DNA from: Aeromicrobium wangtongii
GTDB taxonomy: Bacteria; Actinomycetota; Actinomycetes; Propionibacteriales; Nocardioidaceae
Length of the DNA: 64,000 bases
Direction: 5' to 3'
Assembly (NCBI RefSeq): GCF_024584515.1
Contig: NZ_CP102173.1
Span: 620,001-684,000, forward strand
The translations under genes were made by a program, and so were the position numbers. This document shows positions 1 to 64,000 of the stretch, in pieces; within the stretch, counting starts at the first letter, position 1; each line of letters opens with the position of its first letter. Below the pieces are notes generated by a model. The model ran no database searches and was not told the origin of the DNA. It saw only the letters and a list, made by a program, of their open reading frames with translations.

Positions 1-120
1 CGGTCGCTGACGGTCAAGGGCGACTGGCGGTTCGGGGCCGATGTCGTGGTGCGCGGAGACGTCACCTTGGAGGACTCGGGTGAGTCTCGCGACGTGGCGA
101 CGGGCACGACGTTAGGCTGA
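1..120 (+). CDS. C-terminal end of a UTP-glucose-1-phosphate uridylyltransferase-like protein (partial)
   Basis: Only the last 39 codons are present, starting at the left edge and ending at TGA 118-120. The visible tail has the short beta-strand pattern (WRFGADVVVRGDV) seen at the end of the UDPGP-type pyrophosphorylases that precede glp/moeA in many actinobacteria. The enzyme would make UDP-glucose from UTP and glucose-1-phosphate in the cytosol. The identification rests on a short fragment and on gene order, so it is tentative. The stop codon overlaps the -10 box of the next gene by one base. Confidence 0.5.
   Translation, partial: RSLTVKGDWRFGADVVVRGDVTLEDSGESRDVATGTTLG
113..118 (+). promoter_or_regulatory. 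-10 box (TAGGCT) of a probable leaderless promoter for glp
   Basis: TAGGCT is followed by 7 nt and then the ATG at 126, so transcription would begin at or next to the start codon. No Shine-Dalgarno sequence precedes the ATG. The same arrangement recurs at several other genes in this window. A clear -35 element is not visible. Confidence 0.55.
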
Positions 121-125
121 ACGGC

Positions 126-1511
126 ATGTCAACAGGAGATACGGGCGGCGAGCCGGGGCAGGGCATGCTGCCGGCCGACCCGGACGCTCCCGGCCAGCAG
201 CCGGTCGCGACCGCCGGCAGCGAGGAGCTCACCGAGCCCGTCCGGCCGGCGGCGCCCAAGCGGCAGCGCGCGGCCAGCATCCCCGACGGGATGCTCACGG
301 TCGAGGACCACCTCGAGAAGATCCTGCGTGGGATCGGCCCGCTGGCGGCCTACGACCAGCCGTTGGTCGAGTCGCTCGGCCTGCCGCTGCACGAGGACTT
401 CGTCGCCCCGATGGACCTGCCGTTGTTCGACAACTCCGCGATGGACGGTTACGCGGTCCGGGCCGAGGACATCGCATCGGCATCGCGCCAGCGTCCGGTC
501 ACGCTGCCGGTCGTCGGCGAGATCTCGGCCGGATCGGCCAAGCCCTTCGCGATCAGCGCCGGCACTGCGGTCAAGATCATGACCGGTGCACCGATCCCGC
601 GCGGGGCGGACTCCGTTATCCCCTACGAGCAGACCGATCGCGGCAACGCCCGCGTCCAGATCTTCGCGCCGACCACGCCGGGGCAGTGCATCCGCCGCAA
701 GGGCGACGACGTGCGCTCGGGTGAGACGGTCCTGACCGAGGGCGCCGTGCTGGGCCCCCGGGAGATCGGCCTGCTGGCGGCGCTCGGGGCCCCGCGGGTC
801 AAGTCGCGTCCGCGCCCGCGGGTCGTGGTGATGTCGACCGGCAGCGAGCTGCGCGAGCCCGGCACCCACCTGGACTACGACTCGATCAACGACGGCAACA
901 GCTACATGCTCGCCGCGGCGGTCCGTGCGGCCGGTGCGATCTGCTACCGCGTCGGCGCCGTCGACGACAAGCCCCGGACCTTCCAGCGGGTGCTGTCCGA
1001 ACAGCTCGTCCGCGCCGATCTGGTGGTCACCAGCGGCGGCATCAGCAAGGGCGACCACGACGTCGTCAAGCAGACGCTGTCGGCGCTTGGCACGGTCGAG
1101 TTCAACGAGGTCGCGATGCAGCCGGGCAAGCCGCAGGGCTTCGGCCGGGTCTTCGACGAGCAGACCCCGATCATCACGCTGCCGGGCAACCCGGTGTCGG
1201 CCTATGTGTCGTTCGAGGTGTTCGTGCTGCCGGCCATCCGCCGCATGATGGGACGCACGCCCTACCGGCGCCCCATGGTGCACGCGGTGCTGGCCGCCGA
1301 CCTGCAGTCGCGACCCGGCGTGCGCCAGTACGTGCGCGCGGTCTTCGAGGTGACCCATCGCGGGGCCAAGGTCACGCCGCTGAGCGGATCGGGATCGCAC
1401 CTCGTCGGCACCCTGGCCAAGGCGAACGCGCTGATCATCGTGGGGGAGGACCAGACCGCCCTCAACCTCGGCGACACCGTCAGGACGCTGGTCCTGGACC
1501 GGCCGTTCTGA
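126..1511 (+). CDS. glp: Gephyrin-like molybdotransferase Glp (MoeA family)
   Basis: This 461-residue protein is of MoeA/gephyrin type and inserts molybdate into adenylated molybdopterin in the cytosol. Family motifs are visible in order: TGAPIPRGADSVIPYEQT, STGSEL, TSGGISKGDHD, PGKPQGFG and LPGNPVSAYVSFEVFV. A roughly 50-residue polar, Pro/Ala-rich tail precedes the catalytic part, longer than in E. coli MoeA. In corynebacteria the orthologue Glp also binds FtsZ and a membrane receptor, GlpR; the receptor orthologue is at 3158-4069 in this window. The start is set by the leaderless -10 box at 113-118. moaC follows through a TGATG overlap, so they are co-transcribed. Confidence 0.9.
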   Translation: MSTGDTGGEPGQGMLPADPDAPGQQPVATAGSEELTEPVRPAAPKRQRAASIPDGMLTVEDHLEKILRGIGPLAAYDQPLVESLGLPLHEDFVAPMDLPLFDNSAMDGYAVRAEDIASASRQRPVTLPVVGEISAGSAKPFAISAGTAVKIMTGAPIPRGADSVIPYEQTDRGNARVQIFAPTTPGQCIRRKGDDVRSGETVLTEGAVLGPREIGLLAALGAPRVKSRPRPRVVVMSTGSELREPGTHLDYDSINDGNSYMLAAAVRAAGAICYRVGAVDDKPRTFQRVLSEQLVRADLVVTSGGISKGDHDVVKQTLSALGTVEFNEVAMQPGKPQGFGRVFDEQTPIITLPGNPVSAYVSFEVFVLPAIRRMMGRTPYRRPMVHAVLAADLQSRPGVRQYVRAVFEVTHRGAKVTPLSGSGSHLVGTLAKANALIIVGEDQTALNLGDTVRTLVLDRPF

Positions 1512-1993
1512 TGCCGGAGGCGCCGCGGAACCGGCTGACTCACGTCGACGAGACGGGCGCGGCGCGGATGGTCGACGTCACCGCCAAGGACGTCACGGCG
1601 CGCACCGCCACGGCACGCGGCCGGGTCGTGGTGAGCGCGGAGGTGATCGGCCTGCTGCGGGGAGAGGGCGTGCCCAAGGGCGATGCGCTCGCCGTCGCCC
1701 GCATCGCCGGCATCATGGCCACCAAGCGCACGCCGGACCTGATCCCGCTGTGCCACCCCTTGGCGATCGGCGGGGTCGAGGTCGACCTCGCGGTCGAGGA
1801 CGATGCCGTCAGCATCCGGGCCACCGTCCGCACCGCCGACCGCACGGGCGTCGAGATGGAGGCGCTGACCGCGGTGAGCGTCGCGGCGCTGACCGTCGTC
1901 GACATGGTCAAGGCGGTCGACAAGCTGGCCCGCATCACCGATGTCGAGGTCGTCGCCAAGTCCGGTGGCAAGAGCGGCGACTGGCGTCGCTGA
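1511..1993 (+). CDS. moaC: Cyclic pyranopterin monophosphate synthase MoaC
   Basis: At 160 residues this is the normal length for MoaC, which rearranges the GTP-derived 3',8-cyclo intermediate into cyclic pyranopterin monophosphate in molybdenum cofactor synthesis. Diagnostic segments are MVDVTAKDVTARTA near the N-terminus, KRTPDLIPLCHPL in the middle and the GVEMEALTAVSVAALTVVDM active-site stretch. It overlaps glp by one base and mog by one base. MoaA, MoaE and MoaD are not in the window. The cofactor made here would serve the xanthine dehydrogenase at 25052-27757. Confidence 0.95.
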   Translation: MPEAPRNRLTHVDETGAARMVDVTAKDVTARTATARGRVVVSAEVIGLLRGEGVPKGDALAVARIAGIMATKRTPDLIPLCHPLAIGGVEVDLAVEDDAVSIRATVRTADRTGVEMEALTAVSVAALTVVDMVKAVDKLARITDVEVVAKSGGKSGDWRR

Positions 1994-2487
1994 TGTCATC
2001 GCTCACAGCCGCGGTCGTCGTGGCGTCCAACCGCGCCGCCGACGGCGTCTACGCCGATGAGACCGGGCCGCTGATCGTCGCTGCGCTGCGGGACTGGGGC
2101 TTCGTGGTCGGCGATCCCGTCGTCGTCCACGACGGGGACCCGGTGGGCCTCGCGATCACGGCGGCCCTCGAGGCGGGCGCCGCGGCCGTCGTCACGACGG
2201 GCGGGACCGGCATCAACCCGACCGACCGCACGCCCGAGGCGACCCGGCCGCTGCTCGACCGCGAGCTGCCGGGCGTGGCCGAGGCGCTGCGGGCCCGGGG
2301 GGTCGCGAACGGGGTGCCGACCGCGGTGCTGTCGCGGGGCCTCGCCGGTGTCGCGGGAACCGCGCTGGTCGTCAACCTGCCGGGCTCCCGCGGAGGCGTC
2401 AAGGACGGTCTGGCGGTGCTGCACGAGATCCTGCCGCACGCCGTCGACCAGCTGCGCGGGGGAGACCACCCGGGGAGCCAGGCGTGA
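1993..2487 (+). CDS. mog: Molybdopterin adenylyltransferase (MogA/MoaB family)
   Basis: The 164-residue protein begins at the ATG that overlaps the moaC stop (TGATG). It adenylates molybdopterin before metal insertion by the MoeA/Glp partner. The family signatures are VVTTGGTGINPTDRTPEA (the substrate-binding TTGGTG loop) and LPGSRGGVKDG near the C-terminus. An open frame extends upstream to 1750, but that part lies inside moaC in another frame and is not coding. The downstream acetyltransferase gene overlaps it by 4 nt (GTGA). Confidence 0.93.
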   Translation: MSSLTAAVVVASNRAADGVYADETGPLIVAALRDWGFVVGDPVVVHDGDPVGLAITAALEAGAAAVVTTGGTGINPTDRTPEATRPLLDRELPGVAEALRARGVANGVPTAVLSRGLAGVAGTALVVNLPGSRGGVKDGLAVLHEILPHAVDQLRGGDHPGSQA

Positions 2488-3074
2488 GCCCCGGCTGGCC
2501 GGTCACGCTGCGCCACGGTCACGTCGGCGTGCGGCCGGTGCGGCGGCGCGATGCCCGGGTGTGGGCCCGGCTGCGGGCCGACAACGCCGGCTGGCTCGGT
2601 CCCTGGGAGGCCACGCTGCCCAGCGAGGCCGGGAGCCCGGCGACGTCCTACGTCGGCATGATCGGGTCGCTGCGCCGGCGCGCGCGGCTGGGCCACACGA
2701 TGCCGTTCGCGGTGACCTGGGACGACCAGGTCGTCGGCATGCTGACGGTCAACGGCATCACCTGGGGATCGGCCCGGTGGGCGAACCTGGGCTACTGGGT
2801 GGCGCAGAGCCACGCCGGTCGCGGTGTCACGCCGATGGCGGTCGCCATGGTGTGCGATCACCTGCTGACGACCGTCGGTCTGCACCGGGTCGAGATCGCG
2901 ATCCGGCCCGAGAACGTCGCGAGCCTGCGGGTCGTGGAGAAGCTGGGCTTCACGGAGGTCGGCCTGGCCCCGGGATTCCTGCACATTGCCGGGCATTGGC
3001 GCGATCATCGCATCTTCCAGATCCTCGCCGAGGACGTCCCGCACGGCCTCGTCGCGCGGCTCGAGCGCGGCTGA
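2484..3074 (+). CDS. GNAT-family N-acetyltransferase, RimJ type
   Basis: This 196-residue GNAT protein starts with the GTG of a GTGA overlap with mog. The acetyl-CoA-binding core is seen around YWVAQSHAGRGVTPMAV (the R/Q-x-x-G-x-G/A loop) and RIEIAIRPENVASLRVVEKLGF-type residues near the end (HRVEIAIRPENVASLRVV), typical of RimJ/RimL enzymes that acetylate N-termini of ribosomal and other proteins. In mycobacteria rimJ occupies the same place between moeA1 and the sepX orthologue. The actual substrate cannot be read from the sequence. Confidence 0.82.
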   Translation: MSPGWPVTLRHGHVGVRPVRRRDARVWARLRADNAGWLGPWEATLPSEAGSPATSYVGMIGSLRRRARLGHTMPFAVTWDDQVVGMLTVNGITWGSARWANLGYWVAQSHAGRGVTPMAVAMVCDHLLTTVGLHRVEIAIRPENVASLRVVEKLGFTEVGLAPGFLHIAGHWRDHRIFQILAEDVPHGLVARLERG

Positions 3075-3157
3075 GTCCCACCCGCCACACAAGTTCTCGC
3101 GCGACACACGGTCGCGGGTGCCGGGGAACGGTGCTCGCACCGCCTACGGTTTTCATC

Positions 3158-4069
3158 GTGGGTTCCAGCAGCGGTTTGATCATCGCCTTCGTCGTCGTCG
3201 TGTGGGCGGCGTACTTCATTCCGCTTGCCCTGCGCCGCTACGACGAGGCCAGCAAGAATGCCTCCGTCGAGACCACCGGGACGCTCAGCCGCGTCATCTC
3301 GCGCCCGAAGGCAGCCGCTGCCTCGGCCGCCTCCGCGGTCGCTGACGCGGTCAGCCAGTCCCCGCGCTCCCCGTCGCAGAAGACGGCCCCGGCTCCTCGA
3401 TCCATGGATCGTCCTGCGGCTCGGCTGGCCGCCAAGCGCCGCCGCCGCACCCTGCTGACCCTGCTGGCCCTGACCGCCATCGTCGGCGCGGTCGCCGGAT
3501 TCGGCGTCATCGCCCCCTACTGGGTCGCAGCACCCGTCGCGCTGGTCGTCGCGTGGCTCGTCGCCTGCCGCATCCAGGTACGCGGAGAGCGTGGCATCAG
3601 CCGCGAGAAGGGCTCGACCCGCAAGGTGTCGCTGCCCCGCATCGCCAAGCGCGCCGCGGACAAGGCCAAGGCTGCCAAGGCGCCGAAGGCCGCCAAGACC
3701 AAGGGCGCCGCGGCCAAGCGCGCGGTCGCCGCGGACGAGGAGGACACCGTCGTCGTGTCCGGCCTGTTCGAGGACATCGATCCCGGCCGCAAGCACGAGA
3801 TGGAGAACGTCCCCCTCGAGGACGACGCGCTCGACGACAAGATCGTCATCGCGGTCCCGTCGATCTCGACCGCCGGCGAAGCCCTGTGGGACCCGCTCCC
3901 GGTCACCCTGCCGACGTACGTCACCAAGCCGCGGGCCGGTCGCACCGTCCGCACGATCGACTTCTCACAGCCCCACACCTGGACGTCCGGCCACATCGAG
4001 GGCGAGGACGTGGAGCTGCCGGGGAGGCGCGACGACACCGGAGAGGAACGCCGCGCGGTGGGTCACTGA
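3158..4069 (+). CDS. sepX: Cell-division membrane protein SepX / Glp receptor GlpR
   Basis: The 303-residue protein begins at GTG 3158. A first transmembrane segment follows at once (residues about 5-22, SGLIIAFVVVVWAAYFIPLA), then a basic Ala/Ser-rich linker, two close hydrophobic segments around residues 105-145 (TLLTLLALTAIVGAVAGFG), and a long Lys/Ala-rich cytoplasmic tail with an acidic end. This layout matches Streptomyces SepX, which works with FtsZ, and corynebacterial GlpR, the membrane receptor of Glp. Its position four genes after glp supports the match. The open frame reaches back to 2348, but that portion overlaps mog and the acetyltransferase in another frame. Confidence 0.8.
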   Translation: MGSSSGLIIAFVVVVWAAYFIPLALRRYDEASKNASVETTGTLSRVISRPKAAAASAASAVADAVSQSPRSPSQKTAPAPRSMDRPAARLAAKRRRRTLLTLLALTAIVGAVAGFGVIAPYWVAAPVALVVAWLVACRIQVRGERGISREKGSTRKVSLPRIAKRAADKAKAAKAPKAAKTKGAAAKRAVAADEEDTVVVSGLFEDIDPGRKHEMENVPLEDDALDDKIVIAVPSISTAGEALWDPLPVTLPTYVTKPRAGRTVRTIDFSQPHTWTSGHIEGEDVELPGRRDDTGEERRAVGH

Positions 4070-4112
4070 GTGGCCTGATAAAGTTGCCGAGCACCCGCAG
4101 TTCGGGGTGCAT

Positions 4113-4185
4113 GGGGCATTGGCGCAGTTGGTAGCGCGCTTCGTTCGCATCGAAGAGGTCAGGAGTTCGAATCTCCTATGCTCCA
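4113..4185 (+). tRNA. tRNA-Ala (anticodon CGC)
   Basis: A complete cloverleaf of 73 nt can be drawn: acceptor arm GGGGCAT/ATGCTCC, D stem GCGC/GCGC, anticodon stem CTTCG/CGAAG with loop TTCGCAT (anticodon CGC, reading GCG), and T arm AGGAG-TTCGAAT-CTCCT. The acceptor has the G3:U70 pair that marks alanine tRNAs. The discriminator is A and a full CCA is not encoded (ACCG follows). A strong hairpin at 4198-4237 follows as terminator. Confidence 0.95.
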
Positions 4186-4197
4186 CCGTGGTTGACA

Positions 4198-4237
4198 CAC
4201 TCACCCCCGACACGTGAAAGCGTGTCGGGGGTGAGTG
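4198..4237. terminator. Bidirectional hairpin terminator between tRNA-Ala and the aldo/keto reductase gene
   Basis: The arms 4198-4214 and 4221-4237 are perfectly complementary over 17 bp with a 6-nt loop (TGAAAG). It lies between the tRNA and a convergent gene ending at 4275, so it can end transcription from both sides. There is only a short T run (CTTT) after the right arm. Confidence 0.8.
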
Positions 4238-4274
4238 CTTTCCGGGCACGTGCGGCCCCGCAGCGCTCTGCTGC

Positions 4275-5132
4275 TCACTTGCCGCTGTAGACGGGGAACG
4301 CGGCATGCTCGCCGTAGTCCCGCGCGTCGAGGTCCCGCAGCGCGGTCATGTCCTCGTCGGTGATCGTGAAGTCGACCTGGGCGTTGCTGCGCATGTGATC
4401 GGGGTTCGCGGTCTTCGGCAGGGATACGGTGCCGAGCTGGAGCGTGTACCGGATGCACAGCTGCGGCACCGACACGCCGTACCTGTCGGCGATCTCCCTG
4501 ACGGTGGGGTTGCGCAGGATCTCACCGTGCGCGATCGGCGAGTACGCCTCCACGAGGATGTCCTTGCTCTCGCAGTACCCGATCAGCTCGGTCGGGGTGT
4601 TGCCCGGGTGCACGAGGATCTGGTTCACGTGCGGGACGACGGTGCCGCGAGCAAGGATGTTCTCCAGGTCGGGCTGCAGGAAGTTCGACACCCCGATCGC
4701 CCGGATCCGGCCCGCCGCATGTGCCACCTCCAGCGCCTGCCATGCCTGCAGGTTGCCATCGGCGTAGTCGCCGCCGCGGAAGTCGGCCCAGGGCTGCGGT
4801 GCGTGGATGAGCATCAGGTCGATGTGGTCCAGGCCCAGCGTGTCCAGCGATCCCTCGATGGCGGTCACGGCCCGGTCATGGTCCTTGATCTCGGCCGCGA
4901 GCTTGGTCGACACGAACACCTCATCGCGGGGGACGTCGCTGGTGCGGACGCCCTCGCCGACGCCACGCTCGTTGCCGTAGGCCTGGGCGGTGTCGATGTT
5001 GCGGTACCCGATGTCGATCGCGGCACGGACCGCCTCGGCGGCCACGTCGTCGTCGATGAACCACGTGCCGAGCCCGAGCCTCGGGATCTGGACGCCGTTG
5101 GCCAGGGATGCCGTCTCGTTCAGGACGTTCAT
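4275..5132 (-). CDS. Aldo/keto reductase
   Basis: A 285-residue single-domain NADPH-dependent aldo/keto reductase (AKR5-like, 2,5-diketo-gluconate reductase type). The catalytic tetrad is visible: Asp and Tyr in IGYRNIDTAQAYGNE, Lys in VFVSTKLA and His in LMLIHAPQP. The coenzyme-binding end shows SLPKTANPDHMRSN. It reduces aldehydes or ketones in the cytosol; the physiological substrate is unknown. The ATG at 5132 has a GGAG element 8 nt upstream. It reads convergently with tRNA-Ala and shares the terminator at 4198-4237. Confidence 0.9.
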   Translation of the reverse strand: MNVLNETASLANGVQIPRLGLGTWFIDDDVAAEAVRAAIDIGYRNIDTAQAYGNERGVGEGVRTSDVPRDEVFVSTKLAAEIKDHDRAVTAIEGSLDTLGLDHIDLMLIHAPQPWADFRGGDYADGNLQAWQALEVAHAAGRIRAIGVSNFLQPDLENILARGTVVPHVNQILVHPGNTPTELIGYCESKDILVEAYSPIAHGEILRNPTVREIADRYGVSVPQLCIRYTLQLGTVSLPKTANPDHMRSNAQVDFTITDEDMTALRDLDARDYGEHAAFPVYSGK

Positions 5133-5219
5133 GGGTTCGCTCCGTTCGTCACCTCCATGGAACGCCCGTGCCCCGGTCCTGGGAAGGGTCCAGTGGCCCG
5201 GCGCCTGCTGTGCAGGGTC

Positions 5220-6599
5220 TCAGGAGTCGAAGCCCAGCCCGAGACGGTCGAGCACCCGCAGCCACGGATTGCGCCGGCCGGTGCGGTCCGCGCGCTTGAG
5301 CGACCAGGTCGTGATCGTGATGCCGATCCACGCGAACGGCTCGGGCGGGAACGGCAGCGGCTTGCGGCGCACCATCTGCAGGCGGGTGCGCTCGGTGGGT
5401 GTGCCGGCCAGCAGGTCCAGCACGACATTGGCGCCGAAGCGTGAGGCGCCGACGCCCAGGCCGGTGTACCCGGTGGCATAGGCGACGCGGCCGCCGTGGG
5501 ATGTCCCGAAGAAGGCACAGAAGCGGGTGCACGTGTCGATCACGCCACCCCAGCGGTGGCTGAACCGCAGGCCGGCCAGCTGCGGGAAGGTCGTGAAGAA
5601 GTTGGTGGCGAGGGCCTGGAAGGTCGCCTCCCGCTGCTCGTGCTCGGGCCTGATCGCCCGGCCGAAGTGGTAGATCGCGTCGTAGCCGCCCCACAGGATG
5701 CGGTGGTCGGCGGTGAGCCGGTAGTAGTGGAACTGGTTGCCCGAGTCGGCGACGCCCTGCCGGTTCGACCAGCCGATCGCGTCGAGCTGAGCGGGCGTGA
5801 GGGGTTCGGTCATGAGCACGTAGTCCCAGACCGGGACGGTGTGGAACCGCAGCCGGGCCAGCAGCGGGGCGAAGGCATTGGTCGCCAGTGCCAGGTGGGT
5901 GGCGGTGACGATGCCGTGCTCGGTCGTGACGGTGACGCCACCGGTGCTCCGCCGCAGCCGGGTGGCCCGGGTGTGCTCGACGATGCGCACGCCCGCGGCC
6001 TCGGCGGCGGCCGCCAGGCCCCAGGCGAGGCGGGCCGGGTCGATCATGGCGGTGCCCGTCCGGTCCCACGTGCCGCCCAGGTAGGTGGGGGAGTCGACCT
6101 CGGCCCGCAGCGCCGTGGCGTCCAGGAAGCCCGCGGCCTTCGGTTCGTACGCGGCCAGCTCGTGCGGACGGGTCGCCACGGAGAGCTCGCCGGTGCGCTC
6201 GAAGTCGCAGTCGATGCCGTACCGCTGGATGGTCGCGGCGATCTCGTCGAGGTTCTCCAGCCCGAGCCGGTGCAGCTGCTCGTACTCGCCGGGCCAGCGC
6301 TCGCGACCGTTGGCCTCGCCGTGGGTCAGGCTCGCGGAGCAGAAGCCGCCGTTGCGCCCGGTCGCGGCGTCCGCGACCCGGGTGGCCTCGATCAGCAGCA
6401 CCTCGCGCTGCGGGTCTCGCTCCTTGGCCATCAGTGCCGTCCAGAGGCCGGTGAAACCGCCGCCGACGACCAGCAGATCGGTGGTCGTGTCGCCGTCGAG
6501 CGCAGGCCTGGCCGGCGGACGCTCGGGTCGGTCGAGCCAGAACGGCACGGTGGCGGCATCGGCCCAGCTGGCGCGCAGAGCCCGGTCGTCCAGATCCAT
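5220..6599 (-). CDS. FAD-dependent oxidoreductase, glycine/D-amino-acid oxidase (DadA/DAO) family
   Basis: The protein has an N-terminal Rossmann motif for FAD (DLLVVGGGFTGLWTALMAKE), the TGRNGGFCSASLTHGEANG segment of DAO-type oxidases and a C-terminal FAD-contact stretch (ATGYTGLGVGASRFGANV). It probably oxidises an amine or amino acid. I chose the ATG at 6599 (459 residues) because family members have about 45 residues before the Rossmann fold; an in-frame ATG at 6689 would add 30 residues with no homology visible. It is divergent from the reductase gene at 6749. Confidence 0.8.
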   Translation of the reverse strand: MDLDDRALRASWADAATVPFWLDRPERPPARPALDGDTTTDLLVVGGGFTGLWTALMAKERDPQREVLLIEATRVADAATGRNGGFCSASLTHGEANGRERWPGEYEQLHRLGLENLDEIAATIQRYGIDCDFERTGELSVATRPHELAAYEPKAAGFLDATALRAEVDSPTYLGGTWDRTGTAMIDPARLAWGLAAAAEAAGVRIVEHTRATRLRRSTGGVTVTTEHGIVTATHLALATNAFAPLLARLRFHTVPVWDYVLMTEPLTPAQLDAIGWSNRQGVADSGNQFHYYRLTADHRILWGGYDAIYHFGRAIRPEHEQREATFQALATNFFTTFPQLAGLRFSHRWGGVIDTCTRFCAFFGTSHGGRVAYATGYTGLGVGASRFGANVVLDLLAGTPTERTRLQMVRRKPLPFPPEPFAWIGITITTWSLKRADRTGRRNPWLRVLDRLGLGFDS

Positions 6600-6748
6600 C
6601 TGCTCATGATGGCCCACGGGGCCTGTGCGGACGACACGATTGCGCGGCGCCTGGGCCCGGCTGGCATCATCGAGCAGGAAATGGGTCATGGATCGGTGGG
6701 AGTGTCAGCAGTGCGGATCGTTCGACGACGCGGCGCAGGGCCGGTCCG

Positions 6749-7942
6749 GTGACCGACCGCACCGTCATCCTCGGTGCCGGCATCGCCGGCGTCAGCGCAG
6801 CCGCCGCCATGCGAGCGGCCGGCCACACCGGTCAGATCCACCTCGTCGGTGACGAGCCCGGGCTGCCCTACCGCCGGCCGCCGGTCTCCAAGGAGATCAT
6901 CCGGGGCGAGAAGACCGCCGACGATATCCGCATCAAGAAGGCCGAGTGGTTCGGGCAGAAGGACATCACCCTGCACACCGGGACGCCTGCCGATGCGATC
7001 GACACCGATCGGCGGATCGTGCGGCTGGCCGATGGCGAGGAGCTGGGCTTCGACCAGCTGCTCATCGCCACCGGTGGACGTGCCCGCAACCCGTGGCACG
7101 CACCCGGGATCCGGACGCTGCGCGGGCTCGCGGACGTCGCGCCGCTGCAGGCCGGGCTCGTGCCGGGGGCGTCGGTCGTGATCGTCGGGGCCGGTCTGAT
7201 CGGCTCCGAGATCGCCGCCAGCGCCACCGACATGGGGTGCCGGGTGACGTTGCTGGAGGCCGCCGACCTGCCGCTGCCCCGGCTGCTGCCGCCCGAGCTC
7301 GGCGAGATGTACGCCGACCTGCACCGCAGCCGCGGCACCGAGCTGCACACCGGTGTCACGGTCGAGTCCATCGACGATGCCGGTGACACCACCTCCGTCC
7401 GCGCCGTCGACGGGCGCACGTGGACGGCGCAGGTCGTCGTGGTCGCCGTGGGCATGCAGCCGAACACCGAGATCGCCGCGGCGGCCGGCATCGAGCTGGC
7501 CCGCCCCGAGGACGGCGGCGGCATCCTGGTCGATGCCCACGGACGCACGTCCGTCGACGGCATCTTCGCGGCGGGCGACGTCGCCAACCAGCCGAATCCG
7601 GTGCTGGGCGGTCGCCACCGGGTCGAGCACTGGCAGGGCGCGCAGAACCACGGCACGGCCGTCGGCAAGGTCATGGCCGGCGGCAGCGAGCCCTTCGCCG
7701 AGGCGCCCTGGTGCTGGTCGGACCAGTACGACCTCAACCTGCAGGTCGCCGGCTGGCCCCAGGGATCGCACGAGCTCGTCGTGGACGGGTCGATCGCCCA
7801 GCACGACTTCATCGCCTACCTGCTCGACGACGGCATCGTGCACGGTGCGGTGTCGATCGGGCGTCCGCGCGATGTGCGCACCGCGCGCGGGTGGATCCTG
7901 GACGGCGCCCGCCTCGCCGACGTGCTCCCTCGGGAGGGATGA
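6749..7942 (+). CDS. NAD(P)H:ferredoxin reductase, FAD-dependent (Rieske/ferredoxin reductase type)
   Basis: This 397-residue flavoprotein belongs to the oxygenase-coupled reductase family. It shows the FAD motif TVILGAGIAGVSAAAAMR at the N-terminus, the conserved YRRPPVSKE segment, the NAD(P) motif VVIVGAGLIGSEIAA near residue 150, the GIFAAGDVAN FAD-closing motif, and a C-terminal reductase domain. Such proteins pass electrons from NAD(P)H to a ferredoxin or Rieske protein. No ferredoxin, P450 or Rieske oxygenase gene lies within the window, so its partner is elsewhere. The start is GTG 6749. Confidence 0.85.
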   Translation: MTDRTVILGAGIAGVSAAAAMRAAGHTGQIHLVGDEPGLPYRRPPVSKEIIRGEKTADDIRIKKAEWFGQKDITLHTGTPADAIDTDRRIVRLADGEELGFDQLLIATGGRARNPWHAPGIRTLRGLADVAPLQAGLVPGASVVIVGAGLIGSEIAASATDMGCRVTLLEAADLPLPRLLPPELGEMYADLHRSRGTELHTGVTVESIDDAGDTTSVRAVDGRTWTAQVVVVAVGMQPNTEIAAAAGIELARPEDGGGILVDAHGRTSVDGIFAAGDVANQPNPVLGGRHRVEHWQGAQNHGTAVGKVMAGGSEPFAEAPWCWSDQYDLNLQVAGWPQGSHELVVDGSIAQHDFIAYLLDDGIVHGAVSIGRPRDVRTARGWILDGARLADVLPREG

Positions 7943-7948
7943 CGCCGG

Positions 7949-9475
7949 CTAGATCCAGCGGCTCCACCACATGCGGTCGCGCCACGCACCGTACGGGATG
8001 AGCTCGTCGGTGTAGAGCGGGTGGAAGTACCAGAACGTCACGACGGCGGCCACCACGTAGATGCCGATCGCCAGGGCGATGGCATACCGGTGTCGCGGTG
8101 AGCTCCCGGTCCGGATCAGCGCGTTGATCAGCAGGCAGATCGCGATGATCATGAACGGGACGCAGGTCACGGCGTAGAACGAGAAGATCGGCCGGTCGGC
8201 GTACTGGAACCACGGCAGCCAGCAGGCCAGCACCGCCACGACCGGGATGCCCCACGTGCCCGATCGCGTCCGGATCCACGCGACGACCGAGCCGACCAGC
8301 GCCAGGACGCCGGACCACCAGATCAGCGGGTTGCCCAGGATCAGGATCTCCCGGACGCACGTCTCGCCCGCAGCCTGGCCGCAGCGGGTCGTCGCCGGCA
8401 GGTCGAACTGGGCGTCCGCGCCGACCGGACGCCACTGGACGAGCCAGCCGGCCGGATTCGACTGGTACGGGTGCGTCGCGGAGTTCAGGTCGTTCGTGTG
8501 GAAGCCGTACGTCATGACGTGGAAGTGCCACAGGGACCGGAAGGCGTCCAGGACCTCGCCGAACAGGCCCTTGGACGGATGGTCGACGTAGTCGCCCCAC
8601 GGGGCCGAGTAGTCGCCGTACCCGCGGCCGAAGCGGGCCTCGTAGACCTCGTGGTGCAGCAGGAACCCGGTCCAGGTCACCAGGTACACCAACAGGGCGA
8701 CGATCACGAGCGACACGAAGGCCGGTGCGCCGGTCATCAGCGTCGTGCGCAGCCAGCCGTCCCGCCAGCCGGCGCGACGCCGGGCCAGGACCTCCCACAC
8801 CACGGTCAGCAGGCCGAAGGCGGCCAGGACGTACAGGCCGCTCCACTTGGTCGCGCACGCCATGCCGAAGCTGACGCCGGCCAGCAGCTGCCACGGCCGG
8901 ACGAACCGGTAACGGTCGAGACGTCCGCGGATCCAGTCCCGGTCGGCGGCCAGGCAGGCCACCGCGCACACCAGCCAGAACGTCAGGAAGACGTCGAGCA
9001 GGGCCAGGCGTGACATCACGAAGTGCATGCCGTCCACGGCCAGCAGCAGGCCTGCGATGCACCCGACGACCGTCGAGCCGGTCAGCCGCCGGACGAGCCG
9101 CGCCAGCACGAGCACGGTCAACGCGCCGACCACGACACCGGAGATCCGCCAGCCGAACGAGTCGAAGCCGAACAGCCACTCGCCCAGCGCGATGACCCAC
9201 TTGCCGCCGTCGGGGTGGACGATCCAGGACGGCTCGCCGGTCATGACGCCGGCCAGGTCGCCCCGGACGATCTGGGCGTTGGCTCCCTCGGTGAAGTCCT
9301 GGACGTAGCCGTGCTGCAGCAGCGAGTACGCATCCTTGGCGTAGTACGTCTCGTCGAAGATGAACTTGTTGGGATGTCCGACGTTCCACACCCGCAGCAC
9401 GAACGCCAGGACGGCGGTGCCGATCGGCCCGAGCCACCCCCACACGCGGTCGGCGCGCCACATCGTGATCGTCAC
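7949..9475 (-). CDS. Dolichyl-phosphate-mannose-protein mannosyltransferase (GT39/PMT)
   Basis: The 508-residue polytopic membrane enzyme transfers mannose from polyprenyl-phosphate-mannose to Ser/Thr of secreted proteins. The first extracytoplasmic loop carries the key acidic pair (FIFDETYYAKDAYSLLQHGY, with the D-E motif) and a later loop has HPDGGKWVIALGEWLFG. About ten hydrophobic segments follow to the C-terminus. Start GTG 9475 is chosen because a TAGGCT -10 box lies 7 nt before it; an upstream ATG at 9556 would overlap rsmI. The mycobacterial orthologue sits next to rsmI too. Confidence 0.88.
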   Translation of the reverse strand: MTITMWRADRVWGWLGPIGTAVLAFVLRVWNVGHPNKFIFDETYYAKDAYSLLQHGYVQDFTEGANAQIVRGDLAGVMTGEPSWIVHPDGGKWVIALGEWLFGFDSFGWRISGVVVGALTVLVLARLVRRLTGSTVVGCIAGLLLAVDGMHFVMSRLALLDVFLTFWLVCAVACLAADRDWIRGRLDRYRFVRPWQLLAGVSFGMACATKWSGLYVLAAFGLLTVVWEVLARRRAGWRDGWLRTTLMTGAPAFVSLVIVALLVYLVTWTGFLLHHEVYEARFGRGYGDYSAPWGDYVDHPSKGLFGEVLDAFRSLWHFHVMTYGFHTNDLNSATHPYQSNPAGWLVQWRPVGADAQFDLPATTRCGQAAGETCVREILILGNPLIWWSGVLALVGSVVAWIRTRSGTWGIPVVAVLACWLPWFQYADRPIFSFYAVTCVPFMIIAICLLINALIRTGSSPRHRYAIALAIGIYVVAAVVTFWYFHPLYTDELIPYGAWRDRMWWSRWI

Positions 9476-9482
9476 GGCGCCC

Positions 9483-9488
9483 AGCCTA
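9483..9488 (-). promoter_or_regulatory. -10 box (TAGGCT on the minus strand) of a probable leaderless promoter for pmt
   Basis: The box ends 7 nt before the GTG at 9475, the same geometry as at glp. This decides the start codon of the mannosyltransferase gene over the upstream ATG. Confidence 0.5.
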
Positions 9489-9530
9489 GGGGGAAGGACG
9501 TGGCACGCGAGGGGCTGAGACACTGGCCGC

Positions 9531-10358
9531 ATGCTGATCCTCGCCGCGACACCCATCGGTCAGGTCGCCGACGCCAGCGGACGGCTGGGCGCCGCGCTCG
9601 AGTCGGCGGACGTCGTCGCGGCCGAGGACACCCGCCGGCTCAAGCGCCTCGCCGCCGACCTCGGGGTCGAGATCGGCGGACGGGTCGTGTCGTACTTCGA
9701 GGGCAACGAGGAGCGTCGCACCCCCGAGCTCGCGGCACTGCTCGCCGACGGGCAGACGATCGTCCTGGTCACCGACGCGGGCATGCCCAGCGTGTCCGAT
9801 CCGGGCTACCGACTGGTCGTGGCCGCGATCGAGGCCGATGTGCCGGTGACCGCGATCCCCGGTCCGTCCGCCGTGCTGACGGCGCTCGCCGTGTCGGGCC
9901 TGCCGGTCGACAGGTTCTGCTTCGAGGGCTTCCTGCCGCGCAAGGCGGGGGAGCGGACACGAGCGCTGACCGAGCTGGCGACCGAGCGTCGCACGATGGT
10001 GTTCTTCGAGTCGCCGCACCGCACCGAGACGTCCCTGCGGGCCATGGCGCAGGTGTGGGGCGACGACCGTCCGGCCGCCGTGTGCCGCGAGCTCACCAAG
10101 ACGTACGAGGAGGTCGCCCGCGGCGGACTGGCCGAGCTGGCCGAGTGGGCCGCCGGCCAGGAGCAGGGCGTTCGCGGCGAGGTGACGATCGTGGTCGGCG
10201 GCGCCGTGAGCGAGGCCAGGACGTACGCGCCGGGCGACCTGCGGGACCTGGTCGCGGCGCGGCAGGCCGACGGGCTGAGCCGCAAGGACGCGATCGAGCA
10301 GGTGGCCGGTGAGACCGGCATGCGCAAGAAGGACGTCTACGACGCCGCGCACTCGTAG
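9531..10358 (+). CDS. rsmI: 16S rRNA (cytidine1402-2'-O)-methyltransferase RsmI
   Basis: At 275 residues with the N-terminal LILAATPIGQ segment, VAAEDTRRLKRL, YFEGNEERRTPE, VTDAGMPSVSDPGYRLV and AIPGPSAVLTALAVSGLP, this is a standard RsmI (tetrapyrrole-methylase fold). It methylates the ribose of C1402 in the decoding centre using S-adenosylmethionine. The VFFESPHR segment is also typical. It is divergent from pmt and upstream of metG, the same order as in mycobacteria. Confidence 0.95.
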   Translation: MLILAATPIGQVADASGRLGAALESADVVAAEDTRRLKRLAADLGVEIGGRVVSYFEGNEERRTPELAALLADGQTIVLVTDAGMPSVSDPGYRLVVAAIEADVPVTAIPGPSAVLTALAVSGLPVDRFCFEGFLPRKAGERTRALTELATERRTMVFFESPHRTETSLRAMAQVWGDDRPAAVCRELTKTYEEVARGGLAELAEWAAGQEQGVRGEVTIVVGGAVSEARTYAPGDLRDLVAARQADGLSRKDAIEQVAGETGMRKKDVYDAAHS

Positions 10359-10376
10359 CGTCGCGAGGGCACTCAC

Positions 10377-10382
10377 TAGACT
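10377..10382 (+). promoter_or_regulatory. -10 box (TAGACT) of a probable leaderless promoter for metG
   Basis: TAGACT lies 7 nt before GTG 10390. The intervening CGGAGGC also resembles a Shine-Dalgarno sequence, so initiation could be either leaderless or from a slightly upstream RNA start. Either way GTG 10390 is the favoured start of metG. Confidence 0.5.
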
Positions 10383-10389
10383 CGGAGGC

Positions 10390-11970
10390 GTGTCCGACTC
10401 CACGTTCTACGTCACCACGCCCATCTACTACGTCAACGACGCCCCGCACATCGGGCACGGCTACACGACGGTCATGGGCGACATCATCACCCGCTGGCAC
10501 CGGCAGCGCGGCGAGAAGGTCTGGTACACCACCGGCACCGACGAGCACGGTGAGAAGGTCCTGCGCAAGGCCCAGGCCAATGGCGTCACCCCGCAGGAGT
10601 GGGTCGACAAGCTCGTCGAGGAGGAGTGGAAGCCGCTGCTCAAGACGATCGACGCCGCCAACGACCAGTTCACCCGCACGACCGATCCCCGCCACCTCGA
10701 GGGTGCGCAGGCGTTCTGGACCGCGCTGAACGAGCGCGGCGCGGTCTACCGGGGCGAGTTCTCCGGGTACTACAGCGTCGGCGCCGAGGAGTTCGTCGGC
10801 GATGACGACGTCATCGACGGCGAGGGCGACGACGAGGGCCACAAGATCTCCAAGCTCGACGGCAGCCGGGTCGAGCTGATCTCGGAGGAGAACTACTTCT
10901 TCCGGCTCAGCGACTACCAGCAGAAGCTGCTGGACTTCTACGAGGCGAACCCGCTGTTCATCCAGCCGGAGTCGGCACGCAACGAGGTCATCAGCTTCGT
11001 CAGCCGGGGGCTGCGCGATCTGTCGATCTCGCGCTCGACGTTCGACTGGGGCATCCCGGTGCCGTGGGACCCCAAGCACATCTTCTACGTGTGGATCGAG
11101 GCGCTGCTGAGCTATGCGACCTCGGTCGGCTACGGCGACGACCGGGAGCGCTTCGACGAGGTGTGGCCCGCGAGCATCCACCTGGTCGGCAAGGACATCG
11201 CCCGGTTCCACGCCGTGATCTGGCCGGCGATGCTGATGGCCGCGGGTGAGGAGGTGCCGCACCGCGTCTTCGCGCACGGCTGGCTGCTGGTCGGCGGGCA
11301 GAAGATGAGCAAGTCCAAGGCCAATGGCATCCGCCCCGACGAGATCGTCGACACCTTCGGCTCGGACGCCTACCGGTACTACTTCGCCCGCGCCCTGACG
11401 TTCGGCAGCGACGGCTCGATCTCGTGGGAGGACATCCACGCGCGCTACCACGCCGAACTGGCCAACGGCTTCGGCAACCTGGCGTCCCGGGTCGCCGCGA
11501 TGATCGGCAAGTACTTCGACGGAGTGCTGCCGGCAGCCGGCGGTCGCACGGAGGCGGAGGCGAAGGTCATCGACACCGTCGCCGCGGCCGTCCGCGACGC
11601 CGATGCCGCGATCGAGGCGGTCGCCCCGCAGGACGCCCTCGCGGCGATCTGGCGCATCGTGGACGAGCTCAACGGCTACATCACCGAGCAGGCGCCGTGG
11701 AAGGTCGCCAAGGACGAGTCGGGCCGTGACCGGCTCGCGACGATCCTGCAGACCGCGGCCGAAGGGCTCCGCGCCCTGGCCGTGCTGCTCAACCCGGTGA
11801 TGCCCAAGGCGTCCGCCGCGCTGTGGGAGGCGCTCGGCGCCGAGGCCGCGCTCGGAGCGCTGGCCGACCAGCGCATCGACGCCGTCGCCGGCTGGGACCA
11901 GCTGCCGGCCGGCACGACGATCACCAAGCCGGCCTCGCTGTTCCCGCGGATCGAGACCGTCGCCGAATGA
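10390..11970 (+). CDS. metG: Methionyl-tRNA synthetase
   Basis: A 526-residue class I synthetase that charges tRNA-Met. The class I signatures are present: NDAPHIGHGYT (HIGH) near residue 20 and KMSKSKANG (KMSKS) near residue 310, plus FYVTTPIYYVN at the N-terminus and the FHAVIWPAML stretch. No zinc-knuckle cysteines are seen in the connective domain (residues about 115-170), as in the zinc-free mycobacterial type, and there is no C-terminal EMAP-like dimerisation domain. The GTG start is supported by the promoter box just upstream. tatD overlaps by 4 nt (ATGA). Confidence 0.95.
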   Translation: MSDSTFYVTTPIYYVNDAPHIGHGYTTVMGDIITRWHRQRGEKVWYTTGTDEHGEKVLRKAQANGVTPQEWVDKLVEEEWKPLLKTIDAANDQFTRTTDPRHLEGAQAFWTALNERGAVYRGEFSGYYSVGAEEFVGDDDVIDGEGDDEGHKISKLDGSRVELISEENYFFRLSDYQQKLLDFYEANPLFIQPESARNEVISFVSRGLRDLSISRSTFDWGIPVPWDPKHIFYVWIEALLSYATSVGYGDDRERFDEVWPASIHLVGKDIARFHAVIWPAMLMAAGEEVPHRVFAHGWLLVGGQKMSKSKANGIRPDEIVDTFGSDAYRYYFARALTFGSDGSISWEDIHARYHAELANGFGNLASRVAAMIGKYFDGVLPAAGGRTEAEAKVIDTVAAAVRDADAAIEAVAPQDALAAIWRIVDELNGYITEQAPWKVAKDESGRDRLATILQTAAEGLRALAVLLNPVMPKASAALWEALGAEAALGALADQRIDAVAGWDQLPAGTTITKPASLFPRIETVAE

Positions 11971-12839
11971 GCCTGACCCAGGGCTGGCCCGAGACCCCCG
12001 AGGCGCTGCCCGCCCCGGTGGTCGACAACCACTGCCACCTCGACCACCCGGCGTACAGCAAGGGCGTCGAGGGCGGGCTGCTGATCCCGGTCGACGAGGC
12101 GCTCGACCGGGCGGCGGCCGTGGGGGTCACCCGCATCGTCCAGGTCGGCTGCGACCTGCCGAGCTCGCAGTGGGCCGTCGACACGGCCGCCGCGTACGAC
12201 TCGGTCGTCGCGGCCGTCGCCCTGCACCCCAACGAGGCGCCGGGGCTGGCCGAGGCCGGTGAGCTGGACTCCGCACTGGGTCAGATCGACCGGCTCGCGG
12301 CCGGCGGCGAGCACGTGCGGGCCGTCGGCGAGACGGGCCTGGACTACTTCCGCACGGGCGTGGACGGACGAGAGGCGCAGCACGCCTCCTTCCGCGAGCA
12401 CATCCGCATCGCCAAGCGGCACGACAAGACGCTGGTCATCCACGACAGGGACGCCCACGACGACGTCCTGGCGGTCCTGGACAGCGAGGGCGTCCCCGAT
12501 CGCACCGTGATGCACTGCTTCTCCGGTGACGCCGACTTCGCCCGCGAGTGCGTCGAGCGGGGCGCCTACCTGTCCTTCGCGGGCACCGTGACGTTCAAGA
12601 ACGCGGATAACTTGCGAGACGCGCTGCGGGTGACTCCGCTGGACCGTATCCTTGTCGAGACCGATGCGCCCTTCCTCACACCTGTTCCGCATCGGGGTCA
12701 GCCGAACGCTTCGTTCCTGATCCCGCTGACAGTACGGTTCATGGCTGGGATTGCAGGGATATCGGTCGATGACATGTGTCGAGCGATCGACAGCAACACC
12801 GACCGTGCCTTCGGCGGGACCTGGGCACAACGCGTTTGA
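11967..12839 (+). CDS. tatD: TatD-family metal-dependent hydrolase (DNase)
   Basis: This 290-residue protein has the TatD metal-binding residues: VDNHCHLDHP at the N-terminus (HxH), ETGLDYFR (Glu), LVIHDRDAHDD (His), MHCFSGD (His) and VETDAPFLTPVPHRG (Asp). It is a cytosolic 3'-5' exonuclease-type hydrolase. The start is the ATG of an ATGA overlap with metG. Its stop codon TGA (12837-12839) lies inside the -35 element of the rpf promoter, so the gene runs directly into the control region of the next one. Confidence 0.92.
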   Translation: MSLTQGWPETPEALPAPVVDNHCHLDHPAYSKGVEGGLLIPVDEALDRAAAVGVTRIVQVGCDLPSSQWAVDTAAAYDSVVAAVALHPNEAPGLAEAGELDSALGQIDRLAAGGEHVRAVGETGLDYFRTGVDGREAQHASFREHIRIAKRHDKTLVIHDRDAHDDVLAVLDSEGVPDRTVMHCFSGDADFARECVERGAYLSFAGTVTFKNADNLRDALRVTPLDRILVETDAPFLTPVPHRGQPNASFLIPLTVRFMAGIAGISVDDMCRAIDSNTDRAFGGTWAQRV

Positions 12840-12863
12840 CGACAGGGGAAGCCTCGTTATGGT
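12836..12863 (+). promoter_or_regulatory. SigA-type promoter of the rpf gene (TTGACG-N16-TATGGT)
   Basis: TTGACG at 12836-12841 and TATGGT at 12858-12863 are separated by 16 nt. The -35 includes the tatD stop codon. An ATG at 12859 lies inside the -10 hexamer and therefore cannot be in the mRNA, so GTG 12901, preceded by GAGGA at 12891-12895, is the start of rpf. Confidence 0.7.
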
Positions 12864-12900
12864 GGAATCTCGGCCCAGTCACCGACTCCCGAGGAATTCA

Positions 12901-14034
12901 GTGCTTCACCACCCCACCAGCACCACCCACAAGGCTCCCGGGCGGCGCGCGGAGCGTCGTCATCGCCGCAGCAAGCTGCTGCTGGCGTTGAACATCGCGA
13001 TCGTCATGGTGGTCGCCGGCGGCACCGCTGCCTACGGCGCGCTCAGCCAGACCGTCACGCTGACGGTGGAGGGCAAGAGCCAGACGGTTCGCACCTTCGG
13101 CGGGACCGTGGCCGACGTCCTGGACGATCACGGCGTGACGGTCCATGCGGGCGACCGGCTGAGCAAGCAGCCTTCGGAGGCCATCTCCGACGGTGACACG
13201 ATCGACGTCGCCTACGCCAAGACCGTCAAGCTCAGCGTCAACGGCGAGGTGTCCCAGCGGGTCGTCTTCGACCGCACGGTCGGTGACGCTCTGGACTCGC
13301 TCGGCGTCGAGTCCACCGAGGGCGCCTATGTCTCGGCAGCGCCGTCCAAGCCCCTGCCGCGTGACGGCATGGAGCTGGTCGTCAGCACCCCCAAGGCCAT
13401 CACGGTCGTGGCCGACGGCGAGGCCAAGACGCTGACGACGACGCGTCCGACCGTGGCCGACGTCCTCGACGAGGCCGGCGTGACGGTCGACGAGGACGAT
13501 GAGGTCAAGCCGGCCGTCGACCAGTTCGTGACGCCCGATGACAAGGTGCGCGTCGTGCGCATCGAGAAGATCGAGAAGACCGAGACGGTCAAGGTCGCCC
13601 ACGGCACCGAGGTCCGTGAGGATCCCGAGGCCCTCGTCGGTGAGACCGAGGTCGTCCGCGAGGGCAAGAACGGCAAGAACCGTGAGCAGGTGACGCTGGT
13701 CTACGCCGATGGCAAGCTGCGTCAGCGCATCGTCGTCGCGACCGATCCGGTCAGCAAGCCCGTCGACGAGGTCGTCTCGCGCGGCACGAGCCGCACGCCC
13801 CCCGACAGCGTCTGGGACAAGATCGCCAAGTGCGAGTCCGGTGGCAACTGGTCGATCAACACCGGCAACGGCTACTACGGCGGCCTGCAGTTCAGCGCCG
13901 CGACGTGGAAGAGCGTCGGTGGACCGGGTCTGCCCCACCAGCACAGCCGGGAGGTCCAGATCAAGTACGCCAAGATCCTGCAGGCCCGCTCCGGCTGGGG
14001 CCAGTGGGGCTGCGCCGGGGCGAGGTTCAACTGA
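12901..14034 (+). CDS. rpfB: Resuscitation-promoting factor, RpfB-like (DUF348 x3, G5, Rpf domain)
   Basis: The 377-residue exported protein has a basic N-terminus and one signal-anchor helix ([20 protein letters not shown], residues about 24-46). Three DUF348 repeats follow (markers [39 protein letters not shown]), then a G5 domain (about 205-285) and a C-terminal Rpf lysozyme-like domain beginning [13 protein letters not shown], whose Glu is the catalytic residue. It cleaves peptidoglycan and stimulates regrowth from dormancy. The start is GTG 12901. ksgA follows after 14 nt, as in mycobacteria. Confidence 0.93.
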
Positions 14035-14048
14035 CGCCCCGGGCCGCT

Positions 14049-14894
14049 GTGACGCCGCCGCGGCTCCTTGGAGCCGCGGACGTCCGGCGTCTGGCCGAGT
14101 CATGCGGGATCCGTCCCACCAAGCAGCGTGGACAGAACTTCGTCCACGACGCCAACACCGTGCGCCGCATCGTCAAGGCGTCCGGCATCACCGCCGATGA
14201 CGTCGTGGTCGAGATCGGCCCCGGGCTGGGCTCGCTGACCCTCGGCCTGCTCGAGGTCGCCCGGCACGTGACGGCCGTCGAGATCGACGAGGTGCTGGCC
14301 GGCCAGCTGCCGCAGACGATCAGGGAGCACGCGCCCGACCAGGCCGGAGCGTTCGAGCTGGTGCTGGCCGATGCCATGAAGGTCACCGAGCTGCCCGGCC
14401 CCGAGCCGACCGCGCTGGTGGCCAACCTGCCCTACAACGTGTCGGTGCCGGTGCTGCTGACGTTCTTCGAGCGGTTCGCGTCGATCCGCACCGGCCTCGT
14501 CATGGTGCAGGCCGAGGTCGCGCACCGGCTCGCCGCCGGTCCGGGCTCCAAGACGTACGGCATCCCGAGCGTCAAGGCCGCGTGGTACGCCGACATGAAG
14601 CTCGCCGGATCGGTCGGGCGCAATGTCTTCTGGCCGATGCCGAACGTCGAGTCGTCGCTGGTCAGCTGGACGCGCCACGAGCCGCTCGGCGACGAGGCGC
14701 TGCGACTGCGGACGTTCGCCGTGGCCGACGCCGCGTTCGCCCAGCGCCGCAAGACGATGCGCGCCGCACTGGCGAACCTGGCGGGCTCGGGCGCGGCTGC
14801 CGAGGAGGCACTCGTCGCGGCCGGCATCTCGCCGCAGGCCCGCGGCGAGCAGTTGACGGTGCAGGAGTTCGCCCGGCTCGCGTCCTTCCTGTAG
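14049..14894 (+). CDS. ksgA: 16S rRNA (adenine1518-N6/adenine1519-N6)-dimethyltransferase
   Basis: The 281-residue enzyme dimethylates two adenines in helix 45 of 16S rRNA. It has [12 protein letters not shown], the SAM-binding [16 protein letters not shown] motif, AVEIDEVLA and the catalytic [11 protein letters not shown] motif. GTG 14049 gives a normal length; a CTG slightly upstream cannot be excluded. The conserved downstream partner ispE is not adjacent here but 20 kb away, at 34996, because the purine island lies between them. Confidence 0.94.
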
Positions 14895-14897
14895 TCG

Positions 14898-15629
14898 TCA
14901 GGCCGGGTGATGCCTGGCGTGGATCGCGCCGAGCACCACCACGACCAGGGTGATGCCGCCGCTGAGGACCAGGCCGGCACCGAGGTGCCACTTCAGCAGC
15001 GCTGCTCCGGCGGCGGCGCCGGCCAGGATGAGCAGCACCGCGGCCACGCGGCGCGGGCTCTGCCCGGCGGCCTTGCCCGATCCGAGGACGGAGTCGGCAG
15101 CCAGCCCGGTGATCGTCGAGGTGACCACGACCGTCGTGACGTCCTTGACCGCGATGAAGCGCGCCGTCGCCGCCTGCACGCCCATCGCCGCGCCCAGCAG
15201 CGTGGTGATCGTGATGCCGACCGTGTGCGAGAAGTCGTCCTCGATGGCCAGCAGCAGCGCAGCGACAGCCAGCATGACGACCGCGACGAGGCTCAGCAGC
15301 ACCGTCGTGCGACGGGTCCATCCGGGCTCGGCCGTCTTGAGGGCGCGGCCACCGAGGGCCGCTCCGGCCATGAAACCCACCAGCGCCAGCAGCGGGCCCA
15401 GCACCGGCAGGTCCTCGGCGCCGACCAGGCCCATGCCCAGGATCACGACGTTGCCGGTCATGTTGCCGGTGAACACGCGATCGAGCCCGAGATAACCCAC
15501 GGCGTCGATGACGCCGGTCGAGAACGTGAGGGCGAGCATCAGGGCGAGGTGGAAGCCGTCACGGGGAACGGCAGCGATTCGTCGGATCACGATGACGAGT
15601 CTGTCCACATCGATGACGCTTCGTGTCAC
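14898..15629 (-). CDS. YoaK/DUF1275 family membrane protein
   Basis: The protein is about 243 residues with six predicted hydrophobic segments and the DUF1275 hallmark FTGNMTGNVVILG after STGVIDAVGYLGL. Family members are inner-membrane proteins without an established function, often near transport or redox genes. It converges on ksgA with only 3 nt between stops. The GTG at 15629 is the longest start; a shorter one near the HLALMLALTF segment is possible. Its start region overlaps a GlnR-like motif at 15625-15640. Confidence 0.82.
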   Translation of the reverse strand: MTRSVIDVDRLVIVIRRIAAVPRDGFHLALMLALTFSTGVIDAVGYLGLDRVFTGNMTGNVVILGMGLVGAEDLPVLGPLLALVGFMAGAALGGRALKTAEPGWTRRTTVLLSLVAVVMLAVAALLLAIEDDFSHTVGITITTLLGAAMGVQAATARFIAVKDVTTVVVTSTITGLAADSVLGSGKAAGQSPRRVAAVLLILAGAAAGAALLKWHLGAGLVLSGGITLVVVVLGAIHARHHPA

Positions 15630-15656
15630 CGGGGCGTAACGAAACGGTCCTACGCT
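15625..15656 (+). promoter_or_regulatory. GlnR-like motif and -10 box (TACGCT) upstream of the acetamidase gene
   Basis: GTCAC-N6-GTAAC at 15625-15640 resembles the actinobacterial GlnR box and is nearly the same sequence as the box at 32623-32638. TACGCT at 15651-15656 is 8 nt before the ATG at 15665. The motif is only 10 nt from the -10 box, unlike the roughly 33 bp seen at the other purine promoters, so it could be a repressing site, a site for the divergent gene, or chance. Confidence 0.3.
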
Positions 15657-15664
15657 GTTCCCCG

Positions 15665-16723
15665 ATGATCCTCCAGCCCGGTCACGCCGTCCCTGACGAC
15701 GCCGCCTACCTGCCCGCGACCACCGACCACGTGCTGTGGGGGCGGCTGCCCTGCGCGACCGACTCGCCGGTGCTCGCGATCGACCCGGGCGACCAGGTCG
15801 TGATCGACACGATCAGCCACGAGGGGATCCTGGAGGACCAGGGGCGCGACCCGCTGGCGTGGTTCACCGCGGCGGGTGCACACGACGTCCTGGAGGACGC
15901 GATCGCGCTCGCGGCGTCGGACCACCCCCGCACGTGGGGCGTGGACGGGCCGCACGTCACGACCGGTCCCATCCGGGTGCCTGGAGCCAGGGTCGGCGAC
16001 CTGCTGGCGATCCGCGTGCTGGAGACGACGCCCCGGGTCCCGTACGGCGTGATCTCCAACCGGCACGGCCGTGGAGCGCTCCCGGGGGAGTACCCGCTGG
16101 ACGGCGCCGACGTGTTCAGCGTCTTCGCGACGGTCGACGACCAGGGCCGCGGCCGGCTTCCGCTGGGACCGGGCACCGAGGCGACGGTGGGCTTCGACCT
16201 GCACCCCTTCCTGGGCATCATGGGCGTCGCGGTGGCCGGGGACCGGCGCCCGCACTCCGTCCCGCCAGGGACGCACGGCGGGAACATCGACATCAACGTG
16301 CTCACGGCCGGCAGCACGCTGTACCTGCCGGTGCAGGTGGACGATGCCCTGGCCTACGTCGGCGACCCGCACTTCGCCCAGGGTGACGGCGAGGTCGCGT
16401 TGACTGCGATGGAGGCCTCTCTGCGGGTCCGGCTCGGCTTCGAGGTCATCGCCCGCGAGGACGCCGTCGAGGCCTTCGGCGAGCTGGTCGGTCCGATGGC
16501 CGAGACCTCGCAGTTCCTGGTGCCGACCGGCATGGACGCGGATCTGGACGTCGCGGTGCAGAACTGTGTCCGGGCGGCGATCGCCCTGCTGCAGGCCCGC
16601 TTCGGGATGGATCCCCGGCACGCCTACGCCTACCTGTCGGCGGCCACCGACTTCGACATCTCCCAGGTCGTCGACCAGGTCAAGGGCGTGCACGCGCGGA
16701 TCCGCAAGGCGGACTTCGCATGA
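15665..16723 (+). CDS. Acetamidase/formamidase family protein (FmdA/AmdA)
   Basis: A 352-residue enzyme of the zinc-dependent FmdA/AmdA family, which releases ammonia from small amides. Recognisable segments are DQVVIDTISHEG near the N-terminus, TGPIRVPGARVGDLLAI, HPFLGIMGVAVAG, GGNIDINVLTAGSTLYLPV and DPHFAQGDGEVALTA. It is the first gene of a pair with the amidase at 16720 (ATGA overlap). The pair stands just before the urate operon and may act on amide products of purine breakdown such as oxamate or formamide; that assignment is an inference. Confidence 0.85.
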   Translation: MILQPGHAVPDDAAYLPATTDHVLWGRLPCATDSPVLAIDPGDQVVIDTISHEGILEDQGRDPLAWFTAAGAHDVLEDAIALAASDHPRTWGVDGPHVTTGPIRVPGARVGDLLAIRVLETTPRVPYGVISNRHGRGALPGEYPLDGADVFSVFATVDDQGRGRLPLGPGTEATVGFDLHPFLGIMGVAVAGDRRPHSVPPGTHGGNIDINVLTAGSTLYLPVQVDDALAYVGDPHFAQGDGEVALTAMEASLRVRLGFEVIAREDAVEAFGELVGPMAETSQFLVPTGMDADLDVAVQNCVRAAIALLQARFGMDPRHAYAYLSAATDFDISQVVDQVKGVHARIRKADFA

Positions 16724-17859
16724 TCCCGGTGGTCGACCGCAGGACGTGGCGCGTCGTCGGCAATCCGCTCGTCCGCCCGACGGGCCATGGAGGGCTGGAC
16801 GGCGAGTGCGTCGCGGTCAAGGACCTGTTCGCTGTGGCCGGGCACCGCATCGGCGCCGGCAACCCCGCCTGGCTGGAGCAGGCGGCACCCGAGGCGCAGC
16901 ACGCGACGGTCGTCGCCCGGCTGCTGGAGGCCGGGGCGTCCGTCCTGGGCATCGCCCGCACCGACGAGTTCGCCTACAGCCTCGCCGGGACGAACGCCCA
17001 CCACGGCAGTCCGCCCAATCTGCGGGCGCCGGGCCGCATCCCCGGCGGTTCCAGCTCCGGATCGGCCTCGGCCGTGGCGACCGGTCAGGCCACGATCGGG
17101 CTGGGCACCGACACCGGTGGCTCGATCCGGGTGCCGGCGGCCTACCAAGGCCTGTGGGGCATCCGGACGACCCACGGCGCGGTGCCGACCGGCGGGCTGC
17201 TGCCGCTGGCGCCCGCCTTCGACACAATCGGCTGGCTGACCCGTGGCGCGTCGCTGCTGGCCCGCGTCGGCGACGTGCTGCTCCCACCGGACTCGGCGTC
17301 CCCGGGCGAGCTCGTGACCTCCCCGGCGCTGACGTCGCTGGCCGATCCCGTCGTGGCGGAGGCGCTCGGCTCGATCGCCGCCACCGGGATCGAGTGGCCG
17401 CTCGCGCCGATGCCGGACTGGCTCGCCGCGATGCAGGCCCTGCAGGCCTGGCAGGCGTGGCAGGTGCACGGCCCGTGGCTGACCGGACGGCTGGACACCC
17501 TCGGCCCGGACGTCCGCGCCCGTTTCGAGCGGGCGGCGTCACTGGGCCCCGAGGTGGCCGAGGCCGCATGCGAGGAGGTGGCGCGAGCACGGGAGAGCAT
17601 CGAGGCGCTGCTGGGCGATGGTGTCCTGCTGCTGCCGTCCGCGTCGTCGGTCGCCCCGCCGCTGGATGACCTGCGCGCGCTCGACGCGGTGCGACAGGCC
17701 ACGATGCAGCTGACCTGCCTGGCGGGGATCGCCGGGCGGCCGGCGGTGTCCGTCCCGCTGGCAACCCCGGACGGCCTGCCGGTCGGCGCCTGCCTGGTCG
17801 GTCCCGCCGGATCCGACCGCGCCCTCATCGACCTGGCCGCGACGTTGGAGCAGAGTTAA
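16720..17859 (+). CDS. Amidase-signature family hydrolase (AtzF/HpxY-like)
   Basis: This 379-residue protein has the amidase-signature Ser-cisSer-Lys triad: Lys34 in AVKDLFAVAG, the serine loop GRIPGGSSSGSAS (about 105-117) and the nucleophile Ser135 in GTDTGGSIRVP. It is shorter than most amidases (450-500), as in AtzF-type allophanate hydrolases lacking the C-terminal domain. In Klebsiella an amidase-signature protein (HpxY) is linked to oxalurate cleavage, and this gene sits beside a PucG-type pathway that would make oxalurate. Oxalurate or allophanate hydrolysis is therefore the leading guess. Confidence 0.75.
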   Translation: MIPVVDRRTWRVVGNPLVRPTGHGGLDGECVAVKDLFAVAGHRIGAGNPAWLEQAAPEAQHATVVARLLEAGASVLGIARTDEFAYSLAGTNAHHGSPPNLRAPGRIPGGSSSGSASAVATGQATIGLGTDTGGSIRVPAAYQGLWGIRTTHGAVPTGGLLPLAPAFDTIGWLTRGASLLARVGDVLLPPDSASPGELVTSPALTSLADPVVAEALGSIAATGIEWPLAPMPDWLAAMQALQAWQAWQVHGPWLTGRLDTLGPDVRARFERAASLGPEVAEAACEEVARARESIEALLGDGVLLLPSASSVAPPLDDLRALDAVRQATMQLTCLAGIAGRPAVSVPLATPDGLPVGACLVGPAGSDRALIDLAATLEQS

Positions 17860-17909
17860 CGTCGGTGAAACGCCCGTGCCGTCGGGGACGTCATCTGCGC
17901 CCATACGTT
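17856..17909 (+). promoter_or_regulatory. Promoter of the urate/xanthine operon with a GlnR-like box
   Basis: TTAAC-N6-GAAAC at 17856-17871 matches the GlnR half-site pair (gTnAC-N6-GaAAC). TACGTT at 17904-17909 is a -10 box 7 nt before GTG 17917, implying leaderless transcription. The box centre is about 53 nt upstream of the predicted RNA start, an activator-like position. It shares the last bases of the preceding amidase gene. Confidence 0.5.
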
Positions 17910-17916
17910 TCGTGAG

Positions 17917-18402
17917 GTGGACCTCGCAACGTTCAACGACCTCACCCCTGAGGCGGCTGCCGACACGGTACGGCCGTGCGCCGATGTGCCGGGCTGGATC
18001 GAGCACGTCGTCGGCGGTCGCCCGTACGACAGCGTCGGCGCCCTCCTGACCTTCGCCGAGGCGGCGGCCGCCGCCTGGGGCGCCGCCGAGATCGACGCCG
18101 CCCTGGCCCATCACCCGCGCATCGGGGAGCGGGCGACGGGCACGGGCGCCGAGGCCGCGATGTCGAGCTCGGAGCAGTCCGGCATCAGCGGCGACGAACG
18201 GGCCATCGCCGAGGGCAACCGCGCGTACGAGCAGACCTTCGGCCGGATCTTCCTGATCCGGGCGGCGGGACGCACGTCCGCGGAGATCCTCGAGCAGCTC
18301 ACCGCACGGCTCGACCACGACCCTGCCACGGAGGAAGCAATCGTGGCAGGACAGCTGCGCGAGATCGCGCTGCTGCGACTCGAAGGGATGTTCGCCGCAT
18401 GA
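17917..18402 (+). CDS. uraD: 2-oxo-4-hydroxy-4-carboxy-5-ureidoimidazoline (OHCU) decarboxylase
   Basis: The 161-residue protein matches OHCU decarboxylases, which convert the HIU hydrolysis product to (S)-allantoin. Family landmarks are AALAHHPRIGER (the catalytic histidine region), SSEQSGI, LAEGNRAYEQTFGRIFLI-like residues (AIAEGNRAYEQTFGRIFLI) and the C-terminal LREIALLRLEGMF. It is the first gene of a ten-gene operon (17917-28230) in which neighbouring genes overlap by 1-4 nt or are 2 nt apart. Start GTG 17917 is supported by the -10 box at 17904. Confidence 0.92.
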   Translation: MDLATFNDLTPEAAADTVRPCADVPGWIEHVVGGRPYDSVGALLTFAEAAAAAWGAAEIDAALAHHPRIGERATGTGAEAAMSSSEQSGISGDERAIAEGNRAYEQTFGRIFLIRAAGRTSAEILEQLTARLDHDPATEEAIVAGQLREIALLRLEGMFAA

Positions 18403-18713
18403 CGACACTGTCCACCCATGTGCTCGACGCGGCGGAGGGACGACCCGCCGCCGGCCTCGACGTCGTCCTCACCGCAGGGGACGGCACCTTCCTGGCCGCG
18501 GCGACGACGGACGCCGACGGCCGGGTCGCCTGGTCCGCCGACCTCGACCCGGGGTCGCACACGCTGACCTTCGCGACGGGGGAGTGGTTCGGCGCGGCCG
18601 ACCGGACGACGTTCTTCCCGGTCGTGACCCTGCCGGTCGCGCTGGACGGCGACCACGCGCACGTCGCCCTGCTGCTCTCCCCGTTCTCCTACACGGCCTA
18701 CCGGGGGTCGTGA
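18399..18713 (+). CDS. uraH: 5-hydroxyisourate hydrolase (transthyretin-like)
   Basis: At 104 residues this is a typical transthyretin-related HIU hydrolase. It has the N-terminal LSTHVLDAAEGRPA (catalytic His), the central FFPVVTLPVALDGDHAHVAL with its conserved His, and the C-terminal SPFSYTAYRGS (the YRGS family tag). It opens the ring of 5-hydroxyisourate made by urate oxidase. The start is the ATG of an ATGA overlap with uraD, and the uricase gene overlaps by one base. Confidence 0.95.
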   Translation: MTTLSTHVLDAAEGRPAAGLDVVLTAGDGTFLAAATTDADGRVAWSADLDPGSHTLTFATGEWFGAADRTTFFPVVTLPVALDGDHAHVALLLSPFSYTAYRGS

Positions 18714-19645
18714 TGGCGACCGGTGACATCGTCCTGGGCGAGAACCAGTACGGGAAGGCGCAGTGCCGTCTCGTGCGGGTGACGCGCCCTTCGACAGGCT
18801 CAGGGGGCGGACCAGGCTCAGGGGGCGAGCACTGGATCGAGGATCTGACCGTGACCTCCCAGCTCCGCGGCGACTTCGAGGCCTGCCACACCGAGGGCGA
18901 CAACTCGCAGGTCGTCGCGACCGACACGCAGAAGAACACGATGTACGCCCATGCCAAGGAGCACGGGATCGGATCGCCCGAGGAGTTCCTGATCCGGCTG
19001 GGCCGGCACTTCGTGGACGGCTTCGACTGGGTCACGGGTGGCCGGTGGGAGGCCGAGCAGCACGGGTGGCAGCGCATCGTCGTCGACGGGCAGCCGCACG
19101 ACCACTCATTCGTCCGCACGGGCCAGGAGACGCGGACCGCGGTGGTGCAGGTCGTGGACGGGCGGACCCACATCATCTCGGGACTGACCGACTGCACGGT
19201 GCTGAAGTCGACCGGTTCTGAGTTCCACGGCTTCCCGCGGGACCGCTACACGACGTTGCAGGAGACCGACGACCGCATCCTGGCGACCTCGGTGACCGCT
19301 CGCTGGAGGTACGCGCAGCTGCCGACGGACTTCACCGCCACCTACGAGTCCGTGCGCGCCACGATGCTGTCGACCTTCGCGTCCCTGCACTCCCTCGCGC
19401 TGCAGCAGACGCTGTTCGCGATGGGCAAGGCCGTGCTGGAGCAGCACGACGAGATCGCCGAGATCAAGTTCTCGATGCCCAACAAGCACCACTTCCTGGT
19501 CGACCTGGAGCCATTCGGCCTGGACAACCCGGGCGAGGTGTTCTTCGCGGCCGACCGGCCGTACGGCCTGATCCAGGCGACCGTCCAGCGCGACGGCATC
19601 GCACCCGAGCCCGCGGCGTGGGCGTCGGTCGCGGGGTTCTGCTGA
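18713..19645 (+). CDS. uox: Urate oxidase (uricase) with an unusual in-frame loop insertion
   Basis: The cofactor-free enzyme oxidises urate to 5-hydroxyisourate. Key residues are present: Lys15 in LGENQYGKAQCRLVRV and Thr in VVATDTQKNTMYA, plus FDWVTGGRWEAEQHGW and the C-terminal SMPNKHHFLVDLEPFGLDN. The protein is 310 residues. Residues about 26-38 (PSTGSGGGPGSGG) form a Gly/Ser-rich insert in the first beta-hairpin loop that ordinary uricases lack; its DNA is a known-type dispersed repeat plus a partial second copy (18787-18827). The insert lies away from the catalytic residues in sequence, so activity may be kept. Confidence 0.93.
   Translation: MATGDIVLGENQYGKAQCRLVRVTRPSTGSGGGPGSGGEHWIEDLTVTSQLRGDFEACHTEGDNSQVVATDTQKNTMYAHAKEHGIGSPEEFLIRLGRHFVDGFDWVTGGRWEAEQHGWQRIVVDGQPHDHSFVRTGQETRTAVVQVVDGRTHIISGLTDCTVLKSTGSEFHGFPRDRYTTLQETDDRILATSVTARWRYAQLPTDFTATYESVRATMLSTFASLHSLALQQTLFAMGKAVLEQHDEIAEIKFSMPNKHHFLVDLEPFGLDNPGEVFFAADRPYGLIQATVQRDGIAPEPAAWASVAGFC
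18787..18827 (+). repeat. REP-like dispersed repeat inserted inside the uricase gene, with a partial tandem copy
   Basis: CCCTTCGACAGGCTCAGGG at 18787-18805 is an imperfect palindrome of the kind scattered through many high-GC genomes. A 15-bp piece (CAGGCTCAGGGGGCG) at 18795-18809 recurs at 18813-18827, an 18-bp period that keeps the reading frame. No other copy was seen in this window. Confidence 0.7.
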
Positions 19646-20976
19646 TGCAGCTCGACGCGATCCAGGCCAGGCGCGTGCTGGTCGACGGCGTCTTCGTGCC
19701 GGCGACCGTCACGCTCGAGCACGGGACGATCACCCGCATCGGGCCGTACGACGAGGCGCCGGAGGGGATGATCCTGCGACCCGCCGACTCCGCGTACGTC
19801 GTCCCCGGGATCGTCGACACCCACGTGCACATCAACGAGCCGGGGCGCACGACGTGGGAGGGATTCCACTCCGCGACCGAGGCGGCCGCGCTCGGCGGCG
19901 CCACGACGCTGATCGACATGCCGCTCAACAGCATCCCGCCCACCACGACCGTCCAGCACCTGCGGCTCAAGCAGCAGGCGGCCACCGGGCAGCTGATGGT
20001 CGACACCGGCTTCTGGGGCGGCGCGGTCCCGCGCAATGTGGCCGATCTCGAGCCGCTGTGGGATGCCGGCGTGTTCGGGTTCAAGTGCTTCCTGGCCGAC
20101 TCCGGGGTCGCCGAGTTCCCGCCCCTGGACCCCGCTCAGTTCACGGCCGCGCTCACCGAGATCGCCCGGTTCGGCGGGCTGATGATCGTCCACGCCGAGG
20201 ACGCCCGGGTGCTGGCCGACGCACCCTCCGCGCCGACCCGCTCGTACCGCGACTTCGTGCTGTCCCGCCCTGACGAGGCCGAGACGGCCGCGATCCGACA
20301 GGTCCTGGACGGCGCCCGCGCAACCGGCGCCCGGGTGCACATCCTGCACCTGTCCAGCGCCAGGGCCCTGGACCTGATCGCCGCGGCGAAGGCCGAGGGC
20401 CTGCCCGTTACGGTCGAGACCTGCCCGCACTACCTGAGCTTCAGCGCCGAGACGATCCCCGACGCGGCCCCGCAGTTCAAGTGCTGCCCGCCGATCCGCG
20501 ACGGCGGGAACCGCGAGGCACTGTGGCAGGCGCTGCGCGAGGGCATCATCGACTGCATCGTCAGCGATCACTCGCCCGCGACGGCCGAGGAGAAGTTCCG
20601 CGGCGACGGCGACCTGCAGCTGGCCTGGGGAGGTGTCTCCGGCCTGCAGGTCGGTTTCAGCGTCCTGGCGCAGGAGGCACGCCGCCGGGCGATCGCGCTG
20701 GCGGACCTGAGCCGCTGGATGTCGCGCAACACCGCCGACCTTGTGGGACTGGCCCGCAAGGGCCGCATCGAGGTGGGGGCGGACGCGGACTTCGCGGTGT
20801 ACGACACGAACGCCGAGTTCCGCATCGAGGCCACCCGGCTGGCCCATCGCAACCCGATCTCGGCCTATGACGGCATCCGCTACGGCGGCCGGGTGACCCG
20901 GTCGGTCGTGCGCGGCAACGCGATCGACGTCGAACGCGTCGACCACACCTTCGGACGACAGCTGGAGCGCCCATGA
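19645..20976 (+). CDS. allB: Allantoinase
   Basis: A 443-residue cyclic amidohydrolase that hydrolyses allantoin to allantoate. Metal ligands appear in order: VDTHVHINEPGR (HxH), GVFGFKCFLADSG (the carboxylated Lys), LMIVHAEDARV (His), HILHLSSA (His) and CIVSDHSPAT (Asp). The CPHYLSFSAETIPD segment is typical of allantoinases. The start is ATG 19645, overlapping the uricase stop by one base; an in-frame GTG at 19618 lies inside the uricase gene and is rejected. Confidence 0.95.
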   Translation: MQLDAIQARRVLVDGVFVPATVTLEHGTITRIGPYDEAPEGMILRPADSAYVVPGIVDTHVHINEPGRTTWEGFHSATEAAALGGATTLIDMPLNSIPPTTTVQHLRLKQQAATGQLMVDTGFWGGAVPRNVADLEPLWDAGVFGFKCFLADSGVAEFPPLDPAQFTAALTEIARFGGLMIVHAEDARVLADAPSAPTRSYRDFVLSRPDEAETAAIRQVLDGARATGARVHILHLSSARALDLIAAAKAEGLPVTVETCPHYLSFSAETIPDAAPQFKCCPPIRDGGNREALWQALREGIIDCIVSDHSPATAEEKFRGDGDLQLAWGGVSGLQVGFSVLAQEARRRAIALADLSRWMSRNTADLVGLARKGRIEVGADADFAVYDTNAEFRIEATRLAHRNPISAYDGIRYGGRVTRSVVRGNAIDVERVDHTFGRQLERP

Positions 20977-22193
20977 GCACCGCCGAGCAGATCAATCCGC
21001 CACCCCGGCTGCTGATGGGGCCGGGCCCGATCAACGCCGACCCAAGGGTCCTGCGGGCCATGTCGGCCCAGCTGGTCGGCCAGTACGACCCGGCGATGAC
21101 GGCGTGCATGACCGAGACGATGGGCCTGTACCGCGAGGTCTTCCGCACGAGCAACGAGCAGACCTTCCTCGTCGACGGCACGTCGCGGGCCGGCATCGAG
21201 GCCGCGCTGGTCAGCCTGATCGTGCCGGGCGACCGGGTGCTGGTGCCGGTGTTCGGCCGCTTCGGCCACCTGCTGGCCGAGATCGCGCAGCGCTGCGAGG
21301 CCGAGGTGCACACGATCGAGGTCGAGTGGGGGCAGGTCTTCACCCCCGAGCAGATCGAGGCCGCCGTCGTGTCGGTCCGCCCCGCGGTGCTGGCGATCGT
21401 CCAGGGCGACACCGCCACGACGATGTGCCAGCCGCTGGCCGATCTCGGCGAGATCTGCCGGCGCCACGACGTCCTGCTGTACTGCGATGCCACCGCCTCC
21501 CTGGGCGGCAACGACTTCGAGCTGGACGGCTGGGGCATCGACATCGCGACCGCCGGGCTGCAGAAGTGCCTGGGCGGCCCGTCCGGCAGCGCCCCGATCA
21601 GCGTCTCGCCGCGCGCCGTGGAGGTCATCGACGGACGCAAGCACGTCGAGGCGGGCATCGCGGAGGCGGACGACATCGGGCGGGGCCCGCGCATCGGCTC
21701 GAACTACCTCGACCTGGCGATGGTCATGGACTACTGGGGACCCCGGCGGCTCAACCACCACACCGAGGCCACCTCGATGCTCTACGCCGCCCGCGAGTGC
21801 GCCCGGCTGCTGGTCGCCGAGGGCATGGACACGGCGATCCGACGGCATCGCCTGCACGGGGCCGCGATGCTGGCCGGCGTGCAGGGCCTGGGTCTGGAGG
21901 TGTTCGGCGACGTGTCGCACAAGATGAACAACGTCGTGGCCGTCGTGATCCCGGACGGCCTGGACGGTGACGGCGCGCGCACGGCGATGCTCGAGGACTT
22001 CGGCATTGAGATCGGGACGTCCTTCGGGCCGCTGCGCGGCCGGGTGTGGCGCATCGGGACGATGGGCCACAACGCCCGCAAGGACGCCGTGCTGGTGACG
22101 CTCGCCGCGCTGGAGCAGGTGCTGCGTGCCGGCGGTGCGGACGTCACGGCCGGTGGCGGCGTCGGCGCCGCGCGGGAGGTGTACGCCCGATGA
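20973..22193 (+). CDS. pucG: (S)-ureidoglycine-glyoxylate aminotransferase (PucG type)
   Basis: The 406-residue class V PLP aminotransferase has Asp172 (LLYCDATASLGG) and the Schiff-base Lys198 (AGLQKCLGGPSG). Lysine 198 is also, to my recollection, the position in Bacillus subtilis PucG. Gln37 (LVGQYDP) and Asn261 (RRLNHHTEA) fit the residues reported to set ureidoglycine specificity, which separates it from serine- or alanine-glyoxylate enzymes. It would convert ureidoglycine plus glyoxylate to oxalurate plus glycine. It lies between allantoinase and allantoate amidohydrolase with ATGA overlaps on both sides. Confidence 0.88.
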   Translation: MSTAEQINPPPRLLMGPGPINADPRVLRAMSAQLVGQYDPAMTACMTETMGLYREVFRTSNEQTFLVDGTSRAGIEAALVSLIVPGDRVLVPVFGRFGHLLAEIAQRCEAEVHTIEVEWGQVFTPEQIEAAVVSVRPAVLAIVQGDTATTMCQPLADLGEICRRHDVLLYCDATASLGGNDFELDGWGIDIATAGLQKCLGGPSGSAPISVSPRAVEVIDGRKHVEAGIAEADDIGRGPRIGSNYLDLAMVMDYWGPRRLNHHTEATSMLYAARECARLLVAEGMDTAIRRHRLHGAAMLAGVQGLGLEVFGDVSHKMNNVVAVVIPDGLDGDGARTAMLEDFGIEIGTSFGPLRGRVWRIGTMGHNARKDAVLVTLAALEQVLRAGGADVTAGGGVGAAREVYAR

Positions 22194-23419
22194 CGACGGC
22201 CGCCGAGGTCCTGGCCCGGTGCGCCGAGCTCGACCGGTACTCCGCCCACCCGACCCATCTCGAGCGGGTCTACCTGTCGCCCCAGCACGCTGCGGCCAAT
22301 GCCGCCGTCGCGGACTGGATGGAGAAGGCGGGTCTGCGGACGTGGCAGGACGCGGCGGGCAACCAGCTCGGACGGCGCGAGGGTCGCGAGCCCGGACTGC
22401 CCGCGCTGCTGATCGGCTCGCACCTGGACACCGTCCCGGACGCCGGGTCGTACGACGGGATGCTCGGGGTCGTCATGGCCGTCGCGGTCGCCGAGCGGCT
22501 CGGTGACCGCATCTCCGATCTGCCGTTCGCGGTCGAGGTCGTCGGCTTCAGCGATGAGGAGGGCACCCGGTTCGGCACGGCGCTGATGGGCAGCCGGGCA
22601 GCGGCCGGGACGTGGGACGAGGACTGGTGGGAGCTGCGCGACAAGTCCGGCACGACCCTGTACTCGGCCTTCCGCGAGTTCGGGCTCGACCCGCGGCGCG
22701 TGGGTGAGGCGGCGCGCCGTCCCGGGGAGCTGGTCGGCTACCTGGAGGCGCACATCGAGCAGGGGCCGTACCTGGAGGCCGCCGACGCCTCGCTGGGCCA
22801 CGTCACGACGATCGCGGGGGCGCGGCGCTTCAAGCTCAGCGTCGTGGGCGAGGCCCGCCACGCCGGCGGCACGCCGTACCCGCGCCGGCGCGACGCGCTG
22901 GTGGGCGCTGCGGAGGCCATCACCGCGATCGAGCGCCTCGCCAGGGCATCGGACTGCATCGCCACCGTCGGACGCATCGAGGTCATGCCCGGTGCCGTCA
23001 ACGTCATCCCCGGACGGGCCGACTTCAGTCTCGACCTGCGTGCGGAGAGCGATCAGGACCGTGACGCCATGTGGGAGGCGATGAGCGCCGAGATCGAGCG
23101 GGCCTGTGCGGCCCGGCGCCTGGAGGTGCGGGTCGTCGAGACCCACCGGGCGCCGTCGATGCGCTGCGCCCCGTGGTTGACCGATGCGGTCGTGCAGGGC
23201 ATCCGGGCCACCGGCGATGCCAACCCGATGGGGCTGTGGAGCCGCGCCGGGCACGACGGCATGGCGATCGGCGTCGTCACCGACATCGCGATGCTGTTCG
23301 TGCGCTGCTTCGACGGCATCAGCCACCACCCCGCCGAGGCCGTCCGTGAGGTGGACGTGGCCGCCGGCCTGGACGCCCTCGAGCACGCGGTCCTGGCCGT
23401 CGCGAAGGGGATGGCATGA
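22190..23419 (+). CDS. allC: Allantoate amidohydrolase (M20/AllC family)
   Basis: A 409-residue M20-type metallo-amidohydrolase. Metal-site motifs are LLIGSHLDTVPDAGSYDG (His and Asp), VVGFSDEEGTRFG (Glu-Glu), YLEAHIEQGPYLE (His) and the C-terminal FDGISHHPAEAV (His). Dimerisation-domain residues GEARHAGGTPY and the GAVNVIPG segment are also seen. It releases ammonia and CO2 from allantoate to give ureidoglycine, the substrate of PucG. Homologous N-carbamoyl-amino-acid hydrolases are alternatives, but the context favours allantoate. Confidence 0.9.
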   Translation: MTTAAEVLARCAELDRYSAHPTHLERVYLSPQHAAANAAVADWMEKAGLRTWQDAAGNQLGRREGREPGLPALLIGSHLDTVPDAGSYDGMLGVVMAVAVAERLGDRISDLPFAVEVVGFSDEEGTRFGTALMGSRAAAGTWDEDWWELRDKSGTTLYSAFREFGLDPRRVGEAARRPGELVGYLEAHIEQGPYLEAADASLGHVTTIAGARRFKLSVVGEARHAGGTPYPRRRDALVGAAEAITAIERLARASDCIATVGRIEVMPGAVNVIPGRADFSLDLRAESDQDRDAMWEAMSAEIERACAARRLEVRVVETHRAPSMRCAPWLTDAVVQGIRATGDANPMGLWSRAGHDGMAIGVVTDIAMLFVRCFDGISHHPAEAVREVDVAAGLDALEHAVLAVAKGMA

Positions 23420-24249
23420 GCGCGGACCTGCGCATCGACGAGCGCATCGCCGAGCGGTACGGCGCCCTGTCGCCCCAGGAGCGGCGGGCCGCCGACGTCC
23501 TGCTCGCGCACCTGGACGACCTGGCGATCTACCGGGCCGCGGAGCTGGCCGATCTGGCCGGCGTGTCGAAGGCGACGATGAGCCGGCTGTTCCGGCACCT
23601 GGGATTCGACGACTTCGGGGAGGTGCGTGAGCACCTTCGAGGGCTGCGCGGCCGGGGTGTGCCGGTGACCCTCTCGGGCGCGCCGAGCCTCGTCGCGCAC
23701 CTCGAGCACGAGATCGCCAACCTGCAGGCGGCCATGGCCCGCCTCGACGAGACCCATCTGGACACCGCCGCGGGCCTGCTCGCCGAGGCCGGCCGGGTCG
23801 TGGTGCTGGGCTGGCGCAACAGCTATCCGGTCGCCCTGCACCTGCGCCAGCAGCTGAGCCAGGCGCGGCCGGGCGTCACGGTGGCCCCGCAACCGGCCCA
23901 GTCCGTGTCCGAGGAGCTGCTGGGACTCGGGGCCGGGGACGCGGTCGTGGTCGTCGGGTTCCGGCGGCGTCCGGACAACCTCCGCGACCTGCTCGGCCTG
24001 CTCGAGGAGTCGGGCACACCGGTCGTGCTGGTGGCCGATCCGACGGCGCGGTCGCTCGCGACCCGCGCCGCGGTGTGGCTGCAGTGCCCGCTGACGACCG
24101 CATCGGCCTTCGACAGCTATGCCGCGGCGATGAGTGTCGTGGCGGTGCTGGCCGACCGGGTGCTGGACCGGGTGGGCGCCCGCGGCGAGGAGCGGGTCAC
24201 GGCGATCGACGCCGCCTACCGTGCGGCCCGCGAGATCGAGGCCGTGTAG
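23416..24249 (+). CDS. MurR/RpiR-family transcriptional regulator
   Basis: The 277-residue protein has an N-terminal helix-turn-helix of RpiR type (LADLAGVSKATMSRLFRHLGF, residues about 43-63) and a C-terminal SIS sugar-isomerase-like domain (VVVLGWRNSYPVALHLRQQL and SVSEELLGLGAGDAVVVVGF). It is embedded in the urate operon by an ATGA overlap with allC, so it is likely a local regulator responding to a pathway intermediate. The ligand cannot be read from sequence; an SIS domain often binds a phosphosugar, but RpiR members in ureide clusters are known. Confidence 0.88.
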   Translation: MSADLRIDERIAERYGALSPQERRAADVLLAHLDDLAIYRAAELADLAGVSKATMSRLFRHLGFDDFGEVREHLRGLRGRGVPVTLSGAPSLVAHLEHEIANLQAAMARLDETHLDTAAGLLAEAGRVVVLGWRNSYPVALHLRQQLSQARPGVTVAPQPAQSVSEELLGLGAGDAVVVVGFRRRPDNLRDLLGLLEESGTPVVLVADPTARSLATRAAVWLQCPLTTASAFDSYAAAMSVVAVLADRVLDRVGARGEERVTAIDAAYRAAREIEAV

Positions 24250-24251
24250 CC

Positions 24252-25055
24252 ATGGACCTGTCCTCGATCACCTCCATGCGGGCCGCGCGCTCCCGCGACG
24301 ACCTGGCGCTGGCACCGGGGGAGTCGCTGCTGGCGGGCGGCTCCTGGCTGTTCTCCGAGCCGCAGTCGGCGACGTCCGGGCTGGTCGACCTGACCACGAT
24401 GGGCTGGGAGCCGTGGTGCATCGGGCCGGCCGGGCTGAGCATCGCCGCCACGTGCACGATCGCCGAGCTGCTCGAGCCGCCCGCGCCGGCGGACTGGACC
24501 GCGGCCCCGCTGTTCCGGCAGTGCGCCGAGGCGTTCTTGATGTCCTTCAAGATCTGGAACACCGCCACCGTGGGTGGCAACCTGTGCCTGGCCCTGCCGG
24601 CTGGGGCGATGATCTCCCTGGCCACGGCCCTGGACGCATCGTGCGTCGTGTGGACGCCTGACGGTGGCGAGCGCCACGAACCGGTCTCGAGCTTCGTCCG
24701 GGGGGCGGGCCGGACGTCGCTGGCCGAGGGGGAGGTGCTGCGCTCGGTCGAGCTCCCGATCGGTGCCCTGCAGGGGCGCACGGCCTTCCGCACGATCGCG
24801 CTCACCCCGCTGGGACGGTCGTCCGCGGTCGTCATCGGGCGGCTCGACCCCGACGAGCGGCTGACGCTCGCGGTCACGGCGGCCACGACCCGTCCCCATG
24901 TGTTCCGCTTCGGCCACCCGCCCACGGATGACGAGGTGCAGGACGCGCTGCGGACGATCGAGGACTGGTACTCGGACGCGCACGGCGCCCCGGACTGGCG
25001 GGCCGCGATGACCCACCAGCTCGCATACGAGGTCTGTGAGGAGCTGAAGCCATGA
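24252..25055 (+). CDS. Xanthine dehydrogenase FAD-binding subunit
   Basis: This 267-residue protein is a CO-dehydrogenase/xanthine dehydrogenase medium subunit. It shows the first FAD loop (LLAGGSWLFSEPQ, residues about 25-37), the second loop IWNTATVGGNLCLALPAGAM and the SFVRGAGRTSLAEGEVLRSV region. It transfers electrons from the Fe-S clusters of the large chain to NAD or another acceptor. The ATG at 24252 is 2 nt after the regulator stop; the frame remains open upstream but in overlap with that gene. The large chain overlaps by 4 nt. Confidence 0.87.
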   Translation: MDLSSITSMRAARSRDDLALAPGESLLAGGSWLFSEPQSATSGLVDLTTMGWEPWCIGPAGLSIAATCTIAELLEPPAPADWTAAPLFRQCAEAFLMSFKIWNTATVGGNLCLALPAGAMISLATALDASCVVWTPDGGERHEPVSSFVRGAGRTSLAEGEVLRSVELPIGALQGRTAFRTIALTPLGRSSAVVIGRLDPDERLTLAVTAATTRPHVFRFGHPPTDDEVQDALRTIEDWYSDAHGAPDWRAAMTHQLAYEVCEELKP

Positions 25056-27757
25056 TCGGCATCAACGGACGGTCGCACGACACGCCGCCGCGCCCCGGCC
25101 AGTGCCTGCGCACCTACCTGCGCGAGCAGGGCAACGTCGAGGTCAAGAAGGGATGCGACGCCGGCGACTGCGGGGCGTGCTCGGTGCTCGTCGACGGTGC
25201 GCCGACCCATGCGTGCATCTATCCCGCGGTCCGCGCGACGGGCCGCGAGGTCACCACCGTCGCCGGGCTCGGCACGCCGGAGCACCTCCACCCCGTGCAG
25301 CAGCGGTTCCTCTCCGCAGCGGGGTTCCAGTGCGGCTTCTGCACGGCGGGGATGATCGTGACCGCCTCGACGCTGGACGACGTGGACGACGTCGACCTGC
25401 CCCGGGTCATGAAGGGCAACCTGTGCCGGTGCACCGGCTACCGCTCGATCCGCGACGCGATCGCCGGGACGGTCAACACCGAGCGTCCCGCGGCCGGCGA
25501 GGCGTACGGCGCATCCGTCGCCGCCCCCGCGGGTGCCCGGGTCGTGACCGGCCGCGAGCGGTACGCGCTGGACGAGCCGGCGACCGACCTGCTGCACATC
25601 GCCGTGCTCGGCAGCCCCCACCCGCATGCCCGGATCATCTCGATCGACGTGTCCCGCGCGGCCGCGGTCGACGGCGTCCGGCTCGTCCTGACCCACACGG
25701 ACGCGCCCGACGTCCTGTTCTCGACCGCCCGGCACGAGAACCGGCTCGACGATCCCGACGACACCCGTGTCCTGGACCCGGTGCTGCGGTTCCGCGGGCA
25801 ACGGGTCGCGGCGGTCGTCGCCGACTCGGTCGCGATCGCGGAGCGGGCGCGCGAGCTGATCGAGGTCGTCTACGAGGTGCTGCCCGCCGTCCACGACCCG
25901 CACCGGGCCCGGCGCCCCGGTGCCCCGCTGGTGCACGGCGACAAGGATCCGCTGACGTCGCGCATCGCCGAACCGGGCCGCAACGTGGTCGCCCAGCTGC
26001 ACGACGAGCACGGCGACGTCGCCGCCGGGCTCGCCGCGGCGCACGCCCGGGTGTCCGGCACGTGGCAGACGGCGCGGGTGTCCCACGCCGCGCTGGAGAC
26101 CCACGGCGCGCGGGCCTGGCTCGCCGACGACGGATCACTCGTGGTGCGCACCAGCTCGCAGGTGCCGTTCCTGGTGCGGACCGAGCTGGCGCGCATCCTG
26201 GACCTCCCGGTCGACCGGGTGCGGGTCGTCGTGGGGCGGGTCGGCGGCGGTTTCGGCGGCAAGCAGGAGCTCATCGTGGAGGACCTCGTCGCGCTGGCGA
26301 CGCTGCGCACGGGACGACCCGTGCAGTACGAGCTGAGCCGCGAGGACCAGTTCACGATCGTCCCGTGCCGTCACCCGATGACCGTCTCGGTCGAGCTCGG
26401 GGCCGCCGAGGACGGGACGTTGACCGCGATGCACGTCGACGTCGTGACCGACACCGGGGCGTACGGCAACCACGCGCCGGGCGTCATGTTCCACGGCTGC
26501 CACGAGTCCGTCGCGGTGTACCGCTGCCCCAACAAGCGGGTCGACGCCGAGGCCGTCTACACCCACAACCTGCCGTCGGGCGCATTCCGCGGCTACGGGC
26601 TCGGCCAGGTCATCTTCGCGATCGAGTCGGCGATGGACGATCTCGCGCGCGAGCTCGGCCTGGACCCGATCGAGCTGCGGCGGCGCAATGTCATCGTCCC
26701 CGGCGATCCGATGATCGTCACGGCGATCGAGGAGTCCGACCTGACCTACGGCTCGTACGGCCTGGACCAGTGCCTCGACCTGGTGGACGAGGCGCTGGCG
26801 TCCGGACGGGGCGCCGAGGCCCCTCCGGGCTGGGACGTCGGCAGCGGATCCGCCCTGGCGATGATCGCCACGATCCCGCCGCGGGGACACCACAGCGCCG
26901 TCCGGGTCTCGGTCGACCCGACCGGGACCTACACGATCGACGTCGGCACGGCCGAGTTCGGCAACGGGACCACGACGGTGCACGTCCAGCTGGTCGCCCA
27001 CGAGCTCGGCACGACCCCCGACCGGGTGCGGGTGCGCCAGTCGGACACCGCGACGTCGGGCTACGACACCGGCGCCTACGGGTCGACCGGCTCGGTCGTC
27101 GCCGGCAAGGCCGTCCAGATCGCCTCCGAGCGGCTGCGCGGCGAGCTGCTGAGCCTCGCGGCCAGACGCCTCGGGGTCGCCACCGGCTCGTGCCGGCTGG
27201 GGCCCGACGGCGTCGCCGGGCCGTCGTCGTCGCTGGCCTTCGACGAGCTGCTGGTCGACGAGCTGTTGGCGGACGGGTCCCACGACGGCACCCCGCGCTC
27301 GATCGCCTTCAACGTGCACGGCTTCCGGGTCGCGGTCGATCCGGCGACCGGGGAGGTGCGCATCCTGCAGTCCGTGCAGGCCGTCGACGCCGGCGTCGTG
27401 ATCAACCCCGAGCAGCTGCGCGGGCAGGTCGAGGGCGGCACGGCGCAGGGCATCGGCTCGGCGCTGTACGAGGAGATGACGCTGCAAGACGGCGAGGTGC
27501 TGACCCGCACCTTCCGCGACTACCGCGTGCCGCAGATGGCCGACATCCCGCCGACCGAGGTGCTGTTCGCCGACACCGTCGACGAGCTGGGGCCGCGCGG
27601 CGCGAAGTCGATGAGCGAGGCGCCGTACAACCCCGTCGCCCCGGCGCTGGCCAATGCGATTCGCGATGCCGTGGGTACCAGACCGTATGAGCTGCCGATG
27701 AGTCGCGACCGCATCTGGCGGTTGCTGAACCACGAACCGGAAGGAAGCACCCCATGA
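25052..27757 (+). CDS. Xanthine dehydrogenase large chain: 2Fe-2S domains fused to molybdopterin-binding domains
   Basis: The 901-residue chain begins with the two-cluster iron-sulfur module: Cys35, 40, 43 and 55 (plant-type cluster) and Cys94, 97, 125 and 127 (CGFC and CRCTGY). From about residue 165 it continues as the molybdopterin subunit, with RVGGGFGGKQE, SGAFRGYGLGQ and a C-terminal GAKSMSEAPYNP carrying the probable catalytic Glu. FAD is on a separate chain. Most bacterial enzymes are either three chains or fuse Fe-S with FAD, so a Fe-S/Mo fusion is less common. It oxidises hypoxanthine and xanthine to urate; related N-heterocycle oxidation is possible. No XdhC-type maturation gene is in view. 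Confidence 0.88.
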   Translation: MIGINGRSHDTPPRPGQCLRTYLREQGNVEVKKGCDAGDCGACSVLVDGAPTHACIYPAVRATGREVTTVAGLGTPEHLHPVQQRFLSAAGFQCGFCTAGMIVTASTLDDVDDVDLPRVMKGNLCRCTGYRSIRDAIAGTVNTERPAAGEAYGASVAAPAGARVVTGRERYALDEPATDLLHIAVLGSPHPHARIISIDVSRAAAVDGVRLVLTHTDAPDVLFSTARHENRLDDPDDTRVLDPVLRFRGQRVAAVVADSVAIAERARELIEVVYEVLPAVHDPHRARRPGAPLVHGDKDPLTSRIAEPGRNVVAQLHDEHGDVAAGLAAAHARVSGTWQTARVSHAALETHGARAWLADDGSLVVRTSSQVPFLVRTELARILDLPVDRVRVVVGRVGGGFGGKQELIVEDLVALATLRTGRPVQYELSREDQFTIVPCRHPMTVSVELGAAEDGTLTAMHVDVVTDTGAYGNHAPGVMFHGCHESVAVYRCPNKRVDAEAVYTHNLPSGAFRGYGLGQVIFAIESAMDDLARELGLDPIELRRRNVIVPGDPMIVTAIEESDLTYGSYGLDQCLDLVDEALASGRGAEAPPGWDVGSGSALAMIATIPPRGHHSAVRVSVDPTGTYTIDVGTAEFGNGTTTVHVQLVAHELGTTPDRVRVRQSDTATSGYDTGAYGSTGSVVAGKAVQIASERLRGELLSLAARRLGVATGSCRLGPDGVAGPSSSLAFDELLVDELLADGSHDGTPRSIAFNVHGFRVAVDPATGEVRILQSVQAVDAGVVINPEQLRGQVEGGTAQGIGSALYEEMTLQDGEVLTRTFRDYRVPQMADIPPTEVLFADTVDELGPRGAKSMSEAPYNPVAPALANAIRDAVGTRPYELPMSRDRIWRLLNHEPEGSTP

Positions 27758-28230
27758 CCCAGGAGACCGACGCAGACTGGCTGAGCCAGGCCATCGACCT
27801 GGCCGTCTCCAACGTCGCAGCCGGCGGAGGACCGTTCGGCGCCGTCATCGTCCGCGACGGCAAGCTCGTCGCGGCCGGGCAGAACCGGGTGACCCGCGAC
27901 CTCGATCCGACGGCACACGCCGAGGTCGAGGCGATCCGCGCGGCCTGCGCCACGATCGGCGACTTCTCGCTCGCCGGGATGACGTTGTACACCTCGTGCG
28001 AGCCGTGCCCGCTGTGCGTGTCGGCATCCCTGTGGGCGCGACTGGACCGGGTCGTCTACGCCGCCGACCGGGAGGACGCTGCCCGCGGAGGATTCGACGA
28101 CCGCGAGTTCTACGAGCTGTTCTCCCGCGACCGGGCCACCTGGCCGACTCGCGTCGAGGAGATCCGGCCGCCGCATGCCGAGGCGCCGTTCGATGCCTGG
28201 CTGTCCGCCGCGGACCGGATCGCGTACTGA
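27754..28230 (+). CDS. Nucleoside/guanine deaminase (CDA fold, GuaD-like)
   Basis: A 158-residue zinc deaminase with PTAHAEVEAIRAA (His and catalytic Glu) and TSCEPCPLCVSA (the two Cys ligands). The length and the FDDREFYELF and C-terminal aromatic residues fit GuaD-type guanine deaminases, which feed xanthine to the dehydrogenase encoded just upstream. tRNA-adenosine deaminase TadA is a relative, but the operon position (ATGA overlap with the dehydrogenase) argues for a purine substrate. It is the last gene of the operon. Confidence 0.85.
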   Translation: MTQETDADWLSQAIDLAVSNVAAGGGPFGAVIVRDGKLVAAGQNRVTRDLDPTAHAEVEAIRAACATIGDFSLAGMTLYTSCEPCPLCVSASLWARLDRVVYAADREDAARGGFDDREFYELFSRDRATWPTRVEEIRPPHAEAPFDAWLSAADRIAY

Positions 28231-28252
28231 GCCTGCCATCTCGGCCAATTGT

Positions 28253-28306
28253 TTAACGCCCACGTAATCCGCGACGTCGAACCGTGAAATCCGAGGCTCT
28301 TAGCGT
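28253..28306 (+). promoter_or_regulatory. Promoter of the ABC-transporter operon with GlnR-like half-sites
   Basis: TTAAC-N6-GTAAT at 28253-28268 ends 33 bp before the TAGCGT -10 box at 28301-28306, the same spacing as at 17856-17909. Half-site-like elements continue at 11-bp steps (CGTCG 28275, GAAAT 28286). The 28269-28300 stretch also resembles the equivalent stretch before the permease gene at 32714. A ribosome-binding CGGAG precedes the ATG at 28356. Confidence 0.45.
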
Positions 28307-28355
28307 GAGCGCCACGTAACGGGGGTTTCGTCCCACGCACAGAATCGGAGTTCAC

Positions 28356-29429
28356 ATGACCATCTCTTCTCGTCTCCCACGCAGGGGTGTGCGGCTCGCG
28401 GCCGTGGTCGCCGCCGTCGGGCTCACTCTCGCCGCCTGCGGTTCGTCGGACTCGGAGGGAGACGGGGCCGGATCGGACCAGGCCGACGGCTTCGGCAAGC
28501 TGACCGTCCAGCTGTCGTGGATCAAGAACGCCGAGTTCGCCGGCGAGTTCTTCGCCGACTCCAAGGGCTACTACAAGGATGCCGGTTTCAGCTCGGTCAA
28601 CCTGCTGACCGGACCGGTGGCGCAGGAGGAGATCGTCGCGACCGGCAAGGCCGACTTCGGGCTCAGCAATGCCGTCTCGACCGCCTCGGCCGTGGCGAAC
28701 TCGGACTTCCCGCTCAAGATCGTGGGCACGACCTACCAGAAGAACCCGTTCACGGTCCTGTCGCTGGCCGACAAGGGGAACATCAAGACCCCCCAGGACC
28801 TGATCGGCAAGAAGATCGGCGTCCAGGATCCCAACCTCAGCCTGTTCAAGGCGCTGCTGGCCGCCAACGACATCGACGAGGACGAGGTCGAGATCGTCCC
28901 GAACGGCTTCGACGTCGCGCCGCTGGAGGACAAGCAGATCGACGGCCTGGTCGCCTATGTCACCAATGAGTCGTTGCTGGTCAAGGGGCACGGCTTCGAC
29001 ACCGTCGATCTGCCGTTCGCCGACAACGGCCTGCCGTTCGTGGCCGAGAGCGTCATGACGACGGACGACACCATCAAGAACGAGCCCGAGAAGGTCAAGG
29101 CCTTCCTCGAGGCCGAGATCAAGGGCTGGAAGGACGCGTGCTCGGACCTGGAGGGCGGCGCCAAGCTCGCCGTGGAGGAGTACGGCAAGGACATCGACCC
29201 GCCGCTGGAGCTGGCCAAGGAGGTCGAGCAGGCCAAGGCACAGTGCGAGGACCTCGTCGTCAGCGACGAGACCAAGGCCAACGGCCTGTTCACGATCAGC
29301 GAGGACATGATCGCGGCCAACATGAAGTCGCTCAAGACCGCCGGCATCGAGCTGGAGGCCGATGACCTGTTCGACATGTCCCTGCTGGACGAGCTGCTGA
29401 AGGAGAAGCCCGAGCTCGCGCAGGGCTGA
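28356..29429 (+). CDS. ABC transporter substrate-binding lipoprotein (NMT1/THI5/SsuA-like)
   Basis: The 357-residue exported protein has a twin-basic N-terminus, a hydrophobic signal and a lipobox (LTLAACGSS), so it is lipid-anchored outside the membrane. The mature part fits the NMT1/THI5-like group ([54 protein letters not shown]). These bind pyrimidine-like, sulfonate or ureide compounds. Located after the purine-degradation operon, it probably captures a purine-derived ring compound such as allantoin or a hydantoin; the exact ligand is not known. The next genes encode the ATPase and two permeases. Confidence 0.87.
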
Positions 29430-29455
29430 CCGGGTACCGGGAGAGCTGGAGCAAC

Positions 29456-30289
29456 GTGACGATCGACCAGGCGCCGGCCGGTGGAGGTGCCCCCCTGACC
29501 GGGGGTGTCTCCGCCGGCACCGGCCTGCACATCCAGGACCTGTCCAAGACCTTCACGGTCGGCCGCAAGGAGGTCGTCGCCCTGGACGGGGCGACGCTGC
29601 ACACCGACAAGGGCAGCTTCTTGTCACTGCTGGGCCCGTCGGGCTGCGGCAAGTCCACGATCCTGCGCATCCTGGCGGGGCTGGAGACCGCGTCGGGTGG
29701 TCGCGCCGTCGTCGACGGCAAGTCGCCGGCCGAGCTGCGCCGGGCCCACCAGCTCGGCATCGCCTTCCAGGACGCGGCGCTGCTGCCGTGGCGCTCGGTG
29801 GAGTCCAACATCAGGCTGCCGTTCCAGGTGTCGGGCGAGAAGGCCGATGACGCGCTGGTCAAGGAGCTGATCCAGCTCGTCGGCCTGGAGGGTTTCGAGA
29901 AGGCCAAGCCGGCGCAGCTGTCCGGCGGCATGCGGCAGCGGGTGTCGATCGCCCGCTCGCTGGTCGTCAAGCCGTCGGTGCTGCTGCTCGACGAGCCCTT
30001 CGGCGCCCTGGACGACATGACTCGTCAGCGGCTCAATCTGGAGCTGCTGCGGATCTGGACCGAGAAGCCCGCCACGACGCTGATGGTGACCCACGGCATC
30101 TCCGAGGCGATCTTCCTGTCCGACAAGGTCGCCGTCATGAGCCCGCGTCCGGGACGGATCAAGGAGGTCATCGACATCGACCTGCCCCGGCCCCGGACGC
30201 CCGACATGATGCGGACCCCCGAGTTCCATGCCCTCCACGACCACGCCTCGGAGCTGTTGTTCGGCGCCGGCGGCGTCGCGGTGGAGTGA
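29456..30289 (+). CDS. ABC transporter ATP-binding protein (SsuB/TauB/NrtD-like)
   Basis: A 277-residue ATPase. Motifs in order are Walker [16 protein letters not shown]-loop [13 protein letters not shown], signature [16 protein letters not shown], Walker [14 protein letters not shown] and the switch His in [14 protein letters not shown]. It energises the importer formed with the lipoprotein at 28356 and the permeases at 30289 and 31071. The start is GTG 29456, with CTGGAG 4 nt upstream. An N-terminal Gly/Pro-rich tail of about 25 residues precedes the ATPase fold. Confidence 0.93.
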
Positions 30290-31074
30290 TGACCGGCGAA
30301 CGCGCCCGCACCGTCTGGATCGGCGCGGGCGGGGCGCTCGGCTCGATCGCCCTCTGGTGGATCGCGGCCGCGACGGTGCTGTCGGCCTTCCAGATCCCCA
30401 CACCCCTGGAGGTCGTCGAGGTCTTCCACGAGCGCGGATTCGGCTACTACGAGCGGGTCTTCTCGATCACCCTGGCCGAGTCGGCGCGCGGCTACGTGGT
30501 GGGGGTCGTGCTGGCGCTGGCGACCGCGATGCTGGTGCTGCTGGTCCCGATCCTCGAGCCGCTCGTGATGCAGTTCGCGGTCATCACGTACTGCCTGCCG
30601 ATCGTGGTGCTCGCGCCGATCCTCATCACGGTGCACGAGATTCCGGAGAAGGGTGGCCTGTCCCCGACGGCGATCGACCTCGCGGCGGTCTCGGTGTTCT
30701 TCACGACCGTCGTCGGCGCGGTCCTGGGGTTCCGTGCCGCCGACCGGTCGACGCTGGACGTCGTCGAGGTGTACGGCGGCAGCCGGTTCCAGCAGTTCCG
30801 CCGCGTGCGGCTCGTGTCGGCGCTGCCGCCGCTGTTCAGCACGCTGCAGATCGCCGCGCCGGCGGCCTTCCTCGGGGCCCTGCTGGGCGAGTACTTCGAC
30901 CGGCACCTCGAGATCGGCGTCGGTCCCTCGCTCATCCTGAGCCAGAACAACCGGGAGACGGCGCTGGCCTGGTCGCTGGGCATCGGCTGCGCGGTCGTGT
31001 CGGGCCTGGCCTATGTCGTGCTGGGCCTGGTCGGGCGCGCGATCGCCCCGTGGTCGAAGGGGGTCGCGCCGTGA
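30289..31074 (+). CDS. ABC transporter permease (BPD type), first of two
   Basis: This 261-residue membrane protein has about six hydrophobic segments and the EAA-type loop VVEVYGGSRFQQFRRVRLVSAL, which contacts the ATPase. The ATG at 30289 overlaps the ATPase stop by one base; a GTG three bases earlier is an alternative. The segment GYYERVFSITLAESARGYVVG is typical of SsuC/TauC permeases. Having two different permease genes suggests a heterodimeric channel. Confidence 0.88.
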   Translation: MTGERARTVWIGAGGALGSIALWWIAAATVLSAFQIPTPLEVVEVFHERGFGYYERVFSITLAESARGYVVGVVLALATAMLVLLVPILEPLVMQFAVITYCLPIVVLAPILITVHEIPEKGGLSPTAIDLAAVSVFFTTVVGAVLGFRAADRSTLDVVEVYGGSRFQQFRRVRLVSALPPLFSTLQIAAPAAFLGALLGEYFDRHLEIGVGPSLILSQNNRETALAWSLGIGCAVVSGLAYVVLGLVGRAIAPWSKGVAP

Positions 31075-31877
31075 ATCACCCCATGAGGTCCGTCGCGCTG
31101 CTGGGGCGTCCCCTGGTCAACTTCGTCTTCGTGATCGCCGCATCGCTCGGCGCCTGGTACGCCCTGGTGACGCTGACCGGTGTCAGCGAGCTGACGACGC
31201 GCCTTCCCCAGGACGTCGTGGGATACCTGTTCACCGACGAGGACGCCGGGCAGAACCGCTCCGAGGTGCTGGCCGCCCTCGGCCAGACGATCCTGGACGC
31301 CGGCATCGGGTTCGTCGCCGGCCTCACCGCCGCGACGCTGCTGGCCACCGCGATGGTGATGTTCGGCGGTGTCGAGGCGGCCACGATGCCGATGGTCATG
31401 GTGCTGCGGACGGTCCCGCTCGTCGCGCTGGCCCCGGTCATCACGCTGCTGTTCGGCAACGGCTTCTGGTGCGTGGCCGTCATGAGCGGCATCGTTGTGC
31501 TGTTCCCGGCCCTGGTCAACATCGCCTTCGGCCTGCGCACGGTCACCCCGCAGATGCGCGATGTCGTGACGGTCTACGGCGGCTCGTCGTGGGACGTCCT
31601 GCGCCGGGTGGCGTACCCGTCCGCGCTGCCGTCGATCTTTGCCGCGATCCGCATCTCGGTGCCCGGCGCGATCACCGGCGCGCTGATCGCCGAGTACTTC
31701 ACGACGACCAACAGCGTCGGCAAGGCCGTCAACACCTCCCTGGCCCTGTACCAGTACGACAAGCTGTGGTCGCTCATCGTCGTGGTCACGGTCGTCTCGG
31801 TGCTCGGCTACCTGCTGGCGCAGCTGGCCGAGACGGTCGTGCTGACCAGGTACGGGCAGAGGGCGGGACGCACCTGA
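31071..31877 (+). CDS. ABC transporter permease (BPD type), second of two
   Basis: The 268-residue protein has about six membrane segments and an EAA loop (VVTVYGGSSWDVLRRVAYPSAL) parallel to that of the preceding permease. The start is the GTG of a GTGA overlap; ATG 31083 is a shorter alternative. The two permeases share low but clear similarity around the loop and the LGEYF/IAEYF motif, pointing to an old duplication. The GntR regulator gene follows after one base. Confidence 0.88.
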   Translation: MNHPMRSVALLGRPLVNFVFVIAASLGAWYALVTLTGVSELTTRLPQDVVGYLFTDEDAGQNRSEVLAALGQTILDAGIGFVAGLTAATLLATAMVMFGGVEAATMPMVMVLRTVPLVALAPVITLLFGNGFWCVAVMSGIVVLFPALVNIAFGLRTVTPQMRDVVTVYGGSSWDVLRRVAYPSALPSIFAAIRISVPGAITGALIAEYFTTTNSVGKAVNTSLALYQYDKLWSLIVVVTVVSVLGYLLAQLAETVVLTRYGQRAGRT

Positions 31878-31878
31878 C

Positions 31879-32598
31879 ATGGCGGTCACGAGTCCCCGAC
31901 GGCGATCGATCTTCGCCTCCCGGCTGGTCAGCTCAGCGCCGGAGGGCGGGCAGCCGCGGGTGCTCGAGGACCTGCGCCGGGCGATCCTGGACGGCGACGA
32001 GCCGCCGGGCACCGTGATCCCGATCGACGCCGTCGCGGCCTTCTTCGGCGTCAGCCAGATCCCGGTGCGCGAGTCGCTGAAGATCCTGACCGGCGAGGGG
32101 CTGGTCGAGCACCGCCCGCACATCGGCTACAGCGTCGCCAAGCTCCGGTTCGAGGAGTTCCGCGAGCTGTACGACGTCCGGCAGGCGCTGGAGACGTCGG
32201 CCCTGCGGGCGTCCGTCCCGCTCGCGACATCGGACGACGACGCGTTGGTGGGCTCGGTCCACGAGGCGCTGGCCGAGGCCACTCGCCGCGGCGACGAGAA
32301 GGGCTATCACTCCCAGTCCCGTCGCTTCCACATGGCGCTGATCGCGCCGTCGGGCATGCAGCGGCTGCTGCGGATGTACGAGTCGGCCTGGAACGTCACC
32401 GAGCCGGCCCGGCCGATGGCCCGCGTGTCGGACGGTGGGCGCAGCCAGTTCCACGCGGACCACGACCGGATGATCGACGCCTTCGTGGCGCGGGACGCCG
32501 AACGGCTGGTCACCGAGTCTGCCCACCACTACGAGCACCTCCGGGCGGCGATCGCCGGGTTCGCCGATGATCCCGATCTGTTCCTCGGCCCGGAATGA
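31879..32598 (+). CDS. GntR-family regulator (FCD/FadR subfamily)
   Basis: This 239-residue regulator has a winged-helix N-terminus (FGVSQIPVRESLKILTGEGLVE, the second helix pair of GntR proteins, about residues 55-76) and an alpha-helical FCD ligand domain with the metal-binding pattern seen in YDVRQALETSALR, RFHMALI and HADHDRMIDAF. It closes the ABC operon and stands 116 bp before the NCS1 permease gene, so it could control either side. FCD domains usually sense small organic acids. Confidence 0.87.
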   Translation: MAVTSPRRRSIFASRLVSSAPEGGQPRVLEDLRRAILDGDEPPGTVIPIDAVAAFFGVSQIPVRESLKILTGEGLVEHRPHIGYSVAKLRFEEFRELYDVRQALETSALRASVPLATSDDDALVGSVHEALAEATRRGDEKGYHSQSRRFHMALIAPSGMQRLLRMYESAWNVTEPARPMARVSDGGRSQFHADHDRMIDAFVARDAERLVTESAHHYEHLRAAIAGFADDPDLFLGPE

Positions 32599-32622
32599 CA
32601 CGGCATTTCCTATATCTCTCCC

Positions 32623-32677
32623 GTAACCGGGGCTTGACCCGCGAGAACGATCCGGCGAAACACCGGCTTCCTACCGT
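32623..32677 (+). promoter_or_regulatory. Promoter of the NCS1 permease operon with a GlnR-like box
   Basis: GTAAC-N6-TTGAC lies at 32623-32638, and the -10 box TACCGT is at 32672-32677, 34 bp after the box end. Further AAC elements follow (32646-32648 and 32659-32661). CCGCGA then CGA, CCG and GAAA elements recur in the same order before the gene at 28356. A GCAGGAGCC ribosome-binding site precedes the ATG at 32714. Confidence 0.45.
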
Positions 32678-32713
32678 CAGGACCACCAGTCGTCCTCACC
32701 CGCAGGAGCCACC

Positions 32714-34252
32714 ATGACCGAGATCAAGAACGAGCCCGCCTCGCCCGCCGCCGGGCACGCTCCACCCGGCCCGGGCTGGGCCGAGAAGGGGTACCACCCG
32801 CGCCTGGCCAATGACGACCTCGCGCCGCTGGAGAAGCAGACCTGGAGCTCGTACAACATCTTCGCGTTCTGGATGTCCGACGTCCACAGCGTCGGCGGCT
32901 ACGTCACGATGGGCACCCTGTTCGCGATCGGCCTCAACGCCTGGCAGGTGTTCGTCGCGCTGATCGTCGGCATCATGATCGTGCAGTTCTTCTGCAACCT
33001 GGTCGCCAAGCCCAGCCAGGTCGCCGGCGTGCCGTACCCGGTCACGAGCCGTGCATCGTTCGGCGTGCTGGGCGCCAACATCCCGGCGATCGTGCGCGGC
33101 CTCATCGCGGTGGCCTGGTACGGCGTGCAGACCTTCCTGGCTGCCGCCTCGCTCAACATCGTCTTCCTCAAGCTGTGGCCCGGCCTGGCCGACTTCGCCG
33201 ACGTGGACACCCACGGATTCCTCGGGCTGTCGTACCTGGGCTACGTCAGCTACGCGATCCTGTGGGTCCTCCAGGCGGCGCTGTTCTGGCGCGGCATGGA
33301 GATGATCCGCCGGTTCATCGACTTCGCGGGGCCCGCGGTCTACGCCGTGATGTTCCTGATGTGCGGCTACATGCTGATGAAGGTCGACTTCGACATCGAC
33401 CTGAACCTGTCGTCGCACCAGCTCAGCGGCTGGTCGCTCGTGTGGGGCTTCACCGCTGCGATCGCCTCGGTGGTCGCGTACTTCTCCGGACCGATGCTCA
33501 ACTTCGGCGACTTCTCGCGCTACGCCAGCAGCTTCAAGGAGGTCAAGAAGGGCAATCTGCTGGGGCTGCCGATCAACTTCATCGTGTTCTCGCTGCTGAC
33601 GGTGCTCACGGCGGCGGCCACGGTGCCGCTGTACGGCGAGCTCATCACCGACCCGATCGAGACGGTGGAGCGGCTCGACAACACCTTCGCGATCGTCCTG
33701 GGTGGGTTCACGTTCGTGGTCGCCACGATCGGGATCAACATCGTCGCGAACTTCATCTCCCCGGCGTTCGACTTCTCCCACGTCTCCCCGCAGAAGATCA
33801 GCTGGCGCATGGGCGGCATGATCGCGGCGGTCGGCTCGGTGCTCGTGACGCCGTGGAACTGGTACGCCAACGACGACGCGATCCTGTGGACGCTGGGCAT
33901 CCTCGGCGCCCTGATCGGGCCGCTGTTCGGCATCCTGATCGCCGACTACTACGCGATCCGGCGCCAGACGATCGACGTCGACGCGCTGTTCACGATGTCC
34001 GAGGACGGCGAGTACTGGTACGCCAAGGGCTACAACCCGGCCGCGGTCAAGGCCGTCATCGTCGCGGGCATCGCCTCGGTCGGCTCGGTGATCGTCCCGG
34101 AGGTGCTCGACGTCGTGACCTGGCTGCCGTCGTACAGCTGGTTCGTGGGCTGCGGCGTCGGCTACGTCGCGTACATCGTCCTCGCCCGTGCGCAGAACGT
34201 GGCCGGTTCGGGCGATCGTCCGCTGGCGCTGACGGGCGACCCCGCGGCATGA
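32714..34252 (+). CDS. NCS1-family nucleobase/allantoin permease
   Basis: A 512-residue transporter with about twelve membrane segments of the cytosine/uracil/thiamine/allantoin (NCS1) family. The N-terminal signature is WSSYNIFAFWMSDVHSVGGY, followed by KPSQVAGVPYPVTSRASFGVLG and the VAWYGVQTFLAA segment with the substrate-contacting Trp and Gln. It imports a purine- or pyrimidine-related ring compound with sodium or protons. Context (allantoinase cluster upstream, racemase downstream) favours allantoin or a related hydantoin. Confidence 0.9.
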   Translation: MTEIKNEPASPAAGHAPPGPGWAEKGYHPRLANDDLAPLEKQTWSSYNIFAFWMSDVHSVGGYVTMGTLFAIGLNAWQVFVALIVGIMIVQFFCNLVAKPSQVAGVPYPVTSRASFGVLGANIPAIVRGLIAVAWYGVQTFLAAASLNIVFLKLWPGLADFADVDTHGFLGLSYLGYVSYAILWVLQAALFWRGMEMIRRFIDFAGPAVYAVMFLMCGYMLMKVDFDIDLNLSSHQLSGWSLVWGFTAAIASVVAYFSGPMLNFGDFSRYASSFKEVKKGNLLGLPINFIVFSLLTVLTAAATVPLYGELITDPIETVERLDNTFAIVLGGFTFVVATIGINIVANFISPAFDFSHVSPQKISWRMGGMIAAVGSVLVTPWNWYANDDAILWTLGILGALIGPLFGILIADYYAIRRQTIDVDALFTMSEDGEYWYAKGYNPAAVKAVIVAGIASVGSVIVPEVLDVVTWLPSYSWFVGCGVGYVAYIVLARAQNVAGSGDRPLALTGDPAA

Positions 34253-34986
34253 GGAGTGCGCCGGTCAGGATCCTGGTCGTCAACCCCAACTCCACGGAGT
34301 CGATGACCGCCTCGATCGGCGCGTGTGCCCGGGCCGTCGCCGGCCCGGGCACGCTCGTCGAGGCGGTCAGCCCCGACGGCGGTCCGGTCTCGATCGAGAG
34401 CCACGTGGAGGAGGCGCTGAGCGTCCCGGGCGTGCTGGCGCAGATCGCCGCGGGGGAGCGGGACGGGGCGGACGCCTTCGTGATCGCGTGCTTCGGCGAC
34501 CCCGGCCTGCTCGCGGCGCGCGAGCTGGCCACCGGCCCGGTCATCGGCATCGCGGAGGCGGCGATGCGCTCGGCGGCGTACCTGGGGCGCGGGTTCAGCG
34601 TCGTCACGACGTTGGAGCGCACCGTGGGCCACACGTGGGACCTGGCCCGCGCGTACGGGCTGGAGCGCCACTGCCTCGGCGTGCACGCGACGGGCATCCC
34701 GGTGGTGGAGCTCGAGACCGATCCGGTGGCGTACGCGACGGTGCTCGGGGCGGCGCGGGCCGCGATGGACACCGACGGCTCGGACGTCATCGTGCTGGGC
34801 TGCGCGGGCATGGCCGATCTGTGCGCGCGGCTCCAGGACGACCTGGGCGTGCCGGTCGTCGACGGCGTCGCGGCGGCGACCGTCATGGCCCGATCGCTGG
34901 TCGAGCTGGGTCTCACCACCAGTGGGCGCAGCGAGTTCGCGCCGCCCAAGCAGGCGCCGGTCGGCCAGGGACGCGGCTGCCACTAG
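34249..34986 (+). CDS. Asp/Glu/hydantoin racemase family protein, probable allantoin racemase
   Basis: The 245-residue protein starts at the ATG of an ATGA overlap with the permease gene. Two catalytic cysteines occupy the expected places: Cys81 in AFVIACFGDPG and Cys185 in VIVLGCAGMADL. The N-terminal RILVVNPNSTESMT is the hydantoin-racemase signature. Klebsiella HpxA, an allantoin racemase, belongs to this family. Paired with a transporter, it would convert imported (R)-allantoin to the (S) form. Substrate assignment is by context. Confidence 0.82.
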   Translation: MRSAPVRILVVNPNSTESMTASIGACARAVAGPGTLVEAVSPDGGPVSIESHVEEALSVPGVLAQIAAGERDGADAFVIACFGDPGLLAARELATGPVIGIAEAAMRSAAYLGRGFSVVTTLERTVGHTWDLARAYGLERHCLGVHATGIPVVELETDPVAYATVLGAARAAMDTDGSDVIVLGCAGMADLCARLQDDLGVPVVDGVAAATVMARSLVELGLTTSGRSEFAPPKQAPVGQGRGCH

Positions 34987-34989
34987 GTT
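34984..34989 (+). promoter_or_regulatory. -10 box (TAGGTT) of a probable leaderless promoter for ispE
   Basis: The box begins at the racemase stop codon (TAG 34984-34986) and ends 6 nt before GTG 34996. This places ispE under its own promoter despite its closeness to the purine island, and argues for GTG 34996 over GTG 34990. Confidence 0.5.
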
Positions 34990-34995
34990 GTGACG

Positions 34996-35913
34996 GTGAG
35001 CTCAGCCAACGTCCGCGTCCCCGCCAAGATCAACCTGTGCCTGGGTGTCGGGCCGGTCCGCGATGACGGCTACCACCCGTTGGCCACGGTGTACCAGGCG
35101 GTCGACCTGCACGACGAGGTGCGCGCCGCGGTCCGCGACGACGACCGGATCACCGTCACGGTGCACACCGACCTGGACGCGCGCAGCGAGATCGCGGTCG
35201 TCCCCGAGGACGACGACAACCTGGCGGTCAAGGCCGCGCGTCTGCTGCGCGAGCGGACGGGTGTGTCGGCCGGCGCCGACCTGGCGATCCGCAAGGTCAT
35301 CCCGGTGGCGGGCGGCATGGCCGGCGGATCGGCCGACGCCGCGGCGGCGCTCGTGGCGTGCAACGATGCCTGGGGCACCGGTCTGAGCCGGGCCGAGCTG
35401 GAAGAGCTCGCGGCCCAGCTCGGCAGCGACGTCCCGTTCCTGTTGCACGGTGGCAACGCGATCGGCGGCGGACGCGGCGAGACCGTCAGCCCGGTGCTGG
35501 CCCGTGGCTCGTACCACTGGGTCTTCGCGATGGCCGATCACGGATTGTCGACCAAGGCCGTGTTCGCCGAGTTCGACCGGATCAACGCCGGCTCCCAGGT
35601 CCCCGACCCGGTGGTGCCCGATGCGCTGCTGTCCGCGCTGCGCGCCGGGGACGCCGTGGCGCTCGGCCAGGCGCTGTCCAACGACCTGACCGAGGCGGCG
35701 CTGTCGCTGCGCCCCGAGCTGGCCGACACCCTGGCCATCGGCATCGAGGCCGGCGCGCTCGGCGCGATCTTGTCGGGCTCCGGCCCGACGGCGCTGTTCC
35801 TGGCCTCCGACGAGCAGAACAGCCTCGACATCGCCTTCGCCCTGACCAGCGCCTCAGGCTGCGCCGACGTCGTCCAGTCCCGCGGCCCCGTCGCCGGCGC
35901 CCGCTTGATCTGA
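34996..35913 (+). CDS. ispE: 4-diphosphocytidyl-2-C-methyl-D-erythritol kinase
   Basis: The 305-residue GHMP kinase phosphorylates CDP-methylerythritol in the non-mevalonate isoprenoid pathway. It has the N-terminal VRVPAKINLCLGV, the ATP-binding glycine-rich PVAGGMAGGSADAAAAL and the C-terminal LSGSGPTALFLA motif, plus GSDVPFLLHGG. In most actinobacteria ispE follows ksgA; here 20 kb of purine genes separate them. A 7-bp hairpin (35915-35936) and the left palindrome of the nuclease-like gene follow the stop codon. Confidence 0.94.
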   Translation: MSSANVRVPAKINLCLGVGPVRDDGYHPLATVYQAVDLHDEVRAAVRDDDRITVTVHTDLDARSEIAVVPEDDDNLAVKAARLLRERTGVSAGADLAIRKVIPVAGGMAGGSADAAAALVACNDAWGTGLSRAELEELAAQLGSDVPFLLHGGNAIGGGRGETVSPVLARGSYHWVFAMADHGLSTKAVFAEFDRINAGSQVPDPVVPDALLSALRAGDAVALGQALSNDLTEAALSLRPELADTLAIGIEAGALGAILSGSGPTALFLASDEQNSLDIAFALTSASGCADVVQSRGPVAGARLI

Positions 35914-35914
35914 C

Positions 35915-35936
35915 CCCACCCGCACCCAAGGGTGGG
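35915..35936 (+). terminator. Small hairpin after ispE
   Basis: CCCACCC at 35915-35921 pairs with GGGTGGG at 35930-35936 around an 8-nt loop, directly after the ispE stop. There is no T run. A similar C-rich/G-rich pair follows the ABC-F stop codon on the other side of the palindrome-flanked gene. Confidence 0.45.
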
Positions 35937-35991
35937 ACCGAGGATGAGGGTTTTGGGCAGCTGGGGCTACCGCGAACCCTCATCGTCGATC
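35936..35991. repeat. Left 56-bp palindromic repeat flanking the AbiEi/DUF559 gene
   Basis: The arms 35936-35952 and 35975-35991 pair at 15 of 17 positions, enclosing a 22-nt centre with a smaller stem (GGCAGC region against GCTACC) and a TGGG loop. The element matches the reverse complement of 36950-37005 at 50 of 56 positions. Its last two bases are the end of the nuclease-like gene's stop codon on the minus strand. Confidence 0.85.
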
Positions 35992-36862
35992 ACGCTGCGC
36001 GCCAGCCGAGGGCCAGGAACATGCGGGTGAGCTGGTGGGTGACGAGCTGTGGCTCGTGACGGATGGCGTACGAGCTGAAGATCAGCAGCCGCCGGCCGCC
36101 GATGACGATCTCGTTGCCGCGCAGCAGATCGGCGTCCCAGCGGGCGACCTCCTGGTGCGGCGTGCCGTGCACCTCGACGGAGAACGCGAACGCGTCCCAT
36201 GCCGCATCGAGGAAGTAGTGCCCGTCCGGGCCCTGGATCTTTCGCTGCCGGGTCGGGGCGGGCAGCCCGGCGGCGCGACGGATGTCGTCGAAGTCCCGCT
36301 CCGGCAGCGACTGGATGCCGCCCGTCCCGTCGAGGATCGACTCGCGGATCAGCCCACGGCGCCGGCACATCCCCCGCCGGTCGAGCGTCTGGTGCAGGCG
36401 CGCCGCGTTGACCAGGCCCTGCTGCATCGCGGCCAGGACGATCGTGCGGGCGTACCGGTCGGTCTCGCACCAGCTGGCAGCGTCGATCACGCTGCGTGCC
36501 GCGCGGGTGCGCCGCGGCTCCTTGAACGGGTGGACGTCTGCGGTGCCGAGATCGGTGCTGAAATGGGTCACGAGGGACGGGACGCTTGGCCGGGCGGCGC
36601 CCTCGGGGAGGACGACGAACGTCGAGTCGCTGGCAAAGCCGGTGAACCCGTCGTGCCGCAGCGCGCTCAGGCCGCCCAGCGCCGAGGCCGGCGCGCACAG
36701 GGTGAGCGCCACGAGCTCCTGCTCGTCCGGCGAGAGGGGACCCGAATGGGTCACCACCACGCCGCGGTGCGGGGACTGCCACCTGCCGGTCGCGATCGCA
36801 TGACGGACCGCGCCGCGCCCATAGGCAGCCACGAGCTCCGCGGTCCGGAAGACGGTTCTCAT
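35990..36862 (-). CDS. AbiEi-type winged-helix / DUF559 nuclease-like protein
   Basis: This 290-residue protein has an N-terminal AbiEi-like winged-helix region (FRTAELVAAYGRGAVRHAI and a WQSPHRGVVV wing) and a C-terminal DUF559/Vsr-like domain of the PD-(D/E)XK fold: GHYFLDAAWD (Asp), FSVEVHGTPHQE (Glu, with His in place of Lys), then RWDADLLRGNEI. No toxin-type partner gene lies beside it. It stands alone between inverted 56-bp palindromes, the left one touching its stop codon. I chose ATG 36862; ATG 36886 adds eight residues. Function is unknown: it may be a nuclease that mobilises the flanking palindromes, or an orphan antitoxin-like protein. Confidence 0.75.
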   Translation of the reverse strand: MRTVFRTAELVAAYGRGAVRHAIATGRWQSPHRGVVVTHSGPLSPDEQELVALTLCAPASALGGLSALRHDGFTGFASDSTFVVLPEGAARPSVPSLVTHFSTDLGTADVHPFKEPRRTRAARSVIDAASWCETDRYARTIVLAAMQQGLVNAARLHQTLDRRGMCRRRGLIRESILDGTGGIQSLPERDFDDIRRAAGLPAPTRQRKIQGPDGHYFLDAAWDAFAFSVEVHGTPHQEVARWDADLLRGNEIVIGGRRLLIFSSYAIRHEPQLVTHQLTRMFLALGWRAA

Positions 36863-36949
36863 GCGTCGACCCTGTGCGCGGACCATGCTCGGCCGCGAGC
36901 GGCGAGGGCTCGCCTGTGCGCGTCCGGCACCGTGCCGGGGCCTGTGGAC

Positions 36950-37005
36950 GACCGAGGATGAGGGTTATCGGCAGCCCCAGCTACCCAAAACCCTCATCCT
37001 CGGTC
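36950..37005. repeat. Right 56-bp palindromic repeat flanking the AbiEi/DUF559 gene
   Basis: The arms 36950-36966 and 36989-37005 are perfectly complementary over 17 bp, with a 22-nt centre containing the smaller stem GGTAGC/GCTGCC (minus strand) and a TGGG loop. It lies 16 bp past the ABC-F stop codon and 87 bp before the nuclease-like gene's start. Its orientation is opposite to the left copy. Confidence 0.88.
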
Positions 37006-37021
37006 CCCCCGCAGGGGTGGG

Positions 37022-38806
37022 TCAGCTCTCGAGGAGCTCGGTCAGCTCGAGCCAGCGCTCCTCGTGGGTCGCGACCTGCGCCTCGAGGTCCTTGACCTCG
37101 TTCGAGCGGGCGAGCAGCCCCGGGACGTCCGCGGGGTCGTGCTCGGCCAGCTCGGCGTGCAGCGCATCGATCCGCGCGGTCAGCTTGGCCATCTTGCGCT
37201 CGATCGAGCCGACCTCCTTGCGCGTGGTGCGCTCCTCGGCGCTCGACAGCTTGGACGCCTTGACGTGCCCTGCGGTGGACGGGTTCGACGCGGCGGGGGA
37301 GTCCTGCTCCTTGCGCAGGCGCAGGTATTGGTCGACGCCACCGGGCAGGTGCCGCAGGTGGCCGTCGAGGATCGCGTACTGCTGATCGGTGATGCGCTCG
37401 AGCAGGTAGCGGTCGTGGGAGACGACGAGCAGCGTCCCGGGCCAGGAGTCCAGCAGGTCCTCCATCGCCGCGAGCATGTCGGTGTCCAGGTCGTTGGTCG
37501 GCTCGTCGAGCACCAGGACGTTCGGCTCGTCGAGCAGGATCAGCAGCAGCTGCAGACGGCGCTTCTGCCCACCGGACAGATCGCGCACAGGAGTCGACAT
37601 CTGCGCGCTGGAGAAGCCGAGGCGCTCCAGCAGCTGCGAGGGCGTCATCTCCTTGCCGCCGGAGACATACGCCGTGCGCTGGCGTCCGACGACGTCACTG
37701 ACCCGGTCGGCGCCGACGTCCTTGAGCTCGTTGAGCTCCTGCGTCAGCGTCACGACCTTGACGGTCTTGCCCTTCTTGACCCGGCCGGTCGTCGGCTCGA
37801 CCTTGCCGGTCACCAGGCCCAGCAGCGTCGACTTGCCGGCGCCGTTGGCGCCCAGGATGCCGGTGCGCTCACCGGGCCCGATGCGCCACTCGACGCCCTT
37901 GAGCACCTGCTTGTCGCCGTACGACACCGAGACGTCGAGGATGTCGACGACGTCCTTGCCCAGGCGCGAGGTGGCCATCTGCTTGAGCTGGATCGGGTCG
38001 CGCGGCGGCGGCTCGTTGGCGATCAGCTCATTGGCCGCGTCGATGCGGAACTTCGGCTTGGACGTCCGCGCGGGCGCGCCGCGCCGCAGCCACGCCAGCT
38101 CCTTGCGCATCAGGTTCTGCCGCTTGGACTCGGTCGCCGAGGCGTGCCGGTCGCGCTCCACCCGCTGCAGGATGTAGGCCGCGTAGCCGCCCTCGAAGGG
38201 CTCGACGATGCCGTCGTGCACCTCCCACGTCGCGGTGCAGACCTCGTCGAGGAACCAGCGGTCGTGGGTCACCACGAGCAGGCCGCCGGCATTGGCCGAC
38301 CACCGAGACTTCAGGTGCCCGGCGAGCCAGGTGATGCCCTCGACGTCGAGGTGGTTGGTGGGCTCGTCCAGGAACAGGACGTCGTCGTCGCCGACCAGCA
38401 GCCGGGCGAGGGCGACGCGACGGCGCTGTCCGCCCGACAGCGTGCCGACCGTGGCGTCCCACGGGATGTCGGAGACCAGGCCGCCGATGACGTCGCGGAT
38501 CTTCGGGTCCCCGGCCCACTCGTAGTCCTGCTTGTCGCCGACGATCGCGTGACCGACCGTGCCGTCCTGGTCGAGCGTGTCGGTCTGGTCGAGCATCCCG
38601 ATCGTCACCCCGCCGCGGGTCGTGACGCGCCCGGAGTCGGGCTGCAGGGTCCCGGCGAAGATGCGCAGGAGCGTCGACTTGCCGTCGCCGTTGCGTCCGA
38701 CGATGCCGATCCGGTCGCCCTCGTCGATGCCGATGGTGACCGACTCGAAGACGGTCTTGGTGGGGAAGTCGAGCGCGATCTGTTCCACGCCGAGAAGATG
38801 AGCCAC
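37022..38806 (-). CDS. ABC-F family ATPase (Uup/EttA-like)
   Basis: The 594-residue protein has two ATPase domains and no membrane segment. Domain 1: Walker A GIVGRNGDGKSTLLRI, signature LSGGQRRRVALARLL, Walker B LFLDEPTNHLD. A linker of about 60 residues follows, then domain 2: ILGANGAGKSTLLGLV, LSGGQKRRLQLLLIL and LVLDEPTNDLD. The C-terminal 90 residues are Lys/Glu-rich and probably coiled coil, as in Uup. ABC-F proteins act on the ribosome or on branched DNA; drug resistance cannot be claimed. A downstream partner of ispE in many actinobacteria, it faces the other way here. Confidence 0.92.
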   Translation of the reverse strand: MAHLLGVEQIALDFPTKTVFESVTIGIDEGDRIGIVGRNGDGKSTLLRIFAGTLQPDSGRVTTRGGVTIGMLDQTDTLDQDGTVGHAIVGDKQDYEWAGDPKIRDVIGGLVSDIPWDATVGTLSGGQRRRVALARLLVGDDDVLFLDEPTNHLDVEGITWLAGHLKSRWSANAGGLLVVTHDRWFLDEVCTATWEVHDGIVEPFEGGYAAYILQRVERDRHASATESKRQNLMRKELAWLRRGAPARTSKPKFRIDAANELIANEPPPRDPIQLKQMATSRLGKDVVDILDVSVSYGDKQVLKGVEWRIGPGERTGILGANGAGKSTLLGLVTGKVEPTTGRVKKGKTVKVVTLTQELNELKDVGADRVSDVVGRQRTAYVSGGKEMTPSQLLERLGFSSAQMSTPVRDLSGGQKRRLQLLLILLDEPNVLVLDEPTNDLDTDMLAAMEDLLDSWPGTLLVVSHDRYLLERITDQQYAILDGHLRHLPGGVDQYLRLRKEQDSPAASNPSTAGHVKASKLSSAEERTTRKEVGSIERKMAKLTARIDALHAELAEHDPADVPGLLARSNEVKDLEAQVATHEERWLELTELLES

Positions 38807-38840
38807 CGCACGAGTCTAGGCGGCGGCCGGTGAGCCGCGC

Positions 38841-39329
38841 TCAGCGGTCGAATGGTTGGGACAGCTTGCGCAGCGCATCGGCGAGCTGGGTCGCCTCCGA
38901 GGGCGTGAGCCCGGCCAGCAGCTGCTTCTCCGCGAGGAGCAGCGCGTCGAGGGCGCCGTCGACGGCGGCACGCCCCTGGTCGGTCAGGCGGACCTGGACG
39001 CCGCGCCGGTCGGCGGGGTCGGGCAGGCGCTCGACCAGGTGCTTGCGGACGAGGCGGTCGACCCGGTTGGTCATGGTGCCGCTGGTCACGAGCGTCTCCT
39101 GCACGAGCTGCCCGGGAGACAGCTGGTAGGGCTCGCCGGCGCGGCGCAGCGCCGACAGGACGTCGAACTCCGACGACTCCAGGCCCTGGTCGGCGAAGGC
39201 GGCCTTGCGGGCCCGGTCCAGGTGGATGGCGAGGCGGGTCACGCGGCTCAGGACGTGCATCGGGGAGACGTCCATGTCGGGACGCTCGTGCTGCCATGCG
39301 GCGATCAGCCGGTCGACGTCGTCCTCCAT
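38841..39329 (-). CDS. MarR-family transcriptional regulator
   Basis: A 162-residue winged-helix regulator with the MarR core: SSEFDVLSALRRAG, LVQETLVTSGTMTNRVDRLV (recognition helix) and LVERLPDPADRRGVQVRLTDQG (the DRR wing). The ATG 39329 is 6 nt after a TAGGCT -10 box on the minus strand (39336-39341), so it is probably leaderless. An inverted-repeat operator at 39341-39363 abuts that box and lies in the shared region with the divergent amidase gene, suggesting self-repression and control of the amidase. Confidence 0.9.
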   Translation of the reverse strand: MEDDVDRLIAAWQHERPDMDVSPMHVLSRVTRLAIHLDRARKAAFADQGLESSEFDVLSALRRAGEPYQLSPGQLVQETLVTSGTMTNRVDRLVRKHLVERLPDPADRRGVQVRLTDQGRAAVDGALDALLLAEKQLLAGLTPSEATQLADALRKLSQPFDR

Positions 39330-39340
39330 GGGGTGAGCCT

Positions 39341-39388
39341 ATCAAGAATCTTGATGTCGAGATTGTTTGCGCGGTAGGGCGGTAGGTT
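39341..39388. promoter_or_regulatory. MarR-type operator and amidase -10 box in the marR-amidase divergent region
   Basis: Two overlapping palindromes are seen: ATCAAGAATCTTGAT at 39341-39355 (7-bp arms) and ATCTTGATGTCGAGAT at 39348-39363, which is close to the ATCTnGA-N2-TCnAGAT form bound by many MarR proteins. TAGGTT at 39383-39388 is 6 nt before the amidase ATG at 39395. The operator would cover the -35 area of the amidase and touch the -10 box of marR. Confidence 0.6.
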
Positions 39389-39394
39389 GCGCCC

Positions 39395-40732
39395 ATGGAC
39401 GCACCCGAGGCCGTCATGGCCGGACCCACCCGTCAGTCCGAGCTGCTCGCCTCCGGCGCGTTGACGTCCCGGGAGCTCACCGAGGCGACCCTCGCGGCGA
39501 TCGAACGGGAGAACCCGGCCATCAACGCGGTCGTGCGGATGCTGTCCGACGAGGCCATGGCCGCCGCGGACGAGGCGGACCGCCGTCGTGCGGCAGGGGA
39601 GGACCTGCCGCTGCTGGGCGTGCCGATCGTCGTGAAGGACGATCTCGCCGTCGCGGGTCACACCACGGGTCTCGGCTCACGGGCGATGCTCCGCCCCGCC
39701 TCCCAGGACAGCGACCTGGTCGCCGCGCTGCGGGCCGAGGGCATGGTCGTCGTGGCCAAGTCCACCCTGCCCGAGCTGGCCATCTTCGGGTTCACCGAGT
39801 CCGCCGCGACCGGGGTGACCCGCAACCCGCACCACCACCGCCACACGCCCGGTGGCTCGTCCGGGGGCTCCGCCGCGCTCGTGGCCGCCGGGGCGGTCGG
39901 CATCGCGACGGCGTCCGACGGGGCCGGCTCGATCCGCATCCCGGCCGCGTGCTGCGGGCTCGTCGGCTTCAAGCCGACCCACGGGACGATGCCGAGCTCG
40001 GGTGGCTGGTACGGCCTGTCGACGCAGGGCGGCCTCGCCCGGCGCGTCGCGGACAGCGCCCTGTTCCTCGACACCGTCGGGACGTTCCCGACCTCGCTCG
40101 TCGCCGCGGCCCTGACCGATCCGGAGCCCTTGCGGATCGGCATGTCGTTCAGCGCCTCGGCCGCGACCCGAGCCGCTCCGCTCGACCCGCAGGTCCGGGC
40201 GACGGTGCAGGCGGCGGCCGAGACGTTCCGCGCCGCGGGCCACACCGTCACCGAGGTCGACGTGCCGTACGGCCTGGCCGCGAAGGCGCTGACGATCCGC
40301 TACCTCGCGGGCATCCGGGACGGCGCCGACGGCGTCGACCGTCCCGATCTGCTGGAGCCGCGCACCCGCGCCATCGCCCGGCTCGGCCGGCCGTTCGGCG
40401 CGCGTGCGGTCGAGTGGGCCCGGCGCAAGGGACACGAGTGGGGTGGCCGCGTGCACGACGGCCTCGGTGTCGACGTGCTGCTGACGCCCGTCATGTCGGG
40501 CCCGGCGATCGAGGTCGAGCACTGGAAGGGCAAGGGCGGCCTGGCGACGGTGCTCTCGATGAATGCGTTCTATCCCTACACCGCGCAGTGGAACCAGGCC
40601 GGTGTCCCGGCGGTGTCGATGCCGGCCGGCTCGGCCGCGAACGGGTTGCCGCTCGCGGTCCAGCTGATCGGTCGGCGCGGTGACGACGCCCGGCTGATGT
40701 CGTTGGCCGCCCAGCTCGAGCGGAGCGCCTGA
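39395..40732 (+). CDS. Amidase-signature family hydrolase
   Basis: A 445-residue amidase with the catalytic lysine Lys81 (GVPIVVKDDLAVAG), the serine loop HTPGGSSGGSAALVAAG and the nucleophile Ser in SDGAGSIRIPAACCGLVG. The C-terminal part shows WNQAGVPAVSMPAGSA. These enzymes hydrolyse amides in the cytosol; the substrate is unknown. It is divergent from marR and shares a palindromic operator with it. The methyltransferase gene begins at its stop codon (TGATG), so both are probably under the same repressor. Confidence 0.88.
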   Translation: MDAPEAVMAGPTRQSELLASGALTSRELTEATLAAIERENPAINAVVRMLSDEAMAAADEADRRRAAGEDLPLLGVPIVVKDDLAVAGHTTGLGSRAMLRPASQDSDLVAALRAEGMVVVAKSTLPELAIFGFTESAATGVTRNPHHHRHTPGGSSGGSAALVAAGAVGIATASDGAGSIRIPAACCGLVGFKPTHGTMPSSGGWYGLSTQGGLARRVADSALFLDTVGTFPTSLVAAALTDPEPLRIGMSFSASAATRAAPLDPQVRATVQAAAETFRAAGHTVTEVDVPYGLAAKALTIRYLAGIRDGADGVDRPDLLEPRTRAIARLGRPFGARAVEWARRKGHEWGGRVHDGLGVDVLLTPVMSGPAIEVEHWKGKGGLATVLSMNAFYPYTAQWNQAGVPAVSMPAGSAANGLPLAVQLIGRRGDDARLMSLAAQLERSA

Positions 40733-41502
40733 TGCCGGTGTGGGACCCCGCCCGATACCTGCAGTTCGCCGACGACCGCTCGCGCCCCTTCGTCGACCTG
40801 GTCGCGCGGGTGCAGGGCACGCCACGGACCATCGTGGATCTCGGGTGCGGACCCGGGCACCTCACCCAGGTGCTGCGGCACCGGTGGCCCGAGGCGACGG
40901 TGCACGGCGTCGACTCGTCCCCGGAGATGATCGAGCGCGCCCGCAACGACCAGAACGATGATGCCGCGACCTACGAGCTGGCGGACGTCACCACGTGGGC
41001 GCCCGCAGGACCGGTGGATCTGGTCATCTCCAATGCGCTCTTCCAGTGGGTGCCGGATCAGCTCGCGGTGATCGAGCGGCTCGCCGGGCACGTCGCCCCT
41101 GCGGGCACCTTCGCGCTGCAGGTCCCCCGCAACTACGACGCGCCCAGCCACACGCTGCTTCGTGACATCGCCGCCGAGCGGCCCTTCGCGGCCCACACCG
41201 CCGACGTCGTCGCCGACCGGGGGACCGAACCGGCCGCGTACCTCGAGCTGTTCGCCGCGCACGGCTGGGGAGTGGACCTGTGGGAGACGACCTACCTCCA
41301 CGTGCTGGCCGGCGACGACCCCGTTCACGACTGGGTCTCGGGGACGGGCGCACGTCCCTACCTGCAGGCGCTGCCGGACGACCTGCGCGACGCCTTCACC
41401 GGGGCGTACCGCTCGGCCCTGCGCGACGCCTACCCGCGACGGCCGTGGGGGACGGTGTTCCCGTTCCGGCGAACCTTCCTCGTGGCCCGTCGACCGGCCT
41501 GA
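40732..41502 (+). CDS. tam: Trans-aconitate 2-methyltransferase (Tam) family protein
   Basis: This 256-residue SAM-dependent methyltransferase has motif I VDLGCGPGHLTQVL, motif II VHGVDSSPEMIERA and NALFQWVPD, plus the family-specific N-terminus MPVWDPARYLQFADDRSRPF. Tam methylates trans-aconitate, an inhibitor of aconitase formed spontaneously from the TCA intermediate. The start overlaps the amidase stop by one base. Confidence 0.88.
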   Translation: MPVWDPARYLQFADDRSRPFVDLVARVQGTPRTIVDLGCGPGHLTQVLRHRWPEATVHGVDSSPEMIERARNDQNDDAATYELADVTTWAPAGPVDLVISNALFQWVPDQLAVIERLAGHVAPAGTFALQVPRNYDAPSHTLLRDIAAERPFAAHTADVVADRGTEPAAYLELFAAHGWGVDLWETTYLHVLAGDDPVHDWVSGTGARPYLQALPDDLRDAFTGAYRSALRDAYPRRPWGTVFPFRRTFLVARRPA

Positions 41503-41524
41503 CTCCGGTACGCTGGCCGGGCGA

Positions 41525-41603
41525 TCCCCGGTTGGTCTGCCGGCAGGGCCCGCCGCACTTTGAATGCGGACAAGCGACGTAGGTTCGACTCCTACCCGGG
41601 GAG
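41525..41603 (+). tRNA. tRNA-Gln (anticodon TTG)
   Basis: A cloverleaf can be drawn with acceptor TCCCCGG/CCGGGGA, D stem GGTC/GGCC, anticodon stem CCGCA/TGCGG with loop CTTTGAA (anticodon TTG) and T arm GTAGG-TTCGACT-CCTAC. The U1:A72 pair and G discriminator suit glutamine tRNA, and CCA is encoded at 41604-41606. It has an unusual 9-nt variable region and a T rather than A at the start of the D loop, making it 79 nt long. A tRNA-Gln near glmU also occurs in mycobacteria as I recall. Confidence 0.8.
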
Positions 41604-41634
41604 CCAGCAGTCCCGCGTGCCCGGGGCCCCTTGC

Positions 41635-42540
41635 TCAGGCCAGGGCCTGCAGGACCACCGCAGCGACGCGCGCCACCAGGGCGTCGTCGTACGCCGCGCC
41701 CGGATCGTTCCTCGCCGTGAGGATCGTCAGCACGACGGGCTCCCGTCCCGGCGGGGTGACGACCGCGATGTCGTTGCGGATGCCGGCGGCGCCGCCGGAC
41801 TTGTCCGCGACGTCCCATCCCTGCGGTGCTCCCGCCCGGATGAGCGTGTCGCCCGTCGCGTTGTTGCTCATCCAGTCGATCAGGGCGGCGCGGTCGGGAC
41901 GGCTCAGCACGGATCCGTCGAGGAGTCGCCCCAGAGCGGCGGTGAACGCGGCGGGGGTCGTCGTGTCGTCGGTGCTGCCGGGTTCGATCGTGTTGAGATC
42001 GGGCTCGTGGTTGACGACCCTCGTCGTGGTGTCGCCGAGCCGGGCCAGGAAGGCCTGCAGGTGCGCGGGACCACCCAGGTGGTCGAGCACCAGGTTCGCC
42101 GCGGCGTTGTCGCTCTCGCGCACCGCCGCCTCGGCCAGCTCCTGGAGCGTCAGGCCGTCGTCGACGTGCCGGCTCGCGACCGGGGCGTGGCCCGCCGAGG
42201 CGACGTCGTCGCGGGTCCAGGTCAGGCGTTCCCGTCGCTCGGCGGGGGTGGTCCGGTCGAGCAGGTGCGCGGCCAGCAGGGCCTTGTAGGTCGAGGCGTA
42301 CCCGAAGCGCTCCCGGCTGCGGAACGTGACCGTGGTGCCGTCGCCGGTGTCCGTGGCGGCGACGCCGACCCGGGCATCGAACTCGCGCTCCAGCGAGCGC
42401 AGCTGGGTGCTCGCGTCGGGCGACGGCGGGACGTCCGCTGCCGGGGTCTGCTCCGCGGAGCCGGCGCCGCAGCCGGCCAGCGCGAGCGCTGCCGCACCAG
42501 CGGCGAGGAGCATGGGGACGCGGCGTCGGGTCGAGGTCAT
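41635..42540 (-). CDS. Class A beta-lactamase, probable lipoprotein
   Basis: The 301-residue protein has a lipoprotein signal (LALAGCGAG lipobox). All class A motifs are seen: Ser-x-x-Lys in YASTYKALLAA, Ser-Asp-Asn in VRESDNAAANL, the omega-loop Glu in NHEPDLNTIEPG, and a KSG triad (DKSGGAAG) where most have KTG. It would hydrolyse beta-lactams on the outer face of the membrane. The frame is open upstream to 42987, but that stretch overlaps glmU; ATG 42540 gives a proper signal peptide. Confidence 0.9.
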   Translation of the reverse strand: MTSTRRRVPMLLAAGAAALALAGCGAGSAEQTPAADVPPSPDASTQLRSLEREFDARVGVAATDTGDGTTVTFRSRERFGYASTYKALLAAHLLDRTTPAERRERLTWTRDDVASAGHAPVASRHVDDGLTLQELAEAAVRESDNAAANLVLDHLGGPAHLQAFLARLGDTTTRVVNHEPDLNTIEPGSTDDTTTPAAFTAALGRLLDGSVLSRPDRAALIDWMSNNATGDTLIRAGAPQGWDVADKSGGAAGIRNDIAVVTPPGREPVVLTILTARNDPGAAYDDALVARVAAVVLQALA

Positions 42541-42632
42541 GTCGTGTCTCCGTCCTGTCGACGTCCGTGTCGAACGTCGTCGACTATGGCAACCGGCTGG
42601 TGATGAGCCGATCGGGCCATGCCGGCGGCCGT

Positions 42633-42638
42633 TAGGCT
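42633..42638 (+). promoter_or_regulatory. -10 box (TAGGCT) upstream of glmU
   Basis: The predicted RNA would start near 42645, leaving a leader of about 40 nt that ends with AAGGAG before the GTG at 42686. This is a led transcript, in contrast to the leaderless genes elsewhere in the window. Confidence 0.45.
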
Positions 42639-42685
42639 GGGGGGTGCGGGGCAACGGCCCGCGATCCCCCCGATGAAGGAGTCCG

Positions 42686-44134
42686 GTGACTGACCAGGTG
42701 ACTGCGATCGTGCTGGCTGCAGGTGCCGGCACGCGGATGAAGTCCTCGCGAGCCAAGGTCCTGCACGAGATCGCCGGACGCAGCATGATCGAGCACGCGC
42801 TCATCGCGGTCGCCGGCGCCGGCGTCCACACGACCGTCGCGGTCGTCGGCCACGACCGCGAGCAGGTCTCGGCGGCCATCTCGGCGTACGACCCGTCGAT
42901 CGTCCTGGCCGTGCAGGAGGTGCAGAACGGCACCGGCCACGCGGTGCAGGCCGCGCTGGAGGCCCTGGACGCACCGCCCACCGGCACCGTCCTGGTGACG
43001 TACGGCGACGTCCCGCTGCTGACGTCGCAGACGCTGTCCGAGCTCCTGGTCGATCATCGTGCGGCGGGACGCGCGGTCACGATCCTGACTGCCGAGGTCG
43101 ACGATCCGACCGGCTACGGCCGCATCCTGCGGGACGCGGACGGCGCGGTGACCGCGATCCGCGAGCACCGTGACGCCTCGCCCGAGGAGCTCGCGGTGCA
43201 CGAGATCAACAGCGGCATCCTGGCGGTCGACGCGCAGTTCCTGCGCCATGCGGTGGCGAGCCTCGAGTCGGGCAACGCGCAGGGCGAGCTCTACCTGACC
43301 GACATCGTGGGCAAGGCCGTCGCCGAGGGACGTCCGGTCGGCGCGCACGTCCTGGAGGACGTCTGGCAGACCGAGGGCGTCAACGACCGGGCACAGCTGG
43401 CCCGCCTCGGCCGCGAGCTCAACCGCCGGCTGACCCGGCAGTGGATGGCCGAGGGCGTCACGATGGTCGACCCCGAGACCACGTGGATCGACTCCGCCGT
43501 GACCCTGGCCCGCGACGTCACGCTCCTGCCGGGCACGCAGCTGCTCGGCGCGACGAGCGTCGCGGAGGGCGCCACGATCGGCCCGGACACGACCCTGCGC
43601 AACGTCGAGGTCGGCGAGAACGCCTCGATCATCCGCACCCACGGCTCCGATGCGGTCATCGGCGCCGGGGCGAACGTCGGCCCGTTCGCCTATCTGCGGC
43701 CCGGCGCCGAGCTCGGTGAGGACGGCAAGATCGGCACCTTCGTCGAGGTCAAGAACTCGGTCATCGGCACCAGCGCGAAGGTGCCGCACCTGACGTACGT
43801 CGGCGACGCCACGATCGGCGAGGGCGCCAACATCGGCGCCGGGACGATCTTCGCCAACTACGACGGCGTCCACAAGAACCGCACCACGATCGGCCGCCAC
43901 GCCAAGACCAGCTCCAACAACACCTTCGTCGCCCCGGTGTCCGTGGGCGACGGCGCCTTCACCGGCGCCGGGGCCACGATCCGTCAGGACGTCCCGCCGG
44001 GGGCGCTGGCGGTGAGCGCCGGGTCACAGAGGAACATTGAGGGGTGGGTCGGCGCGAAGCGTCCCGGCTCACCGTCAGACGAAGCGGCGCGCACGGCGAT
44101 CGCGGACAACAACCTGGAGGCCCCCGGTGAGTAG
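42686..44134 (+). CDS. glmU: Bifunctional UDP-N-acetylglucosamine pyrophosphorylase / glucosamine-1-phosphate N-acetyltransferase
   Basis: The 482-residue enzyme has an N-terminal uridyltransferase domain (LAAGAGTRMKSSRAKVLH, residues about 10-28; GTGHAVQAALEAL) and, after about residue 240, a left-handed beta-helix acetyltransferase domain with hexapeptide repeats (GAGANVGPFAYLRPG, KVPHLTYVGDATIGEGANIG, NYDGVHKNRT). It makes UDP-GlcNAc for peptidoglycan. GTG 42686 has a GGAG 6 nt upstream. It overlaps prs by 8 nt. Confidence 0.96.
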   Translation: MTDQVTAIVLAAGAGTRMKSSRAKVLHEIAGRSMIEHALIAVAGAGVHTTVAVVGHDREQVSAAISAYDPSIVLAVQEVQNGTGHAVQAALEALDAPPTGTVLVTYGDVPLLTSQTLSELLVDHRAAGRAVTILTAEVDDPTGYGRILRDADGAVTAIREHRDASPEELAVHEINSGILAVDAQFLRHAVASLESGNAQGELYLTDIVGKAVAEGRPVGAHVLEDVWQTEGVNDRAQLARLGRELNRRLTRQWMAEGVTMVDPETTWIDSAVTLARDVTLLPGTQLLGATSVAEGATIGPDTTLRNVEVGENASIIRTHGSDAVIGAGANVGPFAYLRPGAELGEDGKIGTFVEVKNSVIGTSAKVPHLTYVGDATIGEGANIGAGTIFANYDGVHKNRTTIGRHAKTSSNNTFVAPVSVGDGAFTGAGATIRQDVPPGALAVSAGSQRNIEGWVGAKRPGSPSDEAARTAIADNNLEAPGE

Positions 44135-45104
44135 CCTGTCCAAGCGGACACCGACCCGCAACATGCTGCTGTTCTCGGGGCGCGCTCATCCGACCTTGGC
44201 CCAGGAGGTCGCCGACCTCCTGGAGATCTCGGTGGTCCCGACCACCGCTTACGACTTCGCCAACGGCGAGATCTACGTGCGCTTCGACGAGTCGGTGCGC
44301 GGTTGCGACGCCTTCGTGCTGCAGAGCCACGCCGCGCCGATCAACGAGGCGATCATGGAGCAGCTCATCATGATCGACGCGCTCAAGCGCGCCTCCGCCA
44401 AGCGGATCACCGTGATCCTGCCGTTCTACGGCTACGCCCGTCAGGACAAGAAGCACCTCGGCCGCGAGCCGATCTCGGCCCGCCTGATGGCCGATCTGTT
44501 CCTCACCGCAGGCGCCGACCGCCTGATGACGGTCGACCTGCACACCGCCCAGATCCAGGGCTTCTTCGACGGACCCGTCGACCACCTCCTGGCGATGCCG
44601 ATCCTGACCCGGCACGTCAAGAAGCGGTACGGCAAGAAGGACCTCGCGGTCGTCTCGCCCGATGCGGGCCGCATCAAGGTCGCCGAGCAGTGGGCCAATG
44701 CCCTCGGCGGCGCGCCGCTGGCCTTCATCCACAAGACCCGCGATCCTCGCCGGCCGAACGAGTCGAAGGCCAACCGGGTCGTCGGCGACGTCGCCGGGCG
44801 GGTCTGCATCCTGGTCGACGACCTGATCGACACCGGCGGCACGATCGTCCAGGCCGCGGAGGCCCTGATGGCCGACGGCGCCGAGGCCGTCGTGATCGCC
44901 GCGACGCACGCGGTCTTCTCAGGCCCGGCCGTCGACCGGCTCAAGAACTGCGTGGCCACCGAGGTCATCGTCACCAACACGCTGCCGATCGCCGACGACA
45001 AGCGCTTCGACAAGCTCACGGTGCTCTCGATCGCCCCGCTGCTGGCCCAGGCCACTGCCGCGGTGTTCGAGGAAGGCTCGGTCACCAGCCTCTTCAAGAG
45101 CTGA
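44127..45104 (+). CDS. prs: Ribose-phosphate pyrophosphokinase (PRPP synthetase)
   Basis: A 325-residue class I PRPP synthetase that makes phosphoribosyl pyrophosphate from ribose-5-phosphate and ATP. It shows YDFANGEIYVRFDESVRG, PFYGYARQDKKHLGREPISA, the DLHTAQIQGFFDGPVDHL metal-site segment and the PRPP loop CILVDDLIDTGGTI. The start is GTG 44127 with GGAGG 9 nt upstream, inside the end of glmU. A 77-bp perfect palindrome follows. Confidence 0.96.
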   Translation: MSSLSKRTPTRNMLLFSGRAHPTLAQEVADLLEISVVPTTAYDFANGEIYVRFDESVRGCDAFVLQSHAAPINEAIMEQLIMIDALKRASAKRITVILPFYGYARQDKKHLGREPISARLMADLFLTAGADRLMTVDLHTAQIQGFFDGPVDHLLAMPILTRHVKKRYGKKDLAVVSPDAGRIKVAEQWANALGGAPLAFIHKTRDPRRPNESKANRVVGDVAGRVCILVDDLIDTGGTIVQAAEALMADGAEAVVIAATHAVFSGPAVDRLKNCVATEVIVTNTLPIADDKRFDKLTVLSIAPLLAQATAAVFEEGSVTSLFKS

Positions 45105-45109
45105 CGCCA

Positions 45110-45186
45110 ACCAAAATTTGGCCCCTCAGCAACCGTTTCTTCCGCTTGTGCGGCATCGAACGGTTGCTGAGGGGCCAAATTTTGGT
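45110..45186. repeat. 77-bp palindrome between convergent genes (28-bp perfect arms)
   Basis: The arms 45110-45137 and 45159-45186 are fully complementary over 28 bp, including an AAAATTT stretch and a CCCCTCAGCAACC core. The 21-nt centre holds a smaller stem CCGC/GCGG with loop TTGT. It ends one base before the stop codon of the gene at 45188. It would stop transcription in both directions, but it is much longer than a usual terminator and has the same nested design as the palindromes at 35936 and 36950. Confidence 0.85.
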
Positions 45187-45187
45187 G

Positions 45188-46606
45188 CTAGCCGAGGATC
45201 GGCGGGGCGAAGGTCCGCGGCGCCGTCGCCACAGCTGTGCTGGGCGTCGGTTCGGTCGTCGGGACCGTGGGGGTCGGCGTGGGTGTTGGTTCGGTCGTCG
45301 GGACCGTGGGGGTCGGCGTGGGGGTCGGCTCGGTCGTCGGGACCGTGGGGGTCGGCGTGGGCGTCGGCTCGGTCGTCGGGACCGTCGGATCCGGCGCGGG
45401 GACAGCCGGCGGCGGGTCGTTGCGCTCGATGCGGATCTGACCGAAGTTGTGGTCGACGTTGTTGGCCATCGTCAGCGCACCCAGCACCGTGGGCTTGTAG
45501 GCGTGCTCCTTGATGGTGCTGTAGGCGAAGACCGTGATGGTCATGCCCGACTGCGGGCGGATCGTCCCGCCGATGCGGAACGTGCCGTCCTGGTTCGCGG
45601 GTCGCTCGTCGTGCACCTTGCCCCGGGCATCGGTCAGCCGGACGCTGATGTTCGGGATGCCGTATCCCTCGGTGGCATCGACGGCCTGGCCGGAGAACGT
45701 GCCGCCCCGGGTGCTCAGGTTGATCGTGGCATTGCGCTTCGCGCCGGCACGGATGCGACCGATGTTGAACGAGCCGCCGAAGTAGCCATTGGTGTCCGGC
45801 ACCTGCAGGCGGTAGGAGCCGGGGGTGAGCCCGCGCAGCGACAGGTTGCCGGCAGAGACCTTCTGCACCCAGAACTCACCGGTCTTCTTGTTGACAGCGG
45901 TCACGAAGACCGTTCCTCGGACACGCGCTCCGCCGGCGGTCAGGAATCCGCGGATCAGGCCCGGCTTGGTGCGCAGGTCGAACGAGGCCTTGCGGAACGT
46001 GCGCAGCTTCACCGAGCGGATGAGCTTGCTCTTGCCGACGCGCCGCTTCTTGGCGTCGTAGGCGAACAACCGGTAGTCGTCCTTGGCCAGCCCGCCGAGC
46101 GCGTACTCACCGCGTTTGTTCGCCGTGACCTCGATGACCTGGCCGCCATTGCTGATCGCGCGCACGCGGGCCTTGGCCGCGCGCTTGCCCTGCACCTTGA
46201 TCGTGCCGCCGATGGCACCGCCGCGACGCAGGCGGACGTTCTTCTGCACCGCCGACGAGCCGACGCGGGTGCGGACGTCGAGCTTCGCGGCATAGGCCTT
46301 GGTGTCGTACGCCGGGCGTCCGTCCACGAATTGCAGGTGATAGCTGCCCGGCCCCGGTGAGGTCATCTGGTAGACACCGTTGGAGCGCGTCTTGACCTCG
46401 CGGATGTACCCGAAGCCCTCGGTGAACAACCGCACCTTGATCCGGCCGATGGGCTTGCCGGTCGAGGCGTCGGTGACCCGGCCGAAGATCTGCGGTCGTG
46501 CGGAGGCCTCGGCGGGAGCGGAGACGGCGACGAGGGCACCGACCGCGAGGAGGATGGACAGCACGGCGGCCATCAGGGAACGACGTCCAGCGATCAGGTG
46601 TGACAC
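45188..46606 (-). CDS. Secreted carboxypeptidase-regulatory-like (CNA-B/Ig-like) repeat protein with a Pro/Thr-rich tail
   Basis: The 472-residue exported protein has a signal peptide (MAAVLSILLAVGALVAVSAP ending near AEASA). Several carboxypeptidase-regulatory or CNA-B type beta-sandwich units follow, beginning IFGRVTDASTGKPIGRIKV, each about 80 residues with a G-x-Y core (GVYQM, GEYALGG, GSYRLQV, GTFRIGG). The last 80 residues are a Pro/Thr-rich tail of 13-residue repeats, a likely wall-spanning or glycosylated stalk. No sortase motif is seen. GTG 46606 is chosen from the TACACT box 7 nt upstream. Its role is structural or adhesive by inference. Confidence 0.72.
   Translation of the reverse strand: MSHLIAGRRSLMAAVLSILLAVGALVAVSAPAEASARPQIFGRVTDASTGKPIGRIKVRLFTEGFGYIREVKTRSNGVYQMTSPGPGSYHLQFVDGRPAYDTKAYAAKLDVRTRVGSSAVQKNVRLRRGGAIGGTIKVQGKRAAKARVRAISNGGQVIEVTANKRGEYALGGLAKDDYRLFAYDAKKRRVGKSKLIRSVKLRTFRKASFDLRTKPGLIRGFLTAGGARVRGTVFVTAVNKKTGEFWVQKVSAGNLSLRGLTPGSYRLQVPDTNGYFGGSFNIGRIRAGAKRNATINLSTRGGTFSGQAVDATEGYGIPNISVRLTDARGKVHDERPANQDGTFRIGGTIRPQSGMTITVFAYSTIKEHAYKPTVLGALTMANNVDHNFGQIRIERNDPPPAVPAPDPTVPTTEPTPTPTPTVPTTEPTPTPTPTVPTTEPTPTPTPTVPTTEPTPSTAVATAPRTFAPPILG
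45249..45389 (-). repeat. 39-bp tandem repeats coding for a 13-residue Pro/Thr unit
   Basis: Copies begin at 45249, 45288, 45327 and 45366 (the last partial), each encoding VPTTEPTPTPTPT. They differ at only a few third-codon positions, which suggests recent expansion. Spacing within codons keeps the frame. Confidence 0.85.
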
Positions 46607-46613
46607 GCGCGCG

Positions 46614-46682
46614 AGTGTACCGTTCCCAGGGGGCAGCCCGCGGGGGATTCCCGCGAGCCGTGAACCGCTGCGCCGATAGGAT
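46614..46682. promoter_or_regulatory. Divergent promoters for the repeat-protein gene and the GH6 gene
   Basis: On the minus strand TACACT (46614-46619) is 7 nt from GTG 46606, a leaderless arrangement. On the plus strand TAGGAT (46677-46682) lies about 68 nt before the GH6 ATG, which has its own GGAGG. An imperfectly placed 6-bp hairpin (46639-46655) sits between the two. Confidence 0.4.
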
Positions 46683-46749
46683 CGGCCTGCTCGAACCAGG
46701 CGCGCACAGCGGACACTGCACAACGGGCACTACAGGCGATGGAGGCTCG

Positions 46750-47718
46750 ATGTCCGGAGTGCGTCACGGCACCCGTCCTCTGCTGCTCGCGGTGCCCGTC
46801 GTCCTCTTCGTGGCCGTCTTCGTCGCCGCCCGTCTGCTGGGCCAGGAGTCCCGCGGCGGGCAGGACGTCAACCCGTTCGCGGACCGGCAGCCCCTGGCCA
46901 CGGCGGGCACCGCCGCGGCCGGCGCCGTCCCGACCGTGAGCGGCGATGACCAGCGCATCCTCGAGCGTCTCGCCGCCGTGCCACAGGCAACCTGGTTGAC
47001 GCCGGAGGCGCATCCGGTCGGGCAAGTCGGCGCCTTCGTCGCCGGGCTCGCGGACAAGGGCCGCGCCACCGGGCGTGCCCCCGTGCTCGTGGTCTACGGC
47101 ATCACCGATCGCGACTGCAGCGGCGGGCACTCCAGCGGCGGACTGTCCCCTGATGACTACCGGCAGTGGCTCGAACGCATCGCCGGGTCCATGGGCTCGG
47201 ACGCCGTCGTGGTGCTGGAGCCCGATGCGCTGGCGACCGCCCCCGAGTGCGGGCGGGTCGATCAGCGCACCGCCCTGATCAGGGACGCCGTCGCAGTCCT
47301 GGCCGACGCCACGGTGTACATCGACGCGGGCCACTCCAACTGGATCGACCCGGCGGACATGGCGTCGATGCTCTCGGCGGCCGGCGTCGGCGACGCCCGC
47401 GGATTCTCCACGAACGTGGCCGCCTACGAACCGCTCGATGCCGAGAAGTCGTACGCCGAGGCCCTCAGCGCGGCGGTGGGCGGCGCGCACTACGTCATCG
47501 ACACGGGCCGCAACGGCGCCGGCTCGAACGGGCAGTGGTGCAATCCGGCCGGCCGCGCGCTCGGGCGCGAGCCGGGGCCCGGTGACGGCGGTCGGCTCGA
47601 TGCCTACCTGTGGATCAAGCCGCCGGGCGAGAGCGACGGCACGTGCGGCGGCGGCCCGGCTGCGGGGGTGTTCTGGACGGAACGCGCTCTGGAGATGGCG
47701 CGGGCAGCCGGCTGGTGA
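46750..47718 (+). CDS. Glycoside hydrolase family 6 protein (secreted or membrane-anchored)
   Basis: A 322-residue exported enzyme with an N-terminal hydrophobic segment (LLLAVPVVLFVAVFVAARLL) acting as signal or anchor. GH6 motifs are clear: LVVYGITDRDCSG, VVVLEPDALA (the catalytic acid Asp), VYIDAGHSNWID, NGQWCNPAGRALG and YLWIKPPGESDGTC (the conserved C-terminal Asp region). GH6 enzymes are beta-1,4-glucanases/cellobiohydrolases. Its place beside a processive-type glycosyltransferase cluster suggests trimming of a self-made beta-glucan rather than plant cellulose use; that is an inference. Confidence 0.88.
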   Translation: MSGVRHGTRPLLLAVPVVLFVAVFVAARLLGQESRGGQDVNPFADRQPLATAGTAAAGAVPTVSGDDQRILERLAAVPQATWLTPEAHPVGQVGAFVAGLADKGRATGRAPVLVVYGITDRDCSGGHSSGGLSPDDYRQWLERIAGSMGSDAVVVLEPDALATAPECGRVDQRTALIRDAVAVLADATVYIDAGHSNWIDPADMASMLSAAGVGDARGFSTNVAAYEPLDAEKSYAEALSAAVGGAHYVIDTGRNGAGSNGQWCNPAGRALGREPGPGDGGRLDAYLWIKPPGESDGTCGGGPAAGVFWTERALEMARAAGW

Positions 47719-47748
47719 AAGTGGCGCCGGACCGACCCGTCGGACCGA

Positions 47749-47754
47749 TAGGAT
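47749..47754 (+). promoter_or_regulatory. -10 box (TAGGAT) of a probable leaderless promoter for the response regulator
   Basis: TAGGAT is 7 nt before ATG 47762. The preceding CGA and following C match those around the GH6 box at 46677, so the two neighbouring genes may share promoter recognition. Confidence 0.45.
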
Positions 47755-47761
47755 CAGGGCC

Positions 47762-48706
47762 ATGCCTGACCTGGAAGAGAAGCTCGCCGTCATCATCGAG
47801 GACGATGCCGACGTCCGTCACCTGCTCAAGACGGTGCTGACGCAAAGCGGCTTCCAGACCATCCTGACGACCAATGGCGAGGACGGCATCGAAGCCGTCC
47901 GTGCCCACAACCCGGTGCTGACCACGCTCGACGTGTCGATGCCGGGGATGGACGGTTTCGCCGCTGCCAAGCGCATCCGCGAGTTCAGCGGCACGTACAT
48001 CATGATGCTGACCGCGCTCGCGGACGAGATCGACGTGGTGCAGGGGCTGGACTCCGGCGCCGACGACTACCTGCTCAAGCCCTTCCGCCCGCGGGAGCTC
48101 CGCGCCCGCATCGAGACGTTGCTGCGTCGCCCACGTGAGCGTGACGGCGTCCGTGGCGCCCTGGCCACCGCGCCGGCGCCCGTGGCCGTCTCCGCGCCGG
48201 CAGAGCCCGTGCCCCCCGCGCCCGTCGCCGTGGCTGAGCCGGTTCCGCAGCCGGCTGTCGTCGTCCAGGCACCCGTGGCGTCCGAGCCCGTCGTGGTTCC
48301 CGTGCGCGCGACCCGTCAGCCCGTCCACGAGTCGGCACCGGCCGTGGTCGACAGCACGCCGACCGCCGACGGCTGGCTGGAGCACCGCGGGCTGCAGCTC
48401 AACACCCAGACCCGGCACACCCGGGTCGACGGTCGCGGGGTCGAGCTGACCCGCAGCGAGTTCGACCTGCTGGCCACGCTCATGGCGTCCGGCCGGCGCG
48501 TGCGCAGCAAGGCCGACCTGGTGCTTGCCCTGCGGGGCGAGAGCTATGTGACCACGTACTACGTCAACGACGCCGACAAGCGCGCCGTCGAGGTCCACAT
48601 GGCCAATCTGCGCCGCAAGATCGGCGACTCGTCCGCCACCCCGCGGTTCATCGAGACGGTCCGCGGCGTCGGCTACCGGCTCGCCTCGGACAGCGACACC
48701 GCCTGA
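47762..48706 (+). CDS. OmpR-family response regulator with a long Pro/Ala/Val linker
   Basis: The 314-residue protein has a receiver domain (acidic pair in AVIIEDDADV; phospho-acceptor Asp in TTLDVSMPGMDG; Lys in DDYLLKPFRP), residues about 1-125. A linker of about 80 residues rich in Ala, Pro and Val follows (e.g. APVAVSAPAEPVPPAPVAVA), then an OmpR winged-helix (ELTRSEFDLLATLMASGRRV ... IETVRGVGYRL). The usual linker is under 20 residues. The probable kinase partner is at 52218-53942, in the same signalling cluster. Confidence 0.9.
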   Translation: MPDLEEKLAVIIEDDADVRHLLKTVLTQSGFQTILTTNGEDGIEAVRAHNPVLTTLDVSMPGMDGFAAAKRIREFSGTYIMMLTALADEIDVVQGLDSGADDYLLKPFRPRELRARIETLLRRPRERDGVRGALATAPAPVAVSAPAEPVPPAPVAVAEPVPQPAVVVQAPVASEPVVVPVRATRQPVHESAPAVVDSTPTADGWLEHRGLQLNTQTRHTRVDGRGVELTRSEFDLLATLMASGRRVRSKADLVLALRGESYVTTYYVNDADKRAVEVHMANLRRKIGDSSATPRFIETVRGVGYRLASDSDTA

Positions 48707-48730
48707 CCCAGTGGCCAGGCGGCGCCGGCG

Positions 48731-49447
48731 TCAGTTGGCGTTGACGGGGATGGGGACTGCCTCGGTGGGCTTGTCGGAGGCGAAGATCGCGATCGGTACC
48801 TTCTGGCGGATCGTCTCGCGGGTGTAGGACTTCGACCCCGGCGACCGCTGGATGCGCACCGTCGCCCGGAAGGTCAGATTGACCCCGTTGGTGTCGGCGG
48901 CGAGGTCACCGATCGGCTGGTTGCGCAGCTCGAAGGCGCCCTTCGGCGAGGTGATGAGCATGCCGTACTTGGACGTCAGCGGCTCCGGGTCCAGCGTGAT
49001 GCTGGCGGCCTTGGCGTTCAGCGAGTAGGGCGACTGGACGGTTCCGGACGTCGTGGACGTGTCGGACTCGACCTCGATGCGGTCCAGGTAGACCTTGCGC
49101 TTGGTCTTGAACGGATCGCGCAGGTCCCGGTCCAGGTCATAGGCCTGGAAGGTGAACGAGAAGTACTTGTTGCCCGCCGGGTACCACTCGTTGGTGCGAG
49201 GGGTCGACTTGGTCGGGTAGAGGGTGTAGACGAAGTCGACCCCGTCGATGTCCACGTGCGACTGGAAGGTTCCGTCCCGCGTGAACTGGGAGTCGAAGAA
49301 CACCGTGGGGGCGGGTGCCGGCGTCGCCGTCGGTGCCGGCTCGTCCTTCGACGCGGAGAACGTGTCGAGGCTGCAGGCGCTCAGCGCGGCCAGGGCTGCG
49401 ACGGCGACGACGGCGGCCTTCGCGCGGCGGTGGAGGGCTGAGGTCAC
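48731..49447 (-). CDS. Putative lipoprotein of unknown function
   Basis: A 238-residue protein with a signal ending in a lipobox (LAALSACSLD), then a Pro/Ala/Thr-rich spacer and a beta-rich domain (VDIDGVDFVYTLYPTKSTPR, KYFSFTFQAYDLDRDLRDPF). I do not recognise the family. Start GTG 49447 has AGGAG 8 nt upstream, in a leader that resembles the one before the neighbouring glycosyltransferase gene (both contain CCAGGAGCATC). It is probably co-expressed with that gene and may assist polysaccharide export or be a surface accessory. Confidence 0.65.
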   Translation of the reverse strand: MTSALHRRAKAAVVAVAALAALSACSLDTFSASKDEPAPTATPAPAPTVFFDSQFTRDGTFQSHVDIDGVDFVYTLYPTKSTPRTNEWYPAGNKYFSFTFQAYDLDRDLRDPFKTKRKVYLDRIEVESDTSTTSGTVQSPYSLNAKAASITLDPEPLTSKYGMLITSPKGAFELRNQPIGDLAADTNGVNLTFRATVRIQRSPGSKSYTRETIRQKVPIAIFASDKPTEAVPIPVNAN

Positions 49448-49509
49448 GGTGATGCTCCTGGTGATGCGGGGAACGGGGGGAAGGGTCGCTGTGGGGCGGC
49501 GCGAGTCGG

Positions 49510-50952
49510 TCACGTCGTGAAGCCCTTGTAGCGGCGGCACAGCTTGATCGCGAGCCACGCGGTCTGCAGGATCGTGATGATGCCCAGGCTCGTCCAACCC
49601 GCGAGCAGGACGGTGCTCTGGAGATCCTCCGAGAGCTGGGTCCAGATCGCGACGGCCGCTGACAGGGTGATGACGACCAGCGCGATCGGGCTCAGGTACG
49701 CCCAGCCGCCCGAGCCGCTCTCGGCCCTGGCCTGCAAGGCCCAGTTGTCGGTCTGGGAGCTGCTGAAGAACTTGGTCCAGGATCGGGCGAAGTGCCCCAG
49801 CCTGATCCACATGTACAGCTCCGCGGGCACCCAGAGCAGGGCGAACAGATAGTCGCGCCGGGTCGCCGACTCCATGCTGTGGGCGATCCGCAGGTTCAGC
49901 AGGGTCGCGACGATCGTGGGCACCAGCCAGAAGGCGAGGAACACGAACGCGTTCAGGATCAGCGAGCTGATGAGCAGGAAGAAGAACATCCAGCGGGTGC
50001 ATCCGTTGATGACCATCGAGAAGTTCTCGAACCAACGCAGCCGCAGGTTCGGGTGCAAGGGCTGGCCCTTGGTGTCGCCGCGCTGCCCGGGCCACATCAG
50101 GTCGATGCCGCCGGTGTTCCACTTGACCTGCTGGGCGTCGAGGGAGCGCATGTCGTTCATGCCGCCGACGTTGGCGCGGGCCCGCGCGCTGATCTTGGTC
50201 AGGTAGCCGGCGCTCTTGATCTGCAGGGACAGCAGGGCGTCCTCGATCTCGCTGTCGCGCACCCACGGGTAGCGCTGGTGGGTCTGCTGCACGACCTTGC
50301 GCAGCGCCTCGGTCGAGAAGATCGAGTACTGGCCACCCAGCACCGCCATGTTGCGTCCGCGCAGCAGGTTCTGCATGTTGAAGGCCGCGAACTGGGCTCG
50401 CTGTCCGGCGATGAGGAACTTGCCCATCAGGGTGTCGACGCCGCTGTCGTCGATGCTGTAGATCGCCGAGATGCCGCCGATACGGTCGTCGTCTTGGATC
50501 TCCTGCACGAGGTACTCGATGGCGCGTGGGTCGGCGGTGGTGTCGCCGTCGACGCCCAGCAGGTAGTCCATGCCCTCGACCAGCGTGTAGCCGTAGTTGA
50601 GGGCGCCGACCTTCTTGTCGGGGTTCTCGCCGATGTCGTGCACGAAGATCTCGGTCATCTGCTCATCGCGGCCCTCGCCGCGGGTGTGCAGCCCGGCGTA
50701 GTGGCTGGCGATCTCGACCGTCGCATCGGTCGTGTTGTTGACGATGACGTGGATCGCGTCCGGCAGCAGGGTCTGGGCCAGCAGCGAGTCCAGGACGTCG
50801 GCGATGGCCTCTTCCTCGTTGTAGGCCGGTATGACGCAGCCGACCGTCGAGCGGTACGTCGGCAGTGCCTCGATGCCCGCCATGAAGTGACCGGCGTACT
50901 CGTCCATCGCCGGATGCACGGAGGGGGCGTGACCGATGCGATCGTTGCTCAT
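49510..50952 (-). CDS. Family 2 glycosyltransferase, membrane-bound processive type
   Basis: The 480-residue enzyme has a cytosolic GT-A domain with VGCVIPAYNEEEAIADVLDS, the UDP-binding DGDTTADPRAIEY, the acceptor-site Asp in SEIEDALLSLQIKSAG and QQVKW in place of QxxRW. Five or so membrane helices follow (MFFFLLISSLILNAFVFLAF and later). This resembles poly-GlcNAc, cellulose or hyaluronan synthases and N-acetylglucosaminyltransferases. ATG 50952 has AGGAG upstream. The product is likely a surface polysaccharide. No PilZ domain is attached. Confidence 0.88.
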   Translation of the reverse strand: MSNDRIGHAPSVHPAMDEYAGHFMAGIEALPTYRSTVGCVIPAYNEEEAIADVLDSLLAQTLLPDAIHVIVNNTTDATVEIASHYAGLHTRGEGRDEQMTEIFVHDIGENPDKKVGALNYGYTLVEGMDYLLGVDGDTTADPRAIEYLVQEIQDDDRIGGISAIYSIDDSGVDTLMGKFLIAGQRAQFAAFNMQNLLRGRNMAVLGGQYSIFSTEALRKVVQQTHQRYPWVRDSEIEDALLSLQIKSAGYLTKISARARANVGGMNDMRSLDAQQVKWNTGGIDLMWPGQRGDTKGQPLHPNLRLRWFENFSMVINGCTRWMFFFLLISSLILNAFVFLAFWLVPTIVATLLNLRIAHSMESATRRDYLFALLWVPAELYMWIRLGHFARSWTKFFSSSQTDNWALQARAESGSGGWAYLSPIALVVITLSAAVAIWTQLSEDLQSTVLLAGWTSLGIITILQTAWLAIKLCRRYKGFTT

Positions 50953-51051
50953 GGGAGATGCTCCTGGGGACCGGGGACTGCGGAAGTGGTCCCAAGGCAT
51001 CACCATGGCGGACCAGGATCAGGATTGGCGCAGGTCCGCCTCAGGATTGGA

Positions 51052-52218
51052 TCAGTTCTTGACCGGCTCCGGTGATCCCAGGTTCGCCCGAGCCCGCTCG
51101 AGGTCGGCCGTCGCCTTGCTCAGCACCGCATCCAGGGTCGCCGGGGTGTCGGACGAGTGGCTGGTGCCGAAGCTCGCGGCGGTCCGCAGCTCCATGCCGT
51201 CGGCGACGGGGGCGTCGGTGAGTCCGGTCCGGATCGCGTCCACGACGGTCTGGGGGACGTCGGCGCGCAGCGCCAGCAGCAGGATCGCGAACCGTCCGGC
51301 CCCCAGGTGCCCGATCAGCGCCTCCGCCGGCACCCGGGAGCGCAGGATCTCCACGAACTGCACGAGCGCACGGTCGCCGCTCTCGCGGCCGAAGGCCGTG
51401 TTGAGCTCGTCGAGGTGGTCGATCTCGGCCAGCACCAGGCCCACGTGGGCCCCGGCGAGGGTCGCACGATCGATCCGGTCCCGGGCGTCCTCCCGGAAGG
51501 CGTCGGGGGCGAGGACGCCCAGATGGGAACGGCGGCTCGTCTCGCCGCTCATTGACCACCAGTTGCCGGCGCGCTCCACCCGCAGGGCCGACAGGCAGAT
51601 CGCCGAGACCAGGAAGGCGCCGGTCAACGGCAGCGCGGTCGCCAGGAGATCCAGGTCCCGGATGTCCGAACCGGCCGCGGCGGCCGCGGCGAGTCCGGCC
51701 GCGATCACGAACCAGCCCCCCAGCAGGAAGAAGACGAACTGCAGGATGCGCGCGTTCAGATTGGTCCGCATCGGGCCCCGCAGCAACTCGGTGGCGGTCA
51801 GCCAGGCGAACAGCCCGGCCGTGCCCAGCTGGAGCGTTGTGCCGAGGGCGAGGTCGGGATCGGGATCCGACGATCGCAGCAGCGTCGGTGCGGCGACGAC
51901 CAGCGCGGCCAGGACCGCCAGCCCGATCCAGGAGCGGCTGCGGCCGTTCAGCATCCGGCCACCGGCCCACATCGCGCCCAGCGCGAACACCGCGGATGCC
52001 TGACTGGTGGCGACGACCGGTGCGGGGGTCGAGCCGTCCGCGGCGTAGATGGCGTCCAGCCCGCTGCTGCACAGCATCGCGGCGAAGGCGGCCGTCCACG
52101 TGCGGTTGGCTGCGTCGTTGTGGCGCAGTGCCGACGTGGTGGCGAACACCGCGGACACGATCGTGATCGGCAGGACCCGCGCGATCAGCAGCGTCTCCAG
52201 GTCCAGGTCCATGGTCAT
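51052..52218 (-). CDS. Membrane protein with a degenerate GGDEF domain
   Basis: The 388-residue protein has about seven hydrophobic segments (residues about 5-215) followed by a GGDEF-type domain. Metal-site residues are kept (LAEIDHLDELNTAFGRESGDRAL), but the signature loop reads GAGRF instead of GGDEF/GGEEF (LIGHLGAGRFAILL). Loss of both acidic loop residues argues against diguanylate cyclase activity, so it may be a receptor or a pseudo-enzyme. Its start overlaps the stop of the histidine kinase gene upstream (TGATG), so the two are co-expressed. Confidence 0.8.
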   Translation of the reverse strand: MTMDLDLETLLIARVLPITIVSAVFATTSALRHNDAANRTWTAAFAAMLCSSGLDAIYAADGSTPAPVVATSQASAVFALGAMWAGGRMLNGRSRSWIGLAVLAALVVAAPTLLRSSDPDPDLALGTTLQLGTAGLFAWLTATELLRGPMRTNLNARILQFVFFLLGGWFVIAAGLAAAAAAGSDIRDLDLLATALPLTGAFLVSAICLSALRVERAGNWWSMSGETSRRSHLGVLAPDAFREDARDRIDRATLAGAHVGLVLAEIDHLDELNTAFGRESGDRALVQFVEILRSRVPAEALIGHLGAGRFAILLLALRADVPQTVVDAIRTGLTDAPVADGMELRTAASFGTSHSSDTPATLDAVLSKATADLERARANLGSPEPVKN

Positions 52219-53942
52219 CAGCTCTCCTCGGCGTGGCGGTCGGCCACGGTGAACGGGGACATCGGCTCGATGCCCTGGGGGACGGTCACGACGACCTCGG
52301 TGCCGCGATCTGGTGCGCTGTCGACCTCGATGGTCCCGCCGTGGCGCACCACGATGTCGCGCGAGATGCTCAGGCCCAGGCCGGTGCCGTGCATCGTGGA
52401 GCCGCGTACCGACTCGGCGCGGTAGAACCGTTCGAACAGCCCCTTCTGCTCCTCGAGGGTCATGCCGCGACCGGTGTCGGCGACGCGGATCTCGACGGCG
52501 GTGTCGCCGTCGCGGGGCAGGAGGCGGGTCGCGACGGTGATGCGACCGCCGCTGCGGTTGTACTTGACGGCATTGGACAGCAGGTTGTCGACGACCTGGC
52601 GCAGCCGGAACGCGTCGACCTGCGCGTGGACGTGATCGGCGATGTCGAGCTGGATCGAGATCAGCCGCTCGGTCGACAAGGGCCGGATCGCGTCGACCGA
52701 CTCGAGCACCAGCGCGGACACGTCGCAGCGCGACGGACGCAGCGCGATGGCATTGCTCGGGCTCGTGGACCGGGCCGCGAGCAGGTCGTTGACCAGGGAG
52801 TTGAGTCGTTGCGCATTGGTCAGCGCGACCTCGAGCATCTCCCGCGTGGGCGCGGGGAGACCGTCGGACTCCAGGGCCAGGTCGACATAGCCCAGGACCG
52901 AGCTCAGCGGCGTGCGCAGCTCGTGCGACATCGACGTCACCAGGTCGTCCCGGTCCGTGATGGCCCGCACCTCGGCGGAGACGTCGCGCAGCACCACCAC
53001 GACCCGGTCGATCTCGTCGCGGTCGTCACGCAGCAGTCGTGCGGAGACGTCGATCGTGAACCGGGTGCCGGTGCGGTGGCCGATGCAGTAGGTCTGGTTC
53101 TCCACGGTCTCGCCGGCCAGCAGCCGCAGGTGCGGGAACTCCGCCAGCGGGAGGGGAGTGATCTTGTCGGCCCGGTAAAGCGGGAACCGGTGCCACGGGG
53201 TGGACTCGGGCAGCCCGAGCTGGTTCAGCAGCGACCGGGACGCCCGGTTGGACGCCATCGTCCGGCCGTTGCGGTCCAGGCTGATGACGGCGAACTCCAC
53301 GGCGTCGAACGCCTCGCGCAGGGTCGCCTCCTGGCGGCGGGCCCGACGCAGGGCCTTCTCGAGCATCTGCGTCTGCCGCCTCAGCAGCACCCGCTGGGAC
53401 TCGACCCGCCGTGACGCCGCGTGCGTGACGCCCGCGACGAAGGCGAGTGTCACCGACAGGCTGATCGCCGAGATCGTGTTGGGCGGAGTGCCCGGCGGGA
53501 CGTAGAGGTCGAGCTCCACGAGCAGGGCGTGGGGCAGCAGGATGAGGCTCGTGAGCGCGGGCCCGGCCACGTACCCCGCGCGGCCGAATGACGTCGCCAG
53601 CCAGATGACCGGAAAGATCATGAGCACGCCGAAGCCGCTGTCGGGCACCGCGAGGCGCAGCAGCGCGAGGGCCACGATGTCCAGCAGCGGGATGACCATC
53701 TGCCAGCCGAGTGCGATCCGCAGCCACGGGACGACGGCCGATGCGATCGTCACCCACAAGAGCGCGGTCAGGCCGAAGAAGAACGCGGCGCTCTCGGCCA
53801 GCACGCGGTCCGACAGCGCGACCGAGACGCAGACGATGAGCCCCACGGCACCGGCGAGCAGGATCTGCGAGCGGAAGACGCTGTCGCCGAACCCGGACGG
53901 GCTGATGTGGCGCGACCGATCGCGGACCGGGGACGCCTGCAT
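52218..53942 (-). CDS. Sensor histidine kinase with membrane and PAS domains
   Basis: The 574-residue kinase has about six to eight membrane helices (residues about 25-190), a coiled-coil stretch (LLRRQTQMLEKALRRARRQE), a PAS domain (about 215-340, FAVISLDRNGRTMASNRASR), and the kinase core: H-box TSMSHELRTPLSSVLGY, N-box VVDNLLSNAVKYN, G1 VADTGRGM and G2 GTGLGLSISRD. I chose ATG 53942; the frame stays open far upstream through rplY. The likely partner is the OmpR regulator at 47762. Confidence 0.9.
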   Translation of the reverse strand: MQASPVRDRSRHISPSGFGDSVFRSQILLAGAVGLIVCVSVALSDRVLAESAAFFFGLTALLWVTIASAVVPWLRIALGWQMVIPLLDIVALALLRLAVPDSGFGVLMIFPVIWLATSFGRAGYVAGPALTSLILLPHALLVELDLYVPPGTPPNTISAISLSVTLAFVAGVTHAASRRVESQRVLLRRQTQMLEKALRRARRQEATLREAFDAVEFAVISLDRNGRTMASNRASRSLLNQLGLPESTPWHRFPLYRADKITPLPLAEFPHLRLLAGETVENQTYCIGHRTGTRFTIDVSARLLRDDRDEIDRVVVVLRDVSAEVRAITDRDDLVTSMSHELRTPLSSVLGYVDLALESDGLPAPTREMLEVALTNAQRLNSLVNDLLAARSTSPSNAIALRPSRCDVSALVLESVDAIRPLSTERLISIQLDIADHVHAQVDAFRLRQVVDNLLSNAVKYNRSGGRITVATRLLPRDGDTAVEIRVADTGRGMTLEEQKGLFERFYRAESVRGSTMHGTGLGLSISRDIVVRHGGTIEVDSAPDRGTEVVVTVPQGIEPMSPFTVADRHAEES

Positions 53943-54005
53943 GTGCGCAGCGTACCGTGAGCCGGGGCCGCCCCAGGGGAGTTTCTCGTGCGTGCCGGGC
54001 TGCGT

Positions 54006-54011
54006 TAGACT
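54006..54011 (+). promoter_or_regulatory. -10 box (TAGACT) of the rplY promoter
   Basis: An RNA starting near 54018 would have a leader of about 130 nt before GTG 54151. The leader contains the alternative hairpins described at 54057-54097. Confidence 0.5.
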
Positions 54012-54056
54012 GGTGCGGTTGCCTCGGCGAGGGTTCCTCTGTGGACCGTGATCGAC

Positions 54057-54097
54057 AGGGCGCTCCACAGGAGTGCTGTGTCGAGCGCCCTCGACAC
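54057..54097 (+). promoter_or_regulatory. Mutually exclusive hairpins in the rplY leader
   Basis: Hairpin A pairs AGGGCGCTC (54057-54065) with GAGCGCCCT (54083-54091), with an inner CACAG/CTGTG stem (54066-54070/54076-54080). Hairpin B pairs GTGTCGAG (54078-54085) with CTCGACAC (54090-54097) around a CGCC loop. Both use 54083-54091, so only one can form at a time. This is the pattern expected of an autoregulatory or attenuation leader of a ribosomal-protein gene; no known leader family is claimed. Confidence 0.55.
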
Positions 54098-54150
54098 GGC
54101 GACGTCCGACGTTCGATCCACCGATGACGTAATCAAACAGGAGTTCCCTC

Positions 54151-54801
54151 GTGGCCGAGATCAAGATCGCCGCTGAAGCACGTACCGAGTTCGGCAAGGG
54201 TGCCGCCCGCCGCATCCGCCGTGAGGACAAGGTCCCCGTCGTCCTGTACGGACACGGTGCCGACCCGGTCCACCTGACGGTCCCGGGCCACCAGCTCATG
54301 CTGGCGCTGAAGAACTCCAACGCCCTGCTGGCGATCGAGGCCGGCTCGGACCGCCACCTGGCCATCCCCAAGCAGGTCCAGCGCGACCCGCTGAAGGGCT
54401 TCATCGAGCACGCCGACCTGCTGATCGTCCGCAAGGGCGAGAAGGTCGTCGTCGACGTCCGCATCGTCCCCGTCGGCGATGCCGTCAGCGGCAACCTGGT
54501 GGTCCTCGAGAACGCGACGATCTCCGTCGAGGCCGAGGCCACCCACATCCCCGAGTCCTTCGAGATCTCGATCGAGGGCCTCACCGGTGGCGACCAGATC
54601 CTGGCCAAGGACATCGAGCTGCCCGAGGGCTCGTCGCTCGCCGTCGACGAGGACCTGCTCATCGTCAACGTCACGTCCGCGCCCACCGAGGCGCAGCTCG
54701 AGGCCGAGCTGGCCGAGGCCGAGGCCGAGGCCGGCATCGAGCACGACGCCCCGGAGTCGGACGCTCCGGCCGAGGCTGAGGCGCCCGCCGAGTCGGAGTG
54801 A
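54151..54801 (+). CDS. rplY: 50S ribosomal protein L25 / general stress protein Ctc
   Basis: The 216-residue protein has the L25 5S-rRNA-binding domain (residues about 1-95, [23 protein letters not shown]) and the C-terminal Ctc beta-barrel domain (100-185), with an acidic Ala/Glu tail of about 30 residues ([15 protein letters not shown]) common in actinobacteria. Start GTG 54151 has CAGGAG upstream. pth overlaps the stop by 4 nt, a conserved pair. Confidence 0.95.
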
Positions 54802-55379
54802 CCTGGTTGGTCGTCGGGCTCGGCAACCCGGGCCCGACGTACGCCAGCACCCGGCACAACATCGGCTACATGGTGGCCGATGCCTTGGCGCTCCGCATGG
54901 GCGGAACCGCCAAGAACCCGGGCTGGAAGAAGCACAAGTCCGGTCGTGCCGACGTGGTCGAGGGACGTCTCGCCGGTGAGCGGGTCGTCCTCGGCCGCTC
55001 GCGGTCGTACATGAACGACAGCGGCGGCGCGGTCTCGACGCTCGCGAAGTTCTACGACGTCGAGCCCGATCACGTCATCGCGATCCACGACGAGCTCGAC
55101 ATCGACTTCGGCATGCTGCGGGTCAAGCTCGGTGGTGGCGACAACGGCCACAACGGGCTCAAGTCGATGCGCGCATCGCTCGGGACCGGCGACTTCTACC
55201 GGATCCGCGTGGGCATCGGCCGTCCGCCGGGACGGATGGACGTGCACGACTTCGTGCTGAAGCCGTACAGCTCCACCGAGCGCAAGGACCTGCCGACCTA
55301 CATCGAGGAGGCCGCCGATGCGGTCGAGAGCCTCATGACGGCCGGCCTGGAGCGCACCCAGAGCACGTTCAACCGCTGA
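54798..55379 (+). CDS. pth: Peptidyl-tRNA hydrolase
   Basis: A 193-residue enzyme that recycles tRNA from prematurely released peptidyl-tRNA. It has [21 protein letters not shown] (catalytic His and nearby Asn), the [10 protein letters not shown] segment, [11 protein letters not shown] (Asp) and [18 protein letters not shown] 54798 is in a GTGA overlap with rplY. A hairpin follows at 55381-55407. Confidence 0.96.
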
Positions 55380-55380
55380 T

Positions 55381-55407
55381 TCCGCACCGCCCTGAGCGGT
55401 TTGCGGA
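55381..55407 (+). terminator. Hairpin after pth
   Basis: TCCGCA (55381-55386) plus CCGC pair with GCGG plus TGCGGA (55402-55407) around CCTGA, with a 2-nt bulge (TT). It lies directly after the pth stop. No T run follows beyond TATTT. Confidence 0.55.
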
Positions 55408-55455
55408 TATTTGACGACCTCGCGAGAGCCTGTCCCTGCACATATTTCGGGGATC

Positions 55456-56901
55456 ATGCTGCGGGGTGGGAAAGTGACGGCAGTCGAGCTCGGCGCGGAG
55501 CACGCGGGAGTCCGCGCGATGACCGGCGAGGGAACGTTGGCGGACGCAGCAGTGGGCGTCCGGCGCAGGACGCGGCAGTGGGTGCGAGCGAGGATGCAGC
55601 CCTACGCCGTCGCCTGCCTCACGGCGGCCGGTGCGGCTGCGGCCCTGACCGGCAGCGCGGGTCCCGTCGTGTGGGCAGCGGCCGGCGTCGTGGCCATCGC
55701 GATGGCGCTGGAGCTCGCGACCGCCCGACCCGCCACGCGGCGCCCCGGCACCGGTCCGGTCAAGCGACTGGGCCTGGCGGCCGGTGGAGCGCTCCTGGCC
55801 GCGTCGTCATTCGCGTGGCTCACGCCCGGCCAGACGCGTGCCGAGGCGGTCACCGTGATCGCGGCGTGCGCCGCATTCCTGATCGGTGCCCGGCTGGCGG
55901 GGGCCTCCCGCGGTCCGCGCACCGTGCTGGTCGTCGGTGGACGGGTGGGGGCGGCCCAGCTCATCACGCAGTGGGCCTCGTGCCGGGACGTGTCGGTGTC
56001 CGGTGTCTGCCTGCCCGATCACGTGGGCGAGGCCATGGAGCCGATCCTCGACGTCCCGGTCGTCGGCTCGCTCGACGACGTCGGGGCGGCCGCCGCCCGC
56101 CTCCGCGTGGACGAGGTGGTCGTCGCCCCCGGTCCGCTGCTCACCGCGTACGACGTCCGCCGGCTGAGCTGGTCGCTGGAGCGGGAGTCGGTGGGACTGT
56201 CGGTGGTCGCCGAGATGGACGGCATCGCGCCGCGTCGCATCGTCCCCCAGGTGATCGGGCACCGCGTCCTGATGTCGGTTCATCCCGGCGGGCGGTCCGG
56301 TCCGGCGCTGGGGGCCAAGGCCGTGCTGGACCGCGTGGGCGCCGCCGTCCTGCTGGTGCTGCTGGCGCCGGTGCTCGCGGCGCTGGCGATCATGGTGCGC
56401 CGTGACTCACCGGGCCCTGCGCTGTTCCGGCAGACCCGGGTCGGCCTGGACGGGAGCCTGTTCGAGGTCCTGAAGTTCCGCACCATGGTCGTGAACGCCG
56501 AGTCGATGCTGCCCGCGCTGCTGGCGGTGAACGAGGCCGCCGGCCCGTTGTTCAAGATGGCGTCGGATCCGCGCACGACCCGCATCGGCCGGCTCCTGCG
56601 CAGCACCTCCCTGGACGAGCTGCCGCAGCTGGTGAACGTCGTCAAGGGACAGATGTCGCTGGTCGGCCCTCGTCCCAGCCTGCCGACCGAGGCGATGCTG
56701 TACGACGAGTGGATCCATCGGCGGCTGAGCGCCAAGCCCGGCATGACCGGCGCCTGGCAGGTGGGCGGCCGCTCCAACCTGAGCTGGTCGGAGTCGGTCC
56801 GGCTCGACATCGACTACGTGGACAACTCGCGGCTGCGCGATGATCTGTGGATCGCCATGAGGACGGCGCGTGTGGTGATGACGCGCGACGGCGCGGTGTG
56901 A
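55456..56901 (+). CDS. Polyprenyl-phosphate sugar-1-phosphate transferase (exopolysaccharide type)
   Basis: The 481-residue protein has an N-terminal part with several membrane helices and a CoA-binding-like Rossmann region (TVLVVGGRVGAAQLI, residues about 155-169), then the bacterial sugar-transferase domain: a hydrophobic helix (AVLLVLLAPVLAALAIMV), SPGPALFRQTRVG, VLKFRTMVVNAESM, STSLDELPQLVNVVKGQMSLVG and KPGMTGAWQVGGRSNLSW. It starts a lipid-linked oligosaccharide by attaching a sugar phosphate to undecaprenyl phosphate. ATG 55456 is favoured, though TTG 55411 or GTG 55474 are possible. The next gene overlaps by 4 nt. Confidence 0.88.
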   Translation: MLRGGKVTAVELGAEHAGVRAMTGEGTLADAAVGVRRRTRQWVRARMQPYAVACLTAAGAAAALTGSAGPVVWAAAGVVAIAMALELATARPATRRPGTGPVKRLGLAAGGALLAASSFAWLTPGQTRAEAVTVIAACAAFLIGARLAGASRGPRTVLVVGGRVGAAQLITQWASCRDVSVSGVCLPDHVGEAMEPILDVPVVGSLDDVGAAAARLRVDEVVVAPGPLLTAYDVRRLSWSLERESVGLSVVAEMDGIAPRRIVPQVIGHRVLMSVHPGGRSGPALGAKAVLDRVGAAVLLVLLAPVLAALAIMVRRDSPGPALFRQTRVGLDGSLFEVLKFRTMVVNAESMLPALLAVNEAAGPLFKMASDPRTTRIGRLLRSTSLDELPQLVNVVKGQMSLVGPRPSLPTEAMLYDEWIHRRLSAKPGMTGAWQVGGRSNLSWSESVRLDIDYVDNSRLRDDLWIAMRTARVVMTRDGAV

Positions 56902-57452
56902 GTCTCGCCGACGTCCGCCGGATCGTGCTCGTGGCCGAGGCGGTCCTGCTGTCCGTGGTCCTGGCCGCGGTCCTGCTGCGCGGGGGCGGGTCCGACGACG
57001 GTCCTGATGCCAGTGCGGCGGTGGCCCGGACCACCGCCCCGCCGGACGCGGAGCGGGCCGCCGACGACGCCTCGGAGGTCATCAAGGAGTCCGAGCGTCC
57101 GCCGGCGGAGGAGGCGACCGATGTGGGCCCGGCTGCCGAGGACATGTCCGGGCCGCTGACGCTGCCCCCCATGCTGCCCACGTCGACCGTGGTGCGCAGC
57201 GGGGTGTCGTCGAGCAAGGGATTCCTGCAGGTCTCCCTGGTGGCGACCGACGACCGCTCGCCCGAGCAGGTGCTCGCGGCGTATCGGCGCATGCTGGGGG
57301 ACCGCGGCTTCGTCGAGTCGAGCGTGCCGGCCGTGGGCGGTTCGACCGCTGCCGGCTTCGCGCACGGCGCCGAGCACCTGACCGTGACGACGACGCCGGA
57401 CGGCCGCCGCACGAAGTACTCGCTGCTGGGCAGGCTCCGGGTCTCCGGGTGA
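56898..57452 (+). CDS. Single-pass membrane protein of unknown function
   Basis: The 184-residue protein has one N-terminal helix (IVLVAEAVLLSVVLAAVLL, residues about 9-27), a polar Asp/Ala/Glu-rich stretch and a small C-terminal domain (FLQVSLVATDDRSPEQVLAAYRRMLGDRGF ... YSLLGRLRVSG, described by its ends). I do not recognise the family. The GTG start overlaps the sugar-transferase stop by 4 nt and the transporter gene follows after 3 nt, so the three are one operon. It may assist polysaccharide assembly. Confidence 0.65.
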   Translation: MSLADVRRIVLVAEAVLLSVVLAAVLLRGGGSDDGPDASAAVARTTAPPDAERAADDASEVIKESERPPAEEATDVGPAAEDMSGPLTLPPMLPTSTVVRSGVSSSKGFLQVSLVATDDRSPEQVLAAYRRMLGDRGFVESSVPAVGGSTAAGFAHGAEHLTVTTTPDGRRTKYSLLGRLRVSG

Positions 57453-57455
57453 CAC

Positions 57456-58703
57456 ATGTACATCTCGATCGGTGATCGCCCGCCGGGCGCCCGGGGCGCA
57501 GCACCGGGCCGGCGGGTCAAGGTGGCGCCGGTCGTGGTGTCGCTCGGCCTGGTCAGCCTGCTGACCGACATCTCGTCCGAGTCGGTTGCGGCGATCCTGC
57601 CGCTGTACCTGACGACCGTGCTCGGCCTGTCACCCGTGGCGTACGGCTTCCTCGACGGTCTCTACCAGGGAGCCAGCGCCCTGGTCCGGATCGCGAGCGG
57701 CTGGGCGGCCGACCGCGGTGGGCATCCCAAGTGGGTGGCCTTCCTGGGCTACGGCCTGTCGGCGGTGACCAAGCTGGGTCTGCTGGTCGCCAGCGGGTTC
57801 GCGGCCGTCACGGCGGTGGTGGCGGTCGATCGCGTCGGCAAGGGGATCCGGACGGCTCCGCGCGACGCCATGATCGCGGCGTCGACGCCGCCGTCCCACC
57901 TCGGGCGGGCCTTCGCGGTGCACCGCACCCTCGACACGGTCGGTGCGGTGATGGGTCCGTTCATCGCGTTCGCCATCTTGTGGGCGGTTCCGGACGGCTA
58001 CACGACGGTCATGATCGTCTCCTTCGCCTTCGCCCTCGTCGGTCTCGCGCTGCTCGGGCTGCTGGTGCCGGACGAACGGCTGCAGCCCGGCCCCGCTGCC
58101 GAGCGCGCGCCGTTCCGGTGGCGCGAGGTCTGCGATCCCCGGCTGACCAAGCTGCTCCTCGCCGCAGGCGGGCTCGGGCTGCTGACGGTCGGCGACGGGT
58201 TCATCTACCTGGCCCTGCTGGACCGGGGCGGGTTCGCCGCCACCTGGTTCGCCCTGCTGTACGTCGGCACGAACCTGGCCTATCTTGCCTTCGCGGTGCC
58301 GTTGGGGCGGCTGGCCGATCGTGTCGGCCGGGCGCGGGTGCTCATCGCCGGGCACGGGGCGTTGGTCCTGACCTATGCGTGCGCGGCGTTGCCGCTGGGC
58401 GGAGTGGTGGTGGTCATCGTCCCGCTGCTGCTGCTCGGGGCGTTCTACGCGGCGACCGACGGGGTGCTGGCCGCCGTGGCGGGCCGCCTGGCCGCGCCCG
58501 AGGTCAGGGCCAGCGGGATCGCCTGCGCGCAGACCGTCGTCGCGGTGGTCCGCCTCGTCGCCTCGACCGGTTTCGGGGTGCTGTGGTTCACCATCGGTCC
58601 CCAGCGGGCCCTGCTCACCGTCGCGGCCCTGCTGCTGGTCGTGGTGGTCGCGACCTATGCGTGGGCCAAGGACCTCGACGAACCCGAACCCGGCCGCGCC
58701 TGA
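57456..58703 (+). CDS. MFS transporter
   Basis: A 415-residue protein with twelve predicted membrane segments. The loop between helices 2 and 3 has SGWAADRGGHPKWVAFLGYG, and the segment DRVGKGIRTAPRDAMIAAS is shared with a group of MFS proteins of unknown substrate. The second half has the matching PLGRLADRVGRARVLIAGHG loop. The gene is in the operon of the sugar transferase, so it could export a polysaccharide precursor or an unrelated compound. Confidence 0.85.
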   Translation: MYISIGDRPPGARGAAPGRRVKVAPVVVSLGLVSLLTDISSESVAAILPLYLTTVLGLSPVAYGFLDGLYQGASALVRIASGWAADRGGHPKWVAFLGYGLSAVTKLGLLVASGFAAVTAVVAVDRVGKGIRTAPRDAMIAASTPPSHLGRAFAVHRTLDTVGAVMGPFIAFAILWAVPDGYTTVMIVSFAFALVGLALLGLLVPDERLQPGPAAERAPFRWREVCDPRLTKLLLAAGGLGLLTVGDGFIYLALLDRGGFAATWFALLYVGTNLAYLAFAVPLGRLADRVGRARVLIAGHGALVLTYACAALPLGGVVVVIVPLLLLGAFYAATDGVLAAVAGRLAAPEVRASGIACAQTVVAVVRLVASTGFGVLWFTIGPQRALLTVAALLLVVVVATYAWAKDLDEPEPGRA

Positions 58704-58722
58704 GGTGCTCCCGTCCCGCGGG

Positions 58723-60468
58723 TCAGGCCTGGGCGGCGATCCCGCGCGCCGGGACGCTGCCGACCTGACGCAGCAGCCGTGCCTTGACCGCCGGCCGCAG
58801 CCGCAGCTCGAAGGCGTCCCGCACGGCGCGGTTGCGCAGCTCGTAGCCGCCGGGGCCGACGCGCAGGACACCCAGGTCCGAGAGCTCGTCGAGGCTCGCC
58901 TGGATGTCCCCGAAGCGATCGGGCCGGTCCTGGTCTGCGTGGGCGATCTCGCGCAACAGGTCGCCCGAAGCGGGGCGGTCGAGGACGGCCAGCAGCTGGC
59001 ACAGCTCGGTCTCCGCCACGCTCAGCTGCTCCAGGATCGTCCGGAAGTAGTTGCCCATCGGGAAGGCACCCGCATAGGCACTGGGATCGTTGTACAGATC
59101 GACCCCGCTGGTCGTCGAGATGATCCAGCCCGAGGAGATCCAGTCCCTGAGCACCGCGACGGCGCGACCGGCGAGCCGGTCGCTCTGCTCGGCCAGCTCG
59201 GCCAGCAGCCGGGGGGACGGGACGCAGGACAGGGAGGCGGTCGCCAGCGCGACCAGACCGCGGTCGGAGAGGGGACCGACCGAGACGCGGTGCACCGCGA
59301 TCGGACCGTCGGACAGCTGCGCGGTCAGCAGGTCACCGGCTTCGTCCGACGTGATCACCACGATGACGCGGGGGACGGCCGCGTCGACGCCGCTGAAGAA
59401 GGTCCTCAGCAGATCCACGTCGGTGGCCGGGTCGTTGTCGGTCGGGCCCCACACGGTGATGTCGGAGCGGCGGTGGCTCGCGAGGCGGGTGAGCCGGTGG
59501 GCGGCCGACGTGCGCGGGCCGTCCTCGATCAGGTGCCGCAGGTGCGCGTGCTCGACCGTCGCCACGGCGGCGTCCAGCAGGGCGCCGCGGCCCGATCCGT
59601 TCGGACCGGTCAGGCACACCACATCGCATCCGTCGCCGGCGATCGCGGCGCGGATGTCTGCCGCGAGCGACGACACCGAAGCACTGTCGCCGATGAACGG
59701 GCGACTGCCCGTGTCGGCGGCGGGCTCGGACGAGAGCAGCTGGATGTGCAGCGCCCTGCTCTGCGGAGAGGGATCGGCGCCGAGCTCCTGGGACAGGCAC
59801 ACCCGCAGGTGCTCGAAGGCACGCAGCGCCAGCTCGGTCTCACCGAGCGCCAGGTGGGCCTGCATCAGGGTGCGGTGCGGGCGTTCGAAGCACGGGTCCT
59901 CGGCGATCGCCAAGGTCGAGAAGTCGATCGCGTCGCGCATCCACTGCAGCTTGAGGGCCGACTCCCCGGCGTCGGCCAGGATCGACTGGCGGCTGATCAG
60001 CAGCGAGTCGCGGGTCTGGGTCGCCCAGAAGCTCTTGTCGTCGTACGCGCGGAAGTCCGCGATGTAGAGCGCCTCGGTTTCTCGAGCCAGTGACACCACA
60101 CGGGCGTGGTCGCCGGCGTGCAGCGCTGCGCTGAGGTCGTGGGCGGCGCTCTGGAATGCGGTGACGTCGGCCCACGCATTGCGAAGGACCAGACCGCCGA
60201 GGTGACGTTCGATGCACGGCTCGTCCAGCACGTGACGCACTCGCGAGACCGCGGTGCGGAGGCTGGCGCGGGCCTTGTCCTCCTCGACGTCGGGCCACAG
60301 CTTGTCGATGATGCTGTGCACGCTGACGGTGCGGTTGTTGTTGAGCGCGAGCAGGCGCAGCAGGTCCGTGGTCTTGCCCGTGCTCCACTCGTCCGCCTCG
60401 ACGACATCCCCGTTCGAGCGACGAACGAAGAACCTGCCGAACATACGAATCTCGATGCGATCGTGCAT
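58723..60468 (-). CDS. SARP/BTAD-type transcriptional regulator with a degenerate NTPase-like domain
   Basis: The 581-residue protein begins with a winged-helix of OmpR/SARP type (EIRMFGRFFVRRSNGDVVEA, WSTGKTTDLLRLLALNNNRT, IIDKLWPDVEEDKARASLRT) and a bacterial transcriptional activation domain (about 100-245). A STAND-like region follows with VVCLTGPNGSGRGALLDAAV, where Arg replaces the Walker A Lys, so ATP hydrolysis is doubtful. Such proteins regulate secondary metabolism or cell-surface clusters. It is divergent from the PIG-L/WbqC operon across a 531-bp intergenic region and may control it. Confidence 0.85.
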   Translation of the reverse strand: MHDRIEIRMFGRFFVRRSNGDVVEADEWSTGKTTDLLRLLALNNNRTVSVHSIIDKLWPDVEEDKARASLRTAVSRVRHVLDEPCIERHLGGLVLRNAWADVTAFQSAAHDLSAALHAGDHARVVSLARETEALYIADFRAYDDKSFWATQTRDSLLISRQSILADAGESALKLQWMRDAIDFSTLAIAEDPCFERPHRTLMQAHLALGETELALRAFEHLRVCLSQELGADPSPQSRALHIQLLSSEPAADTGSRPFIGDSASVSSLAADIRAAIAGDGCDVVCLTGPNGSGRGALLDAAVATVEHAHLRHLIEDGPRTSAAHRLTRLASHRRSDITVWGPTDNDPATDVDLLRTFFSGVDAAVPRVIVVITSDEAGDLLTAQLSDGPIAVHRVSVGPLSDRGLVALATASLSCVPSPRLLAELAEQSDRLAGRAVAVLRDWISSGWIISTTSGVDLYNDPSAYAGAFPMGNYFRTILEQLSVAETELCQLLAVLDRPASGDLLREIAHADQDRPDRFGDIQASLDELSDLGVLRVGPGGYELRNRAVRDAFELRLRPAVKARLLRQVGSVPARGIAAQA

Positions 60469-60999
60469 GTGGCGAACCTCCGGGCTTGCTGCCTGGGTCC
60501 GGTTGTCTCGACCGTCTCGTCAGCGGGTTTTCACGCCCTGCTGGTGTGTGCCCTGGCACGTGCAAATGAATGGAATTTCATCCAGATTACGACTCGGATT
60601 CCGGTGTGTCGGGCGAATGCGAATATTGCCGCGATTGTGACCAACCGCCTGCAAGCACAGGGTATTTGGTCCCTCTTTGACGCTGCCTTGACGGCGCGCC
60701 CCCATCATGGGTGCCACGGGAGCGACCGCGTCGCTTCCGTTCACGGAGGCTTCCGTGGAGCGAGGCAGTCATCGCCCCGAGGGTGTCGTCTCGCCGCGGG
60801 AGAGGGAGGCTGTGCGGTACCCCTGGTGCCGCGCAGCCTCCTGCTTCTTCGCTCGCCGACAGGGGTGGCCGGCTTTGACGGAAATTTTCTCGCACCGTGC
60901 AGTAATGAGCCGATCCACCTTGGGGCTGGACATCGGATCGTGCTGGGGGCACGGCGCCGATGCGTCATGGCTCCGCCGTGCACATCCAGGGAGCCATGC
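60469..60999. other. 531-bp intergenic region of lower GC, probable control region
   Basis: This is the only stretch over 300 bases without a supported gene. Its left half (about 60560-60690) is the most AT-rich DNA seen in the window. It contains a strong hairpin at 60805-60841 and a smaller CACGGA/TCCGTG one near 60745. Short open frames here lack ribosome-binding sites and protein-like composition. No tRNA or known small RNA was recognised. Confidence 0.6.
60805..60841. terminator. 17-bp hairpin upstream of the PIG-L operon
   Basis: GGAGGCTGTGCGGTACC (60805-60821) pairs with 60825-60841 at all 17 positions (two G-U wobbles on the plus strand) around a CCT loop. TGCTTCTTCG follows. It could end a short transcript from the left, act as an attenuator in the leader of the 61000 operon, or protect an RNA end. 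Confidence 0.5.
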
Positions 61000-61686
61000 A
61001 TGATCGATCACGGAACAGGCGAGCCACGTTCGCCGCGTCGGGCCAGCCGGCTCGTCGTCGCGCCGCACGTCGGCGACGAGACGCTGGGCTGTGGCGGGCT
61101 GCTCGCCCGGCATCACGATGACGCGGCGGTCGTGATCCTCGCCGAGCCCGATGAGCGGCGCAAGGAGCAGCTGGTCGCCGCCCAGCACGCGCTGGGCCGG
61201 CCACCGGCCACCGTGCTCGGATTCTCCAGGCGCCATCTGGGCGAGGACATGGACCTGCTCGTCGGCATGCTGGCCGACCTGCTCCGGATCGTGCAGCCCT
61301 CGATGCTGTACCTGCCGTTCCCGTCCAACCACCACGACCGTGCGGTCGCATACGAGGCCGGCATGCGTGCTGTCCGTGCCCCACACGGGCACGGGGCGCG
61401 CCCAGGTCCGACGGTCCTGGTGTACGACGTGGGTGCGGTCGAGGTGCCCGAGTACGCCGAGGACGTCCGCTGGGGCGTCCACGAGCAGCTGGACGAGCGC
61501 GACCTCGAGCGCAAGATCGCCGCCGCGGTCGCCTACGGGTCGCCGCTGGCCGGTGGCCTGCGCAAGAACGCCCACGTCGTGGGGGAGGTCCACCACGTCG
61601 CATGGGCCGAGCAGTTCGCGGTGGTGCGCAGGTCGCCGGGTGCCCGGGTGGCGCGCGCGGCCGAGACCGTGGGCAGCACCTCATGA
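61000..61686 (+). CDS. PIG-L (LmbE-like) family protein with an altered catalytic motif
   Basis: The 228-residue protein has the LmbE/PIG-L fold signature APHVGDETLGCGGLLA. In the canonical AHPDDE motif the second residue pair is changed: His23 and Asp26 (zinc ligands) are present, but Gly25 replaces the Asp that acts as general base in MshB-type deacetylases. A further histidine motif is FPSNHHDRAV. The family deacetylates N-acetylglucosamine-containing compounds; here activity is uncertain. ATG 61000 has AGGGAG upstream. A WbqC-like gene overlaps by 4 nt. Confidence 0.8.
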   Translation: MIDHGTGEPRSPRRASRLVVAPHVGDETLGCGGLLARHHDDAAVVILAEPDERRKEQLVAAQHALGRPPATVLGFSRRHLGEDMDLLVGMLADLLRIVQPSMLYLPFPSNHHDRAVAYEAGMRAVRAPHGHGARPGPTVLVYDVGAVEVPEYAEDVRWGVHEQLDERDLERKIAAAVAYGSPLAGGLRKNAHVVGEVHHVAWAEQFAVVRRSPGARVARAAETVGSTS

Positions 61687-62372
61687 TCATCACCGGTCAC
61701 CAGGCAGACCTGCTCCCGCGGTCGGAGTTCTGGTACAAGATGGCGAAGGCCGATCTGTTCGACCTGAGGATCTACGACCCGCTCGAGGCACGCGGCTTCC
61801 AGCGCCGGGTCATGATGCGCGGCCGGTGGGCCTCGATCCCGATCATCGCGGGCCCGCCCGGCTCGCTGATCTCCGAGGCGCGGATCATCCCGGAGGAGAC
61901 CCGTGAGGCGCTGCGGGCGGTCGTGACGGAGCGATACCGCGACGCCAAGCACTGGTCACGGCACGGTCCGACGATCCTGGCGATGATCGACGACATCCAC
62001 ACCGAGCACCTGTGGCAGCTGAACCTTCAGCTGATCCTCGGCGTCCGGGAGGTGCTGGGCATCCGCACACCGGTGTCCATCGCGCCGCCGCCGGCCGGGA
62101 CCGGCGTCACCGACCTGATCTCGGTCATGCACCAGTACAACGCGACGAGCTACCTGTCAGGCACCGAGGGCCGCGCGTACGTCGACGATGACGAGAGCTA
62201 CCGCGACAGCGGCGTGCAGATCACCTGGTCGACCCACCGGCCGGTCACCGGGGACTCGATCCTGTCGGTGCTGATGGACTACGACGACCCGATGTCGGTC
62301 GTGATGGCCGAGGAGCCCTGGCTCGTCCATGCGTCCCCGGCCGGACCCGTCGGCAGCCGGCGACGGGTGTGA
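61683..62372 (+). CDS. WbqC-family protein
   Basis: A 229-residue protein with the WbqC N-terminal pattern (MIITGHQADLLPRSEFWYKM, with the GHQ-x-x-LLP motif) and the RRVMMRGRWASIPI segment. WbqC proteins occur in polysaccharide clusters and are thought to act with sugar or aminoacyl modification of glycans, but no activity is firmly known. It overlaps the PIG-L gene by ATGA and the next gene by GTGA, so the three are translationally coupled. Confidence 0.78.
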   Translation: MIITGHQADLLPRSEFWYKMAKADLFDLRIYDPLEARGFQRRVMMRGRWASIPIIAGPPGSLISEARIIPEETREALRAVVTERYRDAKHWSRHGPTILAMIDDIHTEHLWQLNLQLILGVREVLGIRTPVSIAPPPAGTGVTDLISVMHQYNATSYLSGTEGRAYVDDDESYRDSGVQITWSTHRPVTGDSILSVLMDYDDPMSVVMAEEPWLVHASPAGPVGSRRRV

Positions 62373-63385
62373 CGAGCCGTGGACGTCTCATGATCTTCGG
62401 AGTCATCTGCGCGGTGGCGCTGACCGGCGCCGGGGCGTGCGTCGTCATCGCGGTCCAGCGGGCCGCGGCGCGCGCCGACGCCCCACCGAAGGTCACCGTC
62501 ACCCCCGCCGAGGCGCTGGAGGGCGAACCGCGGGTCGTGTTCCGCAACACCGAGATCGGGTCGCGGTACGGACTGGTGTCGGTCGTGAGCCTGGCGGACC
62601 CCGACGGCCCACGGGCCTTCACCGATGTCGCGTGCGACCGGGTGTACGCCGCGGCGGGGACGACCAGCTGCCTGCGGGTCAAGCGGGGACTGGCCACGAC
62701 GTTCGAGGCCGTGCAGCTGGACGCCGACTGGAATCAGGTCGAGTCCTGGGGCCTGCCGGGCGTACCGAGTCGGACCCGTGTCTCGGCCGACGGCACGCTG
62801 GTGGCCACGACCTCGTTCGTGACCGGCCACTCGTACATGCAGGTCGGCTTCTCGACCGCGACGGACATCCGCGAGGTCGGCGGCAAGGACCTGGGCAACC
62901 TGGAGGAGTTCACGCTGGTCGTGAACGGCCGACGGGTCCGACCCGCCGACCGCAACATCTGGGGCGTCACGTTCGCCCGTGACGACAACACCTTCTACGC
63001 GACCGTGGCGACCGGTGGCACGACGTACCTGGCCCGCGGCGACCTGTCGGCGCGCACGCTGACGACGCTGCACGCGGGCGCCGAGTGCCCGTCCCTCTCG
63101 CCCGACGGCCGGCGGGTCGCCTTCAAGCACGACGTGGGCGGCTCCACCCCGCGGTGGCAGGTCGTCGTCCTGGACCTGGCATCGGGAGCGGAGACGACGC
63201 TGGACGGCGAGACGCGCAGCGTCGACGACCAGGTCGAGTGGCTCGACGACGACTCGCTGCTGTACGGGCTGCCCCGTGACGGCGAGGCCGGCGTGAGTGA
63301 CATCTGGCAGATCAAGACCACCGCCGGCGCCGCGCCCTCGATCTTCATCGAGCAGGCGTGGTCCCCGTCGATCGTGAGGAGCTGA
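62369..63385 (+). CDS. Membrane-anchored TolB/PD40-like beta-propeller protein
   Basis: The 338-residue protein has one N-terminal helix (IFGVICAVALTGAGACVVIA) and then beta-propeller repeats of the PD40 type, with blade markers TRVSADGTLVATTSFV, SLSPDGRRVAFKHD and VEWLDDDSLLYGL. It likely sits outside the membrane as a binding or sensing module. The GTG start is in a GTGA overlap with the WbqC-like gene. Function is otherwise unknown. Confidence 0.72.
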   Translation: MTSRGRLMIFGVICAVALTGAGACVVIAVQRAAARADAPPKVTVTPAEALEGEPRVVFRNTEIGSRYGLVSVVSLADPDGPRAFTDVACDRVYAAAGTTSCLRVKRGLATTFEAVQLDADWNQVESWGLPGVPSRTRVSADGTLVATTSFVTGHSYMQVGFSTATDIREVGGKDLGNLEEFTLVVNGRRVRPADRNIWGVTFARDDNTFYATVATGGTTYLARGDLSARTLTTLHAGAECPSLSPDGRRVAFKHDVGGSTPRWQVVVLDLASGAETTLDGETRSVDDQVEWLDDDSLLYGLPRDGEAGVSDIWQIKTTAGAAPSIFIEQAWSPSIVRS

Positions 63386-63387
63386 AC

Positions 63388-64000
63388 ATGGCCACTGACC
63401 TGCAGGGCGACGGACACGACGCCGCGACGGGAGCGGACCGCATCGCTCGCGTGGAGGCCTTCGGGGCGGCGGCGCAGGTGCGCCGGCTCCTCGCAGTCGG
63501 CCGCCGGGGACTGCCACTGGGGTACGACGCCGACACCGGTCAGTTCGCCCAGACGGTGCGACGCTCGGACGGGCCGGGAGGCCGGCCCCGCCCGGAGGGG
63601 GCCAGCCTGCGTTACGCGGCCATGGCAGCACTCGGGCTGTCGCGACTGGATGCCTCGCAGCAGCGCGCCGTGCTGGGCGGGACCACGGCCGCCGAGCTGG
63701 CCCGCGCGACGGGGGTGCTCGCCCGGGAGCAGGACGATCCGGGCGCCGTCGCCCTGGCGGCCTGGGCCGTGGCCGAGACGGCGGGCACGATCGACACGGC
63801 GCTGTTCTCCCGCCTCGGCGCGACGATCTCCAGCGGCCGTCCGCTCGAGACGGTCACGGTGTCGTGGATCGTGACGGCTGCCGTCGCGGCGGGCGGGGAG
63901 CTGCTCGCGATGGGGGAGGCGATGAGTGCTCGCCTGCTGGCGGCGCAGGGCGCCGAGGGGATCTATCCGCACGTCGTGCCGGCCACCGCACAGAACCGGT
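63388..64000 (+). CDS. Protein of unknown function, truncated by the window edge
   Basis: The frame from ATG 63388 stays open for 204 codons to the right edge. It follows the propeller gene by 2 nt with GAGGAG upstream. The translation has an acidic start, an Ala/Arg-rich helical character and several Trp/Ala segments (AVALAAWAVAETAGTIDTAL, SWIVTAAVAAGGELLAMGEA) that suggest an alpha-alpha barrel or other all-helical fold. I do not recognise the family. It belongs to the PIG-L/WbqC operon. Confidence 0.6.
   Translation, partial: MATDLQGDGHDAATGADRIARVEAFGAAAQVRRLLAVGRRGLPLGYDADTGQFAQTVRRSDGPGGRPRPEGASLRYAAMAALGLSRLDASQQRAVLGGTTAAELARATGVLAREQDDPGAVALAAWAVAETAGTIDTALFSRLGATISSGRPLETVTVSWIVTAAVAAGGELLAMGEAMSARLLAAQGAEGIYPHVVPATAQNR

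Follow-up and report, generated by a model that had tools for sequence, protein, structure and literature searches.

The enzymes that the literature cited here connects with dispersed bacterial palindromes are RAYT transposases; a REP/RAYT unit (REPtron) is described as the combination of a Y1 transposase with GTAG-tagged REPs (PMC2817692, PMC3733652). Another group, the CGTC REPs, has stems of 8-9 bp and is found mostly in Alphaproteobacteria, Caulobacter being CGTC-positive; the sections of the source used here assign to it no enzyme or dedicated transposase (PMC3733652). Caulobacter also encodes VsrA, a DUF559 protein in which D102-D115-H119 have been aligned by the authors with the Vsr active site. 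In the part of that account used here, VsrA has been reported to damage DNA in cells without a methyltransferase, and its authors link it to a cytosine methyltransferase (PMC12907096).

The gene bracketed by palindromes and its product

The window, that is, the whole stretch of 64,000 nucleotides of Aeromicrobium wangtongii DNA that was analysed, contains a gene bracketed by two palindromes between ispE and an ABC-F-type ATPase gene (Table 1).

Table 1. Features of the ispE/ABC-F locus, with positions in the window
Feature	Position	Strand	Description
ispE	34990..35913	+	Left neighbour, marks the insertion site; NCBIfam equivalog, above cut-off
Left 56-bp palindrome	35936..35991	.	On the 3' side of the gene, sharing two bases with its stop codon; belongs to the dispersed family (alignment A1, model R1)
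298-aa gene	35990..36886	-	AbiEi-like N-terminal part and Vsr/DUF559-like PD-(D/E)XK C-terminal part; E196, D227, E238, H240 and H244 conserved
Right 56-bp palindrome	36950..37005	.	On the 5' side of the gene and downstream of the stop of ABC-F; belongs to the same dispersed family
ABC-F-type ATPase gene	37022..38806	-	Right neighbour, facing ispE; best matches under their cut-offs

Direct comparison bore out the original prediction that the two palindromes are inverted copies of each other, as the left one and the reverse complement of the right one are identical at 50 of 56 positions. The inverted pair can be extended to 61 nt at 89% and, the two palindromes themselves aside, the best match to the palindrome in the rest of the window does not exceed 34/56. 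Each copy had also been described as palindromic in itself, with a small inner stem; this agrees both with the arm count (15/17 pairs in the left palindrome, 17/17 in the right) and with folding as single-stranded DNA, which gave -15.9 kcal/mol (z -4.5) and -21.9 kcal/mol (z -8.1), respectively, with a small inner stem predicted in both folds. The left copy does touch the stop codon of the enclosed gene, as had been noticed: the TGA (35990-35992) shares two of its bases with the palindrome. When a known RNA family was sought for the palindrome, only sub-threshold microRNA matches to a hairpin were obtained.

The likeness of the two outer flanks, both of which begin with TGACCC, is real. However, it is better explained by two facing TGA stops than by a target-site duplication, because the stops of ispE and ABC-F face each other and TGA...TCA is already present where the two genes face each other in relatives without the enclosed gene (e.g., TGACCGGGGTCA). 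A target-site duplication is thus the less likely source of the likeness; the gene-less junctions are too divergent to place the exact insertion point.

Taken alone, the window protein has no match in Pfam or NCBIfam and no sequence match in the PDB, so that its earlier labelling as DUF559/AbiEi holds not through these databases but through PADLOC AbiEi models, which match it with a best E of 1.1e-10, and through its family. The same PADLOC models match 28 of 29 aligned family members, while DUF559 and AbiEi_4 are matched by 12 and 11 of the 29, respectively (E<=0.1). In the 29-row alignment, E196, D227, E238, G241, H244 and D253 are invariant and H240 is near-invariant, the spacing of D227-H240-H244 being 13 and 4. 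Among six syntenic orthologues, dN/dS ranges from 0.19 to 0.31 over all 15 pairs. Of the 49 genus genomes, 29 encode a homologue at E<=1e-10; of the remaining 20, one has a clear distant match and six have weak matches. More widely, when 120 genomes from the window's family were searched, 90 gave DUF559 matches, and Caulobacter also matches the DUF559 model. A scan for relatives with the window protein as single query confirmed nothing; with the alignment it gave 62 loci.

Within genomes, the highest identity between gene pairs is 70% (22 pairs), and hence there are no near-identical multiple copies. All 16 gene pairs at 75% identity or more have long flank similarity, so that the members of each pair appear to occupy the same locus. 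Rather than a multicopy transposon, the gene is low-copy and largely position-stable. In viral contigs, 12 pattern stretches were found and no relative was confirmed, and no plasmid match to the window protein was obtained. Two homologues (L056 and L057) have an in-frame stop yet are still bracketed by R1-type palindromes.

Dispersal of the R1 palindrome

In the 3.7-Mb genome to which the window belongs, a DNA search with the right palindrome returned 15 places at 11 sites (E<0.01), four of these sites being tandem pairs with a distance of 64 or 84 bp. A gap-free alignment of the 15 copies (A1) was converted into model R1, which gives 31 strand-matches at about 16 places in this genome and is matched at least once in 32 of the 49 Aeromicrobium genomes; with up to 115 candidates scored per genome, the counts are lower bounds and reach at least 115 in G022. 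The terminal columns of R1 pair G-C in 14 of the 15 copies, and the consensus begins GACC. Covariation between the arms is no better than in shuffles, and slid registers pair far less; compensatory pairing was consequently not retained as support. Nine sites of the own genome are free of the gene: a script classed four of them as convergent, ORF lists add two more, one is divergent and two are undecided. Elsewhere, one homologue (L049) lies beside tandem palindrome arrays (1159-1463 and 2450-2631 of that locus), in which the copies, five 3' of the gene and three 5' of it, follow one another every 62-63 bp or so.

Presence of the gene goes with abundance of R1: 19 genomes have both the gene and at least 10 R1 matches, 10 the gene only, three R1 only and 17 neither (p 5.5e-4, the genomes not being independent). 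Some of the 10 gene-bearing genomes (out of 29) with fewer than 10 R1 matches carry another palindrome. Conversely, genome G018 has 68 R1 strand-matches without a close homologue, its sole candidate being a weak AbiEi-type match (L217), and could be a relic of gene loss. L217 has flanking palindromes of its own, different from R1.

Flanks of family genes and gene-less loci

At 33 other loci of the family, R1 was found on both sides of the gene in 17 (12 of them away from ispE), on one side in two and on neither in 14. A de novo scan revealed that at several loci where R1 finds nothing the two sides match through another palindrome; the two paralogues in the own genome, L009 and L010, are among them. 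The 5' flank of each gene was scored against its 3' flank, with a score of 27 or more as cut-off. By this measure, 47 of 53 genus loci match their own flank; the median score is 39, compared to 16 against the flanks of other loci, and shuffles do not exceed 19. The own flank ranks first in 26 of the 53 loci and among the top five in 49, the exceptions being L067, L068, L110 and L118.

Beyond the genus, in Mumia, Haloechinothrix, Phytoactinopolyspora, Actinophytocola and other genera, 23 of 36 loci reach the cut-off and the own flank ranks first in 24 of 36. These 36 loci were drawn from the 62, of which 25 were left out as Aeromicrobium or genus contigs already counted and one as incomplete; L179 and L182, scaffolds of a single strain, gave identical outcomes, which brings the distinct count to 22/35. 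A few of these matches are long and may be repeats of other kinds. A Phytoactinopolyspora homologue (L162) lies between inverted repeats of about 197 bp that are near-identical to each other, ends of another type. Among more distant relatives, comprising 24 of 29 phylum loci (the rest being genus loci already counted, with six candidates scored per genome) and seven weak matches, 16 of 31 match, some of the matches not being palindromic. Similarly, in an independent set of 30 DUF559 genes of the window's family, chosen by the Pfam model alone and forming a part of all its matches, 23 match their own flanks, compared to 1.5% of cross pairs. Control matches were obtained for two of 29 pairs of ispE flanks (one of 30 loci having been left out for its short flank) and for three of 286 random window blocks. 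The original prediction had suggested looking for matching palindromes around homologues elsewhere, and they are usually present; six of 53 loci in the genus and 13 of 36 outside it fall under the cut-off.

The matched pieces are self-complementary at a score of 18 or more in 42 of 68 cases, versus one of 68 coding pieces and one of 68 shuffles. A strict ungapped palindrome scan of 88 loci, which is less sensitive than flank scoring, detected a palindrome on the 3' side in 41, on the 5' side in 54 and in none of the 88 coding interiors. Of the 41 palindromes on the 3' side, 23 lie between -6 and +15 bases relative to the stop; the 5' palindromes lie at a median of 111 bp ahead of the start. 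Many palindromes begin GAC(G/C) and end (C/G)GTC, as read by eye and uncounted.

The palindrome changes with the lineage of the gene, as indicated by the fact that flank sequence shared between gene pairs falls with protein identity, from 32% of pairs at 60-70% identity to 10% at 50-60% and 2-3% at 30-50%; under 60%, the palindromes mostly differ between genes. A Mantel test on 63 loci, made without five syntenic orthologues and loci scoring below 27 (r 0.35, 0/2000 permutations), is confounded by shared loci and was discarded as support.

Extra copies of the cognate palindrome elsewhere in the same genome are present in the three genome/palindrome pairs examined. Besides R1, the palindrome of L009 has three further places in the own genome (E<1e-3). 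In G023, an exact-arm pattern of the palindromes flanking a DUF559 gene (L271) occurs at four places, two flanking L271, one elsewhere and one alone in the ispE/ABC-F junction; in this lone copy the arms match and the centre differs. The same pattern occurs once each in G020, G022 and G025, and a reversed control pattern has no match in the 49 genomes.

Thirty ispE loci were read, from the 47 genus genomes with an ispE match. The gene adjoins ispE in six (G000, G002, G008, G010, G035 and G048), and model R1 detects the palindrome at all six, versus none of the 24 gene-less loci. In 12 of these 24, ispE and ABC-F remain adjacent and facing; five of the 12 junctions span 26 bp or less or have overlapping ends, and the others hold other inserts. 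Of seven inserts from junctions of relatives without the gene, each aligned to gene flanks, five scored no better than shuffles. The match at L190 (23 versus 19 for the shuffle) led to the lone copy in G023 described above. L198, in G038, holds a degenerate R1 look-alike which aligns with the R1 palindrome of L043 (score 27, versus 18 for the shuffled query); it may be a relic of a gene since lost, or a palindrome that the gene never accompanied. The expectation of a clean, palindrome-free junction in strains without the gene is thus upheld by the 24 loci without an R1 match, five of them short or overlapping junctions, but not by L198. In the ispE tree, the gene-bearing G010 groups with the gene-less G020 and G023 (support 97/92), and hence presence of the gene changes between close relatives, gain and loss being indistinguishable here.

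Several of these loci hold sequences of other kinds. The ispE/ABC-F junction of G045 (L187) contains GGTGGATCCGCAACC-like repeats, tandem and inverted, which extend over about 330 bp and resemble none of the gene flanks examined, and that of G036 (L193) a long near-perfect inverted repeat of another sequence. In G002 (L042/L196), ABC-F is absent within 1.5 kb past the right palindrome, where other sequence is found.

Competing explanations and relation to known systems

Mutually matching palindromes enclose most of the family genes sampled within the genus and many of those from elsewhere, and the palindrome sequence goes with the gene lineage. The association of gene and palindrome is strong, while cutting and mobilization by the protein are presumed. 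We consider that one gene and its cognate family of dispersed palindromes probably form a REP/RAYT-like arrangement built on a different nuclease. In such an arrangement, the AbiEi-like N-terminal part would read the palindrome, and the Vsr-like PD-(D/E)XK part would nick it, or nick the hairpin or cruciform that it might form during replication. Repair of the break would then copy the palindrome to new sites, mainly 3'-intergenic ones, and the gene would be kept because it is flanked by two of its own substrates. The dN/dS values and the intact Vsr-type motif also speak for this arrangement. The observations that count against it are the covariation at shuffle level, G018, the 10 gene-bearing genomes with fewer than 10 R1 matches, the look-alike in L198, the lower yield of the strict palindrome scan, the 16 of 31 matches among distant relatives and the loci below the cut-off.

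AbiEi proteins bind inverted repeats. This property, the AbiEi-like N-terminal part of the family and the location of the 5' palindrome a median of 111 bp before the start (54 of 88 loci with one) are in line with the palindromes being sites to which a regulator of AbiEi type binds, with autoregulation through the upstream copy, a regulon made up of the dispersed copies and no mobility. We regard this as unlikely, though less so than the two alternatives below: a matching copy also lies past the stop codon, six of the nine gene-free sites in the own genome are convergent and one is divergent, the tandem copies and the lone G023 copy between convergent genes are unlike promoters, and the nuclease-like motif is conserved. 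A nuclease which polices palindromes instead of spreading them, by cutting hairpins or cruciforms or through VSP-like mismatch repair, with the flanking copies protecting or regulating its own gene, appears slightly more doubtful. It gains from the reported DNA damage by VsrA of Caulobacter in cells without a methyltransferase and from the agreement in active-site spacing with this enzyme, in the part of the report used here (PMC12907096). Policing alone, however, leaves unexplained why lineage-specific palindromes match on both sides of the gene, and gene-bearing genomes tend to have more R1 copies, not fewer.

Least probable of all, in our view, is that the gene is a passenger and the palindromes are the ends or target repeats of another recombinase, or ordinary bidirectional terminators. 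Inverted ends around a single gene fit such a recombinase, and hairpins between convergent genes can terminate transcription; yet ordinary terminators would not agree at 50 of 56 positions, and the units sampled carry genes of one family between ends that are particular to each lineage. No relative was confirmed in viral contigs, the window protein has no plasmid match and no genome of the 49 encodes a Y1 transposase. The Y1 (HUH) model PF01797 indeed has no match at E<=1e-5 in these genus genomes nor any in the window protein, while five of 14 control genomes match, and RAYT-driven spread within the genus is therefore unsupported.

Since the flanking pair, the dispersal, the tandem copies, the 3'-intergenic preference, the lineage specificity and the low-copy, position-stable gene are all REP/RAYT traits, and Y1_Tnp is absent, we infer an AbiEi-like reader with a Vsr-like nuclease. 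The original proposal of a REP/RAYT-like relationship with an unrelated nuclease hence gains support from the flank pairs, the dispersal and the absence of Y1 in 49 genomes, with binding, nicking and mobilization by the protein as putative activities. The companion idea of a one-gene dispersing element stands for the palindrome, which is mainly what disperses, but not for the gene, which is low-copy and largely position-stable.

More broadly, the evidence leaves about evenly poised the proposal that proteins of the DUF559/AbiEi type make up a second class of palindrome-dispersing enzymes, which evolved independently and uses PD-(D/E)XK instead of HUH/Y1 chemistry; each would have its cognate palindrome, and they would be common throughout the family of Actinomycetota to which the window belongs. 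The idea extends to the CGTC REPs of Alphaproteobacteria, whose missing mobilizer may be a DUF559 nuclease: Caulobacter, reported as CGTC-positive in the sections used here (PMC3733652), matches DUF559. If true, a DUF559-based class of this kind would suggest a function for the very common DUF559 family of unknown role, represent convergent evolution of enzyme-plus-palindrome units and provide many natural pairs of nuclease and DNA hairpin for co-evolution tests. A search of the open-access literature by title or abstract start found no earlier report of DUF559/AbiEi genes flanked by cognate palindromes, subscription journals and preprints being outside its scope.

Several known systems resemble parts of this arrangement. 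With AbiE (type IV) toxin-antitoxin systems, the window protein shares the AbiEi-like N-terminal part, but at the window locus its gene adjoins ispE and ABC-F, not an AbiEii toxin, and its C-terminal part is nuclease-like. Unlike an insertion sequence, the gene is not found in near-identical multiple copies per genome (maximum identity 70%). VsrA has a DUF559-type domain in which the spacing D-13-D/H-4-H equals that of D227-H240-H244, while VsrA is linked by its authors to a cytosine methyltransferase and the sections of its report used here mention no AbiEi half (PMC12907096). As in CGTC-tagged REPs, dispersed palindromes are present, here with GAC(G/C)...(C/G)GTC ends; the published stems, as given in the same sections, are of 8-9 bp, whereas here the ends pair within the palindrome (PMC3733652). 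The closest likeness is to REP/RAYT units, as far as they are portrayed in the sections cited: a gene lies between two inverted copies of a palindrome which is dispersed and clustered in the genome, is lineage-specific, prefers 3'-intergenic places and stays with a position-stable, low-copy gene (PMC2817692, PMC3733652). The protein, in contrast, is AbiEi/DUF559-like and not a Y1 transposase, and the R1 palindrome, of about 56 bp, has no unpaired GTAG head (GT(A/G)G). By its enzyme and its tag the unit thus falls outside REP/RAYT proper, but the proposal that it works like one is not weakened by this.
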